Assembly: GCF_003751225.1 (NCBI RefSeq)
Contig: NZ_RJKE01000001.1
Coordinates: 1,116,001 to 1,180,000 of the forward strand
Direction: 5' to 3'
Length of the DNA stretch: 64,000 bases
Source: Actinocorallia herbida
Lineage (GTDB): Bacteria > Actinomycetota > Actinomycetes > Streptosporangiales > Streptosporangiaceae
The notes under the pieces were generated by a model. That model worked only from the letters and a program-made list of their open reading frames with translations, did not search any database and was not told the origin of the DNA. The position numbers and the translations under genes are program-made. Each line of letters starts with the position of its first letter. Within the stretch, counting starts at the first letter, position 1. Positions 1 to 64,000 of this stretch are shown piece by piece.

Positions 1-1063
1 ACTCGACGACCCGGCCCTTGCCCGTGACATGGACGACGTGGTTACCGGTGGCGTCGGAGACGACCGACCAGAGGCCGCCCGTCCCGTCGTCCACGGCGTG
101 GCCGACGACGCCCTTGTAGGTGCCGGTCAGCTTGCTCCAGCTCCGGCCGTTCCAGCGCACCACGCGCCAGCGTTCGGTGGGCCATTCCTCGGTGGTGGTG
201 ACGGCGAGGACGCGGCGGGAGGACTGGGCGAGCGTCTGCGTCGGGATCAGCGTGCCGGAGCAGGAGAAGGACTTGTTCGGCCGCTCCTTCAGGCAGGGCG
301 CGGGATCGATCTTCAGCGGCGCGCCGATCGAGCCGGCCTTCCAGCGGCCGCCGTCGAACCGGTAGACCTTCGGGTTCCCCCAGCCGCCGATGGCCCACAG
401 ATCGCCGGGCGAGACGCCGGAGGCGCCGTACACCTCCCGGTCGGCGCGGCTCTCCCGCCAGGTCCCGCCGTCGTAGAGCCAAAGCCGCTGCCCGAAGAAG
501 CCTGCGGCCTTGCCGGACTTGAAGGGCAGGACGGGTCCGGCCGCGTAGGAGGAGTACTTCGGCAGCACCTTGGAGATCTTCCAGGTCTTGCCGTTCCAGT
601 GCAGGAACGTCGCATAGCCGTAGGAATCGACGCCGCTGTTGAGGCTCACCCAGACGTCGCGGGGCGAAGAGGCCGCAGGGCGCTCCACCGCGCCCTTCGC
701 CTTCTTGGGCAGCGCGGACTTGCGCCAGGTCTTCCCGTCCCAGTGCCAGGCCAGGGGGGTGATGTACCCGCCGTCCGGATACCTGCCGGAGAACCGCCAG
801 AGGTCCTTGTCCCCCGCGGCCAGCAGCGTGGACGAGGACGAGCCCGTGTGCAGCTTCGTCCACCGGTAGCCGGAGGCCTGCTCGATGGCCCGCTCCGGCT
901 CGCCGCCGCTCCCGGCCGCCTGCGCCACCGAGCCCGCGCTCGCCGTCCCCACGAGGAGCACTCCGGCGAGACCCGCCGCCGCAGCCCGGCGGACCCGCCC
1001 GCCCCGACTCTGTCTTCCCACCCGGCAGCTCCCGGACTCGATCGCCAAATGCCGACGGATCAT
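1..1063 (-). CDS. Secreted beta-propeller-like protein, partial (C-terminus beyond the window)
   Basis: The reading frame is open from an ATG at 1063 to the left edge of the window, so the C-terminus is missing. The first residues MIRRHLAIES are followed by an Arg/Gly stretch and a hydrophobic Ala/Leu/Val segment ending near AGSVAQAA, which looks like a Sec signal peptide. The mature part repeats a motif of the form W-x-G-(K/R)-x-W (WDGKTW, WNGKTW, YDGGTW, FDGGRW, WNGRSW), with intervening DLW/DVW turns. That is the pattern of actinobacterial extracellular beta-propeller proteins. A GGAGG lies 11 nt before the start. The role is unknown; binding of a ligand or partner outside the cell is plausible. 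No catalytic residues are evident. The call of a secreted repeat protein is firm, the function is not. Confidence 0.75.
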   Translation of the reverse strand, partial: MIRRHLAIESGSCRVGRQSRGGRVRRAAAAGLAGVLLVGTASAGSVAQAAGSGGEPERAIEQASGYRWTKLHTGSSSSTLLAAGDKDLWRFSGRYPDGGYITPLAWHWDGKTWRKSALPKKAKGAVERPAASSPRDVWVSLNSGVDSYGYATFLHWNGKTWKISKVLPKYSSYAAGPVLPFKSGKAAGFFGQRLWLYDGGTWRESRADREVYGASGVSPGDLWAIGGWGNPKVYRFDGGRWKAGSIGAPLKIDPAPCLKERPNKSFSCSGTLIPTQTLAQSSRRVLAVTTTEEWPTERWRVVRWNGRSWSKLTGTYKGVVGHAVDDGTGGLWSVVSDATGNHVVHVTGKGRVVE

Positions 1064-1136
1064 GCCATGCGCAACCTCCAGGCGATAGACATTCCACGAA
1101 CTTTCCGACTCTTCGGTCGGGCATGGACGCCCAGGG

Positions 1137-1700
1137 CTATACCGGGAAGTCTGAATCGTCCAGGTCGGGGTCGTCGTTGGGGAAGGGCTCGGCGTTGAGG
1201 GCCTCCCGGACGATCCCGTAGGCGAGCCCGGGGGAGTAGCCCTTGCGGGCGAGCATGGAGACGAGGCGGCGGGTGCGTTTGGCGGGGTCGAGGCCCGCGG
1301 TGGAGGGGAGCTTGCGGGCCACCAGGGCGCGGGCGGCGGTTTCCAGGTCCTCGGGCTGGAGGTCGGCGACGGCCTCCTTCACCAGCTCCTCGTCCACGCC
1401 CTTGCGGCGCAGTTCGGCGGACAGGGCGCGCGGTGCCAGGCCCTTGCCCGCGTGACGGGAGCGGACCCACGCCTGGGCGAACGCCTCGTCGTCGATGAGG
1501 CCGACCTCGGTGAACCTGCCCAGGACGCGCTCGGCGACCTCGGCGGGAATCGCCTTGCGCGCCAGCGCCTCGGCCAGCTGCGCCCGTGTCTTCGGCGCCA
1601 GCGTCAACTGCCGCAGGCAGATCTCCCGCGCCGCCGCCTCCGGATTCTTCGGCGGCTCCACCTCGCCGTCCCCCGCCCCGAACCTCCTGCGATAAGCCAC
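1137..1700 (-). CDS. recX: Regulatory protein RecX
   Basis: This 187-residue protein has the three-tandem three-helix-bundle layout of RecX: an ICLRQLTLAPKTRAQLAEAL first repeat, a GLIDDEAFAQAWV second repeat and a KGYSPGLAYGIVREAL third repeat. RecX binds RecA filaments in the cytoplasm and blocks their extension. It starts at GTG (1700), with GGGAGG about 7 nt upstream. In most actinobacteria recX directly follows or overlaps recA. Here it lies downstream of recA on the same strand but 1.1 kb away, so it probably needs its own promoter or long read-through. The N-terminal 20 residues are polar and variable, as usual for the family. Confidence 0.95.
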   Translation of the reverse strand: MAYRRRFGAGDGEVEPPKNPEAAAREICLRQLTLAPKTRAQLAEALARKAIPAEVAERVLGRFTEVGLIDDEAFAQAWVRSRHAGKGLAPRALSAELRRKGVDEELVKEAVADLQPEDLETAARALVARKLPSTAGLDPAKRTRRLVSMLARKGYSPGLAYGIVREALNAEPFPNDDPDLDDSDFPV

Positions 1701-1885
1701 AAGACCACCTCCCTTTCCTCATCCCACGACTTCACAACACAAAGCCCCACACCACGGCCCCACGCCGCGCGACCTCACCCCTCCCGACCCGGCACCCACC
1801 ACACGGGGTCCCGCAACACAGCGGCGCCCAAGGCACTTCATCACGCGAAGTCCCGCCACGAGAAACCCCGCAGGCACAGTGCCCT

Positions 1886-2283
1886 GCAGCACAGGTCCCG
1901 GCGAAGCGGTGCCCTGCAGCGGAGAGCCCGGCAACACAAGCCTTCGGGCGCAGAGCCTGAGATGCGGTGCCCTGCAGCGGTGCCCTGCGACGCAGTGCCC
2001 GGCAACGCGGTGCCCATCGACGGAGGGCCCGGCAACGCAGGCCCGGGGGCGCAGGCCCCTGACACGCAGGGCCCCGAGATGCAGGGCCCCGACACGCAAG
2101 CCCCGAGATGCAGGGCCCGGGAGCGCAGGGCCCGGGGGTGCAGGGCCTCGAGACGTGGAGCCCCGGGTGTAGAGGTTCGAGCGCGGAGCGTGTGAGCGCG
2201 GAGCTTTGAGGCACGGAGGCACGCAACGCAGAGGCTCGTGGGCGCGGAGCCTTGTGGCGTGGTGGCCGCTTGCGCAGAGCGCT
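1886..2283. repeat. 15-bp minisatellite, 27 degenerate tandem units
   Basis: The block parses into 27 consecutive units with consensus close to GNNRCGCAGNGCCCN. Twenty-two units are 15 bp, three are 14 bp and two are 13 bp, which sums to exactly 398 bp. Less regular units extend upstream to about 1870. The best-conserved part is around 2060-2130, where units such as GAGATGCAGGGCCCC and GACACGCAGGGCCCC follow each other. Non-triplet units mean the array is not maintained as coding sequence. It is an intergenic VNTR-like locus between recA and recX. Confidence 0.8.
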
Positions 2284-2768
2284 GCGAGTGGCGCGGGCCC
2301 CATGGGACATGGGTCCGTGCGCGTGGTCTCGGCTCGGGCTCCCTCGGGGTGCGGTGCCTGGGCCGGTGGCTGCCTGCCGGGTGGGGCCGGCGTGCGCGGG
2401 TCCGGGAAGGGCCGCGGACGGCGGCCTGTTCGTGGGCACGGTCCTCGAGGGCGGCGCGGGCCTCTCCGTCACGGTGCGGGTGGCGCGAAGGGTCGGCCAG
2501 GTGCGGTTCTCGAGGCTGCGCGGGGTTCTCCGAAGTGTCGTGGGCGGTTCGGCGGTGGCCGTCGTCGGGTCTCGCTCCCGGTGGCGGCTTTGGTGCCGGG
2601 CCGAAAGGAGGCACGTTCGCGGGCGGGGCCCGGTGGTGCCATCGGGCGCGTGTCCCGGTCGGCGGCCCGTGTCCTTCGCCCTTCGTCCGCCGCCGGTGAC
2701 GCCCCTCGTGGGCCTCGTCGCCGTCGGGTTCCCGGCGAGGAGCCGTCGGGCGGCCCTCCGGGTGCTGG

Positions 2769-2793
2769 GGGCCGCCCCCGGAAGGGGCGGCCC
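2769..2793 (-). terminator. Hairpin downstream of recA
   Basis: A perfect 10-bp GC-only stem (2769-2778 with 2784-2793) closes a 5-nt loop, beginning 28 nt after the recA stop codon. There is no clear T-run on the minus strand. The hairpin is therefore terminator-like in the actinobacterial style rather than a classical intrinsic terminator. It would separate recA transcription from recX. Confidence 0.55.
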
Positions 2794-2820
2794 TGACACG
2801 ACGGAGGCGTCCCGACGGGA

Positions 2821-3942
2821 TCAGTCGCCGGGCTTGGGGGCCGAGGCGGTGCGGGTGCGGCGGGCGGCCGGGGCGGCGGGGGCCTCGGCCGGCGCCGGGA
2901 CGGCCGGGGCGGCGGCGCCTTCGGCGGCGGCCGGGGCGTCGACCCGCGGACCCACGCCGAGCTTCTCCTTGATCTTCTTCTCGATCTCGTCGGAGGTCTC
3001 GGGGTGGGCCTTGAGGTAGTTGCGGGCGTTCTCCTTGCCCTGGCCGAGCTGATCGCCCTCGTAGGTGTACCAGGCGCCGGACTTGCGGACGAAGCCGTGC
3101 TCGACGCCGAGGTCGATGAGGCCGCCCTCGCGGCTGATGCCGTGGCCGTACAGCAGGTCGAAGTCGGCGACCTTGAACGGCGGGGCCACCTTGTTCTTGA
3201 CGACCTTCACGCGCACCCGGTTGCCGACGGCCTCGGTGCCGTCCTTGAGGGTCTCGATGCGGCGCACGTCGAGCCGGACCGAGGCGTAGAACTTCAGCGC
3301 CCGGCCGCCGGAGGTGGTCTCCGGGGAGCCGAACATGACGCCGACCTTCTCGCGCAGCTGGTTGATGAAGATCGCGGTGGTCTTCGTCTGGTTGATGGCG
3401 CCGGTGAGCTTGCGCAGCGCCTGCGACATCAGCCGGGCCTGGAGGCCGACGTGGCTGTCGCCCATGTCGCCCTCGATCTCGGCGCGGGGCACCAGGGCGG
3501 CGACGGAGTCGATGACGACCAGCTCGACCGCGCCGGAGCGGATCAGCATGTCGACGATCTCCAGCGCCTGCTCGCCGGTGTCGGGCTGGGAGACCAGCAG
3601 GGACTTGGTGTCCACACCGAGCTTCTCGGCGTAGTCGGGGTCCAGGGCGTGCTCGGCGTCGACGAAGGCGGCGATGCCGCCGGCCCTCTGCACGCTGGCG
3701 ACGGCGTGCAGGGCGACGGTGGTCTTACCGGAGGACTCCGGCCCGTAGATCTCCACGACGCGGCCGCGCGGCAGGCCGCCGATGCCCAGCGCGATGTCCA
3801 GCGAGATCGACCCGGTGGGGATGATCTCCATGGGGGCGCGCACCTCGTCGCCGAGACGCATGATCGAGCCCTTGCCGAACTGCCGTTCGATCTGGGCGAG
3901 CGCTGTCTCCAGCGCCTTTTCGCGGTCGTTGCCTACTGCCAT
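2821..3942 (-). CDS. recA: Recombinase RecA
   Basis: This is a 373-residue RecA: the DNA-dependent ATPase that forms filaments on single-stranded DNA, drives homologous recombination and activates LexA self-cleavage. The N-terminus [17 protein letters not shown] is canonical and the Walker A GPESSGKT lies at residues 67-74. The core is followed by an Ala/Pro-rich tail ending in SAPKPGD. The ATG at 3942 is chosen because it gives the family N-terminus. An in-frame ATG at 3978 (MTKKQPTRQ) lies only about 4 nt from the predicted transcription start. Upstream are a PafBC-type promoter (3989-4011), a LexA box (4041-4056) and a DnaA box (4072-4080). DNA-damage induction by two routes is therefore likely. 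Confidence 0.98.
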
Positions 3943-3988
3943 CGTGTGCCCCTGTCGGGTCGGTTGCTTCTTCGTCATGTCAGGACCG

Positions 3989-4011
3989 ACGCTACGAGAG
4001 CCCACTGACAG
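3989..4011 (-). promoter_or_regulatory. RecA-NDp (PafBC-type) promoter of recA
   Basis: On the minus strand CTGTCAGTG (4011-4003) is followed by exactly 8 nt and TAGCGT (3994-3989). This matches the LexA-independent DNA-damage promoter of mycobacteria, usually written TTGTCRGTG-N8-TAgnnT, with one mismatch at the first base. It lies 47 nt upstream of the recA start. Confidence 0.75.
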
Positions 4012-4040
4012 AATCGGGGACCCCGTGCGCCGCAACTGTA

Positions 4041-4056
4041 CCGAACATAAATTCGA
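4041..4056. promoter_or_regulatory. LexA (SOS) box upstream of recA
   Basis: The sequence CCGAACATAAATTCGA fits the actinobacterial/Bacillus SOS box CGAAC-N4-GTTCG with a single mismatch (ATTCG in the second arm). It sits about 30 bp upstream of the PafBC-type promoter, where it could serve a second, LexA-repressed promoter. Confidence 0.7.
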
Positions 4057-4071
4057 TCAGCGCGCATAGCC

Positions 4072-4080
4072 TGTGGATAA
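4072..4080 (-). promoter_or_regulatory. Perfect DnaA box near the recA promoter
   Basis: TGTGGATAA here is the reverse complement of TTATCCACA, the consensus DnaA box. Such an AT-rich 9-mer is rare in DNA of this composition. The same word occurs once more, at 33866-33874. A regulatory role of DnaA at recA is inference. Confidence 0.4.
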
Positions 4081-4200
4081 CTCCGGGAAACCCGCGGGGC
4101 GGCCGGTCCTGGCGAGCCGTTAGCGGCTAATCCGGCTGCGCGCGGGGCGCGTCGCGACGTACGCTGGCGGCGCAGCAGACGATCACTCATGGGGCCCACA

Positions 4201-5064
4201 ATGACCCTGACCATCCTCTTCTGCGCCGATCCGCTCCGGCCGCGGCGCGTTGACGAGCACTTCCACCACGAAGCCGAGACCCTCCGTGCCTCCGGCGGCG
4301 CTCCGGTGCTCCTCGATCTGGAGGCGCTGCGCCGCGGCGAGGTCACCGAGGCGGTCCGCAGGGTGCCGCGCGGCATCGGGGCGCTGTGGTACCGCGGCTG
4401 GATGCTGACCGCGGCCGAGTACCACGCGCTGGCCAAGGCGCTGGCTGCGCGCGGCGCGCCGCTGATGACCCCTCCCGACGGCTACCAGCGCGCGCACGAG
4501 CTGCCCGGCTGGTACGCCACGTTCGCGGGGCTGACCCCGGCGAGCGTGTGGCTTCCGCTCCTGCCGCGCGAGACGCCCGCGCGGGCCCCGCTCGCCGCGG
4601 CGGCCGGACGGCTGCCGCAGGGACCCCTGGTGGTCAAGGACTACGTGAAGTCGCGCAAGCACGAGTGGGCCGAGGCGTGCTTCGTGCCCGACTCCGCCGA
4701 CACCGACGCGCTGGTCCGCGTCGTGCACCGGATGGTGGAGCTCCAGGACGACTCCCTGAGCGGCGGTGTCGTCCTGCGCGCCTACGAGGACTACGCGACG
4801 GGCGAAGCGCGGGTGTGGTGGGTGGACGGCGACCCGGTGCTGGTCGGGCCGCATCCCGACAGCCCCGGCGCCGACGCCTTCCCCGACCTCGACCTGGTGC
4901 GGCCCGCCGTGCGCGCGCTGGGCTGCCGGTTCGTCACGACCGACCTCGCGCGCCGGGCCGACGGCGTCTGGCGGGTCGTGGAGGTCGGCGACGGCCAGGT
5001 GAGCGGCCTGCACCGGGGCGCCGATGTGGGCGATCTGTACTTCCACCTGCCCGATCCCGGGTGA
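4201..5064 (+). CDS. ATP-grasp protein of the R2K clade (DUF4343-like)
   Basis: This 287-residue protein starts MTLTILFCADPL; an in-frame ATG at 4189 is an alternative start. The C-terminal half carries the ATP-grasp pattern: LVVKDYVKSRKHEW (nucleotide-binding lysines), RVWWVDGDPVLVGPH, and the metal/ATP-binding end VVEVGDGQVSGL. This resembles DUF4343 proteins of the R2K ATP-grasp clade. That clade is predicted to ligate amino acids or peptides to an unknown carboxylate, perhaps on a protein. It is the first gene of a plus-strand group with a small lipoprotein, a second unrelated ATP-grasp enzyme and DUF350. The substrate is unknown. Family assignment is by motif memory, not by a search. Confidence 0.75.
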   Translation: MTLTILFCADPLRPRRVDEHFHHEAETLRASGGAPVLLDLEALRRGEVTEAVRRVPRGIGALWYRGWMLTAAEYHALAKALAARGAPLMTPPDGYQRAHELPGWYATFAGLTPASVWLPLLPRETPARAPLAAAAGRLPQGPLVVKDYVKSRKHEWAEACFVPDSADTDALVRVVHRMVELQDDSLSGGVVLRAYEDYATGEARVWWVDGDPVLVGPHPDSPGADAFPDLDLVRPAVRALGCRFVTTDLARRADGVWRVVEVGDGQVSGLHRGADVGDLYFHLPDPG

Positions 5065-5120
5065 ATCACGCGAAATCCGACACCCGCCCGAGTGGGGCAG
5101 GCGTGACCTTCCTCGGGAAA

Positions 5121-5160
5121 CCGAATGTTCGCCCATCGCGTCCTAACACCGAACATACGG
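5121..5160. promoter_or_regulatory. Inverted repeat upstream of the small lipoprotein gene
   Basis: CCGAATGTTCG (5121-5131) and CGAACATACGG (5150-5160) are reverse complements with one mismatch, separated by 18 nt. The pair lies about 50 bp upstream of the lipoprotein start. It may be an operator with two half sites or a hairpin. The CGAACATA core resembles the left arm of the recA LexA box but is not a full SOS box. Confidence 0.35.
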
Positions 5161-5209
5161 AAGCCCCTAGACTTCCCCAGCACCGCATTTTCATGGAGGG
5201 ACCCCCCAC

Positions 5210-5536
5210 ATGCCGCAGCGCCGCATGAGCTCCCGGGCCGTCAAGGTCGGTCTACTCGGCACCCTGTCGATGTCGCTGACCGCCTGCGGCGGCTCGCACA
5301 CCGCCACCTGTGTCGAGAACAGGCTGCTCCCGGGAGGGGGCTACCGGGCGGTGAGCGACTCCTACTGCTCCGGCTCCTCGTCGTCGAACTACCGCTGGTA
5401 CTACGGGGGCAACTCCTCCTCCAGCGGCATCATCACGGGCGGCAGCTCGCTCAAGCCCAAGAAGGGCAGCATCAAGACCAAGGGCGGCACTACGCTTCGG
5501 GGCGGCTTCGGCTGGTCCGGCGGCGGCGGAAGCTGA
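5210..5536 (+). CDS. Small Ser/Gly/Lys-rich lipoprotein, YgiB/YjfM (DUF1190)-like
   Basis: This 108-residue precursor has a positively charged start, a hydrophobic stretch and the lipobox LTAC near residue 26, so the mature lipoprotein has about 82 residues. The mature part has two cysteines and a Tyr/Ser-rich segment (NYRWYYGGN). It ends in KPKKGSIKTKGG followed by TTLRGGFG and a Gly-rich tail. The RGGFG element recalls the C-terminus of E. coli YgiB/YjfM, whose genes also neighbour a glutathionylspermidine-synthase-like ATP-grasp gene. The next gene begins 3 nt after this stop codon, so the two are probably translated together. It may be the substrate modified by the neighbouring ligases; that is inference. 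A GGAGG lies upstream of the ATG. Confidence 0.7.
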   Translation: MPQRRMSSRAVKVGLLGTLSMSLTACGGSHTATCVENRLLPGGGYRAVSDSYCSGSSSSNYRWYYGGNSSSSGIITGGSSLKPKKGSIKTKGGTTLRGGFGWSGGGGS

Positions 5537-5539
5537 CCG

Positions 5540-6676
5540 TTGCGCAGAGAGCGCTCCCGGCCGCGTGAAGGCTGGGCCGAGACCATCGAATCCCAGGGGC
5601 TCTCCTACCACCGCACCGCGCATCCCGAGAACCTCACCCGGCCGTACTGGGACGAGTCCGTCCACTACGTGCTGGAGATGGGCGAAGTGCTCTCCTTGGA
5701 GGAGGACGTCGAGACCCTCCACCGGATGTGCCTGGAGGCCGCCGAGCACGTCGTGAAGACGGGCCGGTACGAGCTGCTGGGGATCGACGAGAGGTTCGCG
5801 CCGGCCATCGAGGCGTCCTGGCGGCGCGGAGACCCGCACCTGTACGGCAGGTTCGACCTGCGCCATGACGGCACGGGCCCGGCCAAGCTCCTGGAGTACA
5901 ACGCCGACACCCCCACCTCCCTGGTGGAGTCCTCGATCATCCAGTGGTTCTGGAAGGAGGACGTCTTCCCCGCCGACGACCAGTGGAACTCCCTGCACGA
6001 GCGCCTGATCGACCGCTGGCGGGAGATGCCCCTGCGGTCCGGTCCCGTGCACTTCGCGTGGACGGAGCTGGACGAGTCGGGCGAGGAGCTGATGACCATC
6101 GCCTACCTCCAGGAGACCGCCGCGCAGGCGGGCCGCCAAGGCGTCCCGCTGGCCATGCAGGACATCGGCTGGGACGGCGAGTACTACCGCGACCTGGCCG
6201 ACGCGGAGATCAGGACCTTCTGCAAGCTCTACCCGTGGGAGTGGATCGTCGCTGAGCCGTTCGGCGCGCACGTCGACGAGGCCGACTGGGTCGAGCCGAT
6301 GTGGAAGATGCTCCTGTCCAACAAGGGGATCCTCGCCCTGCTCTGGGAGCTGTTCCCCGGCCACCCCAATCTGCTGCCCGCCTACCTGGACGGCCCCCGC
6401 GACCTCGCTTCGCACATCCGCAAGCCGCTCCTGGGACGGGAGGGCGCCAGCATGACCGTGACGTCGCCCTCCTATCGGACGGAGACGGGCGGGAGCTACG
6501 GCGCGGAAGGGTTCGTCTTCCAGGAGTTCGTCCCGCTCCCCGACTTCGACGGGCAGCACCCCGTCCTGGGCGCGTGGATGGTCGCCGACGAGGCGGCGGG
6601 CCTGGGCATCCGGGAGACCTCCGGGCTCATCACCGACGACACCTCGTCCTTCATCCCGCACCGCATCCCTCTGTGA
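5540..6676 (+). CDS. Glutathionylspermidine synthase-like ATP-grasp ligase (YgiC/YjfC type)
   Basis: This 378-residue protein corresponds to the synthetase half of GspS only; there is no N-terminal amidase domain. ATP-grasp features include FDLRHDG, the acidic LLEYNADTPTSLVE element, the lysine-containing LLSNKG, PLLGREGAS, and FVFQEFVPLPDF. Stand-alone proteins of this type (YgiC, YjfC) are thought to form amide bonds on an unknown substrate; glutathionylspermidine itself is not expected in actinobacteria. The start is TTG at 5540, 3 nt after the stop of the lipoprotein gene. The lipoprotein and ligase are therefore tightly coupled, as in the ygiB-ygiC pair. A DUF350 gene follows 63 nt later. 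Confidence 0.88.
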   Translation: MRRERSRPREGWAETIESQGLSYHRTAHPENLTRPYWDESVHYVLEMGEVLSLEEDVETLHRMCLEAAEHVVKTGRYELLGIDERFAPAIEASWRRGDPHLYGRFDLRHDGTGPAKLLEYNADTPTSLVESSIIQWFWKEDVFPADDQWNSLHERLIDRWREMPLRSGPVHFAWTELDESGEELMTIAYLQETAAQAGRQGVPLAMQDIGWDGEYYRDLADAEIRTFCKLYPWEWIVAEPFGAHVDEADWVEPMWKMLLSNKGILALLWELFPGHPNLLPAYLDGPRDLASHIRKPLLGREGASMTVTSPSYRTETGGSYGAEGFVFQEFVPLPDFDGQHPVLGAWMVADEAAGLGIRETSGLITDDTSSFIPHRIPL

Positions 6677-6739
6677 CCCCGCTCGCACGCCTTCCCTAGC
6701 CCCCCGTAGAACCCCGCATCCCCGTAAGGAACCCACACC

Positions 6740-7183
6740 ATGTCCCTCGACAGCGCCTTCGCCGAGATCCTGGGCGAGAACGTCCTGGCGATCCTCGCCT
6801 ACGCCGCCCTGGGCCTCGTCCTGTTCGTGGTCGGCTTCTACGTCGTCGACCTCGCGACCCCCGGCCGGCTCGTCTCGGTCATCCGCCACGACCGCAACCC
6901 CAATGCGACGCTGCTGGCCGCGGCGGGCATGGTGGCGGTCGGCGTCATCGTGTCGGCGTCGATCTTCGCCACCGACGCGGTGCTGCTGGAGGGCCTGATC
7001 GCGACCGCCGTCTACGGCATCGTCGGGATCATCGGCCAGGTAGTCGCGATGCTCGTCTTCGACCTGCTCATCGGGTTGAAGATCAAGGAGCTGTGCCACG
7101 AGACCACCCTCCAGCCGGGCACCTGGCTGCTGGCGGTCACCCACGTGATGATCGGCCTGGTCACCGCGCTCGCGGTGATCTGA
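6740..7183 (+). CDS. DUF350 family membrane protein (YjfL-like)
   Basis: This 147-residue protein has four predicted membrane segments (about residues 15-35, 50-75, 80-105 and 120-145), typical of DUF350/UPF0719. A segment containing ALGLVLFVVGFYVVDL begins the domain. DUF350 genes recur beside GspS-like ATP-grasp genes and YgiB/YjfM lipoproteins, as in the E. coli yjf region, which supports one functional unit here. Its activity is unknown. GTAAGGAA precedes the ATG. A DUF3046 gene converges on it 39 bp downstream. Confidence 0.85.
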   Translation: MSLDSAFAEILGENVLAILAYAALGLVLFVVGFYVVDLATPGRLVSVIRHDRNPNATLLAAAGMVAVGVIVSASIFATDAVLLEGLIATAVYGIVGIIGQVVAMLVFDLLIGLKIKELCHETTLQPGTWLLAVTHVMIGLVTALAVI

Positions 7184-7222
7184 CCCGGTTCGCCCCCACC
7201 CGAGCCGCGACGGACGGGCCCG

Positions 7223-7417
7223 CTACCGAAGCCGGTCGGGGACGTCGAAGGCGGCGCAGACGGCCCACCAGACCGTCCGCACGTCGGTGCCTTCGGCGAC
7301 CGCCTGCTGGGCGGTGCGCCCGCCCAGTTCGGCGAGCACATAGTCCTTGGCGACGCTCTGCGCGTACGCCTCGCCGAACTGGCGGTTCATCTTCTCCCAG
7401 AACGCGGTCAGCCTCAC
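7223..7417 (-). CDS. DUF3046 family protein
   Basis: This 64-residue protein starts at GTG (7417): VRLTAFWEKMNRQFG, then DYVLAELGGRT and WWAVCAAFDVP, which is the whole DUF3046 signature. The family is small, cytoplasmic and restricted to actinobacteria, where it is commonly found near recA and recX. Its function is unknown. A longer in-frame extension upstream would run into the big inverted repeat and is not part of the family. Confidence 0.88.
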   Translation of the reverse strand: MRLTAFWEKMNRQFGEAYAQSVAKDYVLAELGGRTAQQAVAEGTDVRTVWWAVCAAFDVPDRLR

Positions 7418-7478
7418 CGGGCCAGTCTGCCAGCCGCTCGGAGTCGCCTGGACCGCGTCCGCCGACGGACCTGGCGGT

Positions 7479-7528
7479 GGACGGTCTTCCGCCCTCCGGT
7501 ACACCTACCGGAGGGCGGAAGACCGTCC
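7479..7528. terminator. Perfect 22-bp inverted repeat with 6-nt loop
   Basis: Positions 7479-7500 and 7507-7528 are exact reverse complements around the loop ACACCT. The element lies 21 bp downstream of the S9 peptidase stop, on the same strand, and upstream of the DUF3046 gene. A transcription terminator for the peptidase gene is the simplest reading. A stem this long and perfect is unusual compared with the other hairpins in the window. Confidence 0.7.
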
Positions 7529-7548
7529 GGGGCCGTCAGGAGCCGGCC

Positions 7549-9531
7549 TCAGGCGGCTTCGCCGTCCGAGAGCTTCAGGACGGGCACGCCGAGCGGCTGG
7601 AAGCCGAGGGTCTGCCCGTAGAAGGAGAGCTCGGCCTCCAGGCAGGTCTGGAGGGTCTCCGCCCGGCGGAAGCCGTGGGACTCGCCGCGGAACGCCAGGT
7701 AGGCGTAGGGAACCTTGTTGTCGCCGAGCGCCCGGGCGAAGGCATCGGACTGGGCGGGCGGCACGACCGGGTCGTCCAGGCCCTGGAGCAGCAGCACCGG
7801 GCAGGACGTGCGGTCCGCGCGGTGCAGCGGGGAGCGCTCCTCGTAGGCCCGCTCGTAGCCGGGGACCGGGCCGATGAGCCCGAAGAGGTAGCGCGACTCG
7901 AAGTCGTGCGTCTCGGCCAGCAGCGTGGTGGCGTCGCTCACGCCGAAGTAGGACGTGGCGGCCTTGAAGACCGAGCCGGAGGTCACCGCCGCCAGGGTCG
8001 TCCACCCGCCGGAGCTGGCGCCCCGGATGGCCAGCCGGTCGGGGTGCGCCCGCCTGGTCCTGACCATCGCGGTCGCGACCGACACCGCGTCCTCCACGTC
8101 CACCACGCCCCACTGGCGGCGCAGCCGCTCGCGGTAGGCCCTGCCGTAGCCGGTGGAGCCGCCGTAGTCGACCTCGATGACGCCGATGCCGCGGCTGGTG
8201 AAGTAGGCGCGCTCCAGATTGAGCGTCCCCGACGAACGCGCGGTGGGGCCGCCGTGCACCCACACCACGTAAGGCGGCAGCTCGCCCTGGGGCCCGATCG
8301 AGTCGGGGCTGGCGGGCTCGTACACGAGCGCGTGGACGGGCCTGCCGAACTGGCCCTCGAAGATCTCGTCGCGGGGGACGGGCAGGTAGGACTCCGGCGG
8401 CACCCGGTCCAGCTCGCGGCGCAGCACCGTGGCCCGCCCGTCGGCCGCCGAGATCCGCACGACGGAGGCGGGCTGCGACGGGGAGGCGCCGATCCCGACG
8501 ATGGTGGAGCCGTCGGCCGACAGGCTCATCTGCCAGTCGGTGTACGGCAGGTCGAGGGACTCCAGCTCCAGCGTCTCGGGGTCGTACAGGCTGAGCCGCT
8601 GGTCTCCTTGGCCGTGCATCACCGCGAGGCGGCCGTCGGCCAGCAGCGCGTAAGGCATGCCGCCCAGGCTCCACAGAGGGCCCGCGAACTCCTCCTCGGC
8701 CGGGTAGAGCGCCTGAGGGGACTCGCCGTACAGGCCCACCTGGTAGATGTTCCACCAGCCCGGCCAGTCCGACACGACGTACAGGCTGGTGTCGTCGCGC
8801 CACAGCGGCGCGAGGACGGACTCGGACATGCCGCCCTTGACCGTCCGCGGAGACACGACCTTGCCCTGGTCGATGACGCCGACGCGCAGCTCCGTCCCGT
8901 CCCACGGCATGCGCGGGTGGTTCCACTGCACCCACGCGAGGTGCCCGCCGGAGGGCGAGGGCGTGGGGGAGGCGTAGAAGTCGCTGCCCGTGACCATCTC
9001 GTTGATCGCGCCGGGGTCGTTGGCCGCGCGCCCGTCCAGCGGGATGCCCACGATCGCCCGCCGTACGCCCGCCGGAGGCACCGGGTCGCCTTCCGCCGCG
9101 GGCGGCGCCGCCACGTGCCCCTCGCACACGCACCAGACCTCGCTGCCGTCCGGGGACAGCACCAGATCGGCGTAGCGCAGCCCTCCGGGGATCGCGGGCT
9201 CGGGCGTCAGGGGACGCGGCCGGGCGTCCCCGGGAGCCAGCAGGTGCAGGCGCTGGTCCTCGTAGTTGGCGAAGACGACCCCGCGAGAGGTCGGCACATA
9301 GGACTTGCCGCCGTACTCGTGGACCCGGGTCCGCGCGTTCCACGGCGGCGGAAGCACCTCGCGTCCGTTGCGCACGACCGTCGTCCGACCGTTCTCCTCC
9401 GGCCTGCTCTCCTGCCACCACACGTCGTCGCCGAGCGCGGTGGGGAAACTCAGCCTGACGCGGGAGCGGGCGACGTCGGCTGCGGAGATCGGAGAGGGCC
9501 AGGATCCGAAGGGGGTCACGCGAGCGGTCAT
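7549..9531 (-). CDS. Prolyl oligopeptidase-family (S9) serine peptidase
   Basis: This 660-residue protein has an N-terminal beta-propeller-like region rich in LSPDG/SADGS turns and a C-terminal alpha/beta-hydrolase domain. The catalytic triad can be read as Ser506 in GASSGGW, Asp587 in GLDDPVVP and His619 in ESHGF. This suits an S9C-type acylaminoacyl or dipeptidyl peptidase that trims oligopeptides. There is no signal peptide, so it is probably cytoplasmic. The start MTARVTPFGSWPSP (9531) follows a GACGAT hexamer ending 6 nt upstream, a possible leaderless promoter. It lies downstream of gluABCD on the same strand, with a 71-nt gap. Confidence 0.88.
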   Translation of the reverse strand: MTARVTPFGSWPSPISAADVARSRVRLSFPTALGDDVWWQESRPEENGRTTVVRNGREVLPPPWNARTRVHEYGGKSYVPTSRGVVFANYEDQRLHLLAPGDARPRPLTPEPAIPGGLRYADLVLSPDGSEVWCVCEGHVAAPPAAEGDPVPPAGVRRAIVGIPLDGRAANDPGAINEMVTGSDFYASPTPSPSGGHLAWVQWNHPRMPWDGTELRVGVIDQGKVVSPRTVKGGMSESVLAPLWRDDTSLYVVSDWPGWWNIYQVGLYGESPQALYPAEEEFAGPLWSLGGMPYALLADGRLAVMHGQGDQRLSLYDPETLELESLDLPYTDWQMSLSADGSTIVGIGASPSQPASVVRISAADGRATVLRRELDRVPPESYLPVPRDEIFEGQFGRPVHALVYEPASPDSIGPQGELPPYVVWVHGGPTARSSGTLNLERAYFTSRGIGVIEVDYGGSTGYGRAYRERLRRQWGVVDVEDAVSVATAMVRTRRAHPDRLAIRGASSGGWTTLAAVTSGSVFKAATSYFGVSDATTLLAETHDFESRYLFGLIGPVPGYERAYEERSPLHRADRTSCPVLLLQGLDDPVVPPAQSDAFARALGDNKVPYAYLAFRGESHGFRRAETLQTCLEAELSFYGQTLGFQPLGVPVLKLSDGEAA

Positions 9532-9602
9532 ACCGGAATCGTCCCGCATGCAGAGGCCCATTGAAGCCAAGACCGGGCGTTTGGCACCTGAAAGTAACGT
9601 GA

Positions 9603-10499
9603 TCAGGTGCCGGGGGCGGGCGGTGCGGTGACGGGCGCCGCCGAGGACCGCCTGCTGCGCCTGCCGCGCGCCTCCAGCCGGGTCGCGGCCCAGCCGAGCG
9701 CGAGGTTGATCGCGATGTAGATGAGCGCGATGACGACGGCCGCGGGGATGAGGTTGCCGAAGTTCGACGGGACGATCCGGAACCCGGCGTTCAGCAGGTC
9801 CTCGTAGCTGATGATGTAGCCGAGCGCGGTGTCCTTGAGCAGCACGACCATCTGGCTGACGATCGCCGGGAGCATCGCGGTCACCGCCTGCGGGAGCAGC
9901 ACGAGCCGCAGGACGTCGCCCCGGCGAAGGCCGACGGAGTAGGCGGCCTCGGCCTGGCCGCGCGGGACGGCCCGGACGCCCGCGCGGAACACCTCGGCGA
10001 GCACCGAGCCGTTGTAGAGCGTGAGGCCGATGACGACCGCCCAGAAGGCGGGCAGGACCTCTCCCGCGACGGCGAAGCTGAGGTACTGCGCCGAGAAGAT
10101 CATGATGAGCACGGGGATCGCGCGGAAGAGCTCGACGACCCACGCCGACGGCAGGCGGATCCAGGCGCGCTCCGAGAGCCTCCCCAGGCCGAAGACGACG
10201 CCGAACGCGAGCGCGAGCACCGCGCCGGTCGCCGCGGCCGTCAGCGTGCCCCACAGGCCCGGGAGGATGAGTCCGGTCCACACCTCGGGGTCGATGAACG
10301 GGCTCCACAGGTCGCCGTCCCACTGGCCCGCCTCGGACATGCGCCGCCAGACGAACCAGCCCGCCAGGAGCAGGAGCACCGCGCCGACCAGGGTGAGGAC
10401 GTTGTGCCGCACCTTCGCCTTGGGGCCGGGGGCGTCGAACAGGATCCCGGCCGTGCCGGTCGGGCGGGCGCGCCGACGAGGCGCCGGGGCGGTCTTCAA
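9603..10499 (-). CDS. gluD: Glutamate/polar amino-acid ABC transporter permease GluD
   Basis: This 298-residue protein starts at TTG (10499), overlapping the gluC stop codon, which suggests coupled translation. A short Arg-rich N-terminus precedes about five membrane segments of the HisM/GltK type. The EAA loop reads GQAEAAYSVGLRRGDVLRLVLLPQA. It forms the channel with GluC for uptake energised by GluA. The Pro/Ala-rich C-terminus is variable. The start is uncertain because several later GTG codons exist. Confidence 0.88.
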   Translation of the reverse strand: MKTAPAPRRRARPTGTAGILFDAPGPKAKVRHNVLTLVGAVLLLLAGWFVWRRMSEAGQWDGDLWSPFIDPEVWTGLILPGLWGTLTAAATGAVLALAFGVVFGLGRLSERAWIRLPSAWVVELFRAIPVLIMIFSAQYLSFAVAGEVLPAFWAVVIGLTLYNGSVLAEVFRAGVRAVPRGQAEAAYSVGLRRGDVLRLVLLPQAVTAMLPAIVSQMVVLLKDTALGYIISYEDLLNAGFRIVPSNFGNLIPAAVVIALIYIAINLALGWAATRLEARGRRSRRSSAAPVTAPPAPGT

Positions 10500-11182
10500 C
10501 GCTTGATCTCCAGCCGCTTGGCGAGCCGTCCGGTGAGGAAGCCGATCGGAAGGGTGAGCACCACGAAGCCCGCGGCGAAGCCGAGGAAGATCTCGATCGC
10601 CCCTCCCGTGCTCTCGTAGAGCATCTCCTTCATGATGAAGGCCGCCTCGGCGTATCCGGCGACGGCGGCCACCGTGGTGTTCTTGGTGAGCGCGATCAGG
10701 ACGCTGCCGAGCGGTGCGACGACCGCGCGGAACGCCTGCGGGAGGACGATCAGGCGCATCGACTGGGTGAAGCCGAGGCCGATCGCGCGGGCCGCCTCGG
10801 CCTGCCCGAGCGGGACGGTGTTGATCCCCGCCCGCAGCGTCTCGCACACGAACGCCGAGGTGTAGCCGGTGAGGCCGAGGACCGCCAGCCAGTAGCCGTT
10901 GAAGGACGGGTCCTCGACGTCGAAGTTGAGCCGGAGGGTGTTGCTGATGCCCAGGGAGCAGAACAGCAGGACCAGCGTGAGCGGGGTGTTGCGTGCGATG
11001 TTGACGTAGACCGTCCCGATCCACCGCAGGACGGGCACCGGCGAGACGCGCAGCGCGACCAGCACCGTCCCCAGGATGAGGGACAGCACCGCGCTCGCCG
11101 CGGTCAGCCGGACGGTCGCCCAGAAGGCGGTCAGGACGGCGTCCCTGTTCTCGAACAGGGGGTTGTCGATCAACATGTCCAC
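10496..11182 (-). CDS. gluC: Glutamate ABC transporter permease GluC
   Basis: This 228-residue integral membrane protein has the His/Glu/Gln/Arg/opine permease fold. The EAA motif reads GQAEAARAIGLGFTQSMRLIVLPQA, the contact site for the ATPase. It lies 44 nt downstream of gluB and overlaps gluD, in the order gluA-gluB-gluC-gluD known from Corynebacterium and Streptomyces. Confidence 0.92.
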   Translation of the reverse strand: MDMLIDNPLFENRDAVLTAFWATVRLTAASAVLSLILGTVLVALRVSPVPVLRWIGTVYVNIARNTPLTLVLLFCSLGISNTLRLNFDVEDPSFNGYWLAVLGLTGYTSAFVCETLRAGINTVPLGQAEAARAIGLGFTQSMRLIVLPQAFRAVVAPLGSVLIALTKNTTVAAVAGYAEAAFIMKEMLYESTGGAIEIFLGFAAGFVVLTLPIGFLTGRLAKRLEIKR

Positions 11183-11226
11183 GCGGGGGGTCCTCCGCTC
11201 ACGCCGGTCTCACGGGCGGCTCCCTG

Positions 11227-12075
11227 TCAGGAGCAGCCCTCTGCGGGGGGTACGGCGGTAGGCAGCTCGAGTCCTTCGGCGGAGCCGAACCACTTCTTGA
11301 GCAGCTCGGCGGCCGTGCCGTCGGAGTACATCTCGCCGACGGCCGTGTTGATCGCCTCGCAGGAGGCGACGTCGCCCTTCTTGATGCCGATGCCGTACTT
11401 CTCATCGGTGAAGGGGCTGCCGAGGATCTTGAAGCTGCCGCCCTGGGAGGCGAAGCCGGCGAGGATGAAGTCGTCGGTGGTGACGGCGTCGAGGGTGCCG
11501 CCGGTGAGCTTGGTGATGCACTCGGAGTAGCTGCCCGCCGGGACGAGCTCGGCGTCGATCTCCTTGCCGTTGGGCGGCGGGTCGGTGATCCGCTTGTAGG
11601 AGTTGGACCCCGAGGCCTGGCAGATCCGCTTGCCCTTGAGGTCCTCGACCTTGGTGATCGAGGTGTCGTCGCCGCGGACCATGATGTCCTGGTGGGCGAT
11701 GACGTACGGGCCCGCGAAGGTGACCTTCTCCTTGCGCTCGGGAAGGATCGAGTAGGTCGCGACGACCATGTCGACCTGCCCCTGCATGAGGAAGGGCTCG
11801 CGGTTGGCCGAGATGGTCTCGACCCACTCGATCCCGCTCTCCGGGACGCCCAGCTTGCCCGCGACGTACTTGGCGACGTCCACGTCGAAGCCCTCGACGC
11901 TGCCGTCGGGCTTCTTCACGCCTATCGCGGTCTGGTCGAACTTGATGCCGACCTTGATCTTCTTCTCATCCTTCGCCTTGCTGACGAGGTCGGTGGCGCC
12001 GTCGTCGCCGCCGCAGCCCGACAGGGCCGTGGCGCCGAGGGCGAACGCGGCAAGGGCCAGGCCGATGCGTCTCAT
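11227..12075 (-). CDS. gluB: Glutamate-binding lipoprotein GluB
   Basis: This 282-residue precursor has the lipobox LSGC near residue 20, so it is membrane-anchored at the cell surface. The mature part is a family 3 solute-binding protein: IKVGIKFDQTAIG, GFDVDVAKYVAGKLG, and the SYSECITKLTGGTLDAVTTDD hinge region. It delivers glutamate or another polar amino acid to GluCD. Extra cysteines in the mature part (for example QASGSN preceded by ICQ, and the terminal EGCS) could form a disulfide. Confidence 0.92.
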   Translation of the reverse strand: MRRIGLALAAFALGATALSGCGGDDGATDLVSKAKDEKKIKVGIKFDQTAIGVKKPDGSVEGFDVDVAKYVAGKLGVPESGIEWVETISANREPFLMQGQVDMVVATYSILPERKEKVTFAGPYVIAHQDIMVRGDDTSITKVEDLKGKRICQASGSNSYKRITDPPPNGKEIDAELVPAGSYSECITKLTGGTLDAVTTDDFILAGFASQGGSFKILGSPFTDEKYGIGIKKGDVASCEAINTAVGEMYSDGTAAELLKKWFGSAEGLELPTAVPPAEGCS

Positions 12076-12157
12076 GGATGCGTTCCCTTCAGGTCCGGTT
12101 GGTGCGGGTCTTTGGGGGTGTCCTCGAGGGTGGCCGGGGTGAGGCCGGTGGCAGGGA

Positions 12158-12907
12158 TCAGTGTCGGAGGATCTTGGACAGGAAGTCGCGGGCCCGGTCG
12201 GTCCGGGGCTCGGTGAAGAACTCCTCGGGCGAGGACTCCTCGATGATCTGGCCGTCGGCCATGAAGACCACGCGCTGGGCCGCGCTGCGCGCGAACCCCA
12301 TCTCGTGGGTGACGACGATCATGGTCATGCCGCCTTCGGCGAGGCCGGTCATCACGTCGAGGACCTCGGAGACCATCTCCGGGTCGAGGGCGGAGGTGGG
12401 CTCGTCGAAGAGCATGAGCTTGGGCCGCATCGCCAGCGCGCGGGCGATGGCCGCGCGCTGCTGCTGGCCGCCGGAGAGCTGGGCGGGGTACTTGTCGGCC
12501 TGCGCGGCGATCCCCACCCGCTCCAGGAGCTCCAGCGCCTCCTTCTCGGCCTTGTCCTTGGGCGTCTTGCGCACCTTGACGGGGCCGAGGGTGACGTTCT
12601 GGAGGATGGTCTTGTGGGAGAAGAGGTTGAAGCTCTGGAAGACCATCCCGACCTCGGAGCGGAGGCGGGCCAAGGCCTTGCCTTCCGCCGGCAAGGGCAT
12701 GCCGTCGAGGGTGATGGAGCCGGAGTCGATCGTCTCCAGGCGGTTGATGGTCCGGCAGAGCGTGGACTTGCCTCCGCCGGACGGGCCGACGACGACCACG
12801 ACCTCGCCCCTGGCCACTTCCAGGTCGATGTCCTTCAGCACGTGGAGGTCGCCGAAGTACTTGTTGACGTTCTCCAGGACCACCAAGGGGTCGCCGCTCA
12901 CCGTCAT
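12158..12907 (-). CDS. gluA: Glutamate ABC transporter ATP-binding protein GluA
   Basis: This 249-residue ABC ATPase has Walker [11 protein letters not shown]-loop FQSFNLF, signature LSGGQQQR, Walker [13 protein letters not shown] and the switch histidine in VTHEMGFA. It is the cytoplasmic motor of the GluABCD importer and the first gene of the operon. Its start is divergent from miaB. TAGCGT, a -10-like hexamer, ends 8 nt before the ATG, so this transcript may be nearly leaderless. Confidence 0.94.
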
Positions 12908-13099
12908 ACGGCGAGACGCTAGTTCACTTGATCACGAAGGGGGAGGGAGCGGAAGGTACCGATCTGATCACGACAGTGTTATCGGCGCTCCTGTAGTCGT
13001 ATCATCACCGGCTTTCACACCAGCCCCTGCCTGCTCCGTACGCCTTCCGCCCGTGACGCCCACCTGCCGTTCCCGTCCCGGGGGTACTCTGGGCACGCC

Positions 13100-14578
13100 A
13101 TGAACACTGCTGAGTCTCCCCGCACTTATGAGGTGCGCACCTACGGCTGCCAGATGAACGTCCACGACTCCGAGCGCCTGGCCGGGCTGCTGGAGTCGGC
13201 CGGGTACGCCAAGGCCGAAGGCGAGCCGGACGTCATCGTCTTCAACACCTGCGCGGTGCGCGAGAACGCCGACAACCGGCTCTACGGAAACCTCGGACAT
13301 CTGCGCAAGAAGGCCGAGAACGGCCTTCAGATCGCCGTGGGCGGCTGCCTGGCCCAGAAGGACCGCGACACGATCGTCAAGCGGGCGCCCTGGGTCGACG
13401 TGGTGTTCGGCACCCACAACATCGGGGCGCTGCCCGTCCTGCTGGAGCGCGCCCGCGTCCAGCAGGAGGCGCAGGTGGAGATCGAGGAGTCCCTGTCGGT
13501 CTTCCCCTCCACCCTGCCCACCCGGCGCGAGTCGCCTTACGCCGCCTGGGTGTCGGTGTCGGTCGGCTGCAACAACACCTGCACCTTCTGCATCGTGCCC
13601 GCGCTGCGCGGCAAGGAGAAGGACCGCCGTCCCGGCGAGATCCTCGCCGAGGTCGAGGCGCTGGTCGCCGAGGGCGTCCTCGAGGTGACGCTGCTCGGCC
13701 AGAACGTCAACGCCTACGGCGCGGAGTTCGGCGACCGCGAGGCCTTCGCCAAGCTGCTGCGGGCCTGTGGCGGCGTCGACGGCCTGGAGCGGGTCCGCTT
13801 CACCTCGCCGCACCCCCGCGACTTCACCGACGACGTGATCGCCGCCATGGCCGAGACCCCGAACGTCATGCCGTCCCTGCACATGCCGCTCCAGTCCGGC
13901 TCCGACCCGGTGCTGAAGGCGATGCGCCGCTCGTACCGGCAGGACCGCTACCTCGGGATCATCGAGCGCGTCCGCGCCGCGATCCCCGACGCCGCGATCA
14001 CCACCGACATCATCGTGGGCTTCCCCGGCGAGACCGAGGCCGACTTCGAGCAGACCCTGCACGTCGTGCGCGAGGCCCGCTTCTCCGGCGCGTTCACCTT
14101 CCAGTACTCCAAGCGGCCGGGCACCCCTGCGGCGACCATGGACCACCAGGTGCCCAAGGAGGTCGTCCAGGAGCGCTACGAGCGGCTCGTGGAGCTCCAG
14201 GAGCAGATCTCCTGGGACGAGAACAAGAAGCAGGTCGGCCGCACCCTCGAGCTCCTGGTGGCCGAGGGCGAGGGCAGCAAGGACGCCGCGACGCGGCGCC
14301 TGTCCGGCCGCGCCCCCGACAACCGCCTCGTGCACTTCACCCGGCCCGATCAGCCGGTCCGGCCGGGCGACATGGTCACCGTCGAGGTCACCTATGCCGC
14401 GCCCCACCACCTGCTGGCCGACTCTCCCGTGCAGGCGGTGCGGCGGACCCGGGCGGGCGACGCCTGGGAGGCCGGGCAGGCCGCGCCCGCCGAGGGGTCC
14501 GCGGTCTCGCTGGGGATGCCCAAGATCGGTGTCCCCGCGCCCGCGCCCGTCGCGTCCGGCTGCTCCACCTGCCCGTAA
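13100..14578 (+). CDS. miaB: tRNA-2-methylthio-N6-dimethylallyladenosine synthase MiaB
   Basis: This 492-residue radical-SAM methylthiotransferase has the UPF0004 domain with cysteines 17, 51 and 83 for the auxiliary cluster. The radical-SAM CNNTCTFC motif has cysteines 157, 161 and 164, and a TRAM domain follows (residues about 375-440). It methylthiolates i6A37 in tRNAs made by MiaA, whose gene lies 1 kb downstream. The C-terminus has an extra Ala/Pro-rich tail ending in CSTCP. No Shine-Dalgarno is seen. A TACTCT hexamer (13085-13090) sits 9 nt before the ATG, so a short-leader transcript is possible. Confidence 0.97.
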
Positions 14579-14587
14579 GGAGACGGT

Positions 14588-15250
14588 TTGCTGATCGCGG
14601 CGGCGGTGTGCCCGCATCCGCCCCTGCTCATCCCGGAACTCGCCGGGGTGGCGGCGCCGGAACTCGACGCGCTGCGCGCCTCCTGCCTCCGCGCCGTCGG
14701 CTCCGTCGCCGGTAGCGGAGAGCTGGTGGTGGTCGGCGGGGCCGAGCGCACAAGGGAGTACCCGGGGACGGCCTCAGGCACGTTCGCGCCTTACGGGCTG
14801 GACCTTCGGGTGGGGGATGGCGAACCCGTCCTGCCGCTCTCCTTGACGGTCGGGCGGTGGCTCCTGAACGGGCGGGAGCCTTCGGCGTTCCAGGCCGTCG
14901 CGTTCGACGCGCCGGTGGAGGAGTGCCTGGAGCTCGGGGAAAGGCTCGCCGGGAAGGATGTCGCCCTGCTCGTCATGGGAGACGGTTCGGCCTGCCGGGA
15001 CGAGAAGGCGCCGGGCCACCTCGACGAACGGGCGGAGCCTTATGACCGGGAGGTCGCGCGGGCGCTCGGGGAAGCCGACGCCGCCGCGCTCGGCCTGCTC
15101 GATCCGGGGCTCTCGGACGAGCTGATGGCGGCCGGGCGGGCGGCATGGCAGGTGCTCGCCGGGGCGGCTCGCGGGCGGCGGTTCAGCGCCGAACTGCTCG
15201 CGGACGAGGCGCCCTATGGCGTGGGCTATTTCGCCGCGGTGTGGCGCTAG
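14588..15250 (+). CDS. Class III extradiol dioxygenase-like protein
   Basis: This 220-residue protein starts MLIAAAVCPHPPLLIPEL, the N-terminal metal-site pattern of the LigB-type (class III) extradiol dioxygenase superfamily, and has GDGSACRDEKAPG in the middle. In actinobacteria an uncharacterised member of this family is common between miaB and miaA. The reaction is unknown. It starts at TTG (14588), which is preceded by TAAGGAGA overlapping the miaB stop codon, so it is probably co-transcribed with miaB. Confidence 0.75.
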   Translation: MLIAAAVCPHPPLLIPELAGVAAPELDALRASCLRAVGSVAGSGELVVVGGAERTREYPGTASGTFAPYGLDLRVGDGEPVLPLSLTVGRWLLNGREPSAFQAVAFDAPVEECLELGERLAGKDVALLVMGDGSACRDEKAPGHLDERAEPYDREVARALGEADAAALGLLDPGLSDELMAAGRAAWQVLAGAARGRRFSAELLADEAPYGVGYFAAVWR

Positions 15251-15438
15251 CGGCTCCGGCGCTGCTTGTCGGCGATCTGCCGGGCGGTCTCCTTGGCCTT
15301 CTGCTGCGCCGAGTCGATCTGGCTTTTGTACTTGTTGCCGGTCTTCTTGTCGATCATGTCGCCGGTCTTGTCGATCGTCGAGTCCGCCTTGTCGGCGTGC
15401 TTGCCCAACATGTCCATGACCTTCTGGACGATGCTCAT
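15247..15438 (-). CDS. MT0933-type antitoxin-like small protein
   Basis: This 63-residue, highly charged helical protein reads MSIVQKVMDMLGKHADKADS, then DKKTGNKYKSQID and a Lys/Gln-rich tail. It matches the small antitoxin-like family typified by Mycobacterium MT0933/Rv0909, although many members have no toxin partner. No toxin gene is adjacent. A strong GGGGGGAAG lies before the ATG at 15438. Its stop overlaps the end of the preceding plus-strand gene by 4 nt (convergent). Confidence 0.75.
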   Translation of the reverse strand: MSIVQKVMDMLGKHADKADSTIDKTGDMIDKKTGNKYKSQIDSAQQKAKETARQIADKQRRSR

Positions 15439-15553
15439 CGGCTTCCCCCCGATACTGGTCCGGGCGGCACGGATCTTCCGGGCGCCCCGATTTCTCTCTG
15501 TTACTACCCATATCGAACCTGTTAACCTCGCGCCTCCTGGAAACCGATAACCC

Positions 15554-16450
15554 GTGAACGTGATCTCCGTGGCCGGTCCGACCGCGGCGGGCAAGTCCGA
15601 CCTCGCCGTCGAGCTGGCGCTGCGCCTCGGCGGCGAATGCGTGAACACCGACTCGATGCAGCTCTACCGCGGGATGGACATCGGGACGGCCAAGCTGTCC
15701 GAGGCCGAGCGTCTAGGGGTCCGGCACCATCTCCTGGACATCTGGGACATCACCCGGCCCGCCAGCGTCGCGGAGTACCAGGAGCTGTCGCACGGCGCGA
15801 TCGAGGACATCCGGGGAAGGGGGGCGGTCCCCGTCCTCGTCGGAGGCTCCGGGCTGTACATCCGGGCGGCCCTGGACGTCCTGGAGTTCCCCGGCACGGA
15901 CCCGAAGGTGCGGGCCCGCCTTGAAGGCGAACTGGAAGAGGTCGGCCCGGGGGCCATGTACGAGCGGTTGAAGGAGGCGGACCCCTTGGCCGCCAAGACG
16001 ATCCTGCCGTCCAACGGCCGCCGGATCGTGCGCGCGCTGGAGGTCATCGAGATCACCGGCCGGCCTTTCACCGCCACCCTTCCCGAGCACCGCTACCGGG
16101 ATCCCCGGACCGTCCAGATCGGCCTGCTGGTACCGCGTCCCGAACTGGACGAGAGGATCGCGCTGCGGGTGGACCGCATGTGGGAGGCGGGCCTCGTCGC
16201 GGAAGTGCGCGCGCTGGAGGAGAAGGGCCTGCGCGAGGGGCGGACGGCCGCCGCGGCGCTCGGCTACGCCCAGGTCCTGAGGCACCTGTCGGGGGAGTGG
16301 ACGCAGGAGCAGGCCAAGGAGGAGACCGTCCGGGCCACCCGGAGGTTCGCGCGCCGCCAGGAGTCCTGGTTCCGGCGCGATCCACGCATCCAGTGGCTTC
16401 CCTACGACGCCCCTGACCTCCTCGACCGCGCCCTTAGGATCTGTACATGA
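15554..16450 (+). CDS. miaA: tRNA dimethylallyltransferase MiaA
   Basis: This 298-residue protein has the P-loop GPTAAGKSDLAVELA at the N-terminus, the DSMQLYRGMDIGTAK tRNA/substrate element, and VGGSGLYIRA. It transfers dimethylallyl from DMAPP to A37 of tRNAs reading UNN codons, the step before MiaB. The start is GTG at 15554; a GTG two codons later is equally possible. Its last codons overlap the dapF start by 4 nt (ATGA), but dapF also appears to have its own promoter inside miaA. Confidence 0.96.
   Translation: MNVISVAGPTAAGKSDLAVELALRLGGECVNTDSMQLYRGMDIGTAKLSEAERLGVRHHLLDIWDITRPASVAEYQELSHGAIEDIRGRGAVPVLVGGSGLYIRAALDVLEFPGTDPKVRARLEGELEEVGPGAMYERLKEADPLAAKTILPSNGRRIVRALEVIEITGRPFTATLPEHRYRDPRTVQIGLLVPRPELDERIALRVDRMWEAGLVAEVRALEEKGLREGRTAAAALGYAQVLRHLSGEWTQEQAKEETVRATRRFARRQESWFRRDPRIQWLPYDAPDLLDRALRICT
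16413..16440 (+). promoter_or_regulatory. Predicted leaderless promoter of dapF
   Basis: CTGACC (16413-16418), a 16-nt spacer and TAGGAT (16435-16440) form a good -35/-10 pair inside the end of miaA. The -10 ends exactly 6 nt before the dapF ATG, so transcription would start at the start codon. Confidence 0.5.
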
Positions 16451-17271
16451 GCACCATCAGCGGACATCGGTTCACGAAGGGCCACGGCACCGAGAACGAC
16501 TTCGTGATCCTCCCCGACCCCGACGGCGAACTCGACCTCACCGCCGCCGAGGTCGCCCGGATCTGCGACCGCCGCGCCGGGATCGGCGCCGACGGGGTGC
16601 TGCGGGTGGTGCGCGCCAAGGCCGCGGGGCTCGGCGACACCGGCGCGGAATGGTTCATGGACTACCGCAACGCCGACGGCAGCATCGCCGAGATGTGCGG
16701 CAACGGCGTCCGGGTCTTCGCCCGCTACCTCGTCGATTCCGGCCTCGCCGCCGCCGGCGACCTGCCCGTGGCCACCCGCGGGGGTGTGAAGGCGGTCTCA
16801 CTCGGCGCGGGCGGCGACGTCACCGTCGACATGGGCGCCCCGGAGGTCTTCGCCGAGAGCGAGGCGGTGCTCGGCGGCACGGTCCACCGCGGCCTGAAGG
16901 TCTCGATGGGCAACCCGCACCTCGCCTGCCTGATCGACCACGACGTCGCGGCGCTGGACCTCACCCGTGAGCCGGGCTTCTCCGCGGCGGACTTCCCGGC
17001 CGGCGTCAACATCGAGTTCTTCCGCCCCGTCGGCGTGCGGCACGTCGCGATGCGGGTGCACGAGCGCGGCTCGGGCGAGACCCGCTCCTGCGGCACGGGC
17101 GCGGTCGCCACCGCCGTCGCGGCCGCGACCGCCGAAGGCCTCGACCCGCTGCGCGAGGGCTCCTCCTGGACCGTGGACGTGCTCGGCGGCCGGGTCGAGG
17201 TCGTGTTCGACGGGACCACCAGCTTCCTGCGCGGCCCCGCCGTCCTCGTCGCGGACGGCGTCCTGCGCTGA
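16447..17271 (+). CDS. dapF: Diaminopimelate epimerase
   Basis: This 274-residue cofactor-independent epimerase converts LL- to meso-diaminopimelate for lysine and peptidoglycan synthesis. The two catalytic cysteines are Cys84 in MCGNGVR and Cys215 in SCGTGA, in the two mirrored domains. The substrate-binding GTENDF element lies near the N-terminus. It overlaps miaA by 4 nt and lacks a clear Shine-Dalgarno sequence. Confidence 0.97.
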   Translation: MSTISGHRFTKGHGTENDFVILPDPDGELDLTAAEVARICDRRAGIGADGVLRVVRAKAAGLGDTGAEWFMDYRNADGSIAEMCGNGVRVFARYLVDSGLAAAGDLPVATRGGVKAVSLGAGGDVTVDMGAPEVFAESEAVLGGTVHRGLKVSMGNPHLACLIDHDVAALDLTREPGFSAADFPAGVNIEFFRPVGVRHVAMRVHERGSGETRSCGTGAVATAVAAATAEGLDPLREGSSWTVDVLGGRVEVVFDGTTSFLRGPAVLVADGVLR

Positions 17272-17375
17272 CGTCCGCCCGCCTCCCGGTGCGTCCGGGG
17301 GCGGCCTGGCGCGCTCATGACGGGTGTCCTAGCCTCTCCTGAACAGCATTCGGTTTCGAGTGGGAGGAGACACCG

Positions 17376-18116
17376 ATGACCGTCGCGCGCGCCGTGCAGC
17401 GGCACATCCAGGAACTGGGCGGGGCATTCATGTTCTCGCGAGAGGTCCGGGACTTCGGCCTGACGACAGGCGTCGAGGGCTTCCTCGGCCCGTACTTCCG
17501 GGGCCGCTGCGGCGTCCTGGGCGAGGTGGACGCCGACGTGGTCGCCTCGGCCGCCGGGTTCTTCCCCCTGGAGGTCGTCCGCGCGTCCTGGGAGTCGGTG
17601 GCCATGGCCCCGGACGAGGCCGCCGAAGGCTACCTGGGCGCCTGCCAGGCGTTCGGCAGGCGCAAGCTCGCCGCGTTCGACCAGCCGGAGCGGCTCGCCG
17701 AACTCCTGCTCGCCGTCGTCCGGCACGCCGACCCGATCGGGGCGCCCCTGTTCGGCGGCTGGCGGGCGCTGCCGCTCGACGACGACCCGCGCGGCCGGGT
17801 CCTGCACCTCGTCCACGCGCTCCGCGAACTGCGCGGCGGGCTCCACTTCCTCGCGGTCAAGACCTCGGGCCTGACCGCGCTCCAGGCCGTCCTCATCGGC
17901 GGCTCCCCGCTGAACTCCGGGCCCGACCAGGCCCGGCTGTTCGGCTGGACGGAACCGTTCGAGGAGATCACCGACGCCCACCAGGCGCTGTGGCGGGAGG
18001 CGGAAGCGGTCACCGACAGGCTCGCCCAGCAGGCCTTCGACGCCCTCGACAAGGCCGAAGGAGAGGAACTCGTCGCACTCCTCGCGGCAGCCCACACGGC
18101 CGCCTTCACCCGCTAG
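17376..18116 (+). CDS. Uncharacterised SCO6745-like protein
   Basis: This 246-residue, mostly helical protein includes VQRHIQELGGAFMFSREVRD, a GPYFRGRCGVLGEV element, ADPIGAPLFGGWRALPLPDD-like residues around 115-135, and HALRELRGGLHFLAVKTSGL. That layout resembles an uncharacterised actinobacterial family I recall as SCO6745-like. No catalytic motif is known to me. A strong GGAGGAG precedes the ATG. A terminator-like hairpin follows 134 nt after the stop, so the gene appears to be its own unit. Confidence 0.6.
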   Translation: MTVARAVQRHIQELGGAFMFSREVRDFGLTTGVEGFLGPYFRGRCGVLGEVDADVVASAAGFFPLEVVRASWESVAMAPDEAAEGYLGACQAFGRRKLAAFDQPERLAELLLAVVRHADPIGAPLFGGWRALPLDDDPRGRVLHLVHALRELRGGLHFLAVKTSGLTALQAVLIGGSPLNSGPDQARLFGWTEPFEEITDAHQALWREAEAVTDRLAQQAFDALDKAEGEELVALLAAAHTAAFTR

Positions 18117-18250
18117 GAATGTCCCCTCGAGCCTCCCGAAGACTTCGGGACAGCTGTCCCTTAGGGGCGGGATGTCCGGGACCGTACCTTCATATCCGTA
18201 AGGGGGTACGCGCCCCCCGGGTCGGGAGCCCCGGGACGCGAACCAGATGG

Positions 18251-18299
18251 GCCGGTGGTCATACTCTTGGCGGGGGACGACCACCGGCTCTTATTCTTT
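18251..18299 (+). terminator. Terminator-like hairpin with T-rich tail
   Basis: GCCGGTGGTC (18251-18260) and GACCACCGGC (18279-18288) form a perfect 10-bp stem with an 18-nt loop, followed by the T-rich TCTTATTCTTT. It would terminate the SCO6745-like gene before the ABC transporter operon. The rest of the 18117-18500 spacer shows no gene; a GGCTG-rich stretch near 18380-18410 is low complexity. Confidence 0.65.
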
Positions 18300-18500
18300 C
18301 TCCCGCGGCTCCGCCCCGGGCGGTGATCGGGCGCTCTTCCGGGGTTTCCGCTTCGCGGTCGGGCCGGGAGGTCTCTGGGGCTGGGCTGGGCTGGGCGGGT
18401 GCGGCTGGGGTTCGGGTCATGCCCAATGTGGCGGCTCGGCGGCGGGTGGGTCTCGTAGCGTGATATCTCACTTGCACTGCGTTGCCGACCGACGGGAGCG

Positions 18501-19472
18501 GTGGTGCTCTTCCCCCTTGTACGGCGTGCCGCCGTGGTGCTCGCGCTCGCGGTGGCCGCGGCCAGCCTGGGGTACCTGCTCGCGGCGCTGAGCCTCGAGC
18601 CACGGGACCGGCTGGAGGGGCGTCGGCCGCGGCCGCCGCAGGCCGCCGTCGAGGCCGAGCTGACGGCGTTGAACCTCAACGACCGCATGCCGCTGGGCGA
18701 GCGGTACCTCACCTGGGCGTCGGGCGCGGTCAGGGGCGACTTCGGGCGGACCCTCCAGGGGGCCGAGGTGTCCGCGGCGCTGCCCGGCAGGCTCGCCACG
18801 AGCGTCGTGCTGCTGCTGCCGGGTACCGCGCTCGGCGCGCTGGCGGGGGTCGGGCTTGGCGCGTGGGCGGCGCTCGCCCGCAGGCCGGGACGGGTCTTCA
18901 CCGCCGTGTCGCACGTCCTGCTGGCCACGCCGGTCTTCGTCATCGCGATCGGGCTCCAGGTCCTCGGCGAACGGCTCAACGCCGCGACCGGGGCCCCGCT
19001 CGTCCAGTGGGTGGGCGACGGCGGGGGAGGACTCGGCGCGGGCCTCCAGCACCTCGTGCTGCCGACCCTGACGGTCGCGCTCGCCCAGCTCGCCCTGTTC
19101 GGCCGCTACCAGCAGGCGCTCATGCGCGACGCCGCCGAGTCCGAGCACGTGCGGGCCGCGCGCGCACGGGGGCTCGGGCTGTACCGGGCGTACTTCGGGC
19201 ACGGCCTGCGCACCGCGCTCGTGCCCACCGCCACCTACTTCGCCTACGGCCTCGGCTTCCTCCTGCTGGGCGCCGCGTACGTGGAGACCGCCTTCGGCCG
19301 TCAAGGGATGGGTGCCTGGCTCTTGGACTCCCTGCGCGCCTCCGACCCGCATCCCGTGGCGGCCTGCACGGCCGTCGCCGCCCTCGCCGTCCCGGCCGCG
19401 GCCTTCGTCGCCGACGTGGCGCACCGCCTTCTGGACCCGATGGCGTCCCGTCAGCCGGAGGGCGCCCTATGA
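18501..19472 (+). CDS. Peptide/nickel-type ABC transporter permease (DppB-like)
   Basis: This 323-residue protein has an N-terminal membrane segment, a periplasmic-type region and five more membrane segments with a DppB-style loop (SEHVRAARARGLGLYRAYFGHGLRTALVP). The family members form the channel for oligopeptides, dipeptides or nickel. The start is GTG at 18501 with GGGAG upstream. The loop region after the first helix is shorter than in typical DppB. The following gene overlaps by 4 nt. The transported substrate cannot be read from the sequence. Confidence 0.88.
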   Translation: MVLFPLVRRAAVVLALAVAAASLGYLLAALSLEPRDRLEGRRPRPPQAAVEAELTALNLNDRMPLGERYLTWASGAVRGDFGRTLQGAEVSAALPGRLATSVVLLLPGTALGALAGVGLGAWAALARRPGRVFTAVSHVLLATPVFVIAIGLQVLGERLNAATGAPLVQWVGDGGGGLGAGLQHLVLPTLTVALAQLALFGRYQQALMRDAAESEHVRAARARGLGLYRAYFGHGLRTALVPTATYFAYGLGFLLLGAAYVETAFGRQGMGAWLLDSLRASDPHPVAACTAVAALAVPAAAFVADVAHRLLDPMASRQPEGAL

Positions 19473-20317
19473 CCGGCCTGACACACGCGATGCGCCGCGC
19501 GGAGCCGGGCGCGCGCCTACGCCGCGCGCTGCGGGGCGACAAGGCGGTGGCCGGGGGGCTCCTCGTCCTGGCGGCCCTCGGGCTGGCCGCGCTGGCCCGC
19601 GGCGGCGACGGCTGGCGTGCGATGGACCTGACGGCCCTGCACGAGGGGCCGTCGCCGCGCCACTGGTTCGGCACGACGGGCACCGGCCGCGACGTCCTGG
19701 CGCTGACGATGCGGGGCCTGCGCTCGTCGCTGCTGCTGGGCCTCGCCGCGGGGGCCGCCGCCACCGCGGTCGCGGCGCTCGTCGGCGCGTTCGCCGGGCT
19801 CGTCGGCGGACCGCTGGACCGGCTGCTCATGGGCGCGACCGACCTGCTGCTGGTCCTGCCCGGGGTGCTCCTGGTCGCCGTGGTCGCCCCCGAGGGCGCC
19901 GCCCCGGCCGAGGTGGTGCTGCTGCTCGCCCTGCTGCTGTGGCCGCTCACCGCCCGCGCGGTGCGGGCCCAGACGCGGTCGCTGCGGGCGCGGGAGTTCG
20001 TGTTGGCCGCCGCCTATCTGGGCGCGTCGCGCCGCCGGGTCGTGCTCCGGCACGTCCTGCCCAACCTCGCGGGCCTCCTCGCCGCCGACGCCGCGGTCAA
20101 CGTCGGGATGGCGATCCTCGGAGAGAGCGGGCTCTCCTTCCTCGGCTTCGGCGTCGCGCCCCCCGACGTCTCGCTCGGCACGCTGATCGCCGAGGGCGCG
20201 CCCGTCGCCACGGTCCAGCCGTGGCTGTTCCTGCCGCCCGCCCTCGCGCTGGTCGCCCTCACCGCGGCCGTCAACCTCGTGGGCAACGGCCTGCACCGCG
20301 CGCTGGAGGACCGGTGA
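19469..20317 (+). CDS. Peptide/nickel-type ABC transporter permease (DppC-like)
   Basis: This 282-residue protein starts with ATG overlapping the previous stop codon (ATGA). It has one N-terminal helix, then GTTGTGRDVLALTMRGLRSS typical of DppC, and the EAA-type loop REFVLAAAYLGASRRRVVLRHVLPN. It ends in VNLVGNGLHRALEDR. It pairs with the preceding DppB-like protein. The next gene starts at a GTG overlapping its stop codon (GTGA). Confidence 0.88.
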   Translation: MTGLTHAMRRAEPGARLRRALRGDKAVAGGLLVLAALGLAALARGGDGWRAMDLTALHEGPSPRHWFGTTGTGRDVLALTMRGLRSSLLLGLAAGAAATAVAALVGAFAGLVGGPLDRLLMGATDLLLVLPGVLLVAVVAPEGAAPAEVVLLLALLLWPLTARAVRAQTRSLRAREFVLAAAYLGASRRRVVLRHVLPNLAGLLAADAAVNVGMAILGESGLSFLGFGVAPPDVSLGTLIAEGAPVATVQPWLFLPPALALVALTAAVNLVGNGLHRALEDR

Positions 20318-21696
20318 ACCTACGGGTGCGGGATCTTCGGATCGCTTACGGGGACACGGAGATCGTCAAAGGGATCGGCTTCGAGGCGGCATCAGGAGAA
20401 GTCGTCGCCTTGACCGGTCCGTCAGGGGCGGGCAAGTCGGCGATCGCGCTCGCCCTGCTCGGGCTGCTGCCGCGGCACGCGCGGTCCACCGGCGAGATCC
20501 ACCTCGCGGGCACGCCCGTGCACGGCCTCGACGACCGGGCCTGGTCGCGGCTGCGCGGCAGCCGGATCGCGCTGGTCATGCAGGACCCGCTGGCCGCCCT
20601 CACCCCCGTGCGCAGGGTGGGCGCGCAGGTCGCCGAGGCGGTCCGGATCCACGCGGGGCGTCCGGGCGCCCGGGAGCGCGCGGCGGAACTGCTGGAGCTG
20701 GTGGGCATCCCGGCGGACAGGTACCGCGCCTACCCCGCGGAGCTGTCGGGCGGGATGCGGCAGCGGGTCCTCATCGCGATGGCCGTCGCGCACCGGCCCG
20801 CGGTCGTCGTCGCCGACGAGCCGACCGCCTCCCTCGACGCGGACGTCCGCGAGCGGACCATGGACCTGCTGTGCGGGCTGTGCCGGGACTCGGGCAGCGC
20901 GCTGCTGCTGGTCTCGCACGATCCGGGTCTCGTCGCGCGCCGCGCCGACCGGGTCCTGGCGCTGCGCGACGGCGTCCTCGGCGCGCCCGCGCCCGGTCCG
21001 GAGCCCGGCGGCCGCCTCCGGCGCGCCTGGCCCACCGGGGATCCGGTGCTCTCGGTGGCCGGGCTCGGCTGCGCGCGGGGCGGCCGCGCGGTGCTGGAAG
21101 GGGCGTCACTGGAAGTGGGCGCAGGGGAGATCGTCGGGCTGACCGGGGCGTCCGGCGTGGGCAAGTCCACGCTCTTGCGCGAGGTGCTGCGGCTGGCGCC
21201 TCCGCAGTCGGGCCGGATCCAGGTCTACGGCCGCGACACCAGGACCCTCCAGCCGGCCGCGAGGAGGGCGCTGCGGGCCCGGATGCAGCCGGTCTTCCAG
21301 GACCCGCGGGCCGCCCTCGACCCGGTCATGACGGTCGGGCAGAGCCTCGCCGAGCCGCTGCGCGTCCACCGCAGGCCGGTGCGGGGCAAGGTCGCGGAGC
21401 TGCTGGCACGGGTCGGGCTGCCCGCGGAACTCGCCGCGCGCCGCCCCGGCGCGCTGTCCGGCGGGCAGGCCCAGCGGGTCGCGATCGCCCGCGCCCTGGC
21501 GCTCGAGCCCGGCCTGCTCCTGCTCGACGAGCCGGTCTCGGCCCTGGACGCCCGCGCCAAGGCCGGCATCGTCGACCTGCTGGCCGAACTGCGCACCGCC
21601 CTCGACCTGGCCTGCCTGCTGGTCTCCCACGACGAAGACGTCCTCGCCGCCCTCGCCGACCGGACGCTGGTACTGCGCGAAGGGAGGGTCTGGTGA
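20314..21696 (+). CDS. Fused double ABC ATPase (DppD-DppF-like)
   Basis: This 460-residue protein contains two complete ABC nucleotide-binding domains. Domain 1 (about 1-225) has Walker A GPSGAGKS, signature LSGGMRQR and Walker B VVVADEPTASLD. Domain 2 (about 240-460) has GASGVGKST, FQDPRAALDP, LSGGQAQR and LLLLDEPVSALD. Opp/Dpp systems usually encode DppD and DppF separately; here one chain supplies both motors. The start is GTG at 20314, overlapping the permease stop codon, so the four genes are tightly coupled. Confidence 0.9.
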   Translation: MNLRVRDLRIAYGDTEIVKGIGFEAASGEVVALTGPSGAGKSAIALALLGLLPRHARSTGEIHLAGTPVHGLDDRAWSRLRGSRIALVMQDPLAALTPVRRVGAQVAEAVRIHAGRPGARERAAELLELVGIPADRYRAYPAELSGGMRQRVLIAMAVAHRPAVVVADEPTASLDADVRERTMDLLCGLCRDSGSALLLVSHDPGLVARRADRVLALRDGVLGAPAPGPEPGGRLRRAWPTGDPVLSVAGLGCARGGRAVLEGASLEVGAGEIVGLTGASGVGKSTLLREVLRLAPPQSGRIQVYGRDTRTLQPAARRALRARMQPVFQDPRAALDPVMTVGQSLAEPLRVHRRPVRGKVAELLARVGLPAELAARRPGALSGGQAQRVAIARALALEPGLLLLDEPVSALDARAKAGIVDLLAELRTALDLACLLVSHDEDVLAALADRTLVLREGRVW

Positions 21697-21890
21697 GGCG
21701 GCCGACATGGCGTGCGCGGGTGCCGGGCGCGCCGGGGGCGGTTCCACGGAGGGGTCGTGCCGGTCGTGCCCGCCGATCGGGCGCCGGTGCCGCGCGAGGG
21801 GGCGGGACGGCGCGCGCGGGTGTGGCGAACCCTTGGGCGGGGCTTCACGGCGGGGGCATGTCGGCAGTGTTCGGGGATCGGGAGGGTGCG

Positions 21891-23495
21891 GTGCGAGGGA
21901 CGGTGCGGTGCGCGCGGGTGCTGGGGGCGCTGTTGCTCGTCGCGTCGGGGACGGCGGGGTGTACGGCGGGGGGGCCGGGAGGGCCGCCCGAGCCCGCGGC
22001 GTCGGATCTCGGGGCGTTGCCTCGGGAGGAGGTCCGTGAGGGGGGCGTCCTGCGCTGGCCGCTGCCGGTCTTCCCCTCGCAGTGGAACTTTCATCATGTG
22101 AGCGGGATGGACGGGGCGTCCGAGCTGGTCCTGCACGCGATCCTGCCTTTCCCCATGGTCTCCGACGCCTCGGGCCGGGTGACGCCGGATCCGGACTTCC
22201 TGGTGGACGCCCGAGTCGTCCGGCGCTCGCCCCAGACCGTCAGGTACCGGCTGAACCCGCGCGCGCGCTGGTCGGACGGAAGCAGTCTCGGCTACCAGGA
22301 CTTCGCGGCGCAGGCCCACGCGCTGTCGGGGCGGGACGACAGATTCAAGATCGCCTCCAGCACCGGGTACGCCGACATAGCCGAGGTGCGCAAGGGGACG
22401 TCGCCGGACGAGGTCGTCGTCGTCTTCCGCAGGCCGTTCGGAGATTGGCGGGCGCTGTTCAGCCCGCTCTATCCGGCCTCCACCATGCGCGACCCGGAGG
22501 TGTTCGACCGGGGCTGGGTGTCCGCGCTGCCGGTGTCCGCGGGCCCCTTCCGCCCCGTCGCGCTGGATCCGGGCGCGGGCACCGTGACCGTGGCGCGCGA
22601 CCCGGCCTGGTGGGGGGCGCCCGCCAAGCTCGCGGAGATCAGATTCCGGGTGCTGGACGCCGCGGCCCGCGCCGGCGCGTTCGCCAACCACGAGATCGAC
22701 CTCCTGGACGTCGGCGGCGACGTCGGCGCCTACCTGCGCGCCCGGGGGCTGCCGTGGGCGCGGATCCGCCGGGCGGCGGGCGCGGACTGGCGGCACCTGA
22801 CCCTGAACGCCGCCCGGGGCCCGCTCGCAGACCCCGCGGCGCGGCGCGCCGTCCTGCTGGCCCTGGACCGCGACCTCCTGGCCCGCGCCGCCCTGGCCCG
22901 GCTGGACGCCCCGCCGCGGACCCTCGGCAGCCGCTTCTTCGTCGCGGGGCAGCCCGGCTACCGCGACCTCGGCCCGGCCCGGGACGTCGCCGAGGCGAGA
23001 CGGCTGCTCGGTGGCGCAAGGCCCAGGCTGCGATACGTGATCCCCGCGGGCAACACCGCCTACCGGGAGGAAGCCGAACTCGTCCAGGAGCTGCTCGGCG
23101 AGGCGGGGTTCGCGGTGGAGCTGCGCCCGGTCCCGCAGAACGCGCTGATCGCCCAGTACGTGGCGCGCGGCGACTTCGACCTCGTCGCGTTCTCCTGGCT
23201 CGGCGGCCCGTTCCCCGCGTCCTGGATGACGTCGGTGTTCGCCTCCGGCGGCGGCCAGAACTTCACCGGGGCGGGCGACGCGCAGGTGGACGAACTGCTC
23301 ACCGAGGCGGGCCGCTCCCTCGACCCCGCGCGGAGCCGGGAACTGCTGGACCAGGCGGACGCCCGCCTCTGGCGGCTCGCCACGGTGCTGCCCCTGTACC
23401 AGCGGCCTCAGCTCGTCGCCGTCGACGCCCGCCTGGCCAACATCGGAGCGCCGGGCCTGGCGAACCTCGCCTACGAGGACATCGGGTTCCGGTGA
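21891..23495 (+). CDS. Family 5 extracellular solute-binding lipoprotein
   Basis: This protein has about 534 residues with a short signal peptide ending TAGC, consistent with a lipoprotein. The body is SBP_bac_5: RYRLNPRARWSDGSSLGYQDF, RRPFGDWRALFSPLYPAS, and DFDLVAFSWLGGPFP near the C-terminus. It should bind the peptide or metal complex imported by the preceding permeases and fused ATPase. I chose GTG 21891 because GGAGGG lies just upstream and the signal peptide starts normally; an in-frame ATG at 21858 would add 11 residues. The 194 bp between the ATPase and this start contain no other gene. Confidence 0.85.
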   Translation: MRGTVRCARVLGALLLVASGTAGCTAGGPGGPPEPAASDLGALPREEVREGGVLRWPLPVFPSQWNFHHVSGMDGASELVLHAILPFPMVSDASGRVTPDPDFLVDARVVRRSPQTVRYRLNPRARWSDGSSLGYQDFAAQAHALSGRDDRFKIASSTGYADIAEVRKGTSPDEVVVVFRRPFGDWRALFSPLYPASTMRDPEVFDRGWVSALPVSAGPFRPVALDPGAGTVTVARDPAWWGAPAKLAEIRFRVLDAAARAGAFANHEIDLLDVGGDVGAYLRARGLPWARIRRAAGADWRHLTLNAARGPLADPAARRAVLLALDRDLLARAALARLDAPPRTLGSRFFVAGQPGYRDLGPARDVAEARRLLGGARPRLRYVIPAGNTAYREEAELVQELLGEAGFAVELRPVPQNALIAQYVARGDFDLVAFSWLGGPFPASWMTSVFASGGGQNFTGAGDAQVDELLTEAGRSLDPARSRELLDQADARLWRLATVLPLYQRPQLVAVDARLANIGAPGLANLAYEDIGFR

Positions 23496-23534
23496 AGGCC
23501 GAGGCCCGGCTTCCGCGGCGTCAGGCGGGGGCGG

Positions 23535-24176
23535 TCAGGGCAGGGGGATGAGCCGTGCCTTGCGGTCCTCGACGAAGCGGACCTCCCAGACGTAGAGGCC
23601 GAGGTCGTCTTCGGTGACCTCCTCGACCTTGTCGTCGGTGGTGATGCGCACGAGGAATTCCGAGTGCGGAGGCATGTACTCGTCCACGCCGTCCTTGACG
23701 ATCTCGGGGGAGCCCTCCAGGGGGCCCACCACCTTGGAGGAGTTGGGCGGGGTGCACATGGTGCCGGGCGCTCCCGGCTGCTCCATGCAGGCCGCCGCCT
23801 TGGACTTCGCCTTGGGGACGAACAGGTCGCCGGGAGTCTCCAGCGGGGCCCGCGCGTCGCCCGGGTTGGCGATCACGTACTCGGCGTACGCGCGGCCTTC
23901 CTCGTCGCGGCCCGCGTTGACGGCGGCGATGGTGTAGCCGAAGCCCTCGGTGTCGGTGAGGGTCAGCGCCTCGCCCGTCGCGGGGCGGGGCAGGCCGGAG
24001 GCGGCGGGCGCGGTCGCGGGCTCGTCGGCTCCCGCGCCGGTCTCGCGGGCGATGTAGGTGCCCGCGCCTATCGCGGCGACCGCGAGCAGGCCGGCGAGGG
24101 CGGTGGCGGCCACCACGACGCTCCTTCGGCTCTGCTGCTTGCGCCGGCTACCTGGAGAGCGGTGCGATCCAGACAT
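23535..24176 (-). CDS. Membrane-anchored protein of unknown function
   Basis: This 213-residue protein has a basic cytoplasmic start (SRRKQQSRR), one hydrophobic helix (about residues 20-42) and an extracytoplasmic domain. The domain begins with an Ala/Pro linker and contains LTLTDTEGFGYTIAAV and a beta-rich C-terminus. A CMEQPGAPGTMC segment could form a disulfide. The fold resembles small DUF4352-like extracytoplasmic domains, but I cannot assign a family. It lies 34 nt downstream of glcF on the same strand and could be the last gene of that operon. Confidence 0.7.
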   Translation of the reverse strand: MSGSHRSPGSRRKQQSRRSVVVAATALAGLLAVAAIGAGTYIARETGAGADEPATAPAASGLPRPATGEALTLTDTEGFGYTIAAVNAGRDEEGRAYAEYVIANPGDARAPLETPGDLFVPKAKSKAAACMEQPGAPGTMCTPPNSSKVVGPLEGSPEIVKDGVDEYMPPHSEFLVRITTDDKVEEVTEDDLGLYVWEVRFVEDRKARLIPLP

Positions 24177-24210
24177 GGAACGTCCAATCTGCGGTGCTGG
24201 AGACCGGAGC

Positions 24211-25509
24211 CTAGCGCACGGTCGCGTTCGCCTCGTGGTGCGGGCGGGACACGAGGGACGCGGCGCCCAGTCCGCGCAGCGACGCGTCGAGCACCTGCGC
24301 GGGGTGCGCGACCGCCATCGGCGCGCCGCCCCGCGCGAGCGCGGCGGCGATCTGCACGGTGCATCCCGGATTGGCGGCGACCAGGAGATCCGCCCTGGTC
24401 GCCCCTACCTGAACGGCCTTGCGGTCGCCGAGCTCCGCGGCCGCCTCCGGCTGGAAGAGGTTGTAGGTCCCGGCCGAGCCGCAGCACACGTCGGGGTCGG
24501 CGACCTCCCGGATCTCGAGGCCGGGGATGCCGCGCAGGAGCGCGCGGGGCTCGGCCCGGATGCCCTGGCCGTGGGCGAGGTGGCAGGCGTCGTGGTAGGC
24601 GACGGTCAGCTCCAGCGGGTGCCTTTCGGCGCGCGGGCCGAGTTCGGCGAGGAACTCGGTGAAGTCCCGTGTCCTGCCTGAGAGGGCGGCCGCCCGCTCA
24701 GCCCACTCGGGCTCCTCGGCGAACAGCTCCGCGTACTCCTTCATGGCCGAGCCGCACCCTGCCGAGTTGACCACGATCGTGTCCACGCGCTCGAACGCCT
24801 CGATCGCCGCCCGCGCGAAGGACCTCGCCTCGTCGGTGCGGCCCGAGTGCAGCGACAGCGCGCCGCAGCAGCCCTGGCCCTTGGGGATCAGCACGTCGCA
24901 GCCCTCCAGCGCCAGCACGCGCGCGGTGGCCGCGTTGACCTGCGGGAAGAACTCGCGCTGCACGCACCCGGTGAGCATCCCGACCACCGCGCGGCGCTCC
25001 CCGCGCGCCGCGACCCGCTCGGGCAGCCGCCGGGCGCGGCCCAGCGGCGGTGCCAGCCGCTCCATCGCCGCCAGCGCGGGGCTGAGCCTGGCGAGGACGG
25101 GCTGGACCAGCCTGCCGAGGCCCGTGGCCTGGTAGAGCCGCAGCGGGCCGCGTACGGCGCGCAGGCGGCGCGGATACGGGAACAGCGCGAAGACCGCCTC
25201 GCGCAGCGCCCGCTCCGCCCGGGTGCGCGGGTGGACGCGCTCGACCTCGGCGCGGGTCGCGTCGATGAGCCGGTCGTACCGGACCCCCGAAGGGCACGAC
25301 GACACGCACGCCAGGCAGCCCAGGCAGGCGTCGAAGTGGCCGGCCATCTCCGGGGTCAGCGGCGTGCCCTCGTGGTGCTGGGCCATCAGGTGGATGCGGC
25401 CGCGCGGGGAGTCCATCTCCTCGCCCCACAGCACGTACGTCGGGCAGGTCGGGAGGCAGAACCCGCAGTGGACGCAGTCGCCGAGCAGGTCGCCGAACTC
25501 GTCGCTCAT
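24211..25509 (-). CDS. glcF: Glycolate oxidase iron-sulfur subunit GlcF
   Basis: This 432-residue protein has two 4Fe-4S ferredoxin motifs (CVHCGFCLPTCP and CLGCLACVSSCPSG) in the first 80 residues. Two CCG domains follow (GCCGALSLHSG and VCCGSAGTYNLFQP). It passes electrons from the GlcD/GlcE flavin subunits to the respiratory chain. Its ATG follows directly after the glcE stop codon. Confidence 0.93.
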   Translation of the reverse strand: MSDEFGDLLGDCVHCGFCLPTCPTYVLWGEEMDSPRGRIHLMAQHHEGTPLTPEMAGHFDACLGCLACVSSCPSGVRYDRLIDATRAEVERVHPRTRAERALREAVFALFPYPRRLRAVRGPLRLYQATGLGRLVQPVLARLSPALAAMERLAPPLGRARRLPERVAARGERRAVVGMLTGCVQREFFPQVNAATARVLALEGCDVLIPKGQGCCGALSLHSGRTDEARSFARAAIEAFERVDTIVVNSAGCGSAMKEYAELFAEEPEWAERAAALSGRTRDFTEFLAELGPRAERHPLELTVAYHDACHLAHGQGIRAEPRALLRGIPGLEIREVADPDVCCGSAGTYNLFQPEAAAELGDRKAVQVGATRADLLVAANPGCTVQIAAALARGGAPMAVAHPAQVLDASLRGLGAASLVSRPHHEANATVR

Positions 25510-26634
25510 CTAGACACCTCCGATGAAGCGGCCTGGGGACAGCCGGTGGCCGGGGTCGAAGCGATCTTTCACCCTGCGCATCAGGGGCAGCGCCGGAGAC
25601 GGCCCCCACAGGTCGAGCGATCCGTGCAGCCGGGGAGGCGCGCAGCGGACGATCGTCGTCCAGCGACGGCGGAGGCGGGCGACGAGATCGGGCGCGGAGG
25701 CGGCGAACGTTCCGATGAACCAGACGCCGCTGCCCGCCGAGCCGCGTATACGGGAGCCGCCCAACGCGAGGACCTCCGCCAGCTCGCTCGGCTTCGCCCG
25801 GACCTCCAGGAGCACCTCGCCGTCCGGGTAGCGGCCCCACCACGCGGGCTCTTCCGCGATCCGGGCGGCGCCGCCGAGCAGCCGGACGGCCTCGGCGGCG
25901 CGCACGTCGGCAGCGCTTCCCTCGAACAGGACCGCCAGGGTGCCGTCCGTCCCCGCTCCGTCGATCTCCATCGCGCTCGGCACGAGCGGCGAATGCAGCA
26001 GCGCGAGGACGGCCCGGCGCGGATCGCGCTCGGCCGCCACCACGAACACGCGCTGGTCGGGCAGAGGATGCAGGCGGAAGGAGGCGCGCACGATCAGGCC
26101 CAAGGTGCCGAACGACCCTGTGTAGAGCTTGCCGAGGTCGTACCCCGCGACGTTCTTCACGACCTTGCCCCCGGACTTGACGACCTCGCCGTCGGCCCGG
26201 ATGACCGTCACCCCGATGAGCAGATCCCTGGGCGTTCCGTACAGCAGCCGCCTGGGCCCGGCGGACGCGGTCGCGAGGACACCGCCGACGGACGAGTCCA
26301 AAGGCGAGTCCAAGGCGAGTTGCTGCCTTGCGGGTGCGAGGAGTTCCTGGAGGAGGGCCATCGGCATCCCCGCCTCGACGGTGACGACGAGGTCGCCCGC
26401 CGCGTGCTCGACCACCCGGTCCAGGGCGCGCGTGTCGACCAGGACGTCGCACGAGCGGGGCGCTCCGCCCCAGTGCAGCCGGGTGCCGTTCCCGCGCGCG
26501 ACGACCGTGCCGCCTTCGGCGTGCGCCTTGCGCATCACCTCGGCGGCCTCCTCGACCGTCTCGGGGCGGACGACTTGGCCGGGCCGGACCCCGAGGATCT
26601 CGTCCTCGGGTCCGGCGGGCCGCGGGCCTCGCAT
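25510..26634 (-). CDS. glcE: Glycolate oxidase FAD-binding subunit GlcE
   Basis: This 374-residue protein starts with ATG overlapping the glcD stop codon (ATGA). It has a FAD_binding_4 fold: GGTVVARGNGTRLHWGG, LDSPLDSSVGGVLAT, and GSFGTLGLIV. It is the smaller flavoprotein-like subunit of the GlcDEF glycolate dehydrogenase. Confidence 0.92.
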   Translation of the reverse strand: MRGPRPAGPEDEILGVRPGQVVRPETVEEAAEVMRKAHAEGGTVVARGNGTRLHWGGAPRSCDVLVDTRALDRVVEHAAGDLVVTVEAGMPMALLQELLAPARQQLALDSPLDSSVGGVLATASAGPRRLLYGTPRDLLIGVTVIRADGEVVKSGGKVVKNVAGYDLGKLYTGSFGTLGLIVRASFRLHPLPDQRVFVVAAERDPRRAVLALLHSPLVPSAMEIDGAGTDGTLAVLFEGSAADVRAAEAVRLLGGAARIAEEPAWWGRYPDGEVLLEVRAKPSELAEVLALGGSRIRGSAGSGVWFIGTFAASAPDLVARLRRRWTTIVRCAPPRLHGSLDLWGPSPALPLMRRVKDRFDPGHRLSPGRFIGGV

Positions 26635-28052
26635 CAGAACAGCTCTCCCTCGGGTTCGCCCCGCCTGACGCGCGGGATCTCGCCGCACAGCCGCGGTGTG
26701 GGGAAGACCTTGCCCGGGTTGCACAGGTTCGGCGGGTCGAAGGCGCACCGCACGAGCTGCATCGTGTCCAGGTCGGCCTCGGTGAACATACGGGGCATGT
26801 ACTTGGCTTTGTCCACCCCGACGCCGTGCTCGCCGGTGATCGAGCCGCCGCTGGAGATGCAGAGGTCGAGGATCGCCCCCGACACCGTCTCGGCGCGGTC
26901 CTCCGCGCCCGGTTCCGCGTCGTCGAAGAGGACGAGGGGATGGAGGTTGCCGTCCCCGGCGTGGAACACGTTGGCCACCCTCACCCCCGACTCCTGGGAC
27001 AGCCTGTCGATGGCCGCCAGGACGTCCGGAAGGGCGGTGCGCGGTACGACCCCGTCCTGGACGATGTAGGCGGGGGAGATGCGGCCGACCGCGGCGAACG
27101 CCGACTTCCGGCCCTTCCAGATGAGCGCCCTGTCGGCGTCGTCACGGGCCACCCGCTGCTCGAAGGCCTCCGTGCACAGCGCCTCGACCTGGGCGAACTG
27201 ATGGGCCACCTCGGCCTCCGGGCCGTCCAGCTCCACGATGAGGACCGCGCCGGCCCCCGCCGGGTACCCGCACGCGACGGCGGACTCCGCGGCCTCGATC
27301 GCCAGCGCGTCCATCATCTCGATCGCGGCCGGGACGATGCCCGCGCCGATGATCGCGCTGACCGCCGCGCCCGCGGTCTCGATCGACGGGAACGCCGCGA
27401 GGAGCGTCTGGACGGCCTGCGGGGTCCGGGTCAGCCGAACCGTGATCTTCGTGGCGATCCCGAGGGTGCCCTCGGCCCCGACGAAAGCGCCCAGCAGGTC
27501 ATAGCCCGGTCCGTCGTCGAGCGTCACGATGTCCCCGTCCGGCGTGACGATCTCGCAGGCCAGCACGTGGTTCGCGGTGAACCCGTACTTCAGGCAGTGC
27601 GCGCCGCCGGAGTTCTCCGCGACGTTCCCGCCGATCGAGCAGATCTGCTGACTGGAAGGGTCGGGCGCGTAGTGGTAGCCGTCCGGGCGGACCGCCTTCG
27701 AGACGTCCAGGTTGATCACCCCCGGCTCGACCACCGCGCGCTGATCGTCCAGGTCGATCTCCAGGATCCGCCGCATCCGGGACGTGACGATGAGGACCCC
27801 GTCCGTCCGGGGGAGGGCACCGCCGGAGAGCCCGGTGCCGCTGCCGCGCGCGACGTACGGGACGCCGCGCGCGACACAGGCCCGGACCACCGCGGCGACC
27901 TCCTCGGCCGACTCCGGCAGCACCACGAGCCCCGGAGACGCCCGGTGCACGGTCAGCCCGTCGCACTCGTAGGTGCGCAGCCGCACCGGGTCGTCGATGA
28001 CAGAGCCCGGCCGCAGCACGCTCCGGAACTGTTCGGCCAGACCCTGCAACAT
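26634..28052 (-). CDS. glcD: Glycolate oxidase subunit GlcD (FAD-linked)
   Basis: This 472-residue FAD-dependent 2-hydroxyacid dehydrogenase oxidises glycolate (or D-lactate) to glyoxylate. The FAD site reads VARGSGTGLSGGALP and SIGGNVAENSGGAHCLKYG. The C-terminal catalytic part has FHAGDGNLHPL and GSITGEHGVG. It starts 21 nt after malate synthase in the same operon, which supports glycolate rather than lactate as substrate. Confidence 0.93.
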   Translation of the reverse strand: MLQGLAEQFRSVLRPGSVIDDPVRLRTYECDGLTVHRASPGLVVLPESAEEVAAVVRACVARGVPYVARGSGTGLSGGALPRTDGVLIVTSRMRRILEIDLDDQRAVVEPGVINLDVSKAVRPDGYHYAPDPSSQQICSIGGNVAENSGGAHCLKYGFTANHVLACEIVTPDGDIVTLDDGPGYDLLGAFVGAEGTLGIATKITVRLTRTPQAVQTLLAAFPSIETAGAAVSAIIGAGIVPAAIEMMDALAIEAAESAVACGYPAGAGAVLIVELDGPEAEVAHQFAQVEALCTEAFEQRVARDDADRALIWKGRKSAFAAVGRISPAYIVQDGVVPRTALPDVLAAIDRLSQESGVRVANVFHAGDGNLHPLVLFDDAEPGAEDRAETVSGAILDLCISSGGSITGEHGVGVDKAKYMPRMFTEADLDTMQLVRCAFDPPNLCNPGKVFPTPRLCGEIPRVRRGEPEGELF

Positions 28053-28073
28053 CGGCGCTCCTAAGGGACGCTC

Positions 28074-29669
28074 TTACGGGAAACGGACGTAAGCCGGCGT
28101 GGTGAGGAACTCGCTGTAGTCGTCGGCGAGGGTGACCTCCTTGAAGAGGGACATCGCCTCGCCGTATCGCTCGGAATTGTAGGCGTCGCCCAGCTCGGCC
28201 TGGATCTTGCCGAGCTCCTCGTCGAGCAGCCCGCCGACCAGTTCCTTGGTGATGAGCGTGCCGTCGGGCAGCTTGACGCCGTTGTTGATCCACTGCCAGA
28301 CCTGCGAGCGGGAGATCTCGGCGGTGGCCGCGTCCTCCATCAGGTTGTGGATCGCGACCGCGCCGGAGCCGTTCAGCCAGGCGGCGAGGTAGCGCAGCGC
28401 CACGTCGATGTTGTTGCGCAGGCCGGCCTCGGTGATCTCGCCCGGGGTCTTGTCGACCGACAGCAGGTCGCTCGCGGAGACCTTGACCTCCTCGCGGAGG
28501 CGGTCGCGCTGGTTCGGCTTGTCGCCGAGGACGCCGTCGAAGACCTCGCGGCAGACCGGGACGAGGTCGGGGTGGGCGACCCAGGAGCCGTCGAAGCCGT
28601 CGCCGGCCTCACGGGTCTTGTCGGCGCGGACCTTCTCGAACGCGACCCGGTTGACCTCCTCGTCCTTGCGCGACGGGATGAACGCGGCCATGCCGCCGAT
28701 CGCGTGGGCGCCGCGCTTGTGGCAGGTGCGGACGAGCAGCTCGGTGTAGGCGCGCATGAACGGCGCGGTCATCGTGATCGCGTTGCGCTCGGGCAGGACG
28801 AACTGGGCGCCGCGCGAGCGGAACTTCTTGATGACCGAGAAGAGGTAGTCCCAGCGGCCCGCGTTGAGGCCGGCGGAGTGGTCGCGCAGCTCGAAGAGGA
28901 TCTCCTCCATCTCGAACGCGGCGGGGATCGTCTCGATGAGGACGGTCGCCCGGATCGTCCCGTGCGGGATCTCGAGGGCGTTCTCGGCGAAGGTGAAGGC
29001 GTCGTTCCAGAGACGGGCCTCCAGGTGCGACTCCATCTTCGGCAGGTAGTAGTACGGGCCCTTGCCCTTGGCGATCTGCCGCTTGCCGCTGTGGAAGAGG
29101 TACAGGCCGAAGTCGAACAGCGAGCCGGACATCGTCTGGCCGTCGACGGTGACGTGCTTCTCCTCCATGTGCCAGCCGCGCGGGCGGACGACGATCGTCG
29201 CCAGCTCCTCGTCGGCCTTGAGCGCGTAGGACTTGCCGGTGCGCTCGTCGGTGAAGTCGATCGTGCGGTCGAGGGCGTTCCGCAGGCTGAGCTGGCCCTC
29301 GATCATGTTGTCCCACAGCGGGGTGTTGGCGTCCTCGAAGTCCGCGAGCCAGACCTTGGCGCCGGAGTTGAGCGCGTTGATCGTCATCTTGCGGTCGGTC
29401 GGGCCGGTGATCTCGACCCTGCGGTCCTCCAGGCCGGGCGCGGGCTCGGCGACGCGCCAGGTGTCGTCGGCGCGGACGCCCGCGGTCTCCGGCAGGAAGT
29501 CCAGGGTCCCGCCGTTGTTCAGCGCCTCCTGGCGCTCGGCGCGCTTGGCGAGCAGCTCGAGGCGGCGCGCCCCGAACTCCCGCTGGAGGGAGGCCACGAA
29601 ATCAAGGGCCTCGGGGGTGAGGATCTCGTCGAATCGCTCGTTGCGGGTTCCAGTGACCTCGATGCCCAT
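28074..29669 (-). CDS. aceB: Malate synthase A
   Basis: This 531-residue malate synthase condenses glyoxylate with acetyl-CoA to malate. Length and motifs fit the A isoform: [24 protein letters not shown], the catalytic region [14 protein letters not shown], and [15 protein letters not shown]. It is the first gene of a four-gene minus-strand operon with glcD, glcE and glcF. The operon thus couples glyoxylate production and consumption. No isocitrate lyase gene is present in the window. Confidence 0.96.
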
Positions 29670-29742
29670 CTCGGGACCTTCCTGTCGTGTCTCGGGATGT
29701 CGGCTATCCCGTGCTGTGCGGTGGAACTGCGTCAGGAGTGGA

Positions 29743-29759
29743 TTTTCACTAGACGAAAA
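29743..29759. promoter_or_regulatory. Possible operator upstream of aceB-glcDEF
   Basis: TTTTC-N7-GAAAA with a central CTAG lies in a rare AT-rich patch (about 29740-29780) 74 bp upstream of the aceB start, between divergent aceB and hflX. Short symmetric sites of this kind are typical of IclR- or GntR-family control of glyoxylate genes. The assignment is a guess; no regulator gene is adjacent. Confidence 0.3.
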
Positions 29760-29948
29760 ACTACTTCTGAGTAATGAAAAGACTAGCCGACCCGGCGCGG
29801 GCGAGTCCAAGCCGGGTGCCCCCGCACGCGGGCCCCGGCGCCCCCGGGCGCTCCCGGGCGGGGGATATTGAGGTGAGAACGTCACCGGGGCGTGGCAGGC
29901 TGGGGGAAGAACCCGCCGGTCGGCGGCGTTGTGGATGCCAGGAGGAAC

Positions 29949-31376
29949 ATGACCGAGTTCAATCAGTTCGACGAGTTCGACACCTACGAAGGCCCGGAGA
30001 CCACGGGAGACTTCGACCTCGCCGAACGGCACGCGCTCCGGCGCGTCGGGGGGCTGTCCACCGAACTGGCGGACGTCACCGAGGTCGAGTACCGCTCGCT
30101 GCGGCTCGAGCGGGTCGTCCTCGTCGGCGTCTGGACCGACGGCACCCTCAAGCAGGCGGAGAACTCGCTGCGGGAACTCGCGCTGCTGGCCGAGACCGCG
30201 GGCTCCGACGTCCTCGAGGGCCTGATCCAGCGGCGCTCCAAGCCCGACCCCGCGACCTACATCGGATCCGGCAAGGCCGAGGAACTGGCCGACGTGGTCC
30301 TGGCCACCGGCGCCGACACCGTCATCGCCGACGGCGAGCTGACCCCCTCCCAGCTGCGCACGCTGGAGGAGATCTGCAAGGTCAAGGTGATCGACCGGAC
30401 CGCACTGATCCTCGACATCTTCGCCCAGCACGCCAAGTCCCGCGAGGGCAAGGCCCAGGTCGAACTCGCCCAGCTCCAGTACCTGCTGCCACGCCTGCGC
30501 GGCTGGGGCGGCAACCTGTCCCGTCAGGTCGGCGGCCGGGCGGCCGGCGGCGTCGGCATCGGCGGCCGCGGCCCGGGTGAGACCAAGATCGAGCTCGACC
30601 GGCGGCGCATCCGCACCCGGACGGCCAAGCTGCGGCGGCAGATCGCCGAGATGTCGAAGACCCGCGACACCAAGCGCGCGGTACGCAAGGCGCGCAAGGT
30701 GCCCGCCGTGGCGATCGCCGGATACACCAACGCGGGCAAGTCCTCACTGCTGAACCGCCTGACCGGCGCCGGAGTCCTGGTGGAGAACGCCCTGTTCGCC
30801 ACCCTCGACCCGACCGTCCGCAAGGCCACGACCCCGTCCGGGCGGCTGTACACGCTGGCCGACACGGTCGGATTCGTCCGGCACCTGCCGCACCAGCTCG
30901 TCGAGGCGTTCCGCTCGACGCTGGAGGAGGTCGCCGACTCCGATCTCATCCTCCATGTGGTGGACGGCAGCGACCCCGACCCCGAGTCGCAGATCCAGGC
31001 GGTCCGCGAGGTGCTGTCGGACGTCGACGCGACCTCGGTGCCCGAAGTGATCGTCATCAACAAGGCGGACGCGGCCGACCCCGTCGTCATCGGCAGGCTG
31101 CGGCGCGAGTTCAAGCGGAGCGTCGTCGTCTCCGCCAGGACCGGCGCCGGCATGGCCGATCTGCTGGAGCTCATCGAGGCCGAACTGCCCGAGTTCGACC
31201 GTGAGGTGCACGTGGTGCTGCCCTACAGCCAGGGCGCGCTCGCGGCCCGGGTGCACGAGCAGGGCGAGATCGTCAAGATCGAGCACCGGGAGGACGGGAC
31301 CGAGCTCATCGCCAGGGTGCCGCTCGCCCTCGCGACCGAGCTGGAGGTCTTCGAGGTGACGCCGTCGGGGTCCTGA
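29949..31376 (+). CDS. hflX: GTPase HflX
   Basis: This 475-residue protein has the HflX N-terminal domain ([14 protein letters not shown] and [19 protein letters not shown]), a coiled linker ([21 protein letters not shown]) and a GTPase domain with [24 protein letters not shown] and NKAD. HflX binds ribosomes and splits stalled 70S particles under stress. The ATG at 29949 follows AGGAGGAA; an upstream in-frame start at 29892 is less likely. Confidence 0.95.
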
Positions 31377-31660
31377 TTCTCTGACGTTTCGCCCACGTTT
31401 CGCGGACCCGCGGACTACGCTGAGGAACTCGGGCGGACCGTGTCACGTTGGGCGTGTCAAGAACTTGTCTGGCAGGCCGGACGTGCACTACCGTGACGAA
31501 ACCGATATCTCCGGTCTCGTCATCCCGATGCTCGGCGGAGCACGTCGAAGCAGCGGCCAGTTTCCGCCGATCGGCAGCCAGCCGGACGGCACCAGCGAGA
31601 GCAGGTGGCTCTTGACGCTCCCGGTCGACCCCTCCCAGCGGACGGTTCGGTGACACGACT

Positions 31661-32872
31661 ATGACGGTTCGTCTGCTGACGAATATCGGGCGCCTGTGGA
31701 CGGGCACCGATGTGTGCAGCAATGCCGCCATTCTGATCCACAACGACCGGATCGTGTGGGCGGGACCGTCCGCCGACCTTCCGGAAAGCGTCCCCGGCGT
31801 CATCAACGACATCGTCGACGTCGACCATGTGGAGAACCTCGGCGGCGGCCTGGTCACCCCAGGGCTGATCGACGCGCACTCCCATCCCGTCTACGCGGGC
31901 AACCGCTGGGCGGAGCTGGCGATGCGCACGAGCGGGGCGAGCCCGCAGGAGATCGCCTCGGCGGGCGGCGGCATCGGCTCCACCGTGACGGTCACTCGCG
32001 GCACCGACCCGTGGACCCTGTGCAGCGCCGTGCGCGAACGGCTGCGCGCCTGGGTGATGTCGGGCACCACGACCGTCGAGGCCAAGACCGGCTTCCATCT
32101 CACGCGCGACGGCGAACTCGCCGATATCCGGATGCTCCGCTCGCTGGAGAACGAACCGGCCATGCCGCGCATCCACGCCACCTTCCTGGCCGCCAACGTG
32201 CTGCCGCCGGAGTTCTTCGGCCGCCGCCGCGACTACGTCGACGCCGTCCGCCAGTGGACGCTCGACGCGCACGCCGCCGGCGCCGACAGCGTCGACGTGT
32301 ACTGCGATGAGGGCCACTTCACCGCGGACGAGGCGCGGGCCGTCCTGTACACCGCCCAGCAGGTCGGGCTCAAGCCCCGCCTGCACGCGTGCCTTTCCGA
32401 GCGCAGCGGCGCCGCACAGGTCGCCGCCGAGATCGGCTGCGCCTCGGCCGACCTGCTCACCGAGGCCACCGACGAGGACATCAAGGCGCTCGCCCACGCG
32501 GGCGTCACCGCCACCGTCTGCCCGGCCAGCGCGCTGCGCAGCGGCCGTGTCCCGCCGGTGCGCAGCATGCTCGACCGCGGCGTCACCGTCGCGCTCGGCA
32601 CCGACCACAACCCTGGCGAGAGCGGGATCACCTCGATGCCGCTGGTCGTCGGGCTCGCCGTGGCGATGTTCGGGATGAGCGTTACCGAGGCGCTGCGCGC
32701 CGCGACCATCGGCGGTGCGACGGCCCTGAAGGTGTCCGACCGCGGCACGCTGGCCCGCGGCATGTACGCCGACATCGTCCTGTGGGACGCCGACCACGAA
32801 GGCGCCTTCGCCTGGGCGTACGGGCTGCGTGCCCTGCGCGTCTGGCGGGGTGGTGTCCCGGTTCAGCCCTGA
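31661..32872 (+). CDS. Imidazolonepropionase-like amidohydrolase (HutI-like)
   Basis: This 403-residue amidohydrolase has a metal site with DAHSHPVYAGNR (HxH), RLHAC (third His) and GTDHNPGES (Asp). The layout is that of HutI, the third enzyme of histidine degradation. However, HutI normally has HADE where this protein has HACL, and no other hut gene is nearby. The substrate may therefore differ from imidazolonepropionate. The region 31377-31660 upstream holds no convincing gene. Confidence 0.75.
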   Translation: MTVRLLTNIGRLWTGTDVCSNAAILIHNDRIVWAGPSADLPESVPGVINDIVDVDHVENLGGGLVTPGLIDAHSHPVYAGNRWAELAMRTSGASPQEIASAGGGIGSTVTVTRGTDPWTLCSAVRERLRAWVMSGTTTVEAKTGFHLTRDGELADIRMLRSLENEPAMPRIHATFLAANVLPPEFFGRRRDYVDAVRQWTLDAHAAGADSVDVYCDEGHFTADEARAVLYTAQQVGLKPRLHACLSERSGAAQVAAEIGCASADLLTEATDEDIKALAHAGVTATVCPASALRSGRVPPVRSMLDRGVTVALGTDHNPGESGITSMPLVVGLAVAMFGMSVTEALRAATIGGATALKVSDRGTLARGMYADIVLWDADHEGAFAWAYGLRALRVWRGGVPVQP

Positions 32873-33001
32873 TCGTCGACGGATGTCCGGATCCGGAACG
32901 TTCCCAAGCCCTGGAAGTTCCCATGGCGGGCGTGTTTCGGAGGTCCGGAACCGGCAGCATGCCGGTCATTCCGCTGTGACGAAGGGTTAACGGCGCGGCG
33001 G

Positions 33002-33007
33002 TAGGTT
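33002..33007 (+). promoter_or_regulatory. -10-like hexamer of a leaderless degV transcript
   Basis: TAGGTT ends exactly 6 nt before the ATG at 33014, and no Shine-Dalgarno sequence is present. This fits transcription starting at the start codon. The -35 region is weak. Confidence 0.4.
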
Positions 33008-33013
33008 GCCGGT

Positions 33014-33856
33014 ATGGGCGTAGCGATAGTCACTGATTCCTCCGCTTATCTCCCTTCCGAACTGCTCTCCCGGTACGCCATCGGCGTGGTGCCGCTCCAG
33101 ATCATCATCGGTGGCAAGGTGCGGGACGACGGGGTGGACATCACCTCGGCCGACGCCGCCGACGCGCTCCGGTCCTGGCAGCCGGTGTCGACGTCGCGCC
33201 CTTCGCCGGACAGGTTCGCGGACGCCTACAAGGCCGCGTCCGGGGCGGGGGCGGATGCCGTCGTCTCGGTCCATCTGTCGGGTGACATGTCGGGCACGGT
33301 GGAATGCGCCCGGATGGCCGCGGCGGAGGCTCCGGTGCCCGTCCGGGTCGTGGACAGCCGCACGATAGGCATGTCCCTCGGTTTCGCCGCGCTCGCCGGG
33401 GCCGTCGCCGCCGAGGCCGGCGGCACCCTGGACGAGGTTGCCGAGGCCGTCAGGGAGCGGGCGGAGGCGAGCAGCGCCCTGTTCTACGTCGACACACTGG
33501 AGCATCTGCGGCGCGGCGGCCGCATCGGCGCCGCCGCGACCCTCCTGGGCTCGGCGCTGATGGTCAAGCCGCTGCTGAACCTCGCGGACGGCAGGATCGC
33601 GCCGCTGGAGAAGGTCCGCACGTCGGCGAAGGCCCTTTCCCGGCTCGAGGAGCTCGCGGTCTCCCGCGCGGGCACCGGTTCGGTGGACGTCGCCGTGCAG
33701 CACGTCGGATCCCCGGCCCGGGCGAAGGGCCTCGCCGAGAGCCTGCGTCGCCGCATCCCCGCGTTGCGGACCCTTCATCTGGGCGAGGTCGGCCCCGTCA
33801 TCGGCGCCCACGTCGGCCCCGGCATGCTCGGCGTCGCGATCTCCCCGTGCGCTTGA
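33014..33856 (+). CDS. DegV family fatty-acid-binding protein
   Basis: This 280-residue DegV protein starts VAIVTDSSAYLPSELL and has the fatty-acid site elements VSTSRPSPDRFADAY and HLSGDMSGTVECA, then FYVDTLEHLRRGGRIG and a GPVIGAHVGPGMLGVAI end. Family members bind a fatty acid; FakB homologs present it to the FakA kinase in Firmicutes. No fakA gene is adjacent, so the role here is not settled. Confidence 0.92.
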   Translation: MGVAIVTDSSAYLPSELLSRYAIGVVPLQIIIGGKVRDDGVDITSADAADALRSWQPVSTSRPSPDRFADAYKAASGAGADAVVSVHLSGDMSGTVECARMAAAEAPVPVRVVDSRTIGMSLGFAALAGAVAAEAGGTLDEVAEAVRERAEASSALFYVDTLEHLRRGGRIGAAATLLGSALMVKPLLNLADGRIAPLEKVRTSAKALSRLEELAVSRAGTGSVDVAVQHVGSPARAKGLAESLRRRIPALRTLHLGEVGPVIGAHVGPGMLGVAISPCA

Positions 33857-33865
33857 CGCAAGTGG

Positions 33866-33874
33866 TTATCCACA
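33866..33874 (+). promoter_or_regulatory. Perfect DnaA box upstream of comEA
   Basis: TTATCCACA lies 10 nt after the degV stop codon, in the 253-bp spacer before the comEA reading frame. It is the second exact DnaA box in the window; the other is at the recA promoter. The same spacer has only a short 31-codon ORF (from 33926) and no recognisable gene. Confidence 0.35.
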
Positions 33875-34109
33875 GAATCTGATTCGGTCCGTTCGGGGCC
33901 GGGATGCGCGCCTAACGTCGGTGGCATGAGTGATCACGCGACGTGTCGAAGTCGCCACCCGAAGCGGCCCTTCGTTCTGCCCGCCCGTCCCCGGCCGCCC
34001 CCGCGTCCTGCGGGTCGGTGAGGCGCGCCCGGAGATCGGGTGTGGATGAGTCGGGGCGGAACGGGCGCCGACGGCCGCGGGAGGCCGTCCGGCGAAGGGG
34101 GCGGTCGGT

Positions 34110-37100
34110 ATGTGGCGCAGGGGCGCGGAGAACTGGGTCCGCTGGGATGAGACCCAGGACGTCGATTTCTGGGGGCGGCCGAGATCGCTGCCGTCCGGTA
34201 CGGGCGGCGGGCACGCCGATTCCGGTGCAGGCGCAGGGGCATCCGCGGCGTTCATCGCGGGTGCGTCGCGGGCCGAACCCGGCCGGGGCGACGCCCTTCC
34301 CCGGCGGCTCGCCGTCGGGGAACGGCGGGCGGGCGGGGTGACCGACCGGGTCGGGCGGATCCCGCGCTCGCGAGCGGCCGATCCCGCGAGTCCTCCGCCC
34401 GGCAGGGCGAAGCGGAGGGCCGGAGGCCCCTCTCCCGAAGCGTCGGCGGCGCGGCTCCGCTCGTCCCTTGCCGCGACGTCCGCGACACGGGCGATCCGCC
34501 CCGTTCATCCGCTCCGTGCGAACCCCGCACCCCACTCCGTCCCGGGAGGTGCCGCACCGGATCCCGGCGGCGTCGTCGAGGCGACGCGTCCGCTCGACGC
34601 GGACCCTCCGGGGCTGCCGCCCGCGGCCGCGCACCGATCCGGCCCGAGCCGCCCTTCCGGACGCCTCCGCCGCGAACCCCGCCGTCAGAAGCCGAACCCC
34701 CGCCCCGCGACGGCCCACCAGCCTTCGCCCGCCCCCGACACCGGGCCGTCACCCGTGCCTCCGCACACCGAACCCTCCGCCGTGCCTTCCCCGACCCGTG
34801 ACACCACCGGCGCTTGGCACACCCCCGTCGTCCGCACCCGGCACCCCCTCTCGCCGGGCTCTCGCGCCCTCGGCCGCACCCCGCTGACCGGCGGGCCCCG
34901 GCCCTCCCCGCGAGAACGCGCCCGAGGCCCACACGACGCACCCCCGCAAGGCATCCTCACGGCTCGAGAACCGGCCCACCCCGCCGCCGCCCCGCCAGAG
35001 GGCCACCGCGCCGATCCCCGCCGCACCCCTCCGCACGGACGCCCCAGCCCGCCTTCGGACAGCGAACCCTCACCCGATCCCCCCGCGCCGGACCCGCTCT
35101 CACCTTTCACACGAGACGGTTCCGAGGTGTGGACCCTGGGCGGCGATGCCGTGCCCCCGTTGCCGGAATCCGGCGACGACGGTGTGAGCGGTCGGGTGCC
35201 GCTGGTCGGCATGGGTCGGCGGTCTCCGCATGAGGTGGCCGGCCGAGGTTCTGTCGGGTCGTCGACGCGCGCGGCTGCGGCGCTCGGTGGGTCGGCGGCG
35301 TGGGCGCCCGGTGGTGACGCCGTGCCCCCGTTCTCGGAACCCGGCGACGACGGTGAGGGTGGTCGGGCGTCTCTGGTCGGGATGAGCGGGTCGTCCCCGC
35401 GGGGGGATGTCGGTGGCCCCGGCGGGCGGTGGTCGCGCGCGGGTGTGGTGGGTGATGGTTCGGCGGCGTGGGTTCCGGGTCGCGGCATCTTTGTGCCGTC
35501 GTCGGGCCAGGGCGGTCGGGCGACTTCGGGAGTGGGCGGGTCGTCCTCGCAGGAGGGGGACGGGGGCGGTTCCGCTGGTCGGCGGTCGGGCGGGGCCGCG
35601 GCGGGTGGCGGTTCCGGGGTGCGGGGTTCGGGTGGCGGAAGTTCCGCTTCGTCTTCGTCTTCGTCTCCGGGTCAGGGTGGTGTGGGCGGGTCGTCCTCGG
35701 AGGAGGAGGGCCGAGGGGGTTCCGCCGGTCGGTGGTCGGGTGGGGCCGTGGTGCGGAGCTCGAGCGGTGATGCCTGGGGGCTGGGTCCGGTGCCCGGTCA
35801 CCTCGGTGCGGAGGGTCGGAGGACCTGGGATGGGGTGGGGCGGATGTCGGCGGGTGAGGAGGGCGGAGACGACTCCGGTGTTCGGGGGGCGATTCGGGGT
35901 GGCTCTTTTGGTGGGCGGTCTGTCCTGGATGGTCCTGAGGGCGGTGAGGCCGGGGAACGGGGGCCGGTCGTGGGGGAGGGTGCTGCCGGGACGGGCCCGG
36001 GGGGTTTCCTGGAAGACGGGGTGGGGTGGCGATCCGGAGAGGAGGAGGGTCCTCTGCGCGGGGGCGGGGTGTGGTCGGGGCCCGGTCGGCTCGGCGAGCG
36101 ATTCGTGGAGGTCGAGCGAAGGCGAGAGGGGCTCCGGTGGCTGGACGACCGAGGCGGGGCCGGGGCTCGTGCCGTCGGAGCCTTCGGGGGCGGAGGTCTC
36201 CTGGATGAGGGGGGTCCGGGGGTCTGGGGCGGCCAGGGGACGCTCTGGGGGGCGAGTCCGGAGCGCGCCGACGTGGGTCCGGGCGAGGCGGTGACCCGGC
36301 CGGACCGGATAGGCCCCCCCTGGGCTTGGGAAGGCGGGGGTGCGCTCGGGGCGCTCGGTGAGGGGAGAGAGCGGGGAACGGAGGGGAACGAGGTGCGTGA
36401 AGTGGGGGACGACCGGGCGGCGGACGTGTTCGGCACCTGGGCCGGAAGGCCCGGGTACGGCGGGTCGGATCTGACGGCGGTGCGGGCGGGGACCGGGTGG
36501 GGAGCGACGGGCGGCGGTTCGGAACCTGCGGCGGTACGGGTCGGCAGGCGGGCGGGGGAGGCGATGGTGGTGAGGAACGACGGAGCGATGCGGCAGGGCG
36601 GAGGTCAAGGCACGGTGCGGGAGCACGGTCCTCGGGAGCGGGAGGAAGGCGGTTCCGGGACGGCATGGGTCGAAGACCCCTTGGCGGGGAGGAGTCCGCA
36701 CCGGTGGGGCGGGGCGGACGCGCGCCGGACCGTCGCGGGGCTGATGGAACGCCTCGATCCGGGGATCACGGGCGCGCGGGCGCTGGTCGTGCTCGCGTTC
36801 GTGGCGGCCGTCGCGACCGGTGTGTTCTTCTGGGCCACGCGCCCCGAGGCGGCCTCCTTCGAGCAGGCGGATCCGGTGCGGCCCGTGGACCCGGTGCCCG
36901 CGGCGTCCCCCGTCCCCGTGCCGACGGTGCGGCCCGTGGTGGTGCACGTGGCCGGCGACGTGCGGAGTCCCGGCCTGGTGACGCTGCCGGCGGACGCACG
37001 CGTCCACGAGGCGGTCACCGCGGCGGGCGGGCTGCGTCCGAAGGCCGAGGTGGGCGCGCTCAATCTCGCCCGCAAGATCCTCGACGGCGAACAGATCACC

Positions 37101-37352
37101 GTGGGCGCCGACCAGCCGCCACCTCCCGCGCAGCCGCTGTCCCCGGCAGGGGCGCCCGCCGCCCCCGTGGACCTCAACACCGCGACCCTCGACCAGCTCC
37201 AGCAACTCCCCGGAGTCGGCCCCGTCCTCGCCGAGCGCATCCTCGAGCACCGCACGACCCACGGCCCTTTCCGCACCCCGGACCAGCTCCGCGACGTCAC
37301 CGGCATCGGCGACCGCCGCTACGCCGACCTGGCCCCCCACATCCGCGTCTGA
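34110..37352 (+). CDS. comEA: ComEA family DNA-binding protein with very long low-complexity N-terminal region
   Basis: The last 200 residues are a clear ComEA: one membrane helix (ALVVLAFVAAVATGVFFWAT), a SLBB-type domain (VVVHVAGDVRSPGLVTLP), a Pro linker and a double helix-hairpin-helix (DLNTATLDQLQQLPGVGPVLAERILEHR). ComEA binds incoming DNA at the membrane. The frame stays open for about 870 residues upstream: first Pro/Arg-rich (to about residue 340), then Gly/Ser-rich with four ~50-57-residue imperfect repeats, then Trp/Glu/Gly-rich. Start choice is weak: ATG 34110 opens the frame, ATG 36563 is intermediate and ATG 36744 would give a minimal 202-residue protein. Repeat spacings that are multiples of three support translation of at least the repeat section. 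Confidence 0.6.
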   Translation: MWRRGAENWVRWDETQDVDFWGRPRSLPSGTGGGHADSGAGAGASAAFIAGASRAEPGRGDALPRRLAVGERRAGGVTDRVGRIPRSRAADPASPPPGRAKRRAGGPSPEASAARLRSSLAATSATRAIRPVHPLRANPAPHSVPGGAAPDPGGVVEATRPLDADPPGLPPAAAHRSGPSRPSGRLRREPRRQKPNPRPATAHQPSPAPDTGPSPVPPHTEPSAVPSPTRDTTGAWHTPVVRTRHPLSPGSRALGRTPLTGGPRPSPRERARGPHDAPPQGILTAREPAHPAAAPPEGHRADPRRTPPHGRPSPPSDSEPSPDPPAPDPLSPFTRDGSEVWTLGGDAVPPLPESGDDGVSGRVPLVGMGRRSPHEVAGRGSVGSSTRAAAALGGSAAWAPGGDAVPPFSEPGDDGEGGRASLVGMSGSSPRGDVGGPGGRWSRAGVVGDGSAAWVPGRGIFVPSSGQGGRATSGVGGSSSQEGDGGGSAGRRSGGAAAGGGSGVRGSGGGSSASSSSSSPGQGGVGGSSSEEEGRGGSAGRWSGGAVVRSSSGDAWGLGPVPGHLGAEGRRTWDGVGRMSAGEEGGDDSGVRGAIRGGSFGGRSVLDGPEGGEAGERGPVVGEGAAGTGPGGFLEDGVGWRSGEEEGPLRGGGVWSGPGRLGERFVEVERRREGLRWLDDRGGAGARAVGAFGGGGLLDEGGPGVWGGQGTLWGASPERADVGPGEAVTRPDRIGPPWAWEGGGALGALGEGRERGTEGNEVREVGDDRAADVFGTWAGRPGYGGSDLTAVRAGTGWGATGGGSEPAAVRVGRRAGEAMVVRNDGAMRQGGGQGTVREHGPREREEGGSGTAWVEDPLAGRSPHRWGGADARRTVAGLMERLDPGITGARALVVLAFVAAVATGVFFWATRPEAASFEQADPVRPVDPVPAASPVPVPTVRPVVVHVAGDVRSPGLVTLPADARVHEAVTAAGGLRPKAEVGALNLARKILDGEQITVGADQPPPPAQPLSPAGAPAAPVDLNTATLDQLQQLPGVGPVLAERILEHRTTHGPFRTPDQLRDVTGIGDRRYADLAPHIRV
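35139..35760 (+). repeat. Imperfect ~170-bp tandem repeats inside comEA
   Basis: Units start at 35139 (GGDAVPPLPESGDDG), 35310 (GGDAVPPFSEPGDDG) and 35478 (GRGIFVPSSGQGG), 171 and 168 bp apart. A fourth, diverged unit follows (SSSPGQGGVGGSSSEEE with GGSAGRWSGGA, echoing GGSAGRRSGGA). Spacing in whole codons indicates selection for the comEA frame. The encoded repeats are hydrophilic and probably disordered. Confidence 0.6.
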
Positions 37353-37501
37353 CTCACCCGGCCCGCCAGCCCGGATCGCACCCGCGGTGCGGGCTGTTCG
37401 GGCGGGGCGCCTGGTCGGGTGAGGGAGCGGGTGTCTGTGGGGGGCGGGTGGATCTTTCGGCGGGGTGGGTCGGGGCGGCGCGTAGGTGGGAGGAAGGCGT
37501 T

Positions 37502-39775
37502 ATGGGTAGGGATGTGCGGTTGGTGGGGGTGGCGGGGGTGGTTTGGGGGATGGGGTTCTGGCTGGTGAGGGCGGAGTGGGGGGTGGAGGCGTACTGGGTG
37601 GCGGGGGGTTGTGCGGTGGGGGGATTGGTGGGGTTCGTTCGGGGGTGGCGGGGACTGGCGGTGGCATTGGTGGTGGGGGCGGCGTGCGCGGTGGGGGTGG
37701 GGATACGGGTCGAGGCGGTGGAGAGCGGGGCCGTGCGGGAGGTCGCGGAGCGGAGGGGCACGGCGGAGGTCGAGGTGGTGGTGACGGCGGGGGTGCGCAG
37801 GACGGCTAAGGGGGTGGTGGTCGTGGAGGGGAGAGCGGAGTGGGTGGGGGTGCGCGGCGGGGTCCGGGTGCGGACGCCGGTCGTGGTGATGGCGATGGAG
37901 TGGGAGGGGAGCGCGGGCGGATGGGAGAAGGCGCGGGTGGGTGAGCGGGTGCGCGGCGGCGGCCGGTTCGCGGTGCCCGACGGCGGCGGTCTGGTCGGGG
38001 CGCTGGTGCTGGCCCGGGGACCGGCCGAGGTGGTCGGCGAGGCCGGGGCCTGGCAGCGGTGGGCCGAGGGCGTGCGGGCCGGGCTGCGCGGGGCGGTCGA
38101 CGGCATGGCCGCCGCGCCGCGCGGCGTCGTGCCGGGCATGGTGCTGGGGGACGTGTCGGGGGTGCCGCAGCGGATCCACGAGGAGTTCCGCGCCGCGGGC
38201 CTGGTGCACTGCCTGGTCGTCAGCGGGGCGAACTTCTCGATCCTCACCGCGGTGGTCCTGTGGGCGGGCCGTTGGGCGGGACTGGGCGTGCGCCGGGCCG
38301 TGGTCGCCGCGGGCGTCGCGGCGGCGGGGTTCTTCGCGGTGGTCGGCGCGGAGCCGAGCGTGCTGCGCGCGTCCGTCATGGGGGCGATCGGGCTGTTCGC
38401 GGTCTTCACGGGGCGGGAGCGGCAGGGGGTGCCCTCCCTCGCGGGGGCCGTCATCCTGCTGATCCTGCTCGATCCAGGACTCGCGGGCTCCTATGGCTTC
38501 ACCCTTTCGGTGACCGCGACGGCCGGGCTGCTCCTCCTCGCGCCACGCTGGCGGGACGCCCTGCACGCGTGGGGTCTGTCGCGCGGGCTGAGCGAGGCGG
38601 TCGCGGTGCCGCTGGCCGCGCAGGCGGCGGTCGGCCCGGTGCTGGCGGCGCTGTCCGGGCAGGTGGGGCTCGCGGCGGTCCCCGCCAACGTGCTCGCCGC
38701 GCCGGGGATCGGGGTGACGACGGTGTGCGGGTTCGCCGCCGCCGTGCTCGCCCAGTTCTCGGCGGACGCGGCCCGGTGGACGGCGTGGCCCGCGGGCTGG
38801 GCCGCGTCCTGGGTGATCGCGGTGGCGGACGCCTTCGCGGCGCTGCCCTACCTGGTGCTGCCATGGCCGGGGGGCCTCGCCGGGGCGGCGCTGCTGGCCG
38901 CCTGCACGGTCGCGGCGGTCGCCGCGGTGCGGGTGCGCCGGGTGCGGCGGCTCGCGGTGGCGGCCGGCGCGGGGGCGCTGGTCGCGGTCGCGGCGGTGCG
39001 GATCACGGCGCCGGCGTGGCCGCCGGACGGGTGGCGGTTCGTCGCCTGCGACGTCGGGCAGGGCGACGCGCTGGTCCTGGCCGAGGCGCCGGGGCGGGCC
39101 GTCGTGGTCGACGCGGGGCCCGATCCCGTGCTCGTGGACGGCTGCCTGCGCCGGCTCGGTGTCCGGAAGGTCTCACTTGTCGTGATCACCCATCCGCACG
39201 CCGACCACCTCGCGGGGCTCTCCGGGGTGCTGCGAGGCAGGCCCGGCGCGGTGCTCGCGCACAGCCCGCTCAGCGGCCTCGGCCCCGAACGGCGCGCGGT
39301 CGCGGCGGCCCGCGCCTCCCCCGCGCTGCTGGCCGCGGTGCAGGGCCGCCGGTGGACGCACGGGGAGCTCACCCTCGACGTGCTCGCCCCGCGCCCGGGC
39401 CCGCCCCCGCCCTCGGGCGACGGCACCCTGGTCAACAACGCGAGCGTGGTCCTGCTCGCCCGCTGGCCGGGCCTTTCCGTGCTGCTCGCCGGAGACCTGG
39501 AGGAGGACGCGCAGAACGCCCTGCGCGGCCTCGTCCCGCGCGTCGACGTCCTCAAGGTGCCGCACCACGGCAGCCCCCGGCAGGAGCCGGCCTTCCTCAC
39601 CGAAGGCCGCCCGCGCGTCGCCGTGATCTCCGTAGGCCGCGACAACCCCTACGGCCACCCCGCGGCCCGCACCCTGCAACTCCTCCGCCCGGCCCGCATC
39701 TACCGCACCGACCTCCACGGCGACATCGCCATCTCCGTCTCGAACTCCCACCTCCACGTCCACACCCGCCCATGA
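37502..39775 (+). CDS. comEC: ComEC/Rec2 family competence protein
   Basis: This 757-residue protein has an N-terminal membrane region with an OB-like domain and the Competence domain (VVSGANFSILTAVVLWAGRW and SYGFTLSVTATAGLLLL). A C-terminal metallo-beta-lactamase domain has THPHADHLAGL, GDGTLVNNASVV, LLAGDLEEDAQ and VPHHGSP. ComEC is the channel for single-stranded DNA during transformation; the MBL domain may degrade the other strand. The ATG at 37502 has GGAGGAAGG upstream. The first 600 bp are extremely G-rich on the coding strand, with G-ending codons favoured. Natural competence in this organism is not shown. Confidence 0.92.
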   Translation: MGRDVRLVGVAGVVWGMGFWLVRAEWGVEAYWVAGGCAVGGLVGFVRGWRGLAVALVVGAACAVGVGIRVEAVESGAVREVAERRGTAEVEVVVTAGVRRTAKGVVVVEGRAEWVGVRGGVRVRTPVVVMAMEWEGSAGGWEKARVGERVRGGGRFAVPDGGGLVGALVLARGPAEVVGEAGAWQRWAEGVRAGLRGAVDGMAAAPRGVVPGMVLGDVSGVPQRIHEEFRAAGLVHCLVVSGANFSILTAVVLWAGRWAGLGVRRAVVAAGVAAAGFFAVVGAEPSVLRASVMGAIGLFAVFTGRERQGVPSLAGAVILLILLDPGLAGSYGFTLSVTATAGLLLLAPRWRDALHAWGLSRGLSEAVAVPLAAQAAVGPVLAALSGQVGLAAVPANVLAAPGIGVTTVCGFAAAVLAQFSADAARWTAWPAGWAASWVIAVADAFAALPYLVLPWPGGLAGAALLAACTVAAVAAVRVRRVRRLAVAAGAGALVAVAAVRITAPAWPPDGWRFVACDVGQGDALVLAEAPGRAVVVDAGPDPVLVDGCLRRLGVRKVSLVVITHPHADHLAGLSGVLRGRPGAVLAHSPLSGLGPERRAVAAARASPALLAAVQGRRWTHGELTLDVLAPRPGPPPPSGDGTLVNNASVVLLARWPGLSVLLAGDLEEDAQNALRGLVPRVDVLKVPHHGSPRQEPAFLTEGRPRVAVISVGRDNPYGHPAARTLQLLRPARIYRTDLHGDIAISVSNSHLHVHTRP

Positions 39776-39990
39776 CCCCGCCCTGCCCCGCCTGCGCCCC
39801 GCCCCCGCTCACCTATGCCGCCCGCCCGCCCGCCCGCGCCTGCCCGCCTGTGCCCGCCCGCCCGCCCGTCTGTGTCCGCCCGTCTGTGCCCCGAGCGTGT
39901 GCTGCCGCGCGGGTGCCCCGCGGGGTTTTGGGGGTGGGGTGGGGTGGGAAACGGGTCGGGGTGGGGTGGGGCGGGTGGCATTCTGGGGGT
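39776..39990. other. comEC-holA spacer: CCCG runs then G-quadruplex motifs
   Basis: The first half is C-rich, with repeated CCCG/CCTG words (about 39820-39892). The second half (39922-39975) is G-rich on the same strand, with nine or more runs of at least three Gs separated by 1-6 nt, starting GGGGTTTTGGGGG. That is at least two consecutive G-quadruplex-forming motifs, ending about 15 nt before the holA start. No gene is evident. Confidence 0.65.
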
Positions 39991-40937
39991 GTGGACTTGG
40001 TGACGGTGGTCGTGGGGGACGAGGAGCTGCTCGTTGATCGGGCGGTGGGGGAGATCGTCGGGGAGGCGCGGAGGCGGGAGCCGGATACCGAGGTGGTGGA
40101 ACTGGTACCGGGGGGCTGGAGTCCGGGCGGCTGCTGGAGCTGACCTCGCCGTCGCTGTTCGGCGGCGGCAAGGTGATCGTGCTGCGGTCGGCGCAGGATC
40201 TGGGGAAGGATCTGGCGGCCGAGATCGGGGCTTATGTCAAGAACCCGGCGGACGACATCGTGCTCGTGCTGGTGCATGCCGGAGGCGTCAAAGGCAAGGG
40301 GCTGCTCGACGCGTGGACCAAGGCGGGCGCCGGGAAGATCGCGTGTCCCAAGATCACCAAGGCGGGGGAGCGACTGGACTTCCTGCGCGCCGAGGTGCGC
40401 CGTCTCGGCGGCTCGATGAGCCCGGCCGCGGCCCAGCAGCTCCTGGACGCCGTGGGCAACGACCTGCGGGAGATCGCCGCCGCGTGCAGCCAGCTCGTCT
40501 CCGACACCGGCGGCAAGATCACCGACGCGGCGGTGGCGCGCTACCACCGGGGCCGCGCCGAGGTGTCCGGATTCACCGTCGCCGACGCCGCGGTCGAGGG
40601 CAGGCTGGGCGAGGCACTGGAGCAGCTGCGCTGGGCCCTTTCGACCGGGGTGGCCGCGGTGCTCATCAACAGCGCCCTCGCGCAGGGCGTCCGGGGCCTG
40701 GCCAAGGTGGGCGGGGCGCGCGGCAAGAGCTTCGCCCTGGCCAAGGAGCTCGGCATGCCGCCATGGAAGATCGAGCGGCTGCAGAGGCAGGTGCGCGGCT
40801 GGACCCCTGACGGGATAGCCCGCGCCCTGGTCGTGGTCGCCGAGACCGACCAGGCGGTGAAGGGCGGCGCCGCCGACGCCGGATACGCCCTGGAGCGCGC
40901 GGTGCACGAGATCGTCATGGCGAGGTCGGTCCGCTGA
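39991..40937 (+). CDS. holA: DNA polymerase III subunit delta, frameshifted
   Basis: HolA opens the beta clamp within the clamp loader. The N-terminus VTVVVGDEELLVDRAVGE is read from GTG 39991, and the frame ends at a TGA at 40141-40143. The rest continues in the next frame, from GLESGRLLELTSPSLFGG through VIVLRSAQDLGKDLAAEIG to the family C-terminus ERAVHEIVMARS. The switch coincides with a run of six Gs (40110-40115); one extra G would restore a continuous 315-residue protein of normal family length. Because holA is essential, a sequencing or assembly error in the homopolymer is the likeliest explanation. Confidence 0.85.
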
Positions 40938-41038
40938 GGGTGACGGGGTTCTCACCCTGGGCCGGGATCGGAACGCGACACGGTCTCGTTGTCCAAGAAA
41001 CGGTTGCGGGTGGTTCGCAGGCTGGACAAGGTGGAGTC

Positions 41039-41512
41039 ATGGGAGAGGCGAGGCTCGGGGTGGACCTCGGGCGTGTGGTGGTCGGCGCCAATCGGCAGGC
41101 CGACGGCCGGGTGTTCCTTGACGATCCGCGGCTGATGCCGCTCATCGAGGGCGCCTTCGAGATCCTGCCGAAGATCGTGGACCGTTTCGACGGCAGGGCG
41201 TGGGTGATCTCGCGGATCAGCGAGGAGGGCGAGCCACTGTCGCTGGCCTGGCTGGAGCACCACGACTTCTACGGTGTGACGGGCATCCCGCGCACCCACA
41301 TCCGCTACTGCCGCCTGCGCCAGGACAAGGCCCTGCACTGCGCGGAGCTGGGCATCACGCACATGATCGACGACCGGCTCGACGTGCACCGCGCGATCCG
41401 CGACGTCGTCGCCAACCGCTACCTGTTCGGCCCCCAGGACGAGCCGGTGCCCGACTGGGTCGTGCCCACGCCGACCTGGCGCGACGTCGACGAGGCCATC
41501 GGCTACCCCTGA
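41039..41512 (+). CDS. HAD-like superfamily protein of unknown substrate
   Basis: This 157-residue protein starts GEARLGVDLGRVVVG, has WVISRISEEGE (motif II-like), a lysine in RQDKALHCAELG and HMIDDRLDVHRA (motif IV). This is the order of a small HAD fold. The nucleophile position has DLG instead of DxD, so the second, phosphatase-type aspartate is missing. It may act on a special phosphoester or be non-catalytic. TGGAG precedes the ATG. Its last 10 bp overlap the end of convergent kptA. Confidence 0.65.
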   Translation: MGEARLGVDLGRVVVGANRQADGRVFLDDPRLMPLIEGAFEILPKIVDRFDGRAWVISRISEEGEPLSLAWLEHHDFYGVTGIPRTHIRYCRLRQDKALHCAELGITHMIDDRLDVHRAIRDVVANRYLFGPQDEPVPDWVVPTPTWRDVDEAIGYP

Positions 41513-42051
41513 GCCGTCAGATACCGGGGTGGGACGTGCCCGGTCAGCCAGACCCCGTTGGCGGTGCGCTGGAACAGGTGCCCGTCGGCGGCCATCCGGG
41601 CGGAATCCACCCGAAGCACCACCGGACGCCCCCGTCGCGCGCCCACCCGCAGGGCGGTCTCGGTGTCGGGCGACAGGTGGACGGCGTGCCGGTCCATCGG
41701 CCGCAGCCCCTCCCGGAAGATCGCCTCGAGCACCGCCCCGACCGTCCCGTGGTACAGGACCTCGGGCGGTGCGACGGCGGGCAGTTCCAGGTCGACGGTG
41801 ATGGTGTGCCCCTGGCTGGCGCGGATGCGCAGGCCGTCGGGGGAGAACGCGAACCGCTGCTTGTCGTTGCGGGCGACGACCTCGCGCAGGTCGTCCTCGC
41901 TCAGCGCCATCCGGTGCAGGCGGCAGGCCGCCAGGAGTTCGGCGACGGTGACCCAGCCCGCCCGGTCGGGCCGCAGGCCGATGCGCTCGGGCTGATGCCG
42001 CAGGTGGCGGGCGAGGTACTTCGAGATTTTGATGATCTGTCGTTCGTCCAT
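41503..42051 (-). CDS. kptA: RNA 2'-phosphotransferase KptA/Tpt1
   Basis: This 182-residue protein starts MDERQIIKISKYLARHLRH and has GWVTVAELL, LYHGT, MDRHAVHLSPD and VWLTGHVPPRYL. These are the motifs of Tpt1/KptA, which moves a 2'-phosphate from RNA to NAD+. In bacteria its natural substrate is uncertain because tRNA splicing of the yeast type is absent. I chose ATG 42051 over 42078 because it gives the family N-terminus. It overlaps the convergent HAD-like gene by 10 bp. Confidence 0.93.
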   Translation of the reverse strand: MDERQIIKISKYLARHLRHQPERIGLRPDRAGWVTVAELLAACRLHRMALSEDDLREVVARNDKQRFAFSPDGLRIRASQGHTITVDLELPAVAPPEVLYHGTVGAVLEAIFREGLRPMDRHAVHLSPDTETALRVGARRGRPVVLRVDSARMAADGHLFQRTANGVWLTGHVPPRYLTAQG

Positions 42052-42143
42052 ACTTCTTTCGAGAGTAGAACGGATCATCGCCGGACCGCACCCCGATTTC
42101 GAGTCCGGCCGACCGCCCGTCGTCGAAAGGCCCCCCGCGCATC

Positions 42144-42181
42144 AAAAAGGCCGCCCCGTGCCGTGAACGGCGGGGCGGCCT
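42144..42181 (-). terminator. Intrinsic terminator of rpsT
   Basis: On the minus strand AGGCCGCCCCG pairs with CGGGGCGGCCT over 11 bp and is followed directly by TTTTT (42148-42144). It lies 25 nt after the rpsT stop codon and is the most classical terminator in the window. Confidence 0.85.
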
Positions 42182-42205
42182 CGAAGCGCGCTGGGGCGCG
42201 GTGCG

Positions 42206-42472
42206 CTACTTGGCGAGCGCAGCGGCCTGCTTGGCGATCGCGGACTTGCGGTTCGCGGCCTGGTTCTTGTGGATGACGCCCTTGCTGACGGCCTTGTCCA
42301 GCTTGCGGCTGGCGTGGCGCAGCGCGGTCTGGACGCCCTCGGCGTCGCCAGAGGCGGTGGCCTCACGGAACTTGCGAATGGCCGACTTCAGCTCGGTCTT
42401 GACGGCCTTGTTGCGCAGGCGCGCCTTCTCGTTCTGCTTGTTCCGCTTGATCTGGGACTTGATGTTCGCCAC
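42206..42472 (-). CDS. rpsT: 30S ribosomal protein S20
   Basis: This 88-residue basic helical protein reads [21 protein letters not shown] and ends [11 protein letters not shown], typical of S20, which binds 16S rRNA early in 30S assembly. It starts at GTG (42472). It is divergent from lepA and ends at a strong terminator, as expected for a highly expressed single gene. Confidence 0.97.
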
Positions 42473-42752
42473 TGAAAGAAGCCTCGTTTTGGGTGAGTCA
42501 CGGATGGGGCGCGGAGATCCGGCAGCCGGTCGGATCTGCGGGTACGGAGACACACGCACCCACACGCAAGGAAGAAGACTACCAATGCGATGGCCCGACC
42601 CCCAACCCGGGCCGCTGACGCCCAGGTCGGCGCCGCACCGCCGACCGCCTCCGGACAGGGCGCGCCCCCGACCGAGGAGTCCGGAACCGGAGCATCGGCA
42701 CGGACATGGGACCATGGGAGTCGGAACGTTTCCACGTCAACCTAGGATCCGC

Positions 42753-44579
42753 GTGCCGCCCGTACCGAAACACACCGATCCCGCGGTGATCCGCAATTTC
42801 TGCATCATCGCGCACATCGACCACGGCAAGTCCACCCTGGCAGACCGCATGCTGCAGCTGACCGGGGTCGTCGACGACCGCTCCATGCGGGCCCAGTACC
42901 TGGACCGGATGGACATCGAGCGCGAACGCGGCATCACGATCAAGTCGCAGGCGGTGCGGCTGCCCTGGGACGGCCATGTCCTCAACATGATCGACACCCC
43001 GGGCCACGTGGACTTCTCCTACGAGGTCTCCCGGTCGCTGGCGGCGTGCGAGGGCGCGATCCTGCTGGTGGACGCCGCCCAGGGCATCGAGGCGCAGACC
43101 CTCGCCAACCTGTACATGGCGATCGAGGCGGACCTGCACATCATCCCGGTCCTCAACAAGATCGATCTTCCGGCGGCGCAGCCGGACAAGGTGGCCGAGG
43201 AGATCTCCGGCCTCATCGGCTGCGACCCGTCCGACGTGCTGCGCGTGTCCGGCAAGACGGGCGTGGGCGTGGCCGAACTGCTCGACAAGATCGTCGCGGA
43301 CGTCCCGGCCCCGGTCGGCGACGCCGACGCCCCGGCCCGCGCGCTGATCTTCGACTCGGTCTACGACACCTACCGCGGCGTGGTCACCTACGTCCGCGTG
43401 GTGGACGGCCGGATCACCCGGCGCGAGAAGTCCCTCATGATGTCGACGGGCACCGCCCACGACACCCTCGAGGTCGGCGTCATCTCGCCGGAGCCCATCC
43501 CCACCGACGGTCTGGGCGTCGGCGAGGTCGGCTACCTGATCTCGGGCGTCAAGGACGTCCGGCAGGCCCGCGTCGGCGACACGGTGACGATGGCCTCGCG
43601 CCCGGCGCCCGAGTCGCTCGGCGGGTACGACAACCCCCGGCCGATGGTCTACTCGGGCCTGTATCCGATCGACGGCGACGAGTACCCGCTGCTCCGCGAC
43701 GCCCTGGACAAGCTCCGGCTGAACGACGCGGCCCTGGTGTACGAGCCGGAGACGTCGGTGGCCCTCGGGTTCGGCTACCGCTGCGGCTTCCTCGGCCTGC
43801 TCCACATGGAGATCGTCCGGGAGCGCCTGGAGCGGGAGTTCAACCTCGCCCTCATCTCGACGGCCCCGAGCGTCATCTACCGGGTCGTCCTCGAGAACGG
43901 CACCGAGCACACCGTCACGAACCCCAGCGAGTATCCGGCCGACGGCCGTATCGCGCGGGTGTTCGAGCCCATCGTCAAGGCGACGGTCCTCACCCCGACC
44001 GAGTTCATCGGGACGATCATGGAGCTGTGCCAGGGCCGCCGCGGTGTGCTCATCGGCATGGACTACCTGTCCGAGGATCGCGTGGAGATCAAGTACACGC
44101 TGCCCCTCGGCGAGATCATCTTCGACTTCTTCGACCAGCTGAAGTCGCGCACCCGCGGCTACGCGAGCCTGGACTACGAGCCCTCGGGCGAACAGGAGTC
44201 CAACCTCGTCAAGGTCGACATCCTCCTGCAGGGCGAGTCGGTCGACGCGTTCAGCCAGATCGTGCACGCCGACAAGGCGCGCGAGTACGGGCTGATGATG
44301 ACGACCAAGCTCAAGGAGCTCATCCCGCGTCAGCAGTACGAGGTGCCCATCCAGGCGGCGATCGGCGCCCGGGTGATCGCCCGCGAGAACATCCGCGCGA
44401 TCCGCAAGGACGTTCTGGCGAAATGCTATGGCGGCGACATCTCCCGGAAGCGCAAACTGCTGGAGAAGCAGAAGGAGGGCAAGAAGAAGATGAAGACCAT
44501 CGGGCGCGTGGACGTGCCGCAGGAGGCCTTCGTCGCCGCCCTCTCGACGGGATCGTCCGCGGACAAGCCGAAGAAGTGA
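42753..44579 (+). CDS. lepA: Elongation factor 4 (LepA)
   Basis: This 608-residue translational GTPase has [13 protein letters not shown] (G1), RGITIKSQ (G2), DTPGHVDF (G3) and NKID (G4), plus the LepA-specific C-terminal domain ending in [11 protein letters not shown]. It acts on ribosomes during initiation or stalled elongation. The start is GTG 42753 ([10 protein letters not shown]). TAGGAT lies 4 nt upstream, so a leaderless or very short leader is possible, and no Shine-Dalgarno sequence is seen. The spacer to rpsT (42473-42752) contains no gene. Confidence 0.97.
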
Positions 44580-44589
44580 GCCTGAGGCG

Positions 44590-45216
44590 ATGAGCACACC
44601 CCCCTGGGACCCCAACGGCGCGGCCTCCCCCCAGGGGGCGTGGCGGCCTCCGGGCGAGCAGCCGGCCCAGCCGCCGACGCAGCCGCCTTTCCCGCAGCCC
44701 GGCGCGGTGCCGCCGCAGTACGGTCAGCCGGGCGGCTACCAGCCGCAGTACGGGCAGCCAGGGGCGCCCGCGCAGCCTTACGGGCAGCAGCGGTTCGGGC
44801 AGCCGGGCCCGGTGCCTCCTCCTCCGCCGTTCTTCCCGCCGCCGGGCGTTCCGCAGGCCCCGGGCGGCTGGGGACCGCACCCGCAGGCGTCGGAGGAGCG
44901 GACGTGGGCGCTGCTGGGGCATCTCGGGCAGTTCGTGATCGGGCTGTTCGCGCCGCTGATCGTCTACCTGGTCTACAAGGACAAGGGGCAGTTCGCGCGC
45001 TGGCACGGCGCGCAGGGCCTCAACCTCGGGATCACCGCGGTCGCCTACACGGTCATCCTGATCCCGGTCTCGTTCATCACCTTCGGTCTCGGCGCGCTGC
45101 TGTACTTCCCGCTCGGCGCCGTCGAGATCGTCTTCCTGATCATCGGGGCGGTGAAGGCGTCGCAGGGCGAGTGGTACCGGTTCCCCTCGTTCCTGGCCTG
45201 GCCCATGGTCAAGTGA
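44590..45216 (+). CDS. DUF4870 (Tic20-like) membrane protein with Pro/Gln-rich N-terminus
   Basis: This 208-residue protein has about 95 residues of low-complexity GQP/YGQPG/PPP repeats. The DUF4870 core follows: ERTWALLGHLGQFVIGLFAPLIVYL, ARWHGAQGLNLGI, and two further membrane helices. The long Pro-rich arm should face the cytoplasm. The function is unknown. A second, shorter DUF4870 gene lies at 47964-48392. Confidence 0.88.
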   Translation: MSTPPWDPNGAASPQGAWRPPGEQPAQPPTQPPFPQPGAVPPQYGQPGGYQPQYGQPGAPAQPYGQQRFGQPGPVPPPPPFFPPPGVPQAPGGWGPHPQASEERTWALLGHLGQFVIGLFAPLIVYLVYKDKGQFARWHGAQGLNLGITAVAYTVILIPVSFITFGLGALLYFPLGAVEIVFLIIGAVKASQGEWYRFPSFLAWPMVK

Positions 45217-45274
45217 CGGCCCGGGCCGGGTCCGTGCGGGGTTAGCCGCCCCCGCGCGGTGGCATGGATCGGTC

Positions 45275-45511
45275 ATGGACGAACTGGTGCCGGGGGATTC
45301 GCTCATGACCGACTCCCCGGAGGAAGGCCGGGTGCTGGCGCTCGAGATGGCACGCCGGGCGCTGGTGCGGTTGCGCCCCGCGGCGGATCCGCAGGTGAGC
45401 GGCGAGGCGGTCGCCGCGGAGTTCGCCACGATCGCGGCGGCCAACCATTACTGGCGCGGCCCGTCGTGGAAGCATGCCTTCCGCCCCGATCGCGGAGATA
45501 TGCGGGGCTAG
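45275..45511 (+). CDS. Small hypothetical protein
   Basis: This 78-residue predicted cytoplasmic protein reads MDELVPGDSLMTDSPEEG and ends ANHYWRGPSWKHAFRPDRGDM. Codon usage is normal for the window, with G or C in nearly all third positions. I do not recognise a family. It lies between DUF4870 and a cupin gene, and the cupin starts 42 nt after its stop. Confidence 0.6.
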   Translation: MDELVPGDSLMTDSPEEGRVLALEMARRALVRLRPAADPQVSGEAVAAEFATIAAANHYWRGPSWKHAFRPDRGDMRG

Positions 45512-45553
45512 GTCACAGTTTGGCCAGGGGGCCGGTAAGGGAATCTCTCCGCC

Positions 45554-45886
45554 ATGACAACTGATCTCCGGGTGCTCAGCGACGAGCACCTGACCAAGGC
45601 CAAAGCCGACAAGAACGGCCGCAGCGCCCATCTGTTCGTGCACGACGGCCCCCTGCGCCAGGCCCTGATCGCGCTCACCGAGGGCGCCGAGCTGGAGGAG
45701 CACGTGGCGCCTCCCGCCGCGAGCATCCAGGTGCTGTCCGGCAGCGTGCGGATCACGGCCGAGAGCGGCGACGTCGAACTCGCCGAGGGCGGGGTGCACG
45801 CGATCCCGCACGAGCGACACGGACTGACCGCGCTGAGCGACGCGGTCCTGGTCCTGACGACGGTGACCGGCATCACGACCCCGTGA
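45554..45886 (+). CDS. Cupin domain protein
   Basis: This 110-residue single-cupin protein has the two cupin halves in LTEGAELEEHVAPPAASIQVLSG and HAIPHERHGLTAL. The metal ligands are reduced: one His in EEHVAP and histidines in HAIPHERH. It may be a small sensor or an anti-oxidant-type cupin, as in regulators related to ChrR. The function is unknown. Confidence 0.8.
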   Translation: MTTDLRVLSDEHLTKAKADKNGRSAHLFVHDGPLRQALIALTEGAELEEHVAPPAASIQVLSGSVRITAESGDVELAEGGVHAIPHERHGLTALSDAVLVLTTVTGITTP

Positions 45887-45955
45887 TCAGATCGAGTCAC
45901 ACGGATACCCAGAAACCGCGGGTCACCATGCGTTCCGGGGTGAAAACTGTCCGTC

Positions 45956-46708
45956 GTGGGTCACACACTCTTGCACCAGATACTCGTCGCGGATCTCGTC
46001 GCTCCGGTGATGTTCGCCGAATACGGCGACATGGCGACGGCGACGGAAGCCGCCGCGCGGCTCGGTGACGGCACCTGGGTGCCGTCGGACCTCATGGTCT
46101 ACTGCGCCGGCCAGCGGCGGGAGAGTTTTGTGGACGGCCCCCCGCTGCTGGCCGTCGAGGTCGCCTCGGAGGCGTCCCGGGCCAGCGATCTCGGCGTGAA
46201 GAAGGCCCTGTACGAGGCCGCCGGGGTCCCGTGCTACTGGGTCGTCGACATCGCCGGGGAGAACGCGCGGGTCCATGTCTTCGAGCTGACCGACGACGGC
46301 TACCGCGAGGTGGCCGTCGTCGGCCCTGGCGACACGGTGCGGCTCACCGAACCATTCAAGATCGAGATCAGGCCGGAGGCGCTGTTCCGGGGGCTTCCGC
46401 CCTGGCGCGCCCCGGTGGAGGGAGCGCACATGGCCCGTCACAACGGTCCCGACCTGCCCGCGGCCGACGAGGCGTTCGGCATCGACTCCTTCCTGCGCCG
46501 CTGGCCGACCGGCGTGGAGAAGGTGGAACTGCACAACGGCAGCCCCGTCTTCTACGGCCGCTGGGACGAGCGGGACGTCGCGATCGCCCAGCGCGCTTAT
46601 CCGGGCCGGGTGATCCGCCTCGACCAGGTGCCGGGCCGCCCCGGCACGATGACGGTCCTGCCCGCGGCCGCCACGACCGCCCCGCAGGCCGCCGTCAGAC
46701 TCGACTGA
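45956..46708 (+). CDS. Uma2 family (DUF820) restriction-endonuclease-fold protein
   Basis: This 250-residue protein starts at GTG 45956, after an in-frame stop at 45941. The PD-(D/E)xK core is visible as VPSDLMVY, PLLAVEVASEAS and the Lys in GVKKALYEAAGVPCYWVVD. The usual N-terminal strand of Uma2 proteins (an ELIDG/PSP region) is missing. About 65 residues after the domain (DEAFGIDSFLRRWPTG onwards) are extra. Uma2 genes are abundant in actinobacteria and of unknown role. Confidence 0.85.
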   Translation: MGHTLLHQILVADLVAPVMFAEYGDMATATEAAARLGDGTWVPSDLMVYCAGQRRESFVDGPPLLAVEVASEASRASDLGVKKALYEAAGVPCYWVVDIAGENARVHVFELTDDGYREVAVVGPGDTVRLTEPFKIEIRPEALFRGLPPWRAPVEGAHMARHNGPDLPAADEAFGIDSFLRRWPTGVEKVELHNGSPVFYGRWDERDVAIAQRAYPGRVIRLDQVPGRPGTMTVLPAAATTAPQAAVRLD

Positions 46709-46750
46709 TCCACGGCCGGGCGGGCGGCCCGAGCACGGCGTCCCCGCTGC

Positions 46751-46756
46751 GAGACT
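46751..46756 (+). promoter_or_regulatory. -10-like hexamer of a leaderless hemW transcript
   Basis: GAGACT ends exactly 6 nt before the hemW ATG, and the gene lacks a Shine-Dalgarno sequence. No good -35 element is visible. Confidence 0.35.
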
Positions 46757-46762
46757 GGGGGC

Positions 46763-47959
46763 ATGCCCTCGACGCTGCCCGAAGGGGACCCCGTACCCGC
46801 CGACGGATCGCTGCCCGGATCGGCCCTCGCCGGCCTGGGCGGGCGCCCGTTCGGCTTCTACGTCCATGTCCCGTTCTGCGTGACGCGCTGCGGCTACTGC
46901 GACTTCAACACCTACACCGCCTCCGAACTCGGCCCCGGCGCGTCCCGTGACTCCTACGCGGACACGGTGATCGACGAGATCCGGTTGGCCCGGCGCGTCC
47001 TGGGCGAGGCCGAGCTGCCGGTGGAGACGGTCTTCGTGGGCGGCGGGACCCCGACCCTGCTGCCGCCGGGCGACCTCGGCCGGATCCTCGCCGCGATCGA
47101 CGGGGAGTTCGGGCTGGCGCCGGGCGCCGAGGTCACCACCGAGGCCAATCCGGAGACCGTCGACCGCGCCTATCTGGACGGGCTGCGCGCCGGGGGGTTC
47201 ACCCGGGTCTCCTACGGGATGCAGAGCGCCCGGCCGCACGTCCTGGCGGCGCTGGACCGGACGCACACCCCGGCCCGGGTGCCCCGGGTCGTCGAGCAGG
47301 CCAGGGAGGCGGGGTTCGGGCACGTCAACCTCGACCTGATCTACGGGACCCCGGGGGAGTCGGACGACGACTGGCGGGCGTCCCTGGAGGCGGCGCTGGA
47401 GGCCGGGCCCGACCACATCTCGGCGTACGCGCTGATCGTCGAGGACGGCACGAAGCTCGCCGCCCAGGTCAGGCGCGGGGTGCTGGCCGAGCCGGACGAC
47501 GACGCCATGGCCGACCGCTACCTCGTGGCCGACGAGCTGCTCGGCAAGGCCGGGATGCGGTGGTACGAGCTGTCGAACTGGGCGCTGCCCGGCGGCGAGT
47601 GCGCCCACAACGTCCTGTACTGGAAGGGCGCCGACTGGTGGGGCGCGGGTCCAGGCGCGCACAGCCATGTGGGCGGCACCCGCTGGTGGAACGTGAAGCA
47701 TCCCGCCGCGTACGCGGCGCGCCTCGCCGAGGGCCGCACCCCCGCGCACGCCCGCGAGGTGCTCGACGACGAGACCCGGCTCGTGGAGCGGGTCCTGCTG
47801 GAGATCCGGCTGCGCGAGGGCTGCCCGCTGGAGCTCCTGGACGCCGCGGCGGTCGCCGAGCAGGAGGCCAGGGGCCTGGTGGAGCGGGTGGACGGCCACG
47901 CCGTGCTCACGCTCCAGGGCCGTCTCCTGGCCGACGCGGTCGTGCGCGACCTCACCTGA
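46763..47959 (+). CDS. hemW: Radical SAM heme chaperone HemW
   Basis: This 398-residue HemN-like protein starts its core with FGFYVHVPFCVTRCGYCDFNTY, the radical-SAM CxxxCxxC motif typical of HemW rather than of true coproporphyrinogen oxidases. GGGTPTLL, GMQS, YALIVEDGTKLA and a C-terminal HemN_C domain (LEIRLREGCPLE) follow. HemW delivers heme to target proteins. It converges with the DUF4870 gene, with a 4-nt gap. Confidence 0.95.
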   Translation: MPSTLPEGDPVPADGSLPGSALAGLGGRPFGFYVHVPFCVTRCGYCDFNTYTASELGPGASRDSYADTVIDEIRLARRVLGEAELPVETVFVGGGTPTLLPPGDLGRILAAIDGEFGLAPGAEVTTEANPETVDRAYLDGLRAGGFTRVSYGMQSARPHVLAALDRTHTPARVPRVVEQAREAGFGHVNLDLIYGTPGESDDDWRASLEAALEAGPDHISAYALIVEDGTKLAAQVRRGVLAEPDDDAMADRYLVADELLGKAGMRWYELSNWALPGGECAHNVLYWKGADWWGAGPGAHSHVGGTRWWNVKHPAAYAARLAEGRTPAHAREVLDDETRLVERVLLEIRLREGCPLELLDAAAVAEQEARGLVERVDGHAVLTLQGRLLADAVVRDLT

Positions 47960-47963
47960 GCCG

Positions 47964-48392
47964 CTATCCGCGCGGCGGCCGGTCCTTGAAGATCGGCCAG
48001 GCGACGAGCGCGGGCAGCCGGTGCCAGGCGCCCTTGTTGACGCGGGTCGCGCTGTAGACGACGAGGCCGAGCGACAGCACGACCCAGCCCGCGGCGACCC
48101 ATTGGGCGGCGGGGAGCCACTGGCTGATCCAGAGCGCCGCCCCCACGCCGATCCCGGTGGTCAGGGCGAGGTTGAGTGCCTGGCGGCCGTGGTGGCGCGC
48201 GTAGGCCGAGCGGCGCTTCTTGGTCAGGTAGATGTACAGCGGGGGCAGCACCCACAGGACGAACTGGCCGATATAGGCGGTCAGCGCCCACTGGCGCTCG
48301 TCCGGCGTGGTCGGCCCGCCCGCGTACCCCGCGGCGAAGCCCTCGGGCAGGCGGACGGTCGGGGTGGGCTGGGGGCGGTTGCGGCGTGCCAT
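47964..48392 (-). CDS. DUF4870 (Tic20-like) membrane protein
   Basis: This 142-residue protein starts MARRNRPQPTPTVRLPEGF and has DERQWALTAYIGQFVLWVLPPLYIYL, ARHHGRQALNLAL and a third helix. The domain is the same as in the 44590-45216 gene but without the long Pro-rich arm. It starts 7 nt before the DUF3097 stop codon, so the two are co-transcribed and probably translationally coupled. The function is unknown. Confidence 0.88.
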   Translation of the reverse strand: MARRNRPQPTPTVRLPEGFAAGYAGGPTTPDERQWALTAYIGQFVLWVLPPLYIYLTKKRRSAYARHHGRQALNLALTTGIGVGAALWISQWLPAAQWVAAGWVVLSLGLVVYSATRVNKGAWHRLPALVAWPIFKDRPPRG

Positions 48393-48397
48393 GGGCG

Positions 48398-49219
48398 TCA
48401 CTCCTCGGGAGCGGTGACGAAGTCGATCAACTCTTCGACGCGCCCGAGCAGCTCCGGTTCCAGATCGGCGAAAGTCCGTACCGATCCGAGAATCCGCCGC
48501 CAGGCCGCCCGGGTGTCCCCGGGCCAGCCGAGCCGGGCGCAGACCCCTTCCTTCCAGTCGAAGCCCTTGGGCACCACGGGCCAGGCCCGGATGCCCACGG
48601 AGGCGGGTTTCACCGCCTCCCAGACGTCGATGTAGGGGTGCCCGCACACGAGCACGTCGGGGTCGTCGATCCGGGCGGCGATCCGGGACTCCTTCGAGCC
48701 CGGCACGAGGTGGTCGACCAGGACGCCGAGTCTTCGGCCCGGCCCCGGCTCGAACTCCTCGACGATGAGGGGGAGCTGGTCGATCCCCTCCAGGTACTCC
48801 ACGGCGACGCCCTCGACGCGCAGGTCGTGGCCCCAGATCTTCTCCACGAGCTCCGCGTCGTGCACGCCTTCGACGTAGATCCGGCTCTCCCTGGCCACCC
48901 GGGCCCGGTGGCCCTGGACGGCGATCGACCCCGACGCGCTGCGCGCCGGACCCGTCAGGCGGGGGACCGGCCGCACGAGGGTGACGGGCCTGCCGTCCAG
49001 CAGGAACCCGGCGGGGTCGAGGGGGAAGACGCGGCGTTTGCCGAAGCGGTCCTCCAGGGTGACCTCGTCCTTGCCGCAGGCGACGACCGCGCCGCAGAAC
49101 CCGCTGTCGGGGTCCTCCACGACGAGGTCGCGCTCGGCGGGGATCTCGGGGATGGTGCCCTTGCGGGGGAGCCGCCAGTTCCCGGCGAGGACGTCTTCTC
49201 CATAGTCCTTGCTGCGCAC
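48398..49219 (-). CDS. DUF3097 family protein
   Basis: This 273-residue protein has GTIPEIPAERDLVVEDP, an RIYVEGVHDAELVEKIWGHDLR element with a TOPRIM-like acidic pattern, and VLVDHLVPGSKESRIA and HPYIDVWEAV further on. Family members are actinobacterial, conserved near hemW and uncharacterised. The TOPRIM-like residues (VEGxxD, then DHL) suggest nucleic-acid phosphotransfer; that is inference. It starts at GTG 49219, 6 nt after a TAGGGT hexamer. Confidence 0.9.
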   Translation of the reverse strand: MRSKDYGEDVLAGNWRLPRKGTIPEIPAERDLVVEDPDSGFCGAVVACGKDEVTLEDRFGKRRVFPLDPAGFLLDGRPVTLVRPVPRLTGPARSASGSIAVQGHRARVARESRIYVEGVHDAELVEKIWGHDLRVEGVAVEYLEGIDQLPLIVEEFEPGPGRRLGVLVDHLVPGSKESRIAARIDDPDVLVCGHPYIDVWEAVKPASVGIRAWPVVPKGFDWKEGVCARLGWPGDTRAAWRRILGSVRTFADLEPELLGRVEELIDFVTAPEE

Positions 49220-49225
49220 GCCCCG

Positions 49226-49231
49226 ACCCTA
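49226..49231 (-). promoter_or_regulatory. -10-like hexamer of a leaderless DUF3097 transcript
   Basis: TAGGGT on the minus strand ends exactly 6 nt before the GTG start at 49219. No Shine-Dalgarno sequence precedes the gene. Confidence 0.45.
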
Positions 49232-49254
49232 ACCCGAGGGGGCGCGGAGGTGCA

Positions 49255-50055
49255 TCACTCCAGAGGGTGGGACAGCTGCCGGTGCCCCCGCCGGACCGCC
49301 TGGAGGAGCCGCAGCGGGTCGTAGGGCCAGTCGTGGGCCGTGAGCGCCTGCACAGGGTCGAGGCCCTGGTCGAACGTCTCACGGACGCCGTGGGCCACGG
49401 CCGCCACGGAATCGCGCTGCCGTACCGCGAACTCCCGCCCGACCGGCGTGCCGTGCCCCGGGACGATCTTCTCCGGGTGCAGCTCCAGCAGCCGCGTCAG
49501 GGTGATCGGCCAGTCCAGGGGGTGGCTGTCGCCGCCGTAGGCCGGGGGTCCGGACTCCTCGACGAGGTCGCCGGCGAACAGCACCCCGCAGTCGGGCACC
49601 TGGACCACGATGTCGTGCCCGGTGTGGCCCCGGCCGAGGTGGTGGAGCTCCACGAGGCGGTCGCCGAGATCGATGAGGGCGGTGCCGGAGAACGTCTGGG
49701 TGATCGGGGGGACGACGGTGCCCGTCACGGCGCGGGCCCAGTCGGGGTCGTCGGCGGCCATGGTGATCCAGACCTCCCGGCGCAGGTACTCCGGCAGCCC
49801 GGTGTGCCCCCAGAACAGGCCGGTGAAGGCCCCGTTGCCGAAGCAGTGGTCGAAGTGGCCGTGCGTGTTGACCACCGCGACGGGCTCGCCGACGCCCAGT
49901 TCGCGAAGTTCCTCCCGCAGCTGGACGCCCTCGCCGAGGGAGGCTCCGGTGTCGATCAGGACGGTCCCGAGCCGCCCCGTGACCACCCCGACATTGACCT
50001 CGAACCTGCCGTGGCTGCGGCGGAAGCAGCGGTCGGCGACCTCTTCCCAGGACAT
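49255..50055 (-). CDS. MBL-fold metallohydrolase
   Basis: This 266-residue metallo-beta-lactamase-fold protein has the metal site NTHGHFDHCFGN, then HLGRGHTGHDIVV (third ligand His), LFAGDLVEES (bridging Asp) and VPGHGTPVG. The THxHxDH motif and the RGHTxHD element are close to glyoxalase II/quinone-precursor type hydrolases; the substrate is unknown. It is divergent from hrcA. The 126-bp spacer contains the CIRCE element. Confidence 0.9.
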   Translation of the reverse strand: MSWEEVADRCFRRSHGRFEVNVGVVTGRLGTVLIDTGASLGEGVQLREELRELGVGEPVAVVNTHGHFDHCFGNGAFTGLFWGHTGLPEYLRREVWITMAADDPDWARAVTGTVVPPITQTFSGTALIDLGDRLVELHHLGRGHTGHDIVVQVPDCGVLFAGDLVEESGPPAYGGDSHPLDWPITLTRLLELHPEKIVPGHGTPVGREFAVRQRDSVAAVAHGVRETFDQGLDPVQALTAHDWPYDPLRLLQAVRRGHRQLSHPLE

Positions 50056-50100
50056 GCCCCAGACTCTCGCACATCGACTTCCGCGCCCGGGACCGTACAC

Positions 50101-50127
50101 TTGGCACTCATAGACTGGGAGTGCCAG
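50101..50127. promoter_or_regulatory. CIRCE operator of hrcA-dnaJ
   Basis: TTGGCACTC, a 9-nt spacer and GAGTGCCAG match the HrcA-binding inverted repeat (TTAGCACTC-N9-GAGTGCTAA) with the core GCACTC/GAGTGC intact. It lies 54 bp upstream of hrcA, so HrcA should repress its own operon until heat shock. Confidence 0.92.
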
Positions 50128-50181
50128 GCAGCGGGCCTGCCGGGCACCGGGCAGTGGGAGCGCCAGAGCAGGAGGTGAGCG

Positions 50182-51195
50182 TTGTTGGAGGATCGTAAGC
50201 TGGCCATCCTGCGCGCCATCGTGGAGGACTATGTCTCCACCAACGAACCGGTGGGTTCCAAAGCGCTGGCCGAACGGCACGCCCTCGGCGTCTCCCCGGC
50301 GACCGTGCGCAACGACATGGCCGTGCTGGAGGAGCAGGGGTACATCACCCAGCCCCACACCAGCGCGGGCCGGATCCCGACCGACAAGGGCTACCGCCTG
50401 TTCGTCGACAGGCTGTCGACGATCAAGCCGATGTCGTCGGCCGAGCGCCGGGCGATCGAGACGTTCCTCGCGGGCGCCTACGACCTCGACGACGTGGTCT
50501 CCCGGACCGTCCGCCTGCTCGCGCAGATCACCCGGCAGGTCGCCGTGGTGCAGTACCCCTCGCTGGTGCGCTCGTCGGTCCGGCACATCGAGCTGGTCCC
50601 GATGTCGTCCCGGCGGCTGCTGCTCGTGGTGATCACCGACACCGGCCGGGTGGAGCAGCGCGTCTTCGAGACCGCGGCCGACATCAACGACGAGTCGGTG
50701 TCCCACCTGCGGGCGCTGCTCAACACCTGCCTGGACGGGCGGTCGTTCGCCGACGTGCCCCTCGCGGTGGAGGACCTGCCCGAACGCGTCTCGGCCGAAG
50801 ACAAGCCCGTCGCCGCGGCGGTCCTGTCGGTGCTGCTGGAGACCCTGGTCGAACGGAACGAAGAGAAGATCGTCTTCGCGGGCGCGGCGAACCTCGCCCA
50901 CGTGGACTTCTCGCAGAGCCTCCGGGACGTGCTGGAGGCCCTGGAAGAACAGGTGGTGCTGATGAGACTGCTGGGGGAGACCGGGGATCCGGCTACCCTG
51001 ACCGTCAGGATCGGCACCGAGAACCAGTTGGAGGGCCTGCGCTCCACCTCCGTGGTCGCCACCGGCTACGGGATGGACGGGCAGGCGCTGGCCCGCCTGG
51101 GGGTTCTCGGCCCCACCCGCATGGACTACCCCGGAACGATGGGAGCGGTACGCGCTGTGGCACGTTACGTCGGACAGATCCTGGCGGGCTCGTAG
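50182..51195 (+). CDS. hrcA: Heat-inducible transcription repressor HrcA
   Basis: This 337-residue repressor has an N-terminal winged helix ([22 protein letters not shown] and [18 protein letters not shown]) and a dimerisation domain ending IRIGTEN. It binds CIRCE, present directly upstream. The start is TTG (50182), with the next codon also TTG; AGGAGG lies 6-9 nt upstream. dnaJ begins at its last base. Confidence 0.96.
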
Positions 51196-52325
51196 TGCGC
51201 GATTATTACGCGATTCTCGGGGTGAGCCGCAACGCCACCCCCGACGAGATCAAGAAGGCCTACCGCAGGCTCGCGCGCGAACTCCACCCGGACGTCAATC
51301 CCGACGCCGAGAGCCAGGAGAAGTTCAAAGAGGTCACCCAGGCCTACGAGGTCCTGTCGGACCCCAAGAAGAAGGAGATGTTCGACCTCGGCGCCGACCC
51401 CTTCGCGCCCGGAGGCGGCGCGGGCGGATTCGGCGGCGGATTCGGTGCCGGCTTCCCCTTCAGCGACCTCATGGACGCGGTCTTCGGCCAGGCCGGGACC
51501 CGCGGGCCGCGCTCGCGCGCCCGCCGCGGCCGCAACGCCACGCTGCGGGTCGAGCTCGACCTCGCCGAGACGGCGTTCGGCACCACCCGCGAGCTGACCA
51601 TCGACACCGCGACCGTCTGCAAGGTGTGCAGCGGCAGCGGCGCCGAGGCCGGCACCCACCCCGAGCAGTGCGACATGTGCCACGGCCGGGGCGAGATCCA
51701 GCAGGTGCAGCGCAGCTTCCTCGGCCAGGTCATGACCTCCCGCCCCTGCCCCCAGTGCGGCGGCTACGGCTCGGTCATCCGCACCCCGTGCCGCGAGTGC
51801 TCCGGCGAGGGCCGGGTGCGCACCCAACGGACGATCAAGGTCAAGATCCCCGCAGGCGTCGAGCACGGCACCCACATCCAGCTCGCCGGGGAGGGCGAGG
51901 TCGGCCCCGGCGGCGGCCCCGCCGGCGACCTCTTCCTGGAGATCGTCGAGCGTCAGCACGCGATCTTCGAGCGCGAGGGCGACGACCTGCACTGCACCGT
52001 CCAGATCCCGATGACGGCCGCCGCGCTCGGCAGCACGGTCACCGTGGAGACCCTGGACGGCGCCGAGGAGGTCGACATCCGGCCCGGCACCCAGTCCGGC
52101 CAGGTCATCCCCCTGTACGGGCGGGGCGCCCGGCACCTCAACATGAGCGGCCGCGGCGACCTGATGATCCACGTCAACGTGGAGACCCCGACCAAGCTCG
52201 ACCCGGAGCAGGAGGACCTGCTCAAGCAGCTGTCCGTCCTGCGCGACGAGGAGCGGCCCCCCGGCAAGTTCGCCCCCGGCCAGCAGGGGTTCTTCTCCCG
52301 CCTGAGGGACGCCTTCCACACTTGA
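51195..52325 (+). CDS. dnaJ: Chaperone protein DnaJ (DnaJ2)
   Basis: This 376-residue class-A J protein has a J domain with HPD ([11 protein letters not shown]), a Gly/Phe-rich linker ([11 protein letters not shown]), a zinc-finger region with four CxxCxGxG-type repeats ([32 protein letters not shown]) and the C-terminal substrate domain. It stimulates DnaK and is paired with hrcA as in other actinobacteria. The GTG start overlaps the last base of the hrcA stop codon. Confidence 0.96.
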
Positions 52326-52474
52326 GGAGACGAGGTGGCCGACGCCTACCGCGACGGCTACACCAACCCCTAGCGGGTTCATCGGACGGCCGGGCGCATC
52401 CACGCCCGGCCGTTCGCGCAGGTGCGGCGGCGGCCGGGAGTTCCTCCCCTGCGACAGCGGAGGAGTCATCGGGC

Positions 52475-52480
52475 GATACT
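52475..52480 (+). promoter_or_regulatory. -10-like hexamer of a leaderless kinase transcript
   Basis: GATACT ends exactly 6 nt before the ATG at 52487. GCGACA (52451-52456) is a possible -35 with an 18-nt spacer. This would give the two-component pair a promoter of its own, separate from hrcA-dnaJ. Confidence 0.45.
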
Positions 52481-52486
52481 GGACCG

Positions 52487-53671
52487 ATGTCGGCTGGTTT
52501 CGGTGGTTTCGGTCTGCCCGCGCGGCCGTCGTCGCGCGGAGGCGGGCTCCTGGTGGACGTGCTGGTCGCGGCGGCGGTCGCGGTGCCGGTGTTCGTGCCG
52601 TTCGCCACGGCGCCGGAGGTGACGCCGCTCGGCGTGGTGGTCAACCTCGGCACGGTGGTGCCGCTGGTGTGGCGGCGGCGGGCGCCGTTCGCGGTCGCGC
52701 TGGTCGTGGCGTGCTTCGCGATGGCGGTGTCGCTGCACCACCGGCCGGGGCAGATGCTGCAGTACGGCGCGCTGGTGGCCATCTACACCCTCGCCGACCT
52801 GGGGCGGCACCGCTGGCAGCGCTGGGGGTTCATCGGCGCGCTCGTCGCGACGATCCCGCCGGGCGCGCTGCTCGTCAAGGGCAACGACGCGGGCGAGTTC
52901 ATGTTCACGCTGCTCCTGCCCATGACCGCGTTCCTGCTCGGCACGCTGGCGCGCACGGCACGGGAGCGGTCGGAGGCGCTGGCGGAGCGCTCGGTGCGGT
53001 TGGAGCGCGAACGCGAGGTCGAGGCGGCGCGGGCGGCGGCCGAGGAGCGGGCCCGCATCGCCCGCGACATGCACGACGTGCTCGCGCACGCCGTCAGCAT
53101 CATGGTCGTCCAGGCCGAGGCGGGCCCCGTGGTGGTCCGGTCCGATCCCGACCAGGCCGAGCGGGTCTTCGACGCGATCGCCGACGCGGGCCGGGACGCG
53201 ATGGCCCAGCTCCGCCGCACGCTGGGCGTCCTCAAGGAGGAGCGGGACCGCGGGGTACGCGCGCCCCAGCCGACCATCGGCGCGCTGCCGGGCCTGGTCG
53301 AGCACGTCAACCGCACCGGGGTCCGGGTGGGGCTCACCGTCGAGGGGGCACGGCGCGAGGTTCCCGCGGACGCCGACGTGGCGGCCTACCGCATCGTGCA
53401 GGAGGCGCTCACCAACACGGTGAAGCACGCCGGGGCGCGCACCGCCGAGGTCCGGCTCCGCTGGACCGATCGAGAACTGGAGATCACGGTGACGGACGAC
53501 GGGCAGGGCCAGGCCGTGGGCGATCCGGGCTGGCGGCGGGGCGGCGAGGGCCTCATCGGCATCCGGGAACGCGTCATCGCCTGCGGCGGCACGGCCGAGG
53601 CGGGTCCGCTGCCGGACGGCGGGTTCCGCGTTCTCGCGCGCCTGCCCTGCCCCGCGGCGGTGACGGCGTGA
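52487..53671 (+). CDS. Two-component sensor histidine kinase, NarL/HisKA_3 type
   Basis: This 394-residue membrane kinase has about five to six N-terminal helices (residues 20-155) with no large extracellular domain, then a coiled stretch (RSVRLEREREVEAARAAAEE). A HisKA_3 domain follows, with phospho-acceptor His196 in ARDMHDVLAHAVS, and then a HATPase_c with VQEALTNTVKHAGA and GGEGLIGIRERV. The signal is unknown; the architecture resembles DesK-type membrane sensors. The response regulator overlaps by 4 nt (GTGA). Confidence 0.93.
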   Translation: MSAGFGGFGLPARPSSRGGGLLVDVLVAAAVAVPVFVPFATAPEVTPLGVVVNLGTVVPLVWRRRAPFAVALVVACFAMAVSLHHRPGQMLQYGALVAIYTLADLGRHRWQRWGFIGALVATIPPGALLVKGNDAGEFMFTLLLPMTAFLLGTLARTARERSEALAERSVRLEREREVEAARAAAEERARIARDMHDVLAHAVSIMVVQAEAGPVVVRSDPDQAERVFDAIADAGRDAMAQLRRTLGVLKEERDRGVRAPQPTIGALPGLVEHVNRTGVRVGLTVEGARREVPADADVAAYRIVQEALTNTVKHAGARTAEVRLRWTDRELEITVTDDGQGQAVGDPGWRRGGEGLIGIRERVIACGGTAEAGPLPDGGFRVLARLPCPAAVTA

Positions 53672-54321
53672 TCCGGGTGGTGCTCGTCGATGATCAGGAA
53701 CTCGTCCGCAGCGGTTTCGCGATGATCCTGAACGCCCAGCCCGACATCGCGGTGGTGGGCGAGGCGGGCGACGGCACCGAGGCGATCGCCGCCGTGCGCG
53801 CGCTCGACCCCGACGTCGTGCTGCTCGACATCCGCATGCCGGGCCTGGACGGCATCGAGGCCGCGAAGGCGGTGTGCGGCGAGACCCGCACCCGCGCGAT
53901 CATGCTCACCACGTTCGACCAGGACGACTACGTCTACGACGCCCTCTACGCGGGCGCGAGCGGGTTCCTGGGCAAGGACGTGCGCCGCGACGACCTCGTG
54001 CACGCGGTCCGGGTGGTGGCCGCGGGGGAGGCGCTGCTCGCACCCGGCATCACGCGTCGGCTCATCTCCGACATCGCGCGTCACCGGCCGCGCGAGGGCA
54101 CGACGCCCTCAGACCGCCTGTCGGTGCTGACCGAACGGGAGCGCGAGACCCTGCGCCTGCTCGGCCGCGGCCTGTCGAACGCGGAGATCGCGGCGGCCAT
54201 GGTCGTCAGCGAGCACACCGTGAAGACCCACGTGAGCAACGTCCTGGCCAAACTCGGCATCCGCGACCGCGTCCAGGCCGTGATCGCCGCCTACGAGACC
54301 CGCCTGATCGAGCCTTCCTGA
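53668..54321 (+). CDS. LuxR/NarL family response regulator
   Basis: This 217-residue protein has a receiver domain with phospho-acceptor Asp54 in VVLLDIRMPG, acidic pocket VDDQ, and Lys in LGKDVRRDDLV. A LuxR-type helix-turn-helix follows (LTERERETLRLLGRGLSNAEIAAAMVVSEHTVKTHVSNVL). It is the partner of the overlapping kinase. Targets are unknown; the next gene, a membrane protein, is a candidate. Confidence 0.95.
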   Translation: MIRVVLVDDQELVRSGFAMILNAQPDIAVVGEAGDGTEAIAAVRALDPDVVLLDIRMPGLDGIEAAKAVCGETRTRAIMLTTFDQDDYVYDALYAGASGFLGKDVRRDDLVHAVRVVAAGEALLAPGITRRLISDIARHRPREGTTPSDRLSVLTERERETLRLLGRGLSNAEIAAAMVVSEHTVKTHVSNVLAKLGIRDRVQAVIAAYETRLIEPS

Positions 54322-54468
54322 CTCCGTCGCGCGGGGGAGCCGCGCCCGGTGCCTCCCCCGCGCGACCGAGGCCGGAAGACCGCTCGCGGCGGCGATCCGC
54401 CCGGCCGCCGGTTCTCCGAAGATCGAGAGTGTAAGAACGCAGGTCTCGCACTCCGGGAGATACCCCTC

Positions 54469-55095
54469 ATGACCAGGATCGCCTTCCATCTCGCCCCCGC
54501 CCTCATGCTCGCCTACGGCGTGGTCCGGCTCGTCGACGGCCTCGACGGACAGCACGGGCCGGGACCCGCCTGGACGGTCGGGCATCTGCTCTTCCTCGGC
54601 TGCCTCCTGCTGTTCGGAGGCGTCATCTCGGGCCTGCACGGCCGCGTCCGGGCCACCGCGGGCGGTCCCGCGCGCCGGGTCACGGCCGGCGTCCTGGCCG
54701 CGGTCTCCGCTTTCGGCCTGGTGACGTTCATCCGCGTCGCGGTCCTCGACATCGTCGTCGGCCTCCAGGCCGCGGACGCCGCCGAGAAGAGCATGCTCGC
54801 CGACCGGTACGGCGACGTCCCCGCGGTGCTTCCCCAGGCCCTCTACGAGATCGGCCCGGTCTTCTTCATGCTCGGCCTGGTCGGCCTGCTCGTCCAGTGC
54901 GCGGTCGTGGCCCCCGGCCGCAGGGCGCCGTCCGCCCTGCGCCCCGCCCTGGTCGCCGCCGGTTTCGTCGCCATCACCCTCGACCTCGACCTCCTCCCGC
55001 TCGGCGCGGCCCTGATCTGGCTCGCCCTCGCCCCGCTCACCGGCGACCGGCACGCGTCCTCGCCGACCCCGGCCGCCGTCGGCGGACCGGCCTGA
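54469..55095 (+). CDS. Multi-pass membrane protein of unknown function
   Basis: This 208-residue protein has about six hydrophobic segments (TRIAFHLAPALMLAYGVVRL, GHLLFLGCLLLFGGVISGL, RVTAGVLAAVSAFGLVTFI, and others) and a short polar tail. It starts at ATG 54469 with GGGAGA upstream; a longer in-frame start at 54349 has atypical codons. It follows the response regulator by 147 bp on the same strand and may be controlled by it. No family is recognised. Confidence 0.7.
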   Translation: MTRIAFHLAPALMLAYGVVRLVDGLDGQHGPGPAWTVGHLLFLGCLLLFGGVISGLHGRVRATAGGPARRVTAGVLAAVSAFGLVTFIRVAVLDIVVGLQAADAAEKSMLADRYGDVPAVLPQALYEIGPVFFMLGLVGLLVQCAVVAPGRRAPSALRPALVAAGFVAITLDLDLLPLGAALIWLALAPLTGDRHASSPTPAAVGGPA

Positions 55096-55114
55096 CCAGA
55101 CCCCTGGCGCGCAC

Positions 55115-55170
55115 CGCCGCCCGGACGACGCCGGAGGCCCGAACCGGGCCTTCGGCTCTTCCGGGCGGCG
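55115..55170. terminator. Nested inverted repeat between convergent genes
   Basis: CGCCGCCCGG (55115-55124) pairs with CCGGGCGGCG (55161-55170). Inside, AGGCCCG pairs with CGGGCCT around a 3-nt loop (55135-55151). The structure lies between the membrane protein gene and convergent rsmE, so it can serve as a terminator in both directions. Confidence 0.6.
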
Positions 55171-55180
55171 ATGCCGGGGC

Positions 55181-55909
55181 CTACCAGCGGCCGGTGCGGG
55201 ACAGGAGGACGGCGGCGGCGGCGACGCCGGCCGTCGAGGTGCGCAGGACGGTCGGGCCGAGCAGGACGGGACGGGCGCCGGAGGCGGTGAAGGCGGTGAG
55301 TTCCTCTGGGCTGATGCCGCCTTCGGGGCCGACGACCAGGACGATCTCCGGGGCGCCCAGGGGGACCCGGCTGAGCGGCTCGGCGGCCTCCTCGTGCAGG
55401 ACCAGGGCCAGGGGCGCGGCCGCCAGGCGGGCGGCGACCCGGGCGGTGGTCTCCAGGTCGGCGACCTCTGGGAAGCGGGCGCGGCGGGACTGCTTGGCGG
55501 CCTCGCGGGCGGCGTTGCGCCAGCGCGCGAGGGACTTCTCGCGGCGTTCCGGACGCCACTGGGTGATCGAGCGGCTGGCCGCCCACGGCACGATCACATC
55601 GACCCCCGCCTCCGTCATCACCTCCACCGCGAGTTCTCCCCGCTCGCCCTTCGGCAGCGCCTGCACCACGGTGATCCGCGGCGTGGGCTCCGGCTCCACC
55701 CTCCGCTCGACCGCCTCCACCTCAAGCCTTTCGCGCCCGACCCCGGCGACGACCCCGCGCACCACGAGCCCCGCACCGTCCGTCAGCACCACCTCCTCGC
55801 CCTCCCGCAACCGCTTCACCGTGGCCGCGTGCCGCCCCTCGGCCCCCTCGACCACGATCCTGCCGTCCGCCAGCACGGCGGACTCCACCACGAAAACCGG
55901 AGCACTCAC
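55181..55909 (-). CDS. rsmE: 16S rRNA m3U1498 methyltransferase RsmE
   Basis: This 242-residue SPOUT methyltransferase has an N-terminal PUA-like domain (RHAATVKRLREGEEVVLTDG) and the knotted SAM-binding C-terminus with VGPEGGISPEEL and LGPTVLRTSTA. It methylates U1498 of 16S rRNA. In many actinobacteria rsmE follows dnaJ directly. Here the two-component pair and a membrane protein lie between them and rsmE is on the opposite strand. Confidence 0.95.
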   Translation of the reverse strand: MSAPVFVVESAVLADGRIVVEGAEGRHAATVKRLREGEEVVLTDGAGLVVRGVVAGVGRERLEVEAVERRVEPEPTPRITVVQALPKGERGELAVEVMTEAGVDVIVPWAASRSITQWRPERREKSLARWRNAAREAAKQSRRARFPEVADLETTARVAARLAAAPLALVLHEEAAEPLSRVPLGAPEIVLVVGPEGGISPEELTAFTASGARPVLLGPTVLRTSTAGVAAAAVLLSRTGRW

Positions 55910-56008
55910 CCCTCCATCCTCGCAGGGTGGGAAGGGGCGGGGCGCGCCCCGGCCAGAACCCGGGTGGCCGGGGCGGCTCCTTGCCCGGAACCGGGGGTCG
56001 GGTGAGGC

Positions 56009-56680
56009 TCAGGTGGGGGTGGGGTCCGGGGAGGGGTCGGTGGGGGCCGGGGTGGGGGTGGCGGGAGCGGAAGGGGTGGCCGACTCCGGCTGGGGCGAGG
56101 CCGGGAGGGAGGGGGTCCCGGTCTCGGTGGGGGCGGGCTGCTGGCTGGCGGGGGGCTGGTCAGGGGGGTCGGCGGGCACCGACGGCGAGGGGTCGGGCGC
56201 GGTGGAAGGAAACGGGGCCGTCGCGGGAGGGCAGGGCGTGAGCGTGGGCGACGGGGTGGGTTCGGTCGTCGTGGGAGACGGGGAAGCGGCCGATGGGGTG
56301 GGGGTGACGGTCGGCGGAAGACAGGTGGGCTGGACCCCGTCGAACGGGGTGGCCAGGCCGTCGGGGCCGATGACGGATCCGCCGGGCGCCTGCTCGGAAG
56401 GGCCGGGCGCGGTCTTCGGCTCCTGCTTGGGCACCGACTCGCCACCGGGGGAGATGAAGCGGTGGTAGGCGGCGGGGGTGGCGGTGATCGCGACGGTGCC
56501 GGTGGTCAGGGCCGCGGCGGCGGCGAGCAGCAGGCTCTTCCAGCTCGGCCGGGGGAACGGGCGGCGGACCGAGGTCCGCTCGCGGATCAGGCCCAGTCCT
56601 TCGGGGGACGGCATGACCTGGTCCGCCTCGGCGCGCAGGGCGCGGCGGAGCATGTCGGCGTAAGGGTCGCCGGGGGTCAT
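56009..56680 (-). CDS. Membrane protein with Pro/Thr/Ser-rich extracellular tail (sigma-factor partner)
   Basis: This 223-residue protein has a short cytoplasmic part (MTPGDPYADMLRRALRAEADQV), one membrane helix (SLLLAAAAALTTGTVAITA, about residues 50-68), and an extracellular region ending in about 110 residues of PTPSP/TPTP low complexity. Its start overlaps the stop codon of the sigma factor (ATGA), so the two are coupled. The position and topology suit an anti-sigma factor, although no zinc-binding anti-sigma motif (HxxxCxxC) is present. The C-terminal tail may span the cell wall. Confidence 0.75.
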   Translation of the reverse strand: MTPGDPYADMLRRALRAEADQVMPSPEGLGLIRERTSVRRPFPRPSWKSLLLAAAAALTTGTVAITATPAAYHRFISPGGESVPKQEPKTAPGPSEQAPGGSVIGPDGLATPFDGVQPTCLPPTVTPTPSAASPSPTTTEPTPSPTLTPCPPATAPFPSTAPDPSPSVPADPPDQPPASQQPAPTETGTPSLPASPQPESATPSAPATPTPAPTDPSPDPTPT

Positions 56681-57255
56681 GAGGGCTCCAGGGCGTTGCG
56701 GAGCGCGGCCATGCCGCGCGCCGTGTGGCTCTTCACCGCGCCGCGGCTGATGCCCATGGCGGCGGCGATCTCGGCTTCGGAAAGGTCGGCGTAGTAGCGC
56801 AGCACCAGGGCTTCGCGCTGCCGGGGCGGGAGCCCGTGCAGCGCGCGCACGACGGCGTCGCGCTCCAGTTGAATGATGGCCCCGTGCTCGGCGCTCTGCA
56901 CGTCGGGCAGGCCCTTGGGGGCGTACTTCTCGACGACGGCGCGGTGCCGCAGCACCGAGCGGGCGCGGTTGACCACCGACTGCCGGAGGTAGGCCAGCGC
57001 CTTGCCGGGGTCGCGCAGCCGCCGCCAGGACCCGTGCATCGCCACGAACGCGTCCTGGACGACCTCTTCGGCCGTGGCCACGTCGCGCACCAGCAGCGCG
57101 GCGAGCCGGACCAGGGAGCGGTACTCGGCCCCGTACAGGGCGGTCACGGCTTGGTCGGCGTCCCACGCGGCCGCCACTCCGGGGGGTGGAGCCAGGAGGG
57201 TCTCGGTCACATCAGTGGGACGCCCACCCTCGTCGTCCGGTTTACCAAACCGCAT
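56677..57255 (-). CDS. ECF sigma factor (SigE/SigM-like)
   Basis: This 192-residue sigma-70 family protein has region 2 (YRSLVRLAALLVRDVATAEEVVQDAFVAMH) and region 4 (LPPRQREALVLRYYADLSEAEIAAAMGISRGAVKSHTARGMAALR). It is an actinobacterial SigE-family type without a long extension. It is probably controlled by the membrane protein encoded just downstream. It is divergent from the HIT gene; no promoter could be identified with confidence. Confidence 0.92.
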   Translation of the reverse strand: MRFGKPDDEGGRPTDVTETLLAPPPGVAAAWDADQAVTALYGAEYRSLVRLAALLVRDVATAEEVVQDAFVAMHGSWRRLRDPGKALAYLRQSVVNRARSVLRHRAVVEKYAPKGLPDVQSAEHGAIIQLERDAVVRALHGLPPRQREALVLRYYADLSEAEIAAAMGISRGAVKSHTARGMAALRNALEPS

Positions 57256-57384
57256 TCAGCCGTCCAGCCGCATCGGGGGTACGCCGCCAAGTGCCACCAT
57301 AACCAGACGAAGCCACGCCGTGCCGTGCAAGTTGCGTATCCCGCAGTCGATAGCATGCCGCTCGAACGTGAGGACGGAGGCCCC

Positions 57385-57723
57385 GTGGACTGTCTTTTCT
57401 GCAAGATCATTTCGGGTGAGGTGCCCGCGCAGGTGGTCCGGGAGACCGAGCAGACGCTCGCCTTCCGCGACATCAACCCCCAGGCGCCGGTGCACGTGCT
57501 GGTGATCCCGAAGCTGCACGTGCCCGATTTCGCCTCGCTGGCCGAGCACCCCGAGGCGCTCGCGGCGCTGGCCGCGGAGGCGGCGAAGGTCGCCGACGCC
57601 GAGGGCGTCGCGAAGTCCGGCTACCGGGTGGTGTTCAACACCGGTTCGGGCGCCGGCCAGACCGTGTTCCACGCGCACGCCCACGTGCTGGGCGGCCGCG
57701 GGCTGAACTGGCCTCCCGGATAG
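57385..57723 (+). CDS. HIT family (HINT-like) nucleotide-binding protein
   Basis: This 112-residue histidine-triad protein starts at GTG 57385: VDCLFCKIISGEVPAQ. The zinc-type CxxC lies at the N-terminus and the catalytic HAHAH (His96, 98, 100) near the C-terminus. It hydrolyses nucleoside phosphoramidates. CGGAGG ends 4 nt before the GTG, which decides this start against the ATG at 57355. phoH follows 121 bp later. Confidence 0.95.
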   Translation: MDCLFCKIISGEVPAQVVRETEQTLAFRDINPQAPVHVLVIPKLHVPDFASLAEHPEALAALAAEAAKVADAEGVAKSGYRVVFNTGSGAGQTVFHAHAHVLGGRGLNWPPG

Positions 57724-57844
57724 CCCGGATCGTGCGGATGACCAGCGTGAACGCGGTGCGTCCGGCGGAAATGGGCGCGCGCCGGGCGGCCCCCGGTCGG
57801 TACCATGGTCGACAAGACCGGAAACCACGCAGCAGAGGGGTTCA

Positions 57845-58906
57845 GTGGCCGCCCGCGGCCGGCAGATGACCGAATCAAAGAGTTCCCGAGGCGGCACGCC
57901 CGCCAAGACCGGGGCGCGCGCCCAGATGAAGATCGTCGTCCCCGACGACCTGCCCATGGTCGCGCTGCTCGGCTCGGGCGACGAACTGCTCGCGGCCGTG
58001 GAGAAGGCCTTCGACAGCGACATCCATGTCCGGGGCAACGAGATCACCGTGACCGGCGGCTCGGAGCCGGAGCTGGTGGCCGAGCTGTTCGCCTCCCTGG
58101 TGGAGCTGCTCGGCAAGGGCACCGTGCTCACGCCCGACGTGGTCGAGCGCAGCCTGTCGATGCTGCGCCACTCCGGCCGCCCCGCGGACGTGCTGAGCCA
58201 CGACATCCTCTCCTCGCGCGGCAGGACGATCCGCCCCAAGACCGTCAACCAGAAGCGCTACGTCGACGCGATCGACCGGCACACCGTCGTCTTCGGCATC
58301 GGGCCCGCGGGCACCGGCAAGACGTACCTGGCCATGGCCAAGGCGGTGAAGGCGCTCCAGGAGAAGCAGGTCAACCGCATCATCCTGACGCGTCCCGCGG
58401 TCGAGGCGGGCGAGCGGCTGGGCTTCCTGCCCGGCACCCTGTACGAGAAGATCGACCCGTACCTGCGCCCGCTGTACGACGCGCTGCACGACATGATCGA
58501 CCCGGCCTCGATCCCGCAGCTCATGCAGGCCGGGACGATCGAGGTCGCCCCGCTGGCCTACATGCGCGGCCGGACCCTGAACGACTCCTTCATCATCCTG
58601 GACGAGGCGCAGAACACCTCGCCGGAGCAGATGAAGATGTTCCTGACCCGGCTCGGCTTCGGCTCCAAGATCGTGGTGACGGGCGACGTCACCCAGGTGG
58701 ACCTGCCGTCCGGCGCGCGCAGCGGCCTCGCGGTCGTCCAGGACATCCTGGAGGGCATCGATGACATCTACTTCTGCCGCCTTTCCAGCGGCGACGTGGT
58801 CCGGCACCGGCTGGTCACGGACATCGTCGACGCGTACGAGCGGTTCGACGCGGCCGAGGAGTCGGTCGCGGGCCGTCCGCAGCGCCGGGAGCGGGGACGC
58901 CGATGA
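57845..58906 (+). CDS. phoH: PhoH-like ATPase
   Basis: This 353-residue protein has an N-terminal KH-like region and a PhoH ATPase domain with Walker A GIGPAGTGKTYLA, RPAVEAGERLGFLPG, and Walker B FIILDEAQNTSPEQMK. PhoH proteins of this type lie next to ybeY and are linked to RNA metabolism. It starts at GTG 57845 after AGAGGGG; an ATG at 57866 is also possible. It overlaps ybeY by 4 nt. Confidence 0.95.
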   Translation: MAARGRQMTESKSSRGGTPAKTGARAQMKIVVPDDLPMVALLGSGDELLAAVEKAFDSDIHVRGNEITVTGGSEPELVAELFASLVELLGKGTVLTPDVVERSLSMLRHSGRPADVLSHDILSSRGRTIRPKTVNQKRYVDAIDRHTVVFGIGPAGTGKTYLAMAKAVKALQEKQVNRIILTRPAVEAGERLGFLPGTLYEKIDPYLRPLYDALHDMIDPASIPQLMQAGTIEVAPLAYMRGRTLNDSFIILDEAQNTSPEQMKMFLTRLGFGSKIVVTGDVTQVDLPSGARSGLAVVQDILEGIDDIYFCRLSSGDVVRHRLVTDIVDAYERFDAAEESVAGRPQRRERGRR

Positions 58907-59370
58907 GCATCGAGGTGCTGAACGAGTCGTCGGCCACGGCCGACGAGGTGGCGCTGGTGGCGCTGGCCAGGCACGTCCTGGACGCCATGCGCATCCATCC
59001 GCAGGCGGAGCTGTCGATCCTCATGGTCGACGAGCCCGCGATGCACGAGCTCAACCAGAAGTGGATGGGCGAGGACAAGCCGACCGACGTCCTGGCCTTC
59101 CCGATGGACGAGCTGAGGCCCGGCCATCTGTCGGGCGGCAGCGAGGACGGCACGGCCGATCCGGGGTTGCTGGGCGACGTGGTGCTGTGCCCGGCGGTCG
59201 CCGAGCGCCAGGCCAAGGCGGCCGGCCACTCCACCCAGGACGAGATGGAGCTGCTGTGCGCGCACGGCATCCTGCATCTGCTGGGCTATGACCACGCCGA
59301 ACCCGAGGAGCACGCCGAGATGTTCGGCCTCCAGGGCAAGCTGCTGGCGAGCTGGCGGGAGTCGCGCTGA
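58903..59370 (+). CDS. ybeY: Endoribonuclease YbeY
   Basis: This 155-residue single-strand endoribonuclease, involved in 16S rRNA 3' maturation and ribosome quality control, has the zinc site HGILHLLGYDH (His121, 125, 131). NQKWMGEDKPTDVLAFP is the conserved N-terminal element. It overlaps phoH by 4 nt. Confidence 0.96.
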   Translation: MSIEVLNESSATADEVALVALARHVLDAMRIHPQAELSILMVDEPAMHELNQKWMGEDKPTDVLAFPMDELRPGHLSGGSEDGTADPGLLGDVVLCPAVAERQAKAAGHSTQDEMELLCAHGILHLLGYDHAEPEEHAEMFGLQGKLLASWRESR

Positions 59371-59384
59371 ACGTCCAGCTGTGG

Positions 59385-60626
59385 ATGATCACCCTCAGCG
59401 TGCTGCTGGTGGTCTTCGCGGGGCTGTTCGCGAGTGCGGAGACGGCGCTGTCCCGGGTCTCCCGGGTGCGGGTCACCGAGCTGGACTCGGCGAAGCTGTC
59501 GGCCGTGGTGGCCGATCCTGCCCCTTATGTCAGTCTGCTCCTGCTGCTGCGGACGTCGTGCGAGCTGACGGCCACGGTGATCGTGGCCGACCTGTGCATC
59601 GGCTGGCTCGACGAGACCTGGCGTGCCTACGCCGCGGCCGCGCTGATCATGATCCTGGTGAGTTTCACCCTCGTCGGCGTCGGCCCGCGCACCCTGGCCA
59701 TCCAGCACGCCGACCGGGTCGCGCTGGCCGGCGCGGTGATCATCCACCCGGTGGCCAGGGTGCTCGGCCCGCTGGTGCGGCTGCTCATCCTGCTCGGCAA
59801 CGCCCTCACCCCCGGCAAGGGCTTCCGCGAGGGCCCGTTCGCCACCGAGGCGGAGCTGCGCGACCTCGTCGACCTCGCCGAGCAGCGCAGCCTCATCGAG
59901 CCGGACGAGCGCGAGATGATCCACTCGGTGTTCGAGCTGGGCGACACGGTGGTGCGCGAGGTGATGGTGCCGCGCACCGACATCGTGTTCATCGAGCGGG
60001 AGAAGACGCTGCGGCAGGTGCTGTCGCTGTCCCTGCGCTCGGGTTTCTCGCGCATCCCGGTGACCGGCGAGAACGAGGACGACGTCGTGGGCGTCGCGTA
60101 CCTCAAGGACGTCATCCGCCGCCTGCACGAGTCGGGCGAGAACGCCTCGGCCGAGCGCGTCTCCACGCTGATGCGCGAGCCCGCGTTCGTCCCCGACTCC
60201 AAGCCCATCGACGACCTCCTGCGCGAGATGCAGGCCGAGCACACCCACGTCGCGGTCGTCATCGACGAGTACGGCGGCACCGCGGGCCTGGTCACGATCG
60301 AGGACATCCTCGAGGAGATCGTCGGGGAGATCGCCGACGAGTACGACAACGAGGCCCCCCGGGTGGAGCACCTGGACGGCGGGTCGGTCCGGGTGACCGC
60401 GCGGATGGGCGTGGAGGAACTCGCGGAGCTGACCGGCGCCCCCATCGAGGAGGAGGACGTCGAGACCGTCGGCGGCCTGCTCGCGCACGCGCTCGGCAGG
60501 GTCGCGATCGCCGGGTCGACCGCCGAGGTGGCGGGGCTGCGGCTGACCGCGGAGAGCCTCGCGGGGCGGCGCAACCGCATCTCCACGGTCCTCGTCGAGC
60601 GCCTGGCGCCGCCCCCCGAGGATTGA
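59385..60626 (+). CDS. CNNM/HlyC-CorC family transporter (DUF21 + CBS)
   Basis: This 413-residue protein has a DUF21 membrane domain (residues 1-165, starting ITLSVLLVVFAGLFASAETALSRV), two CBS domains (VMVPRTDIVFIE and MREPAFVPDSKPIDDLLREM) and a CorC_HlyC domain (GGSVRVTARMGVEEL). Relatives export or regulate Mg2+/Co2+. It starts 15 nt after ybeY and belongs to the phoH-ybeY operon, as is common in actinobacteria. era, the usual next gene, is absent from the window. Confidence 0.93.
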   Translation: MITLSVLLVVFAGLFASAETALSRVSRVRVTELDSAKLSAVVADPAPYVSLLLLLRTSCELTATVIVADLCIGWLDETWRAYAAAALIMILVSFTLVGVGPRTLAIQHADRVALAGAVIIHPVARVLGPLVRLLILLGNALTPGKGFREGPFATEAELRDLVDLAEQRSLIEPDEREMIHSVFELGDTVVREVMVPRTDIVFIEREKTLRQVLSLSLRSGFSRIPVTGENEDDVVGVAYLKDVIRRLHESGENASAERVSTLMREPAFVPDSKPIDDLLREMQAEHTHVAVVIDEYGGTAGLVTIEDILEEIVGEIADEYDNEAPRVEHLDGGSVRVTARMGVEELAELTGAPIEEEDVETVGGLLAHALGRVAIAGSTAEVAGLRLTAESLAGRRNRISTVLVERLAPPPED

Positions 60627-60686
60627 CGCGCCGGACCTCCGGGAACGCTTCCGCTCGCCGTCGGGAGAATTTCGGGGGGATATCCC

Positions 60687-61340
60687 ATGGGTCGGTTCGC
60701 TTGCCTTGCCGTGTGCGCGGTCACGGCGCTCTGCGCCGCGGGGTGCGGGACGCGGACGGCGGCGCCGGTGCGCGCGGCGGCGCCGATGCCCGCGCTGCTG
60801 ACGGCCGCGGACCTGCCCGCCGGGTACCTGCCCGCCGCGGCCCATGACGTGTTCGGCGGGATCGCGCCGCTCGACCGTGACTGCGCCGCGCTGCTCGGTC
60901 TCGCCGACGGCCGCGGTCTGCGCCCGTCCGCGCCCGCCGACGTAGCGGTCTTCTACCAGCTGAGTCCCGGCGCGACGCTGGCCCAGCGGGTCGTGCGCCT
61001 CGGCGACCGGGACGCGGTCCGGGCCGTCGCCGGCGCGCGGCGGCTCATCGAGGGGTGCGCGGAGATCGAGGCGCCCGCGGGCGAGGGCATGCTCGGCCTG
61101 CGCCGCGTGGAGCTCGCCGTCCCCCGGCTGAACGACGCCGACACCGCTGCCGCCGCCTACCGGGAGGAGGCCGCCGACGGCGCCCGGATGACGTACGAGC
61201 TGGTCGCGCACCGTGTCGGGGGCGTCCTGCTGCTGGTGGCGGGGCCCGCGATGCTGCGCGAGGGCCAGAGCGGCCCGGTGGCCCACGCGGCGGAGGTGGC
61301 GGCGGCCCGGTTGGCGCGAACCACTAAAGTGAGCCCGTGA
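60687..61340 (+). CDS. Lipoprotein of unknown function
   Basis: This 217-residue precursor has the lipobox LCAAGC (about residues 16-21) and a short Ala/Pro linker. A compact domain follows, beginning LLTAADLPAGYLP, a pattern found in several actinobacterial sensor-like lipoproteins and PknH-like extracellular domains. Two further cysteines (DCAALL and IEGCAEI) may form a disulfide. GGGGGA precedes the ATG. It overlaps the next gene by 4 nt (GTGA). Confidence 0.8.
   Translation: MGRFACLAVCAVTALCAAGCGTRTAAPVRAAAPMPALLTAADLPAGYLPAAAHDVFGGIAPLDRDCAALLGLADGRGLRPSAPADVAVFYQLSPGATLAQRVVRLGDRDAVRAVAGARRLIEGCAEIEAPAGEGMLGLRRVELAVPRLNDADTAAAAYREEAADGARMTYELVAHRVGGVLLLVAGPAMLREGQSGPVAHAAEVAAARLARTTKVSP
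61325..61330 (+). promoter_or_regulatory. -10-like hexamer of a leaderless transcript
   Basis: TAAAGT ends exactly 6 nt before the GTG at 61337. It lies within the 3' end of the lipoprotein gene. No Shine-Dalgarno sequence precedes the GTG. Confidence 0.45.
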
Positions 61341-61651
61341 ATCCCGAGGACGAGAAGCTCATCAAGCTCGCACGCGCCACCCGCGCCCGCAACGGCGCCG
61401 AGGAAGGCGCCGCGGTCCGCGACGAGACCGGCCGCACCTACACCGCGTCGACCGTCGCCCTGCCCAGCCTGGCCCTGACCGCGCTGCAGACCGCCGTCGC
61501 GATGGCCGTCGCGAGCGGCGCCGAGTCGCTGGAGGCCGCGGTGGTCGTGACCCCCGCGGGCTCCCCCGACATCGCCGCGGTCCGCGACCTCGCCCAGGAC
61601 GCCCCCGTCCTCGTCTGCGCCCTCGACGGATCGGTCCGCGAGACCCTCTGA
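61337..61651 (+). CDS. Cytidine deaminase-like protein lacking catalytic residues
   Basis: This 104-residue protein follows the cytidine-deaminase fold (ETGRTYTASTVALPSLALTALQTAVAMAVASG, then LEAAVVVTP). The zinc-binding and catalytic C/HAE and PCxxC motifs are missing: the first site reads LTALQ. Proteins like this next to the CBS/era region in actinobacteria are often annotated as cytidine deaminase but should be inactive. It starts at GTG 61337, overlapping the lipoprotein stop codon. Confidence 0.75.
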   Translation: MNPEDEKLIKLARATRARNGAEEGAAVRDETGRTYTASTVALPSLALTALQTAVAMAVASGAESLEAAVVVTPAGSPDIAAVRDLAQDAPVLVCALDGSVRETL

Positions 61652-61750
61652 CGGCCTCGCGAGCGCCGTTCGCAAGTGCGGGCCAAACGACGCGCAAGCC
61701 CCTTCTCGCACAGTGGTCCCCGATGAGGATCACCAGAGAAGGGGACCGGG

Positions 61751-63847
61751 ATGTCGCGTTTGCTGTACCGCCTGGGAGGGTCCGCCGCACGGCGGCCCTG
61801 GCGGATGATCGGGCTGTGGTTGGCGGCCGTCGCCGTGTTCAGCGGGCTTGCCGCGGGCTTCGGTGGCGCGCTCCACGACGATTACACGCTGGAGGGCACG
61901 GGCTCGCAGCAGGCCACCGACCTTCTGCGCGAGCACTTCCCGCTGATGGCCGGGGCGGACGCCCGGGTCGTGGTGCGCGGGGACGGGCCGCTGGACACCG
62001 CGGCGGTGGCCGCGGCCGGCACGCGGATCGCCGGGCTGCCCCGCGTCGCGGGGGTGGAGGACCCGCGCATGAGCGCGGACGGCCGCACCGCCCTCATCAC
62101 GGTCCGCTACGACAGGGCGGTGACCGAGCTGGCGCCGAAGAAGGACCTCGCCCTGCTGGAGGAGGCCGCGCGGGTCCCGGGCGCCCGGTCGGAGTTCGGC
62201 GGCCAGGTGCCGGAGAACGTCTCGGCACCTGGCGGACTGTCCGAGGCGCTCGGCGTCACCGCCGCGCTGGTCGTGCTGTTCCTGGCGTTCGGCTCGGTCA
62301 TCGCGGCGGGGCTGCCGCTGGCCGTCGCGCTCACCGGGCTCGGCGTGGGCGTCTCGGGCATCACGGTGCTCGCCGCCTTCATCGACGTGAGCACGACGAC
62401 CCCGACCCTCGCCGTCATGATCGGGCTCGGGGTCGGGATCGACTACGCGCTCTTCGTGCTCACCCGGTTCCGGGAGAACCTCGCGGAGGGGATGGCCGTG
62501 CCGGAGGCCGTCGCGTCCGCCGCCGCCACCGCGGGCCGGTCGGTGCTCTTCGCGGGGCTGACCGTGCTGTTCGCCCTGTGCGGGCTGGCGTTCGCGGGGC
62601 TGCCCGTGTTCGTCACGATGGGGTACGCGACCGGGCTCGTGGTCGCCGCGACCATGGCGTCGGCGCTCACCCTGCTGCCCGCGCTGCTCGGCCTGGCCGG
62701 GCGCCGGGTGCTGCGCCGCCGCGAGCGCAGGGGCGCGGCCGTCGCGGTCGCCTCGCCGCGGATCGCGGCCTGGGCGGCGCGGGTCGGGCGGCGTCCGCTG
62801 CCGTGGCTGCTCGCCGCGCTGACCCTGCTGCTCGCGCTCGCCGCGCCGACCCTCGCGCTGCGCAACTGGCCGAGTGACGCGAGTTCCGAGCCGACCTCCG
62901 CCACGGTCCGGCAGGCCTACGACCTCATCGCCGACGCCTACGGGCCCGGCGCGAACGGCCCGCTCGTGGTGGCGCTCGACCTGGGCGAGGGCGCCGACCC
63001 CGCCGCGGTCCGCGACCGGCTCGCCGGGCTGCCGGGCGTGGCCGCGGCGGCCGAACCCGTGGTCTCGCCGGACGGGGCGGCCGCCGCCCTCACCGTCATC
63101 CCGCGGTTCGGTCCGCAGGACGAGCGGGTGGCGCCGCTCGTCGACGCGATCCGGGCCCAGGTGCGGCCGGAAGGCGGCGAGGTCACCGGGCTCACCGCCG
63201 CCTACCGCGACATCAGTGAGCTGATCATGGACCGGCTGCCGGTCGTCGTCCTCGTCGTCGTCGGGACGTCCTGCGCGCTGCTGCTGCTGGTGTTCCGGTC
63301 GATCGCGGTGCCGCTCAAGGCCGCGGTGATGAACCTGCTGTCGGTCGGCGCGGCCTACGGGGTCGTCACCGCGCTGTTCCAGTGGGGCTGGGGCGCCTCG
63401 GCGCTGGGCCTGCCGCACGGCGTGCCGGTCTCCAGCTACGTGCTCCCGCTGATGTTCGCGGTGCTGTTCGGGGTCTCGATGGACTACGAGGTGTTCCTGC
63501 TGTCGCGGGTGCGCGAGGAGTACGAGCGGACCGGCGACGCGCGCGGCTCGGTCGTCGCGGGCCTCGCCTCGACGGGCCGGATCATCACCAGCGCGGCCCT
63601 CATCATGATCGCGGTGTTCGCGGGCTTCATGCTCGACCCCGCGGTGCTCATCAAGCAGATGGGCGTCGGCCTGGCGGTCGCCGTCGCGGTCGACGCGACC
63701 CTGGTCCGGCTGGTCCTCGTGCCCGCGACGATGGCCCTGCTCGGCCGTGCCAACTGGTGGCTTCCCGGTCCGCTGGCCCGGGTCCTGCCGGCCGTCCGCC
63801 CGCGGGCCGCCGAGAAGGACGGCGACGCACTGGAGCTCGTCGGCTGA
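61751..63847 (+). CDS. MMPL family RND transporter
   Basis: This 698-residue protein has 12 predicted membrane segments in two halves, each with a large extracellular loop after the first helix. MMPL signatures include MIGLGVGIDYALFVLTRFRENL and FGVSMDYEVFLLSRVREEY. Such proteins export lipids, antibiotics or other hydrophobic molecules. AGAAGGGG precedes the ATG. A terminator-like hairpin (63867-63892) follows. A probable SARP regulator starts just after that. Confidence 0.93.
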   Translation: MSRLLYRLGGSAARRPWRMIGLWLAAVAVFSGLAAGFGGALHDDYTLEGTGSQQATDLLREHFPLMAGADARVVVRGDGPLDTAAVAAAGTRIAGLPRVAGVEDPRMSADGRTALITVRYDRAVTELAPKKDLALLEEAARVPGARSEFGGQVPENVSAPGGLSEALGVTAALVVLFLAFGSVIAAGLPLAVALTGLGVGVSGITVLAAFIDVSTTTPTLAVMIGLGVGIDYALFVLTRFRENLAEGMAVPEAVASAAATAGRSVLFAGLTVLFALCGLAFAGLPVFVTMGYATGLVVAATMASALTLLPALLGLAGRRVLRRRERRGAAVAVASPRIAAWAARVGRRPLPWLLAALTLLLALAAPTLALRNWPSDASSEPTSATVRQAYDLIADAYGPGANGPLVVALDLGEGADPAAVRDRLAGLPGVAAAAEPVVSPDGAAAALTVIPRFGPQDERVAPLVDAIRAQVRPEGGEVTGLTAAYRDISELIMDRLPVVVLVVVGTSCALLLLVFRSIAVPLKAAVMNLLSVGAAYGVVTALFQWGWGASALGLPHGVPVSSYVLPLMFAVLFGVSMDYEVFLLSRVREEYERTGDARGSVVAGLASTGRIITSAALIMIAVFAGFMLDPAVLIKQMGVGLAVAVAVDATLVRLVLVPATMALLGRANWWLPGPLARVLPAVRPRAAEKDGDALELVG

Positions 63848-63866
63848 CCCGCGTTCCGAGCCTGCC

Positions 63867-63892
63867 CCGCTCCCGCGTCCACGCGGGAGCGG
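63867..63892 (+). terminator. Hairpin after the MMPL gene
   Basis: CCGCTCCCGC (63867-63876) and GCGGGAGCGG (63883-63892) form a perfect 10-bp stem with a 6-nt loop, 20 nt after the stop codon. There is no strong T-run. Confidence 0.55.
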
Positions 63893-63927
63893 CAGCGGGG
63901 GTTCGTGGCGGTTTATCATGCCTCGAA

Positions 63928-64000
63928 ATGGTGGAGATTCGAGCTTTGGGCGCCCTTGAGGCGCGGGTCGGCGGACTCGCCGCAGACCTCGGGGGGACAC
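63928..64000 (+). CDS. Probable SARP/AfsR-type regulator, partial (start only)
   Basis: The last 24 codons from ATG 63928 read MVEIRALGALEARVGGLAADLGG. This is the typical first strand of the winged-helix domain in SARP (AfsR/DnrI/BTAD) activators. TATCAT (63914-63919), 8 nt upstream, is a good -10 element for a leaderless or short-leader transcript. The rest lies beyond the window, so the family call rests on a short match. Confidence 0.5.
   Translation, partial: MVEIRALGALEARVGGLAADLGGT

Follow-up and report, generated by a model that had tools for sequence, protein, structure and literature searches.

The closest described relatives of the locus examined here are the E. coli sets YgiB-YgiC and YjfM-YjfC(-YjfL), in which a small lipoprotein of the DUF1190 family (PF06693) is encoded directly upstream of an ATP-grasp ligase and carries (S/T)RGG[F/Y]G and ends in GG. 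The yjf operon also includes a DUF350 gene. RefSeq annotates YgiC and YjfC as peptide--spermidine ligase, and Pederick 2023, as cited in PMC12568646, also bears on their chemistry, so the chemistry of the enterobacterial trio, which the preliminary description of this locus considered unknown, is now partly known. A neighborhood of ligase, DUF350, and DUF1190 lipoprotein has already been described in PMC11237479, whose passages on PspA/CesT-linked polyamine operons describe one operon type that combines an envelope protein with DUF350 and a GspS-related ATP-grasp ligase, and a second in which a spermidine-synthase domain accompanies DUF350. C-terminal tails and their substrate role go unmentioned in those passages.

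The 64,000-nucleotide stretch of DNA analyzed here (the window), from a bacterium of the soil, holds the same arrangement as E. coli: a small protein directly upstream of a ligase that is 40-41% identical to the E. coli enzymes over the alignment, together with DUF350. PspA, DUF2170, and DUF2491 are not named within the window's trio. In contrast to its E. coli counterparts, the window small protein has no DUF1190 match, and beyond the membrane anchor only the tail is common to both. The window ligase also shares its ATP-grasp fold family and catalytic residues with the glutathionylspermidine synthetase/amidase Gss, but lacks the amidase domain of that enzyme and differs at several peptide- and amine-site residues.

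Gene organization and conservation

The four open reading frames of the preliminary description are all present and co-directional (Table 1). Only 3 nt separate the stop codon of the small protein (5534-5536) from the TTG start of the ligase at 5540. The R2K gene lies outside this tight operon, since 145 bp separate it from the small protein. A scan of 3900-7600 found no sigma-70-type promoter, although such a scan is uninformative for this organism.

Table 1. Features of the locus, in window coordinates
Feature	Position	Strand	Remarks
recA, longest ORF	2821..4035	-	PF00154 E 8e-142 over 2821-3948; left flank of ancestral recA-R2K-DUF3046 order
R2K_3 ATP-grasp gene	4201..5064	+	PF14243 E 9e-45; recA neighbor, judged outside the module
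Small membrane-anchored protein, lipobox-bearing (LTAC) here	5210..5536	+	108 aa; proposed substrate
RGGFG codons, residues 97-101 of the small protein	5498..5512	+	
C-terminal Gly-Ser codons of the small protein	5528..5533	+	Proposed amidation site is the terminal carboxylate
GspS-like ATP-grasp ligase, YgiC/YjfC type, without amidase domain	5540..6676	+	TTG start; PF03738 (GSP_synth) E 1e-142
DUF350 membrane protein, GspS-linked type	6740..7183	+	PF03994 E 1e-22
DUF3046 gene	7223..7504	-	PF11248 E 4e-28; right flank of the module

The small protein, the GspS-like ligase, and DUF350 form a conserved three-gene module. Across the 121 genomes of the host's order, the 62 that carry the ligase are exactly the 62 that carry the small protein, and none of the other 59 has one of them alone. 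The gene of the small protein immediately precedes that of the ligase in 60/60 loci of the order (60 of 65 ligase places, the remainder being the window and four others) and in 80/80 named actinobacterial loci, the best 80 of that search, some of whose strains are shared with the 60 order loci. DUF350 is present in all 62 ligase-bearing genomes; it adjoins the ligase module in 49, is found only in a synthase locus (see below) in 12, and lies at a contig edge in one (G077). The window copy clusters with other GspS-linked DUF350 proteins, with weak branch support. The adjacency of small protein and ligase exceeds chance, and the grouping of these three genes in the preliminary description is supported.

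The R2K gene is a clear member of the R2K.3 family (PF14243, 153 bits against a cut-off of 26.3) and has an EVGDG sequence matching the ExGD motif, which the R2K passages of PMC4431377 assign to R2K.3. Its ties are to recA rather than to the module. Among the 28 genomes with R2K above the Pfam cut-off, a GspS-like gene is present in 19 and absent in 9 (Fisher p = 0.054, a naive value, as all p-values here are, because the genomes compared are related and non-independent). Conversely, the module lies far from any R2K in 53/60 order loci and in 69 of the best 80 named loci. R2K stands beside the trio in 7/60 and 11/80 (best 80) loci, all of which adjoin recA with DUF3046 on the opposite side, and in seven further loci examined it adjoins recA without any intervening module, with DUF3046 13-161 nt away in the matched stretches. 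The preliminary description had R2K and the GspS-like ligase acting in turn on the lipoprotein. The four genes are indeed neighbors in the window and in the 7 and 11 loci above, and passages of PMC4431377 link R2K.2 and R2K.3 genes to each other in other bacteria, but a ligase missing from 9 of 28 R2K genomes and the constant recA context make this highly unlikely. We reject R2K as a functional partner; because it adjoins recA with or without the module, it is best read as a bystander.

The ligase and the small protein

PF03738 covers the 378-residue window ligase over 1-371 of its 371 positions. The closest PDB sequences are YjfC (7uk6, E 3e-81) and YgiC (7uk8, E 4e-81), with trypanothione synthetase at 6e-39, and we class the window enzyme with the YgiC/YjfC type as a putative peptide-polyamine ligase. 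The active site is intact: nine positions equivalent to GspS R316, D318, E330, N332, E391, K498, K533, R538, and R598, which we take to include the ATP-grasp catalytic positions, are identical in 15/15 ligases. GspS T441, T446, Q582, T585, and D610 are not conserved in the ligases compared. No export signal is evident in the ligase, which looks cytosolic.

The small protein has no Pfam or NCBIfam match at E <= 1. Its AlphaFold model (mean pLDDT 66.8, pTM 0.53) is folded over residues 30-90, with no PDB fold match at E <= 0.001, and the tail at 101-108 is predicted to be disordered (pLDDT <50). Profile comparison by hhalign aligns it with DUF1190 (probability 94.6) and with the small proteins of the sister operon described below (93.7), yet these alignments span only 36 and 41 N-terminal anchor columns, respectively, and we discard homology of the bodies in both cases. 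The Cys and Lys earlier thought to be conserved do not hold up: no Lys is invariant in alignments A1, A3, and A4, and the lipobox Cys, present in the window and its genus, is absent from several lineages that have a plain membrane anchor instead (A4, read by eye).

A rule for the C-terminal tail

The new element of this analysis is a rule for the end of the small protein, RGG[F/L]G...G[S/G]; in the window the tail reads RGGFGWSGGGGS. The R-G-G-x-G element is invariant in alignment A1, which includes E. coli YgiB and YjfM. Although tails range in length from 7 to 23 residues, with an interior that is 44% Gly, the penultimate residue is Gly in 142/143 proteins (104/105 after redundancy removal) and the last is Ser in 96, Gly in 46, and Thr in 1 of the 143, and never Lys. 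Among the C-termini of 343 called genes, by comparison, Ser and Gly each account for 17%. Outside the host's order a G[G/S] end is kept in 11/12 proteins and RGG[F/Y/L]G in 10/12, YgiB and YjfM included, in proteins whose bodies may be unrelated. The exceptions are a Sphingomonas protein that ends in IHA and proteins of Azospirillum and Rhizobium without RGG. The tail is also absent from four distantly related small proteins, which end in RR. Our literature search, mainly of open-access journals, found no paper proposing these tails as substrates.

A sister DUF350 operon encodes a spermidine-synthase-like enzyme, and its small proteins end in RGGG...GK in 54/54 loci examined. One such operon (L116), that of the window organism itself, also contains a CesT-like gene (PF22551) and a DUF4247 match (E 3e-12). 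The last residue predicts the enzyme: G or S beside the ligase in 142/143, and K beside the synthase in 58/58 copies from the 54 loci. The two modules are largely alternatives, with a strong synthase match in 17/62 genomes that have the ligase and in 51/59 that lack it. The Lys side chain carries the same aminobutyl group as putrescine, and membrane-fused spermidine synthases are said to act on a substrate other than putrescine; the terminal Lys may be the target of the sister enzyme. It is possible, although we advance it only tentatively, that two unrelated enzymes do equivalent jobs, giving small DUF350-associated envelope proteins polyamine-like C-termini, the ligase by amidating G-[S/G] and the membrane-fused spermidine-synthase-like enzyme by alkylating Lys.

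Proposed reaction and alternatives

We lean toward a model in which the ligase amidates the C-terminus of the small protein with an amine, the module being an envelope enzyme-substrate pair. The GspS-like ligase would use ATP to activate the free C-terminal carboxylate of the Gly/Ser tail (RGGFG...G[S/G]-COOH) and join it to the amine. RGGFG would serve for recognition, and the reaction would take place at the final two residues. GspS, which joins the terminal Gly of glutathione to spermidine, is one model for this reaction; YgiC and YjfC, the peptide-spermidine ligases of E. coli, are the other. The tail would have to be modified before export, given that no export signal is evident in the ligase and that the anchored small protein has its C-terminus on the outside. 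DUF350 would be a membrane partner, and R2K would play no part. The lipoprotein already named as a substrate candidate in the preliminary description keeps that status, with its C-terminal RGGFG element as the strongest candidate, but the conserved acceptor feature is now placed at the free C-terminus (G-[S/G]) rather than at a Cys or Lys.

The amine is left unspecified because the window genome has no match to AdoMetDC, which is matched in only 9/62 ligase-bearing genomes. PF01276 is likewise absent from the window genome, and its PF02784 matches are two lysA-type enzymes and two of unclear type. Spermidine as the amine of this organism is therefore unsupported.

Counting against the proposal, besides the missing AdoMetDC, are the five unconserved GspS positions, the tail exceptions noted above, and a ligase that looks cytosolic when its proposed substrate is exported. 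In keeping with the last point, the true substrate of the ligase could instead be a soluble small peptide or a metabolite, in which case the tailed protein would be a sensor, carrier, or scaffold whose RGGFG docks DUF350 or another envelope partner. DUF350 is common to both RGG-tail operon types and accompanies the ligase in every genome that has it. However, DUF350 is not adjacent in 13/60 order loci and in 18 of the best 80 named loci, all of which keep the tail, and a docking motif would explain neither the fixed last two residues behind a tail of variable length nor the switch from G/S beside the ligase to K beside the synthase; we consider this reading rather unlikely. Production of glutathionylspermidine or a thiol analog, suggested by the common Pfam family PF03738, is very unlikely, since the enzyme lacks the amidase part and scores 99.8 bits on PRK10507 (NCBIfam), whose cut-off is 882. 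Actinobacteria, moreover, use mycothiol in place of glutathione. The enzyme's close counterparts in E. coli are themselves reported to lack this activity (Sui 2012, as cited in a passage of PMC12506659).

Two further alternatives concern the tail itself. Modification of side chains, namely the Asp/Glu carboxylates of an acidic stretch (VVDDDYCDDD) that precedes the tail in many members, seems quite improbable: the stretch itself varies, none of the alignments A1, A3, and A4 has a fully conserved Asp or Glu, and the window protein is almost devoid of acidic residues. The G-[S/G] end could also be a by-product of a ligase ribosome-binding site within the last codons. Start-stop spacing is below 10 nt in 87/105 loci, and the codon for the penultimate Gly is shifted from GGC (39/105, against 767/1039 in the tail interior) toward GGG, GGA, and GGT, as expected if a ribosome site biases codons. 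The end is nevertheless kept in 18/18 cases where the ligase start is at least 10 nt away or no ligase lies downstream, and in two proteobacterial proteins (L211 and L217) encoded downstream of their ligase. It is also retained in three paralogs (L230-L232) for which the 4.5 kb examined contained no ligase, two of them with RGGFG and one with RSGFG. This explanation is largely refuted and, as the source of the rule, extremely unlikely.

We know of no natural peptide of YgiC or YjfC. For ligase and synthase alike, the tail rule points to a specific candidate substrate and even to a candidate atom within it. If C-terminal amidation is correct, polyamine-type modification of envelope proteins would extend across Actinomycetota and Pseudomonadota and would give a context for DUF350 and DUF4247. 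If the two-enzyme reading is also true, the chemistry of these operons would form a new class of C-terminal modification of proteins.

The ligase and its neighbors

All four open reading frames claimed for this locus in the preliminary description are present in the window where it placed them. They match R2K_3, no known family (the small protein), GSP_synth and DUF350, respectively. The ligase is of the YgiC/YjfC type: its top PDB matches are 7uk6 (YjfC) and 7uk8 (YgiC), and the best named matches among the best 80 kept are from Actinocorallia (84% and 82%). The window genome comprises 9.8 Mb in a single contig.

Genes of the recA locus (window positions) and the second DUF350 gene of the same genome (contig positions)
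Feature	Position	Strand	Remark
recA	2821-4035	-	flank
R2K_3 gene	4201-5064	+	
Small protein	5210-5536	+	108 aa
GspS-like ligase	5540-6676	+	
DUF350	6740-7183	+	
DUF3046	7223-7504	-	flank
Second DUF350	G000:C1:343315-343725		beside synthase and DUF4247 genes

The ligase family (PF03738) occurs in 62 of 121 genomes of the order, and a small-protein profile built from ligase-adjacent proteins identifies the identical 62, with no genome carrying one alone (naive Fisher p = 5e-36, kinship ignored). At 60 of the 65 ligase places, which we examined, the small protein lies directly 5' of the ligase in 60/60, DUF350 directly 3' in 47/60 and R2K nearby in 7/60. The best 80 named actinobacterial loci, which share some strains with the order set, give 80/80, 62/80 and 11/80. 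Thus, the proposed conserved neighborhood of four families holds for the small protein and ligase and mostly for DUF350, and fails for R2K. DUF350 is found somewhere in all 62 ligase-bearing genomes and in 49 of the 59 ligase-free ones. At two loci (L069, L136), one ligase is preceded by a tandem pair of tailed small proteins.

R2K_3 exceeds the Pfam cut-off in 28/121 genomes (36 at E ≤ 0.001); the ligase is present in 19 of the 28 and absent from 9. R2K, suggested previously as a second working ligase of the system, reads best as a neighbor. We examined 20 R2K loci away from the ligase. Seven (L096, L097, L099-L103) have the gene order recX, recA, R2K, DUF3046, with 13-161 nt separating the matched stretches of the last two; six of these genomes lack the ligase and the seventh (G096) has it 0.9 Mb off. 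The position of R2K beside recA with the trio absent argues against R2K as a module part. In the other 13, either R2K lies away from recA or its contig is not long enough. In the window and the 7 order and 11 named loci having both, the trio or pair lies between R2K and DUF3046, beside recA. Two genomes of one genus (g19) carry R2K without the trio, so that the trio was either gained or lost within that genus. In several genera of the order, then, an R2K_3 ATP-grasp gene is conserved between recA and DUF3046 (window 2821-7504 and the seven loci); the portion of PMC4431377 consulted makes no mention of a link between the R2K family and recA.

The C-terminal end of the small protein

We compared the C termini of 143 small proteins, those of the 60 and 80 loci and the window's. 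All but one have Gly as the second-last residue (142, with Ser in 1), and the last is Ser in 96, Gly in 46 and Thr in 1. The 105 non-redundant proteins have Gly in 104, followed by Ser in 73, Gly in 31 and Thr in 1, and the C termini of 343 called genes of the named loci are Ser in 17% and Gly in 17%. Because these positions are near-invariant while the tail beyond RGGxG varies from 7 to 23 residues (interior 44% Gly, 372/848), the end is fixed despite varying spacing from the motif. RGGxG itself is missing in 1/105 (L093, VGGFG instead). Six loci (L045, L072, L078, L082, L086, L091) have RGGAG, RGGVG or RGGMG in place of RGGFG; none has DUF350 beside the ligase, yet other DUF350-less loci retain RGGFG.

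The ligase start lies mostly <10 nt past the small-protein stop, and the ribosome site does influence codon choice there, since GGC accounts for 39/105 Gly codons at the second-last position versus 767/1039 elsewhere in the tail region. The G-[S/G] end is nevertheless kept in 18/18 proteins with spacing of at least 10 nt or no ligase start found 3'. Three paralogs without a ligase in the 4.5 kb examined (L230-L232) end in RGGFG...GS, RGGFG...GG and RSGFG...GG; these extra tailed copies have a ligase elsewhere in the same genomes. Four remoter relatives (L233-L236), in which the Gly tail is gone and the end is RR, are a possible tail-less branch.

Beyond the order, we compared YgiB, YjfM and neighbors of 10 plasmid-borne ligases picked from 160 records, the small-protein ORF being chosen by eye in three (L212, L219, L211). 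Of these 12, 11 end in G[G/S], the Sphingomonas protein ending in IHA, and 10 have RGG[F/Y/L]G, with SAGFG in Azospirillum and RQGFG in Rhizobium. The small protein lies 3' of the ligase in two cases, Rhodobacter (L217) and Paraburkholderia (L211), and retains the GG end in both. A tailed small protein of Pseudarthrobacter (L210:3001-3498) is annotated, probably wrongly, as tRNA-dihydrouridine synthase.

We aligned E. coli Gss (glutathionylspermidine synthetase/amidase), YgiC and YjfC with 12 actinobacterial ligases at Gss positions that we take to be active-site residues. R316, D318, E330, N332, E391, K498, K533, R538 and R598 are the same in 15/15, so the loss of active-site residues that would have counted against the system is not seen at these nine positions. 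E392 is Glu or Asp throughout, S335 and S337 are Thr in every sequence except Gss, and T441, T446, Q582, T585 and D610 are not conserved. In the structure predicted for the small protein (39 sequences, mean pLDDT 66.8), residues 30-90 form a core and the end, 101-108, is disordered; no fold in the PDB matched it at E ≤ 0.001. A flexible, exposed C terminus would fit a substrate role, low model confidence not being proof of disorder.

A sister DUF350 operon

In the window genome, the second DUF350 adjoins a 584-residue protein whose C-terminal part (residues 350-525) is a spermidine-synthase domain; the DUF4247 protein there ends in RGGGPGDGK. Synthase matches >100 bits occur in 68/121 genomes. 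A regular expression demanding RGG near the end, with the last residue free and Lys thus not demanded, found a same-strand ORF 5' of DUF350 ending RGGG...GK at 54/54 synthase loci examined (58 copies; L116, G000:C1:337000-350000, and 53 others); 10 further matches are inconsistent among themselves and resemble chance frames. These proteins have differing bodies, part matching DUF4247 and the rest no family. Among six non-actinobacterial plasmid records, a search by eye or Lys-end scan, which is weak evidence, gave a protein with a Lys end, next to DUF350 or within the cluster, in five (Ensifer, Novosphingobium, Tritonibacter, Alteromonas, Gemmatirosa), and no convincing one in Burkholderia stagnalis.

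The synthase (>100 bits) is present in 17/62 ligase-bearing versus 51/59 ligase-free genomes (kinship uncorrected). Of the 62 ligase genomes, 49 have DUF350 beside the ligase, 12 in a synthase locus only and 1 is undecided; five, including the window's, carry the two modules in full, each with a DUF350 of its own. In a DUF350 tree, GspS-linked (48) and synthase-linked (54) proteins separate with none misplaced, although the support of the split is 0.32.

Predicted chemistry and its novelty

The YgiC/YjfC activity is already known: RefSeq names a peptide--spermidine ligase, and Pederick 2023 is cited for it in the part of PMC12568646 consulted; both DUF350 operon types, ligase and synthase, are described in the corresponding part of PMC11237479. 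Together with the small protein-ligase pairing and the tail, the E. coli activity makes the C-terminal carboxylate of the tail the most likely target, which the ligase would amidate. What chiefly weakens this reading is location: the enzyme looks cytosolic and the protein is exported, and the tail would therefore be modified before export. AdoMetDC (PF02675) is found in 9/62 ligase genomes, and a PF02675 search of the window genome gave no match.

A bolder prediction is that the sister synthase is a Lys aminopropyltransferase. Simple aminopropyl transfer is disfavored, since AdoMetDC occurs in few synthase genomes (6/68).

Although Pederick 2023 may cover some of this, four points seem new, judged by searches of an open-access library: the constant pairing of the ligase with the actinobacterial small-protein family, the fixed G-[S/G] end of that family, the recA address of R2K and the rule of G/S for the ligase versus K for the synthase.
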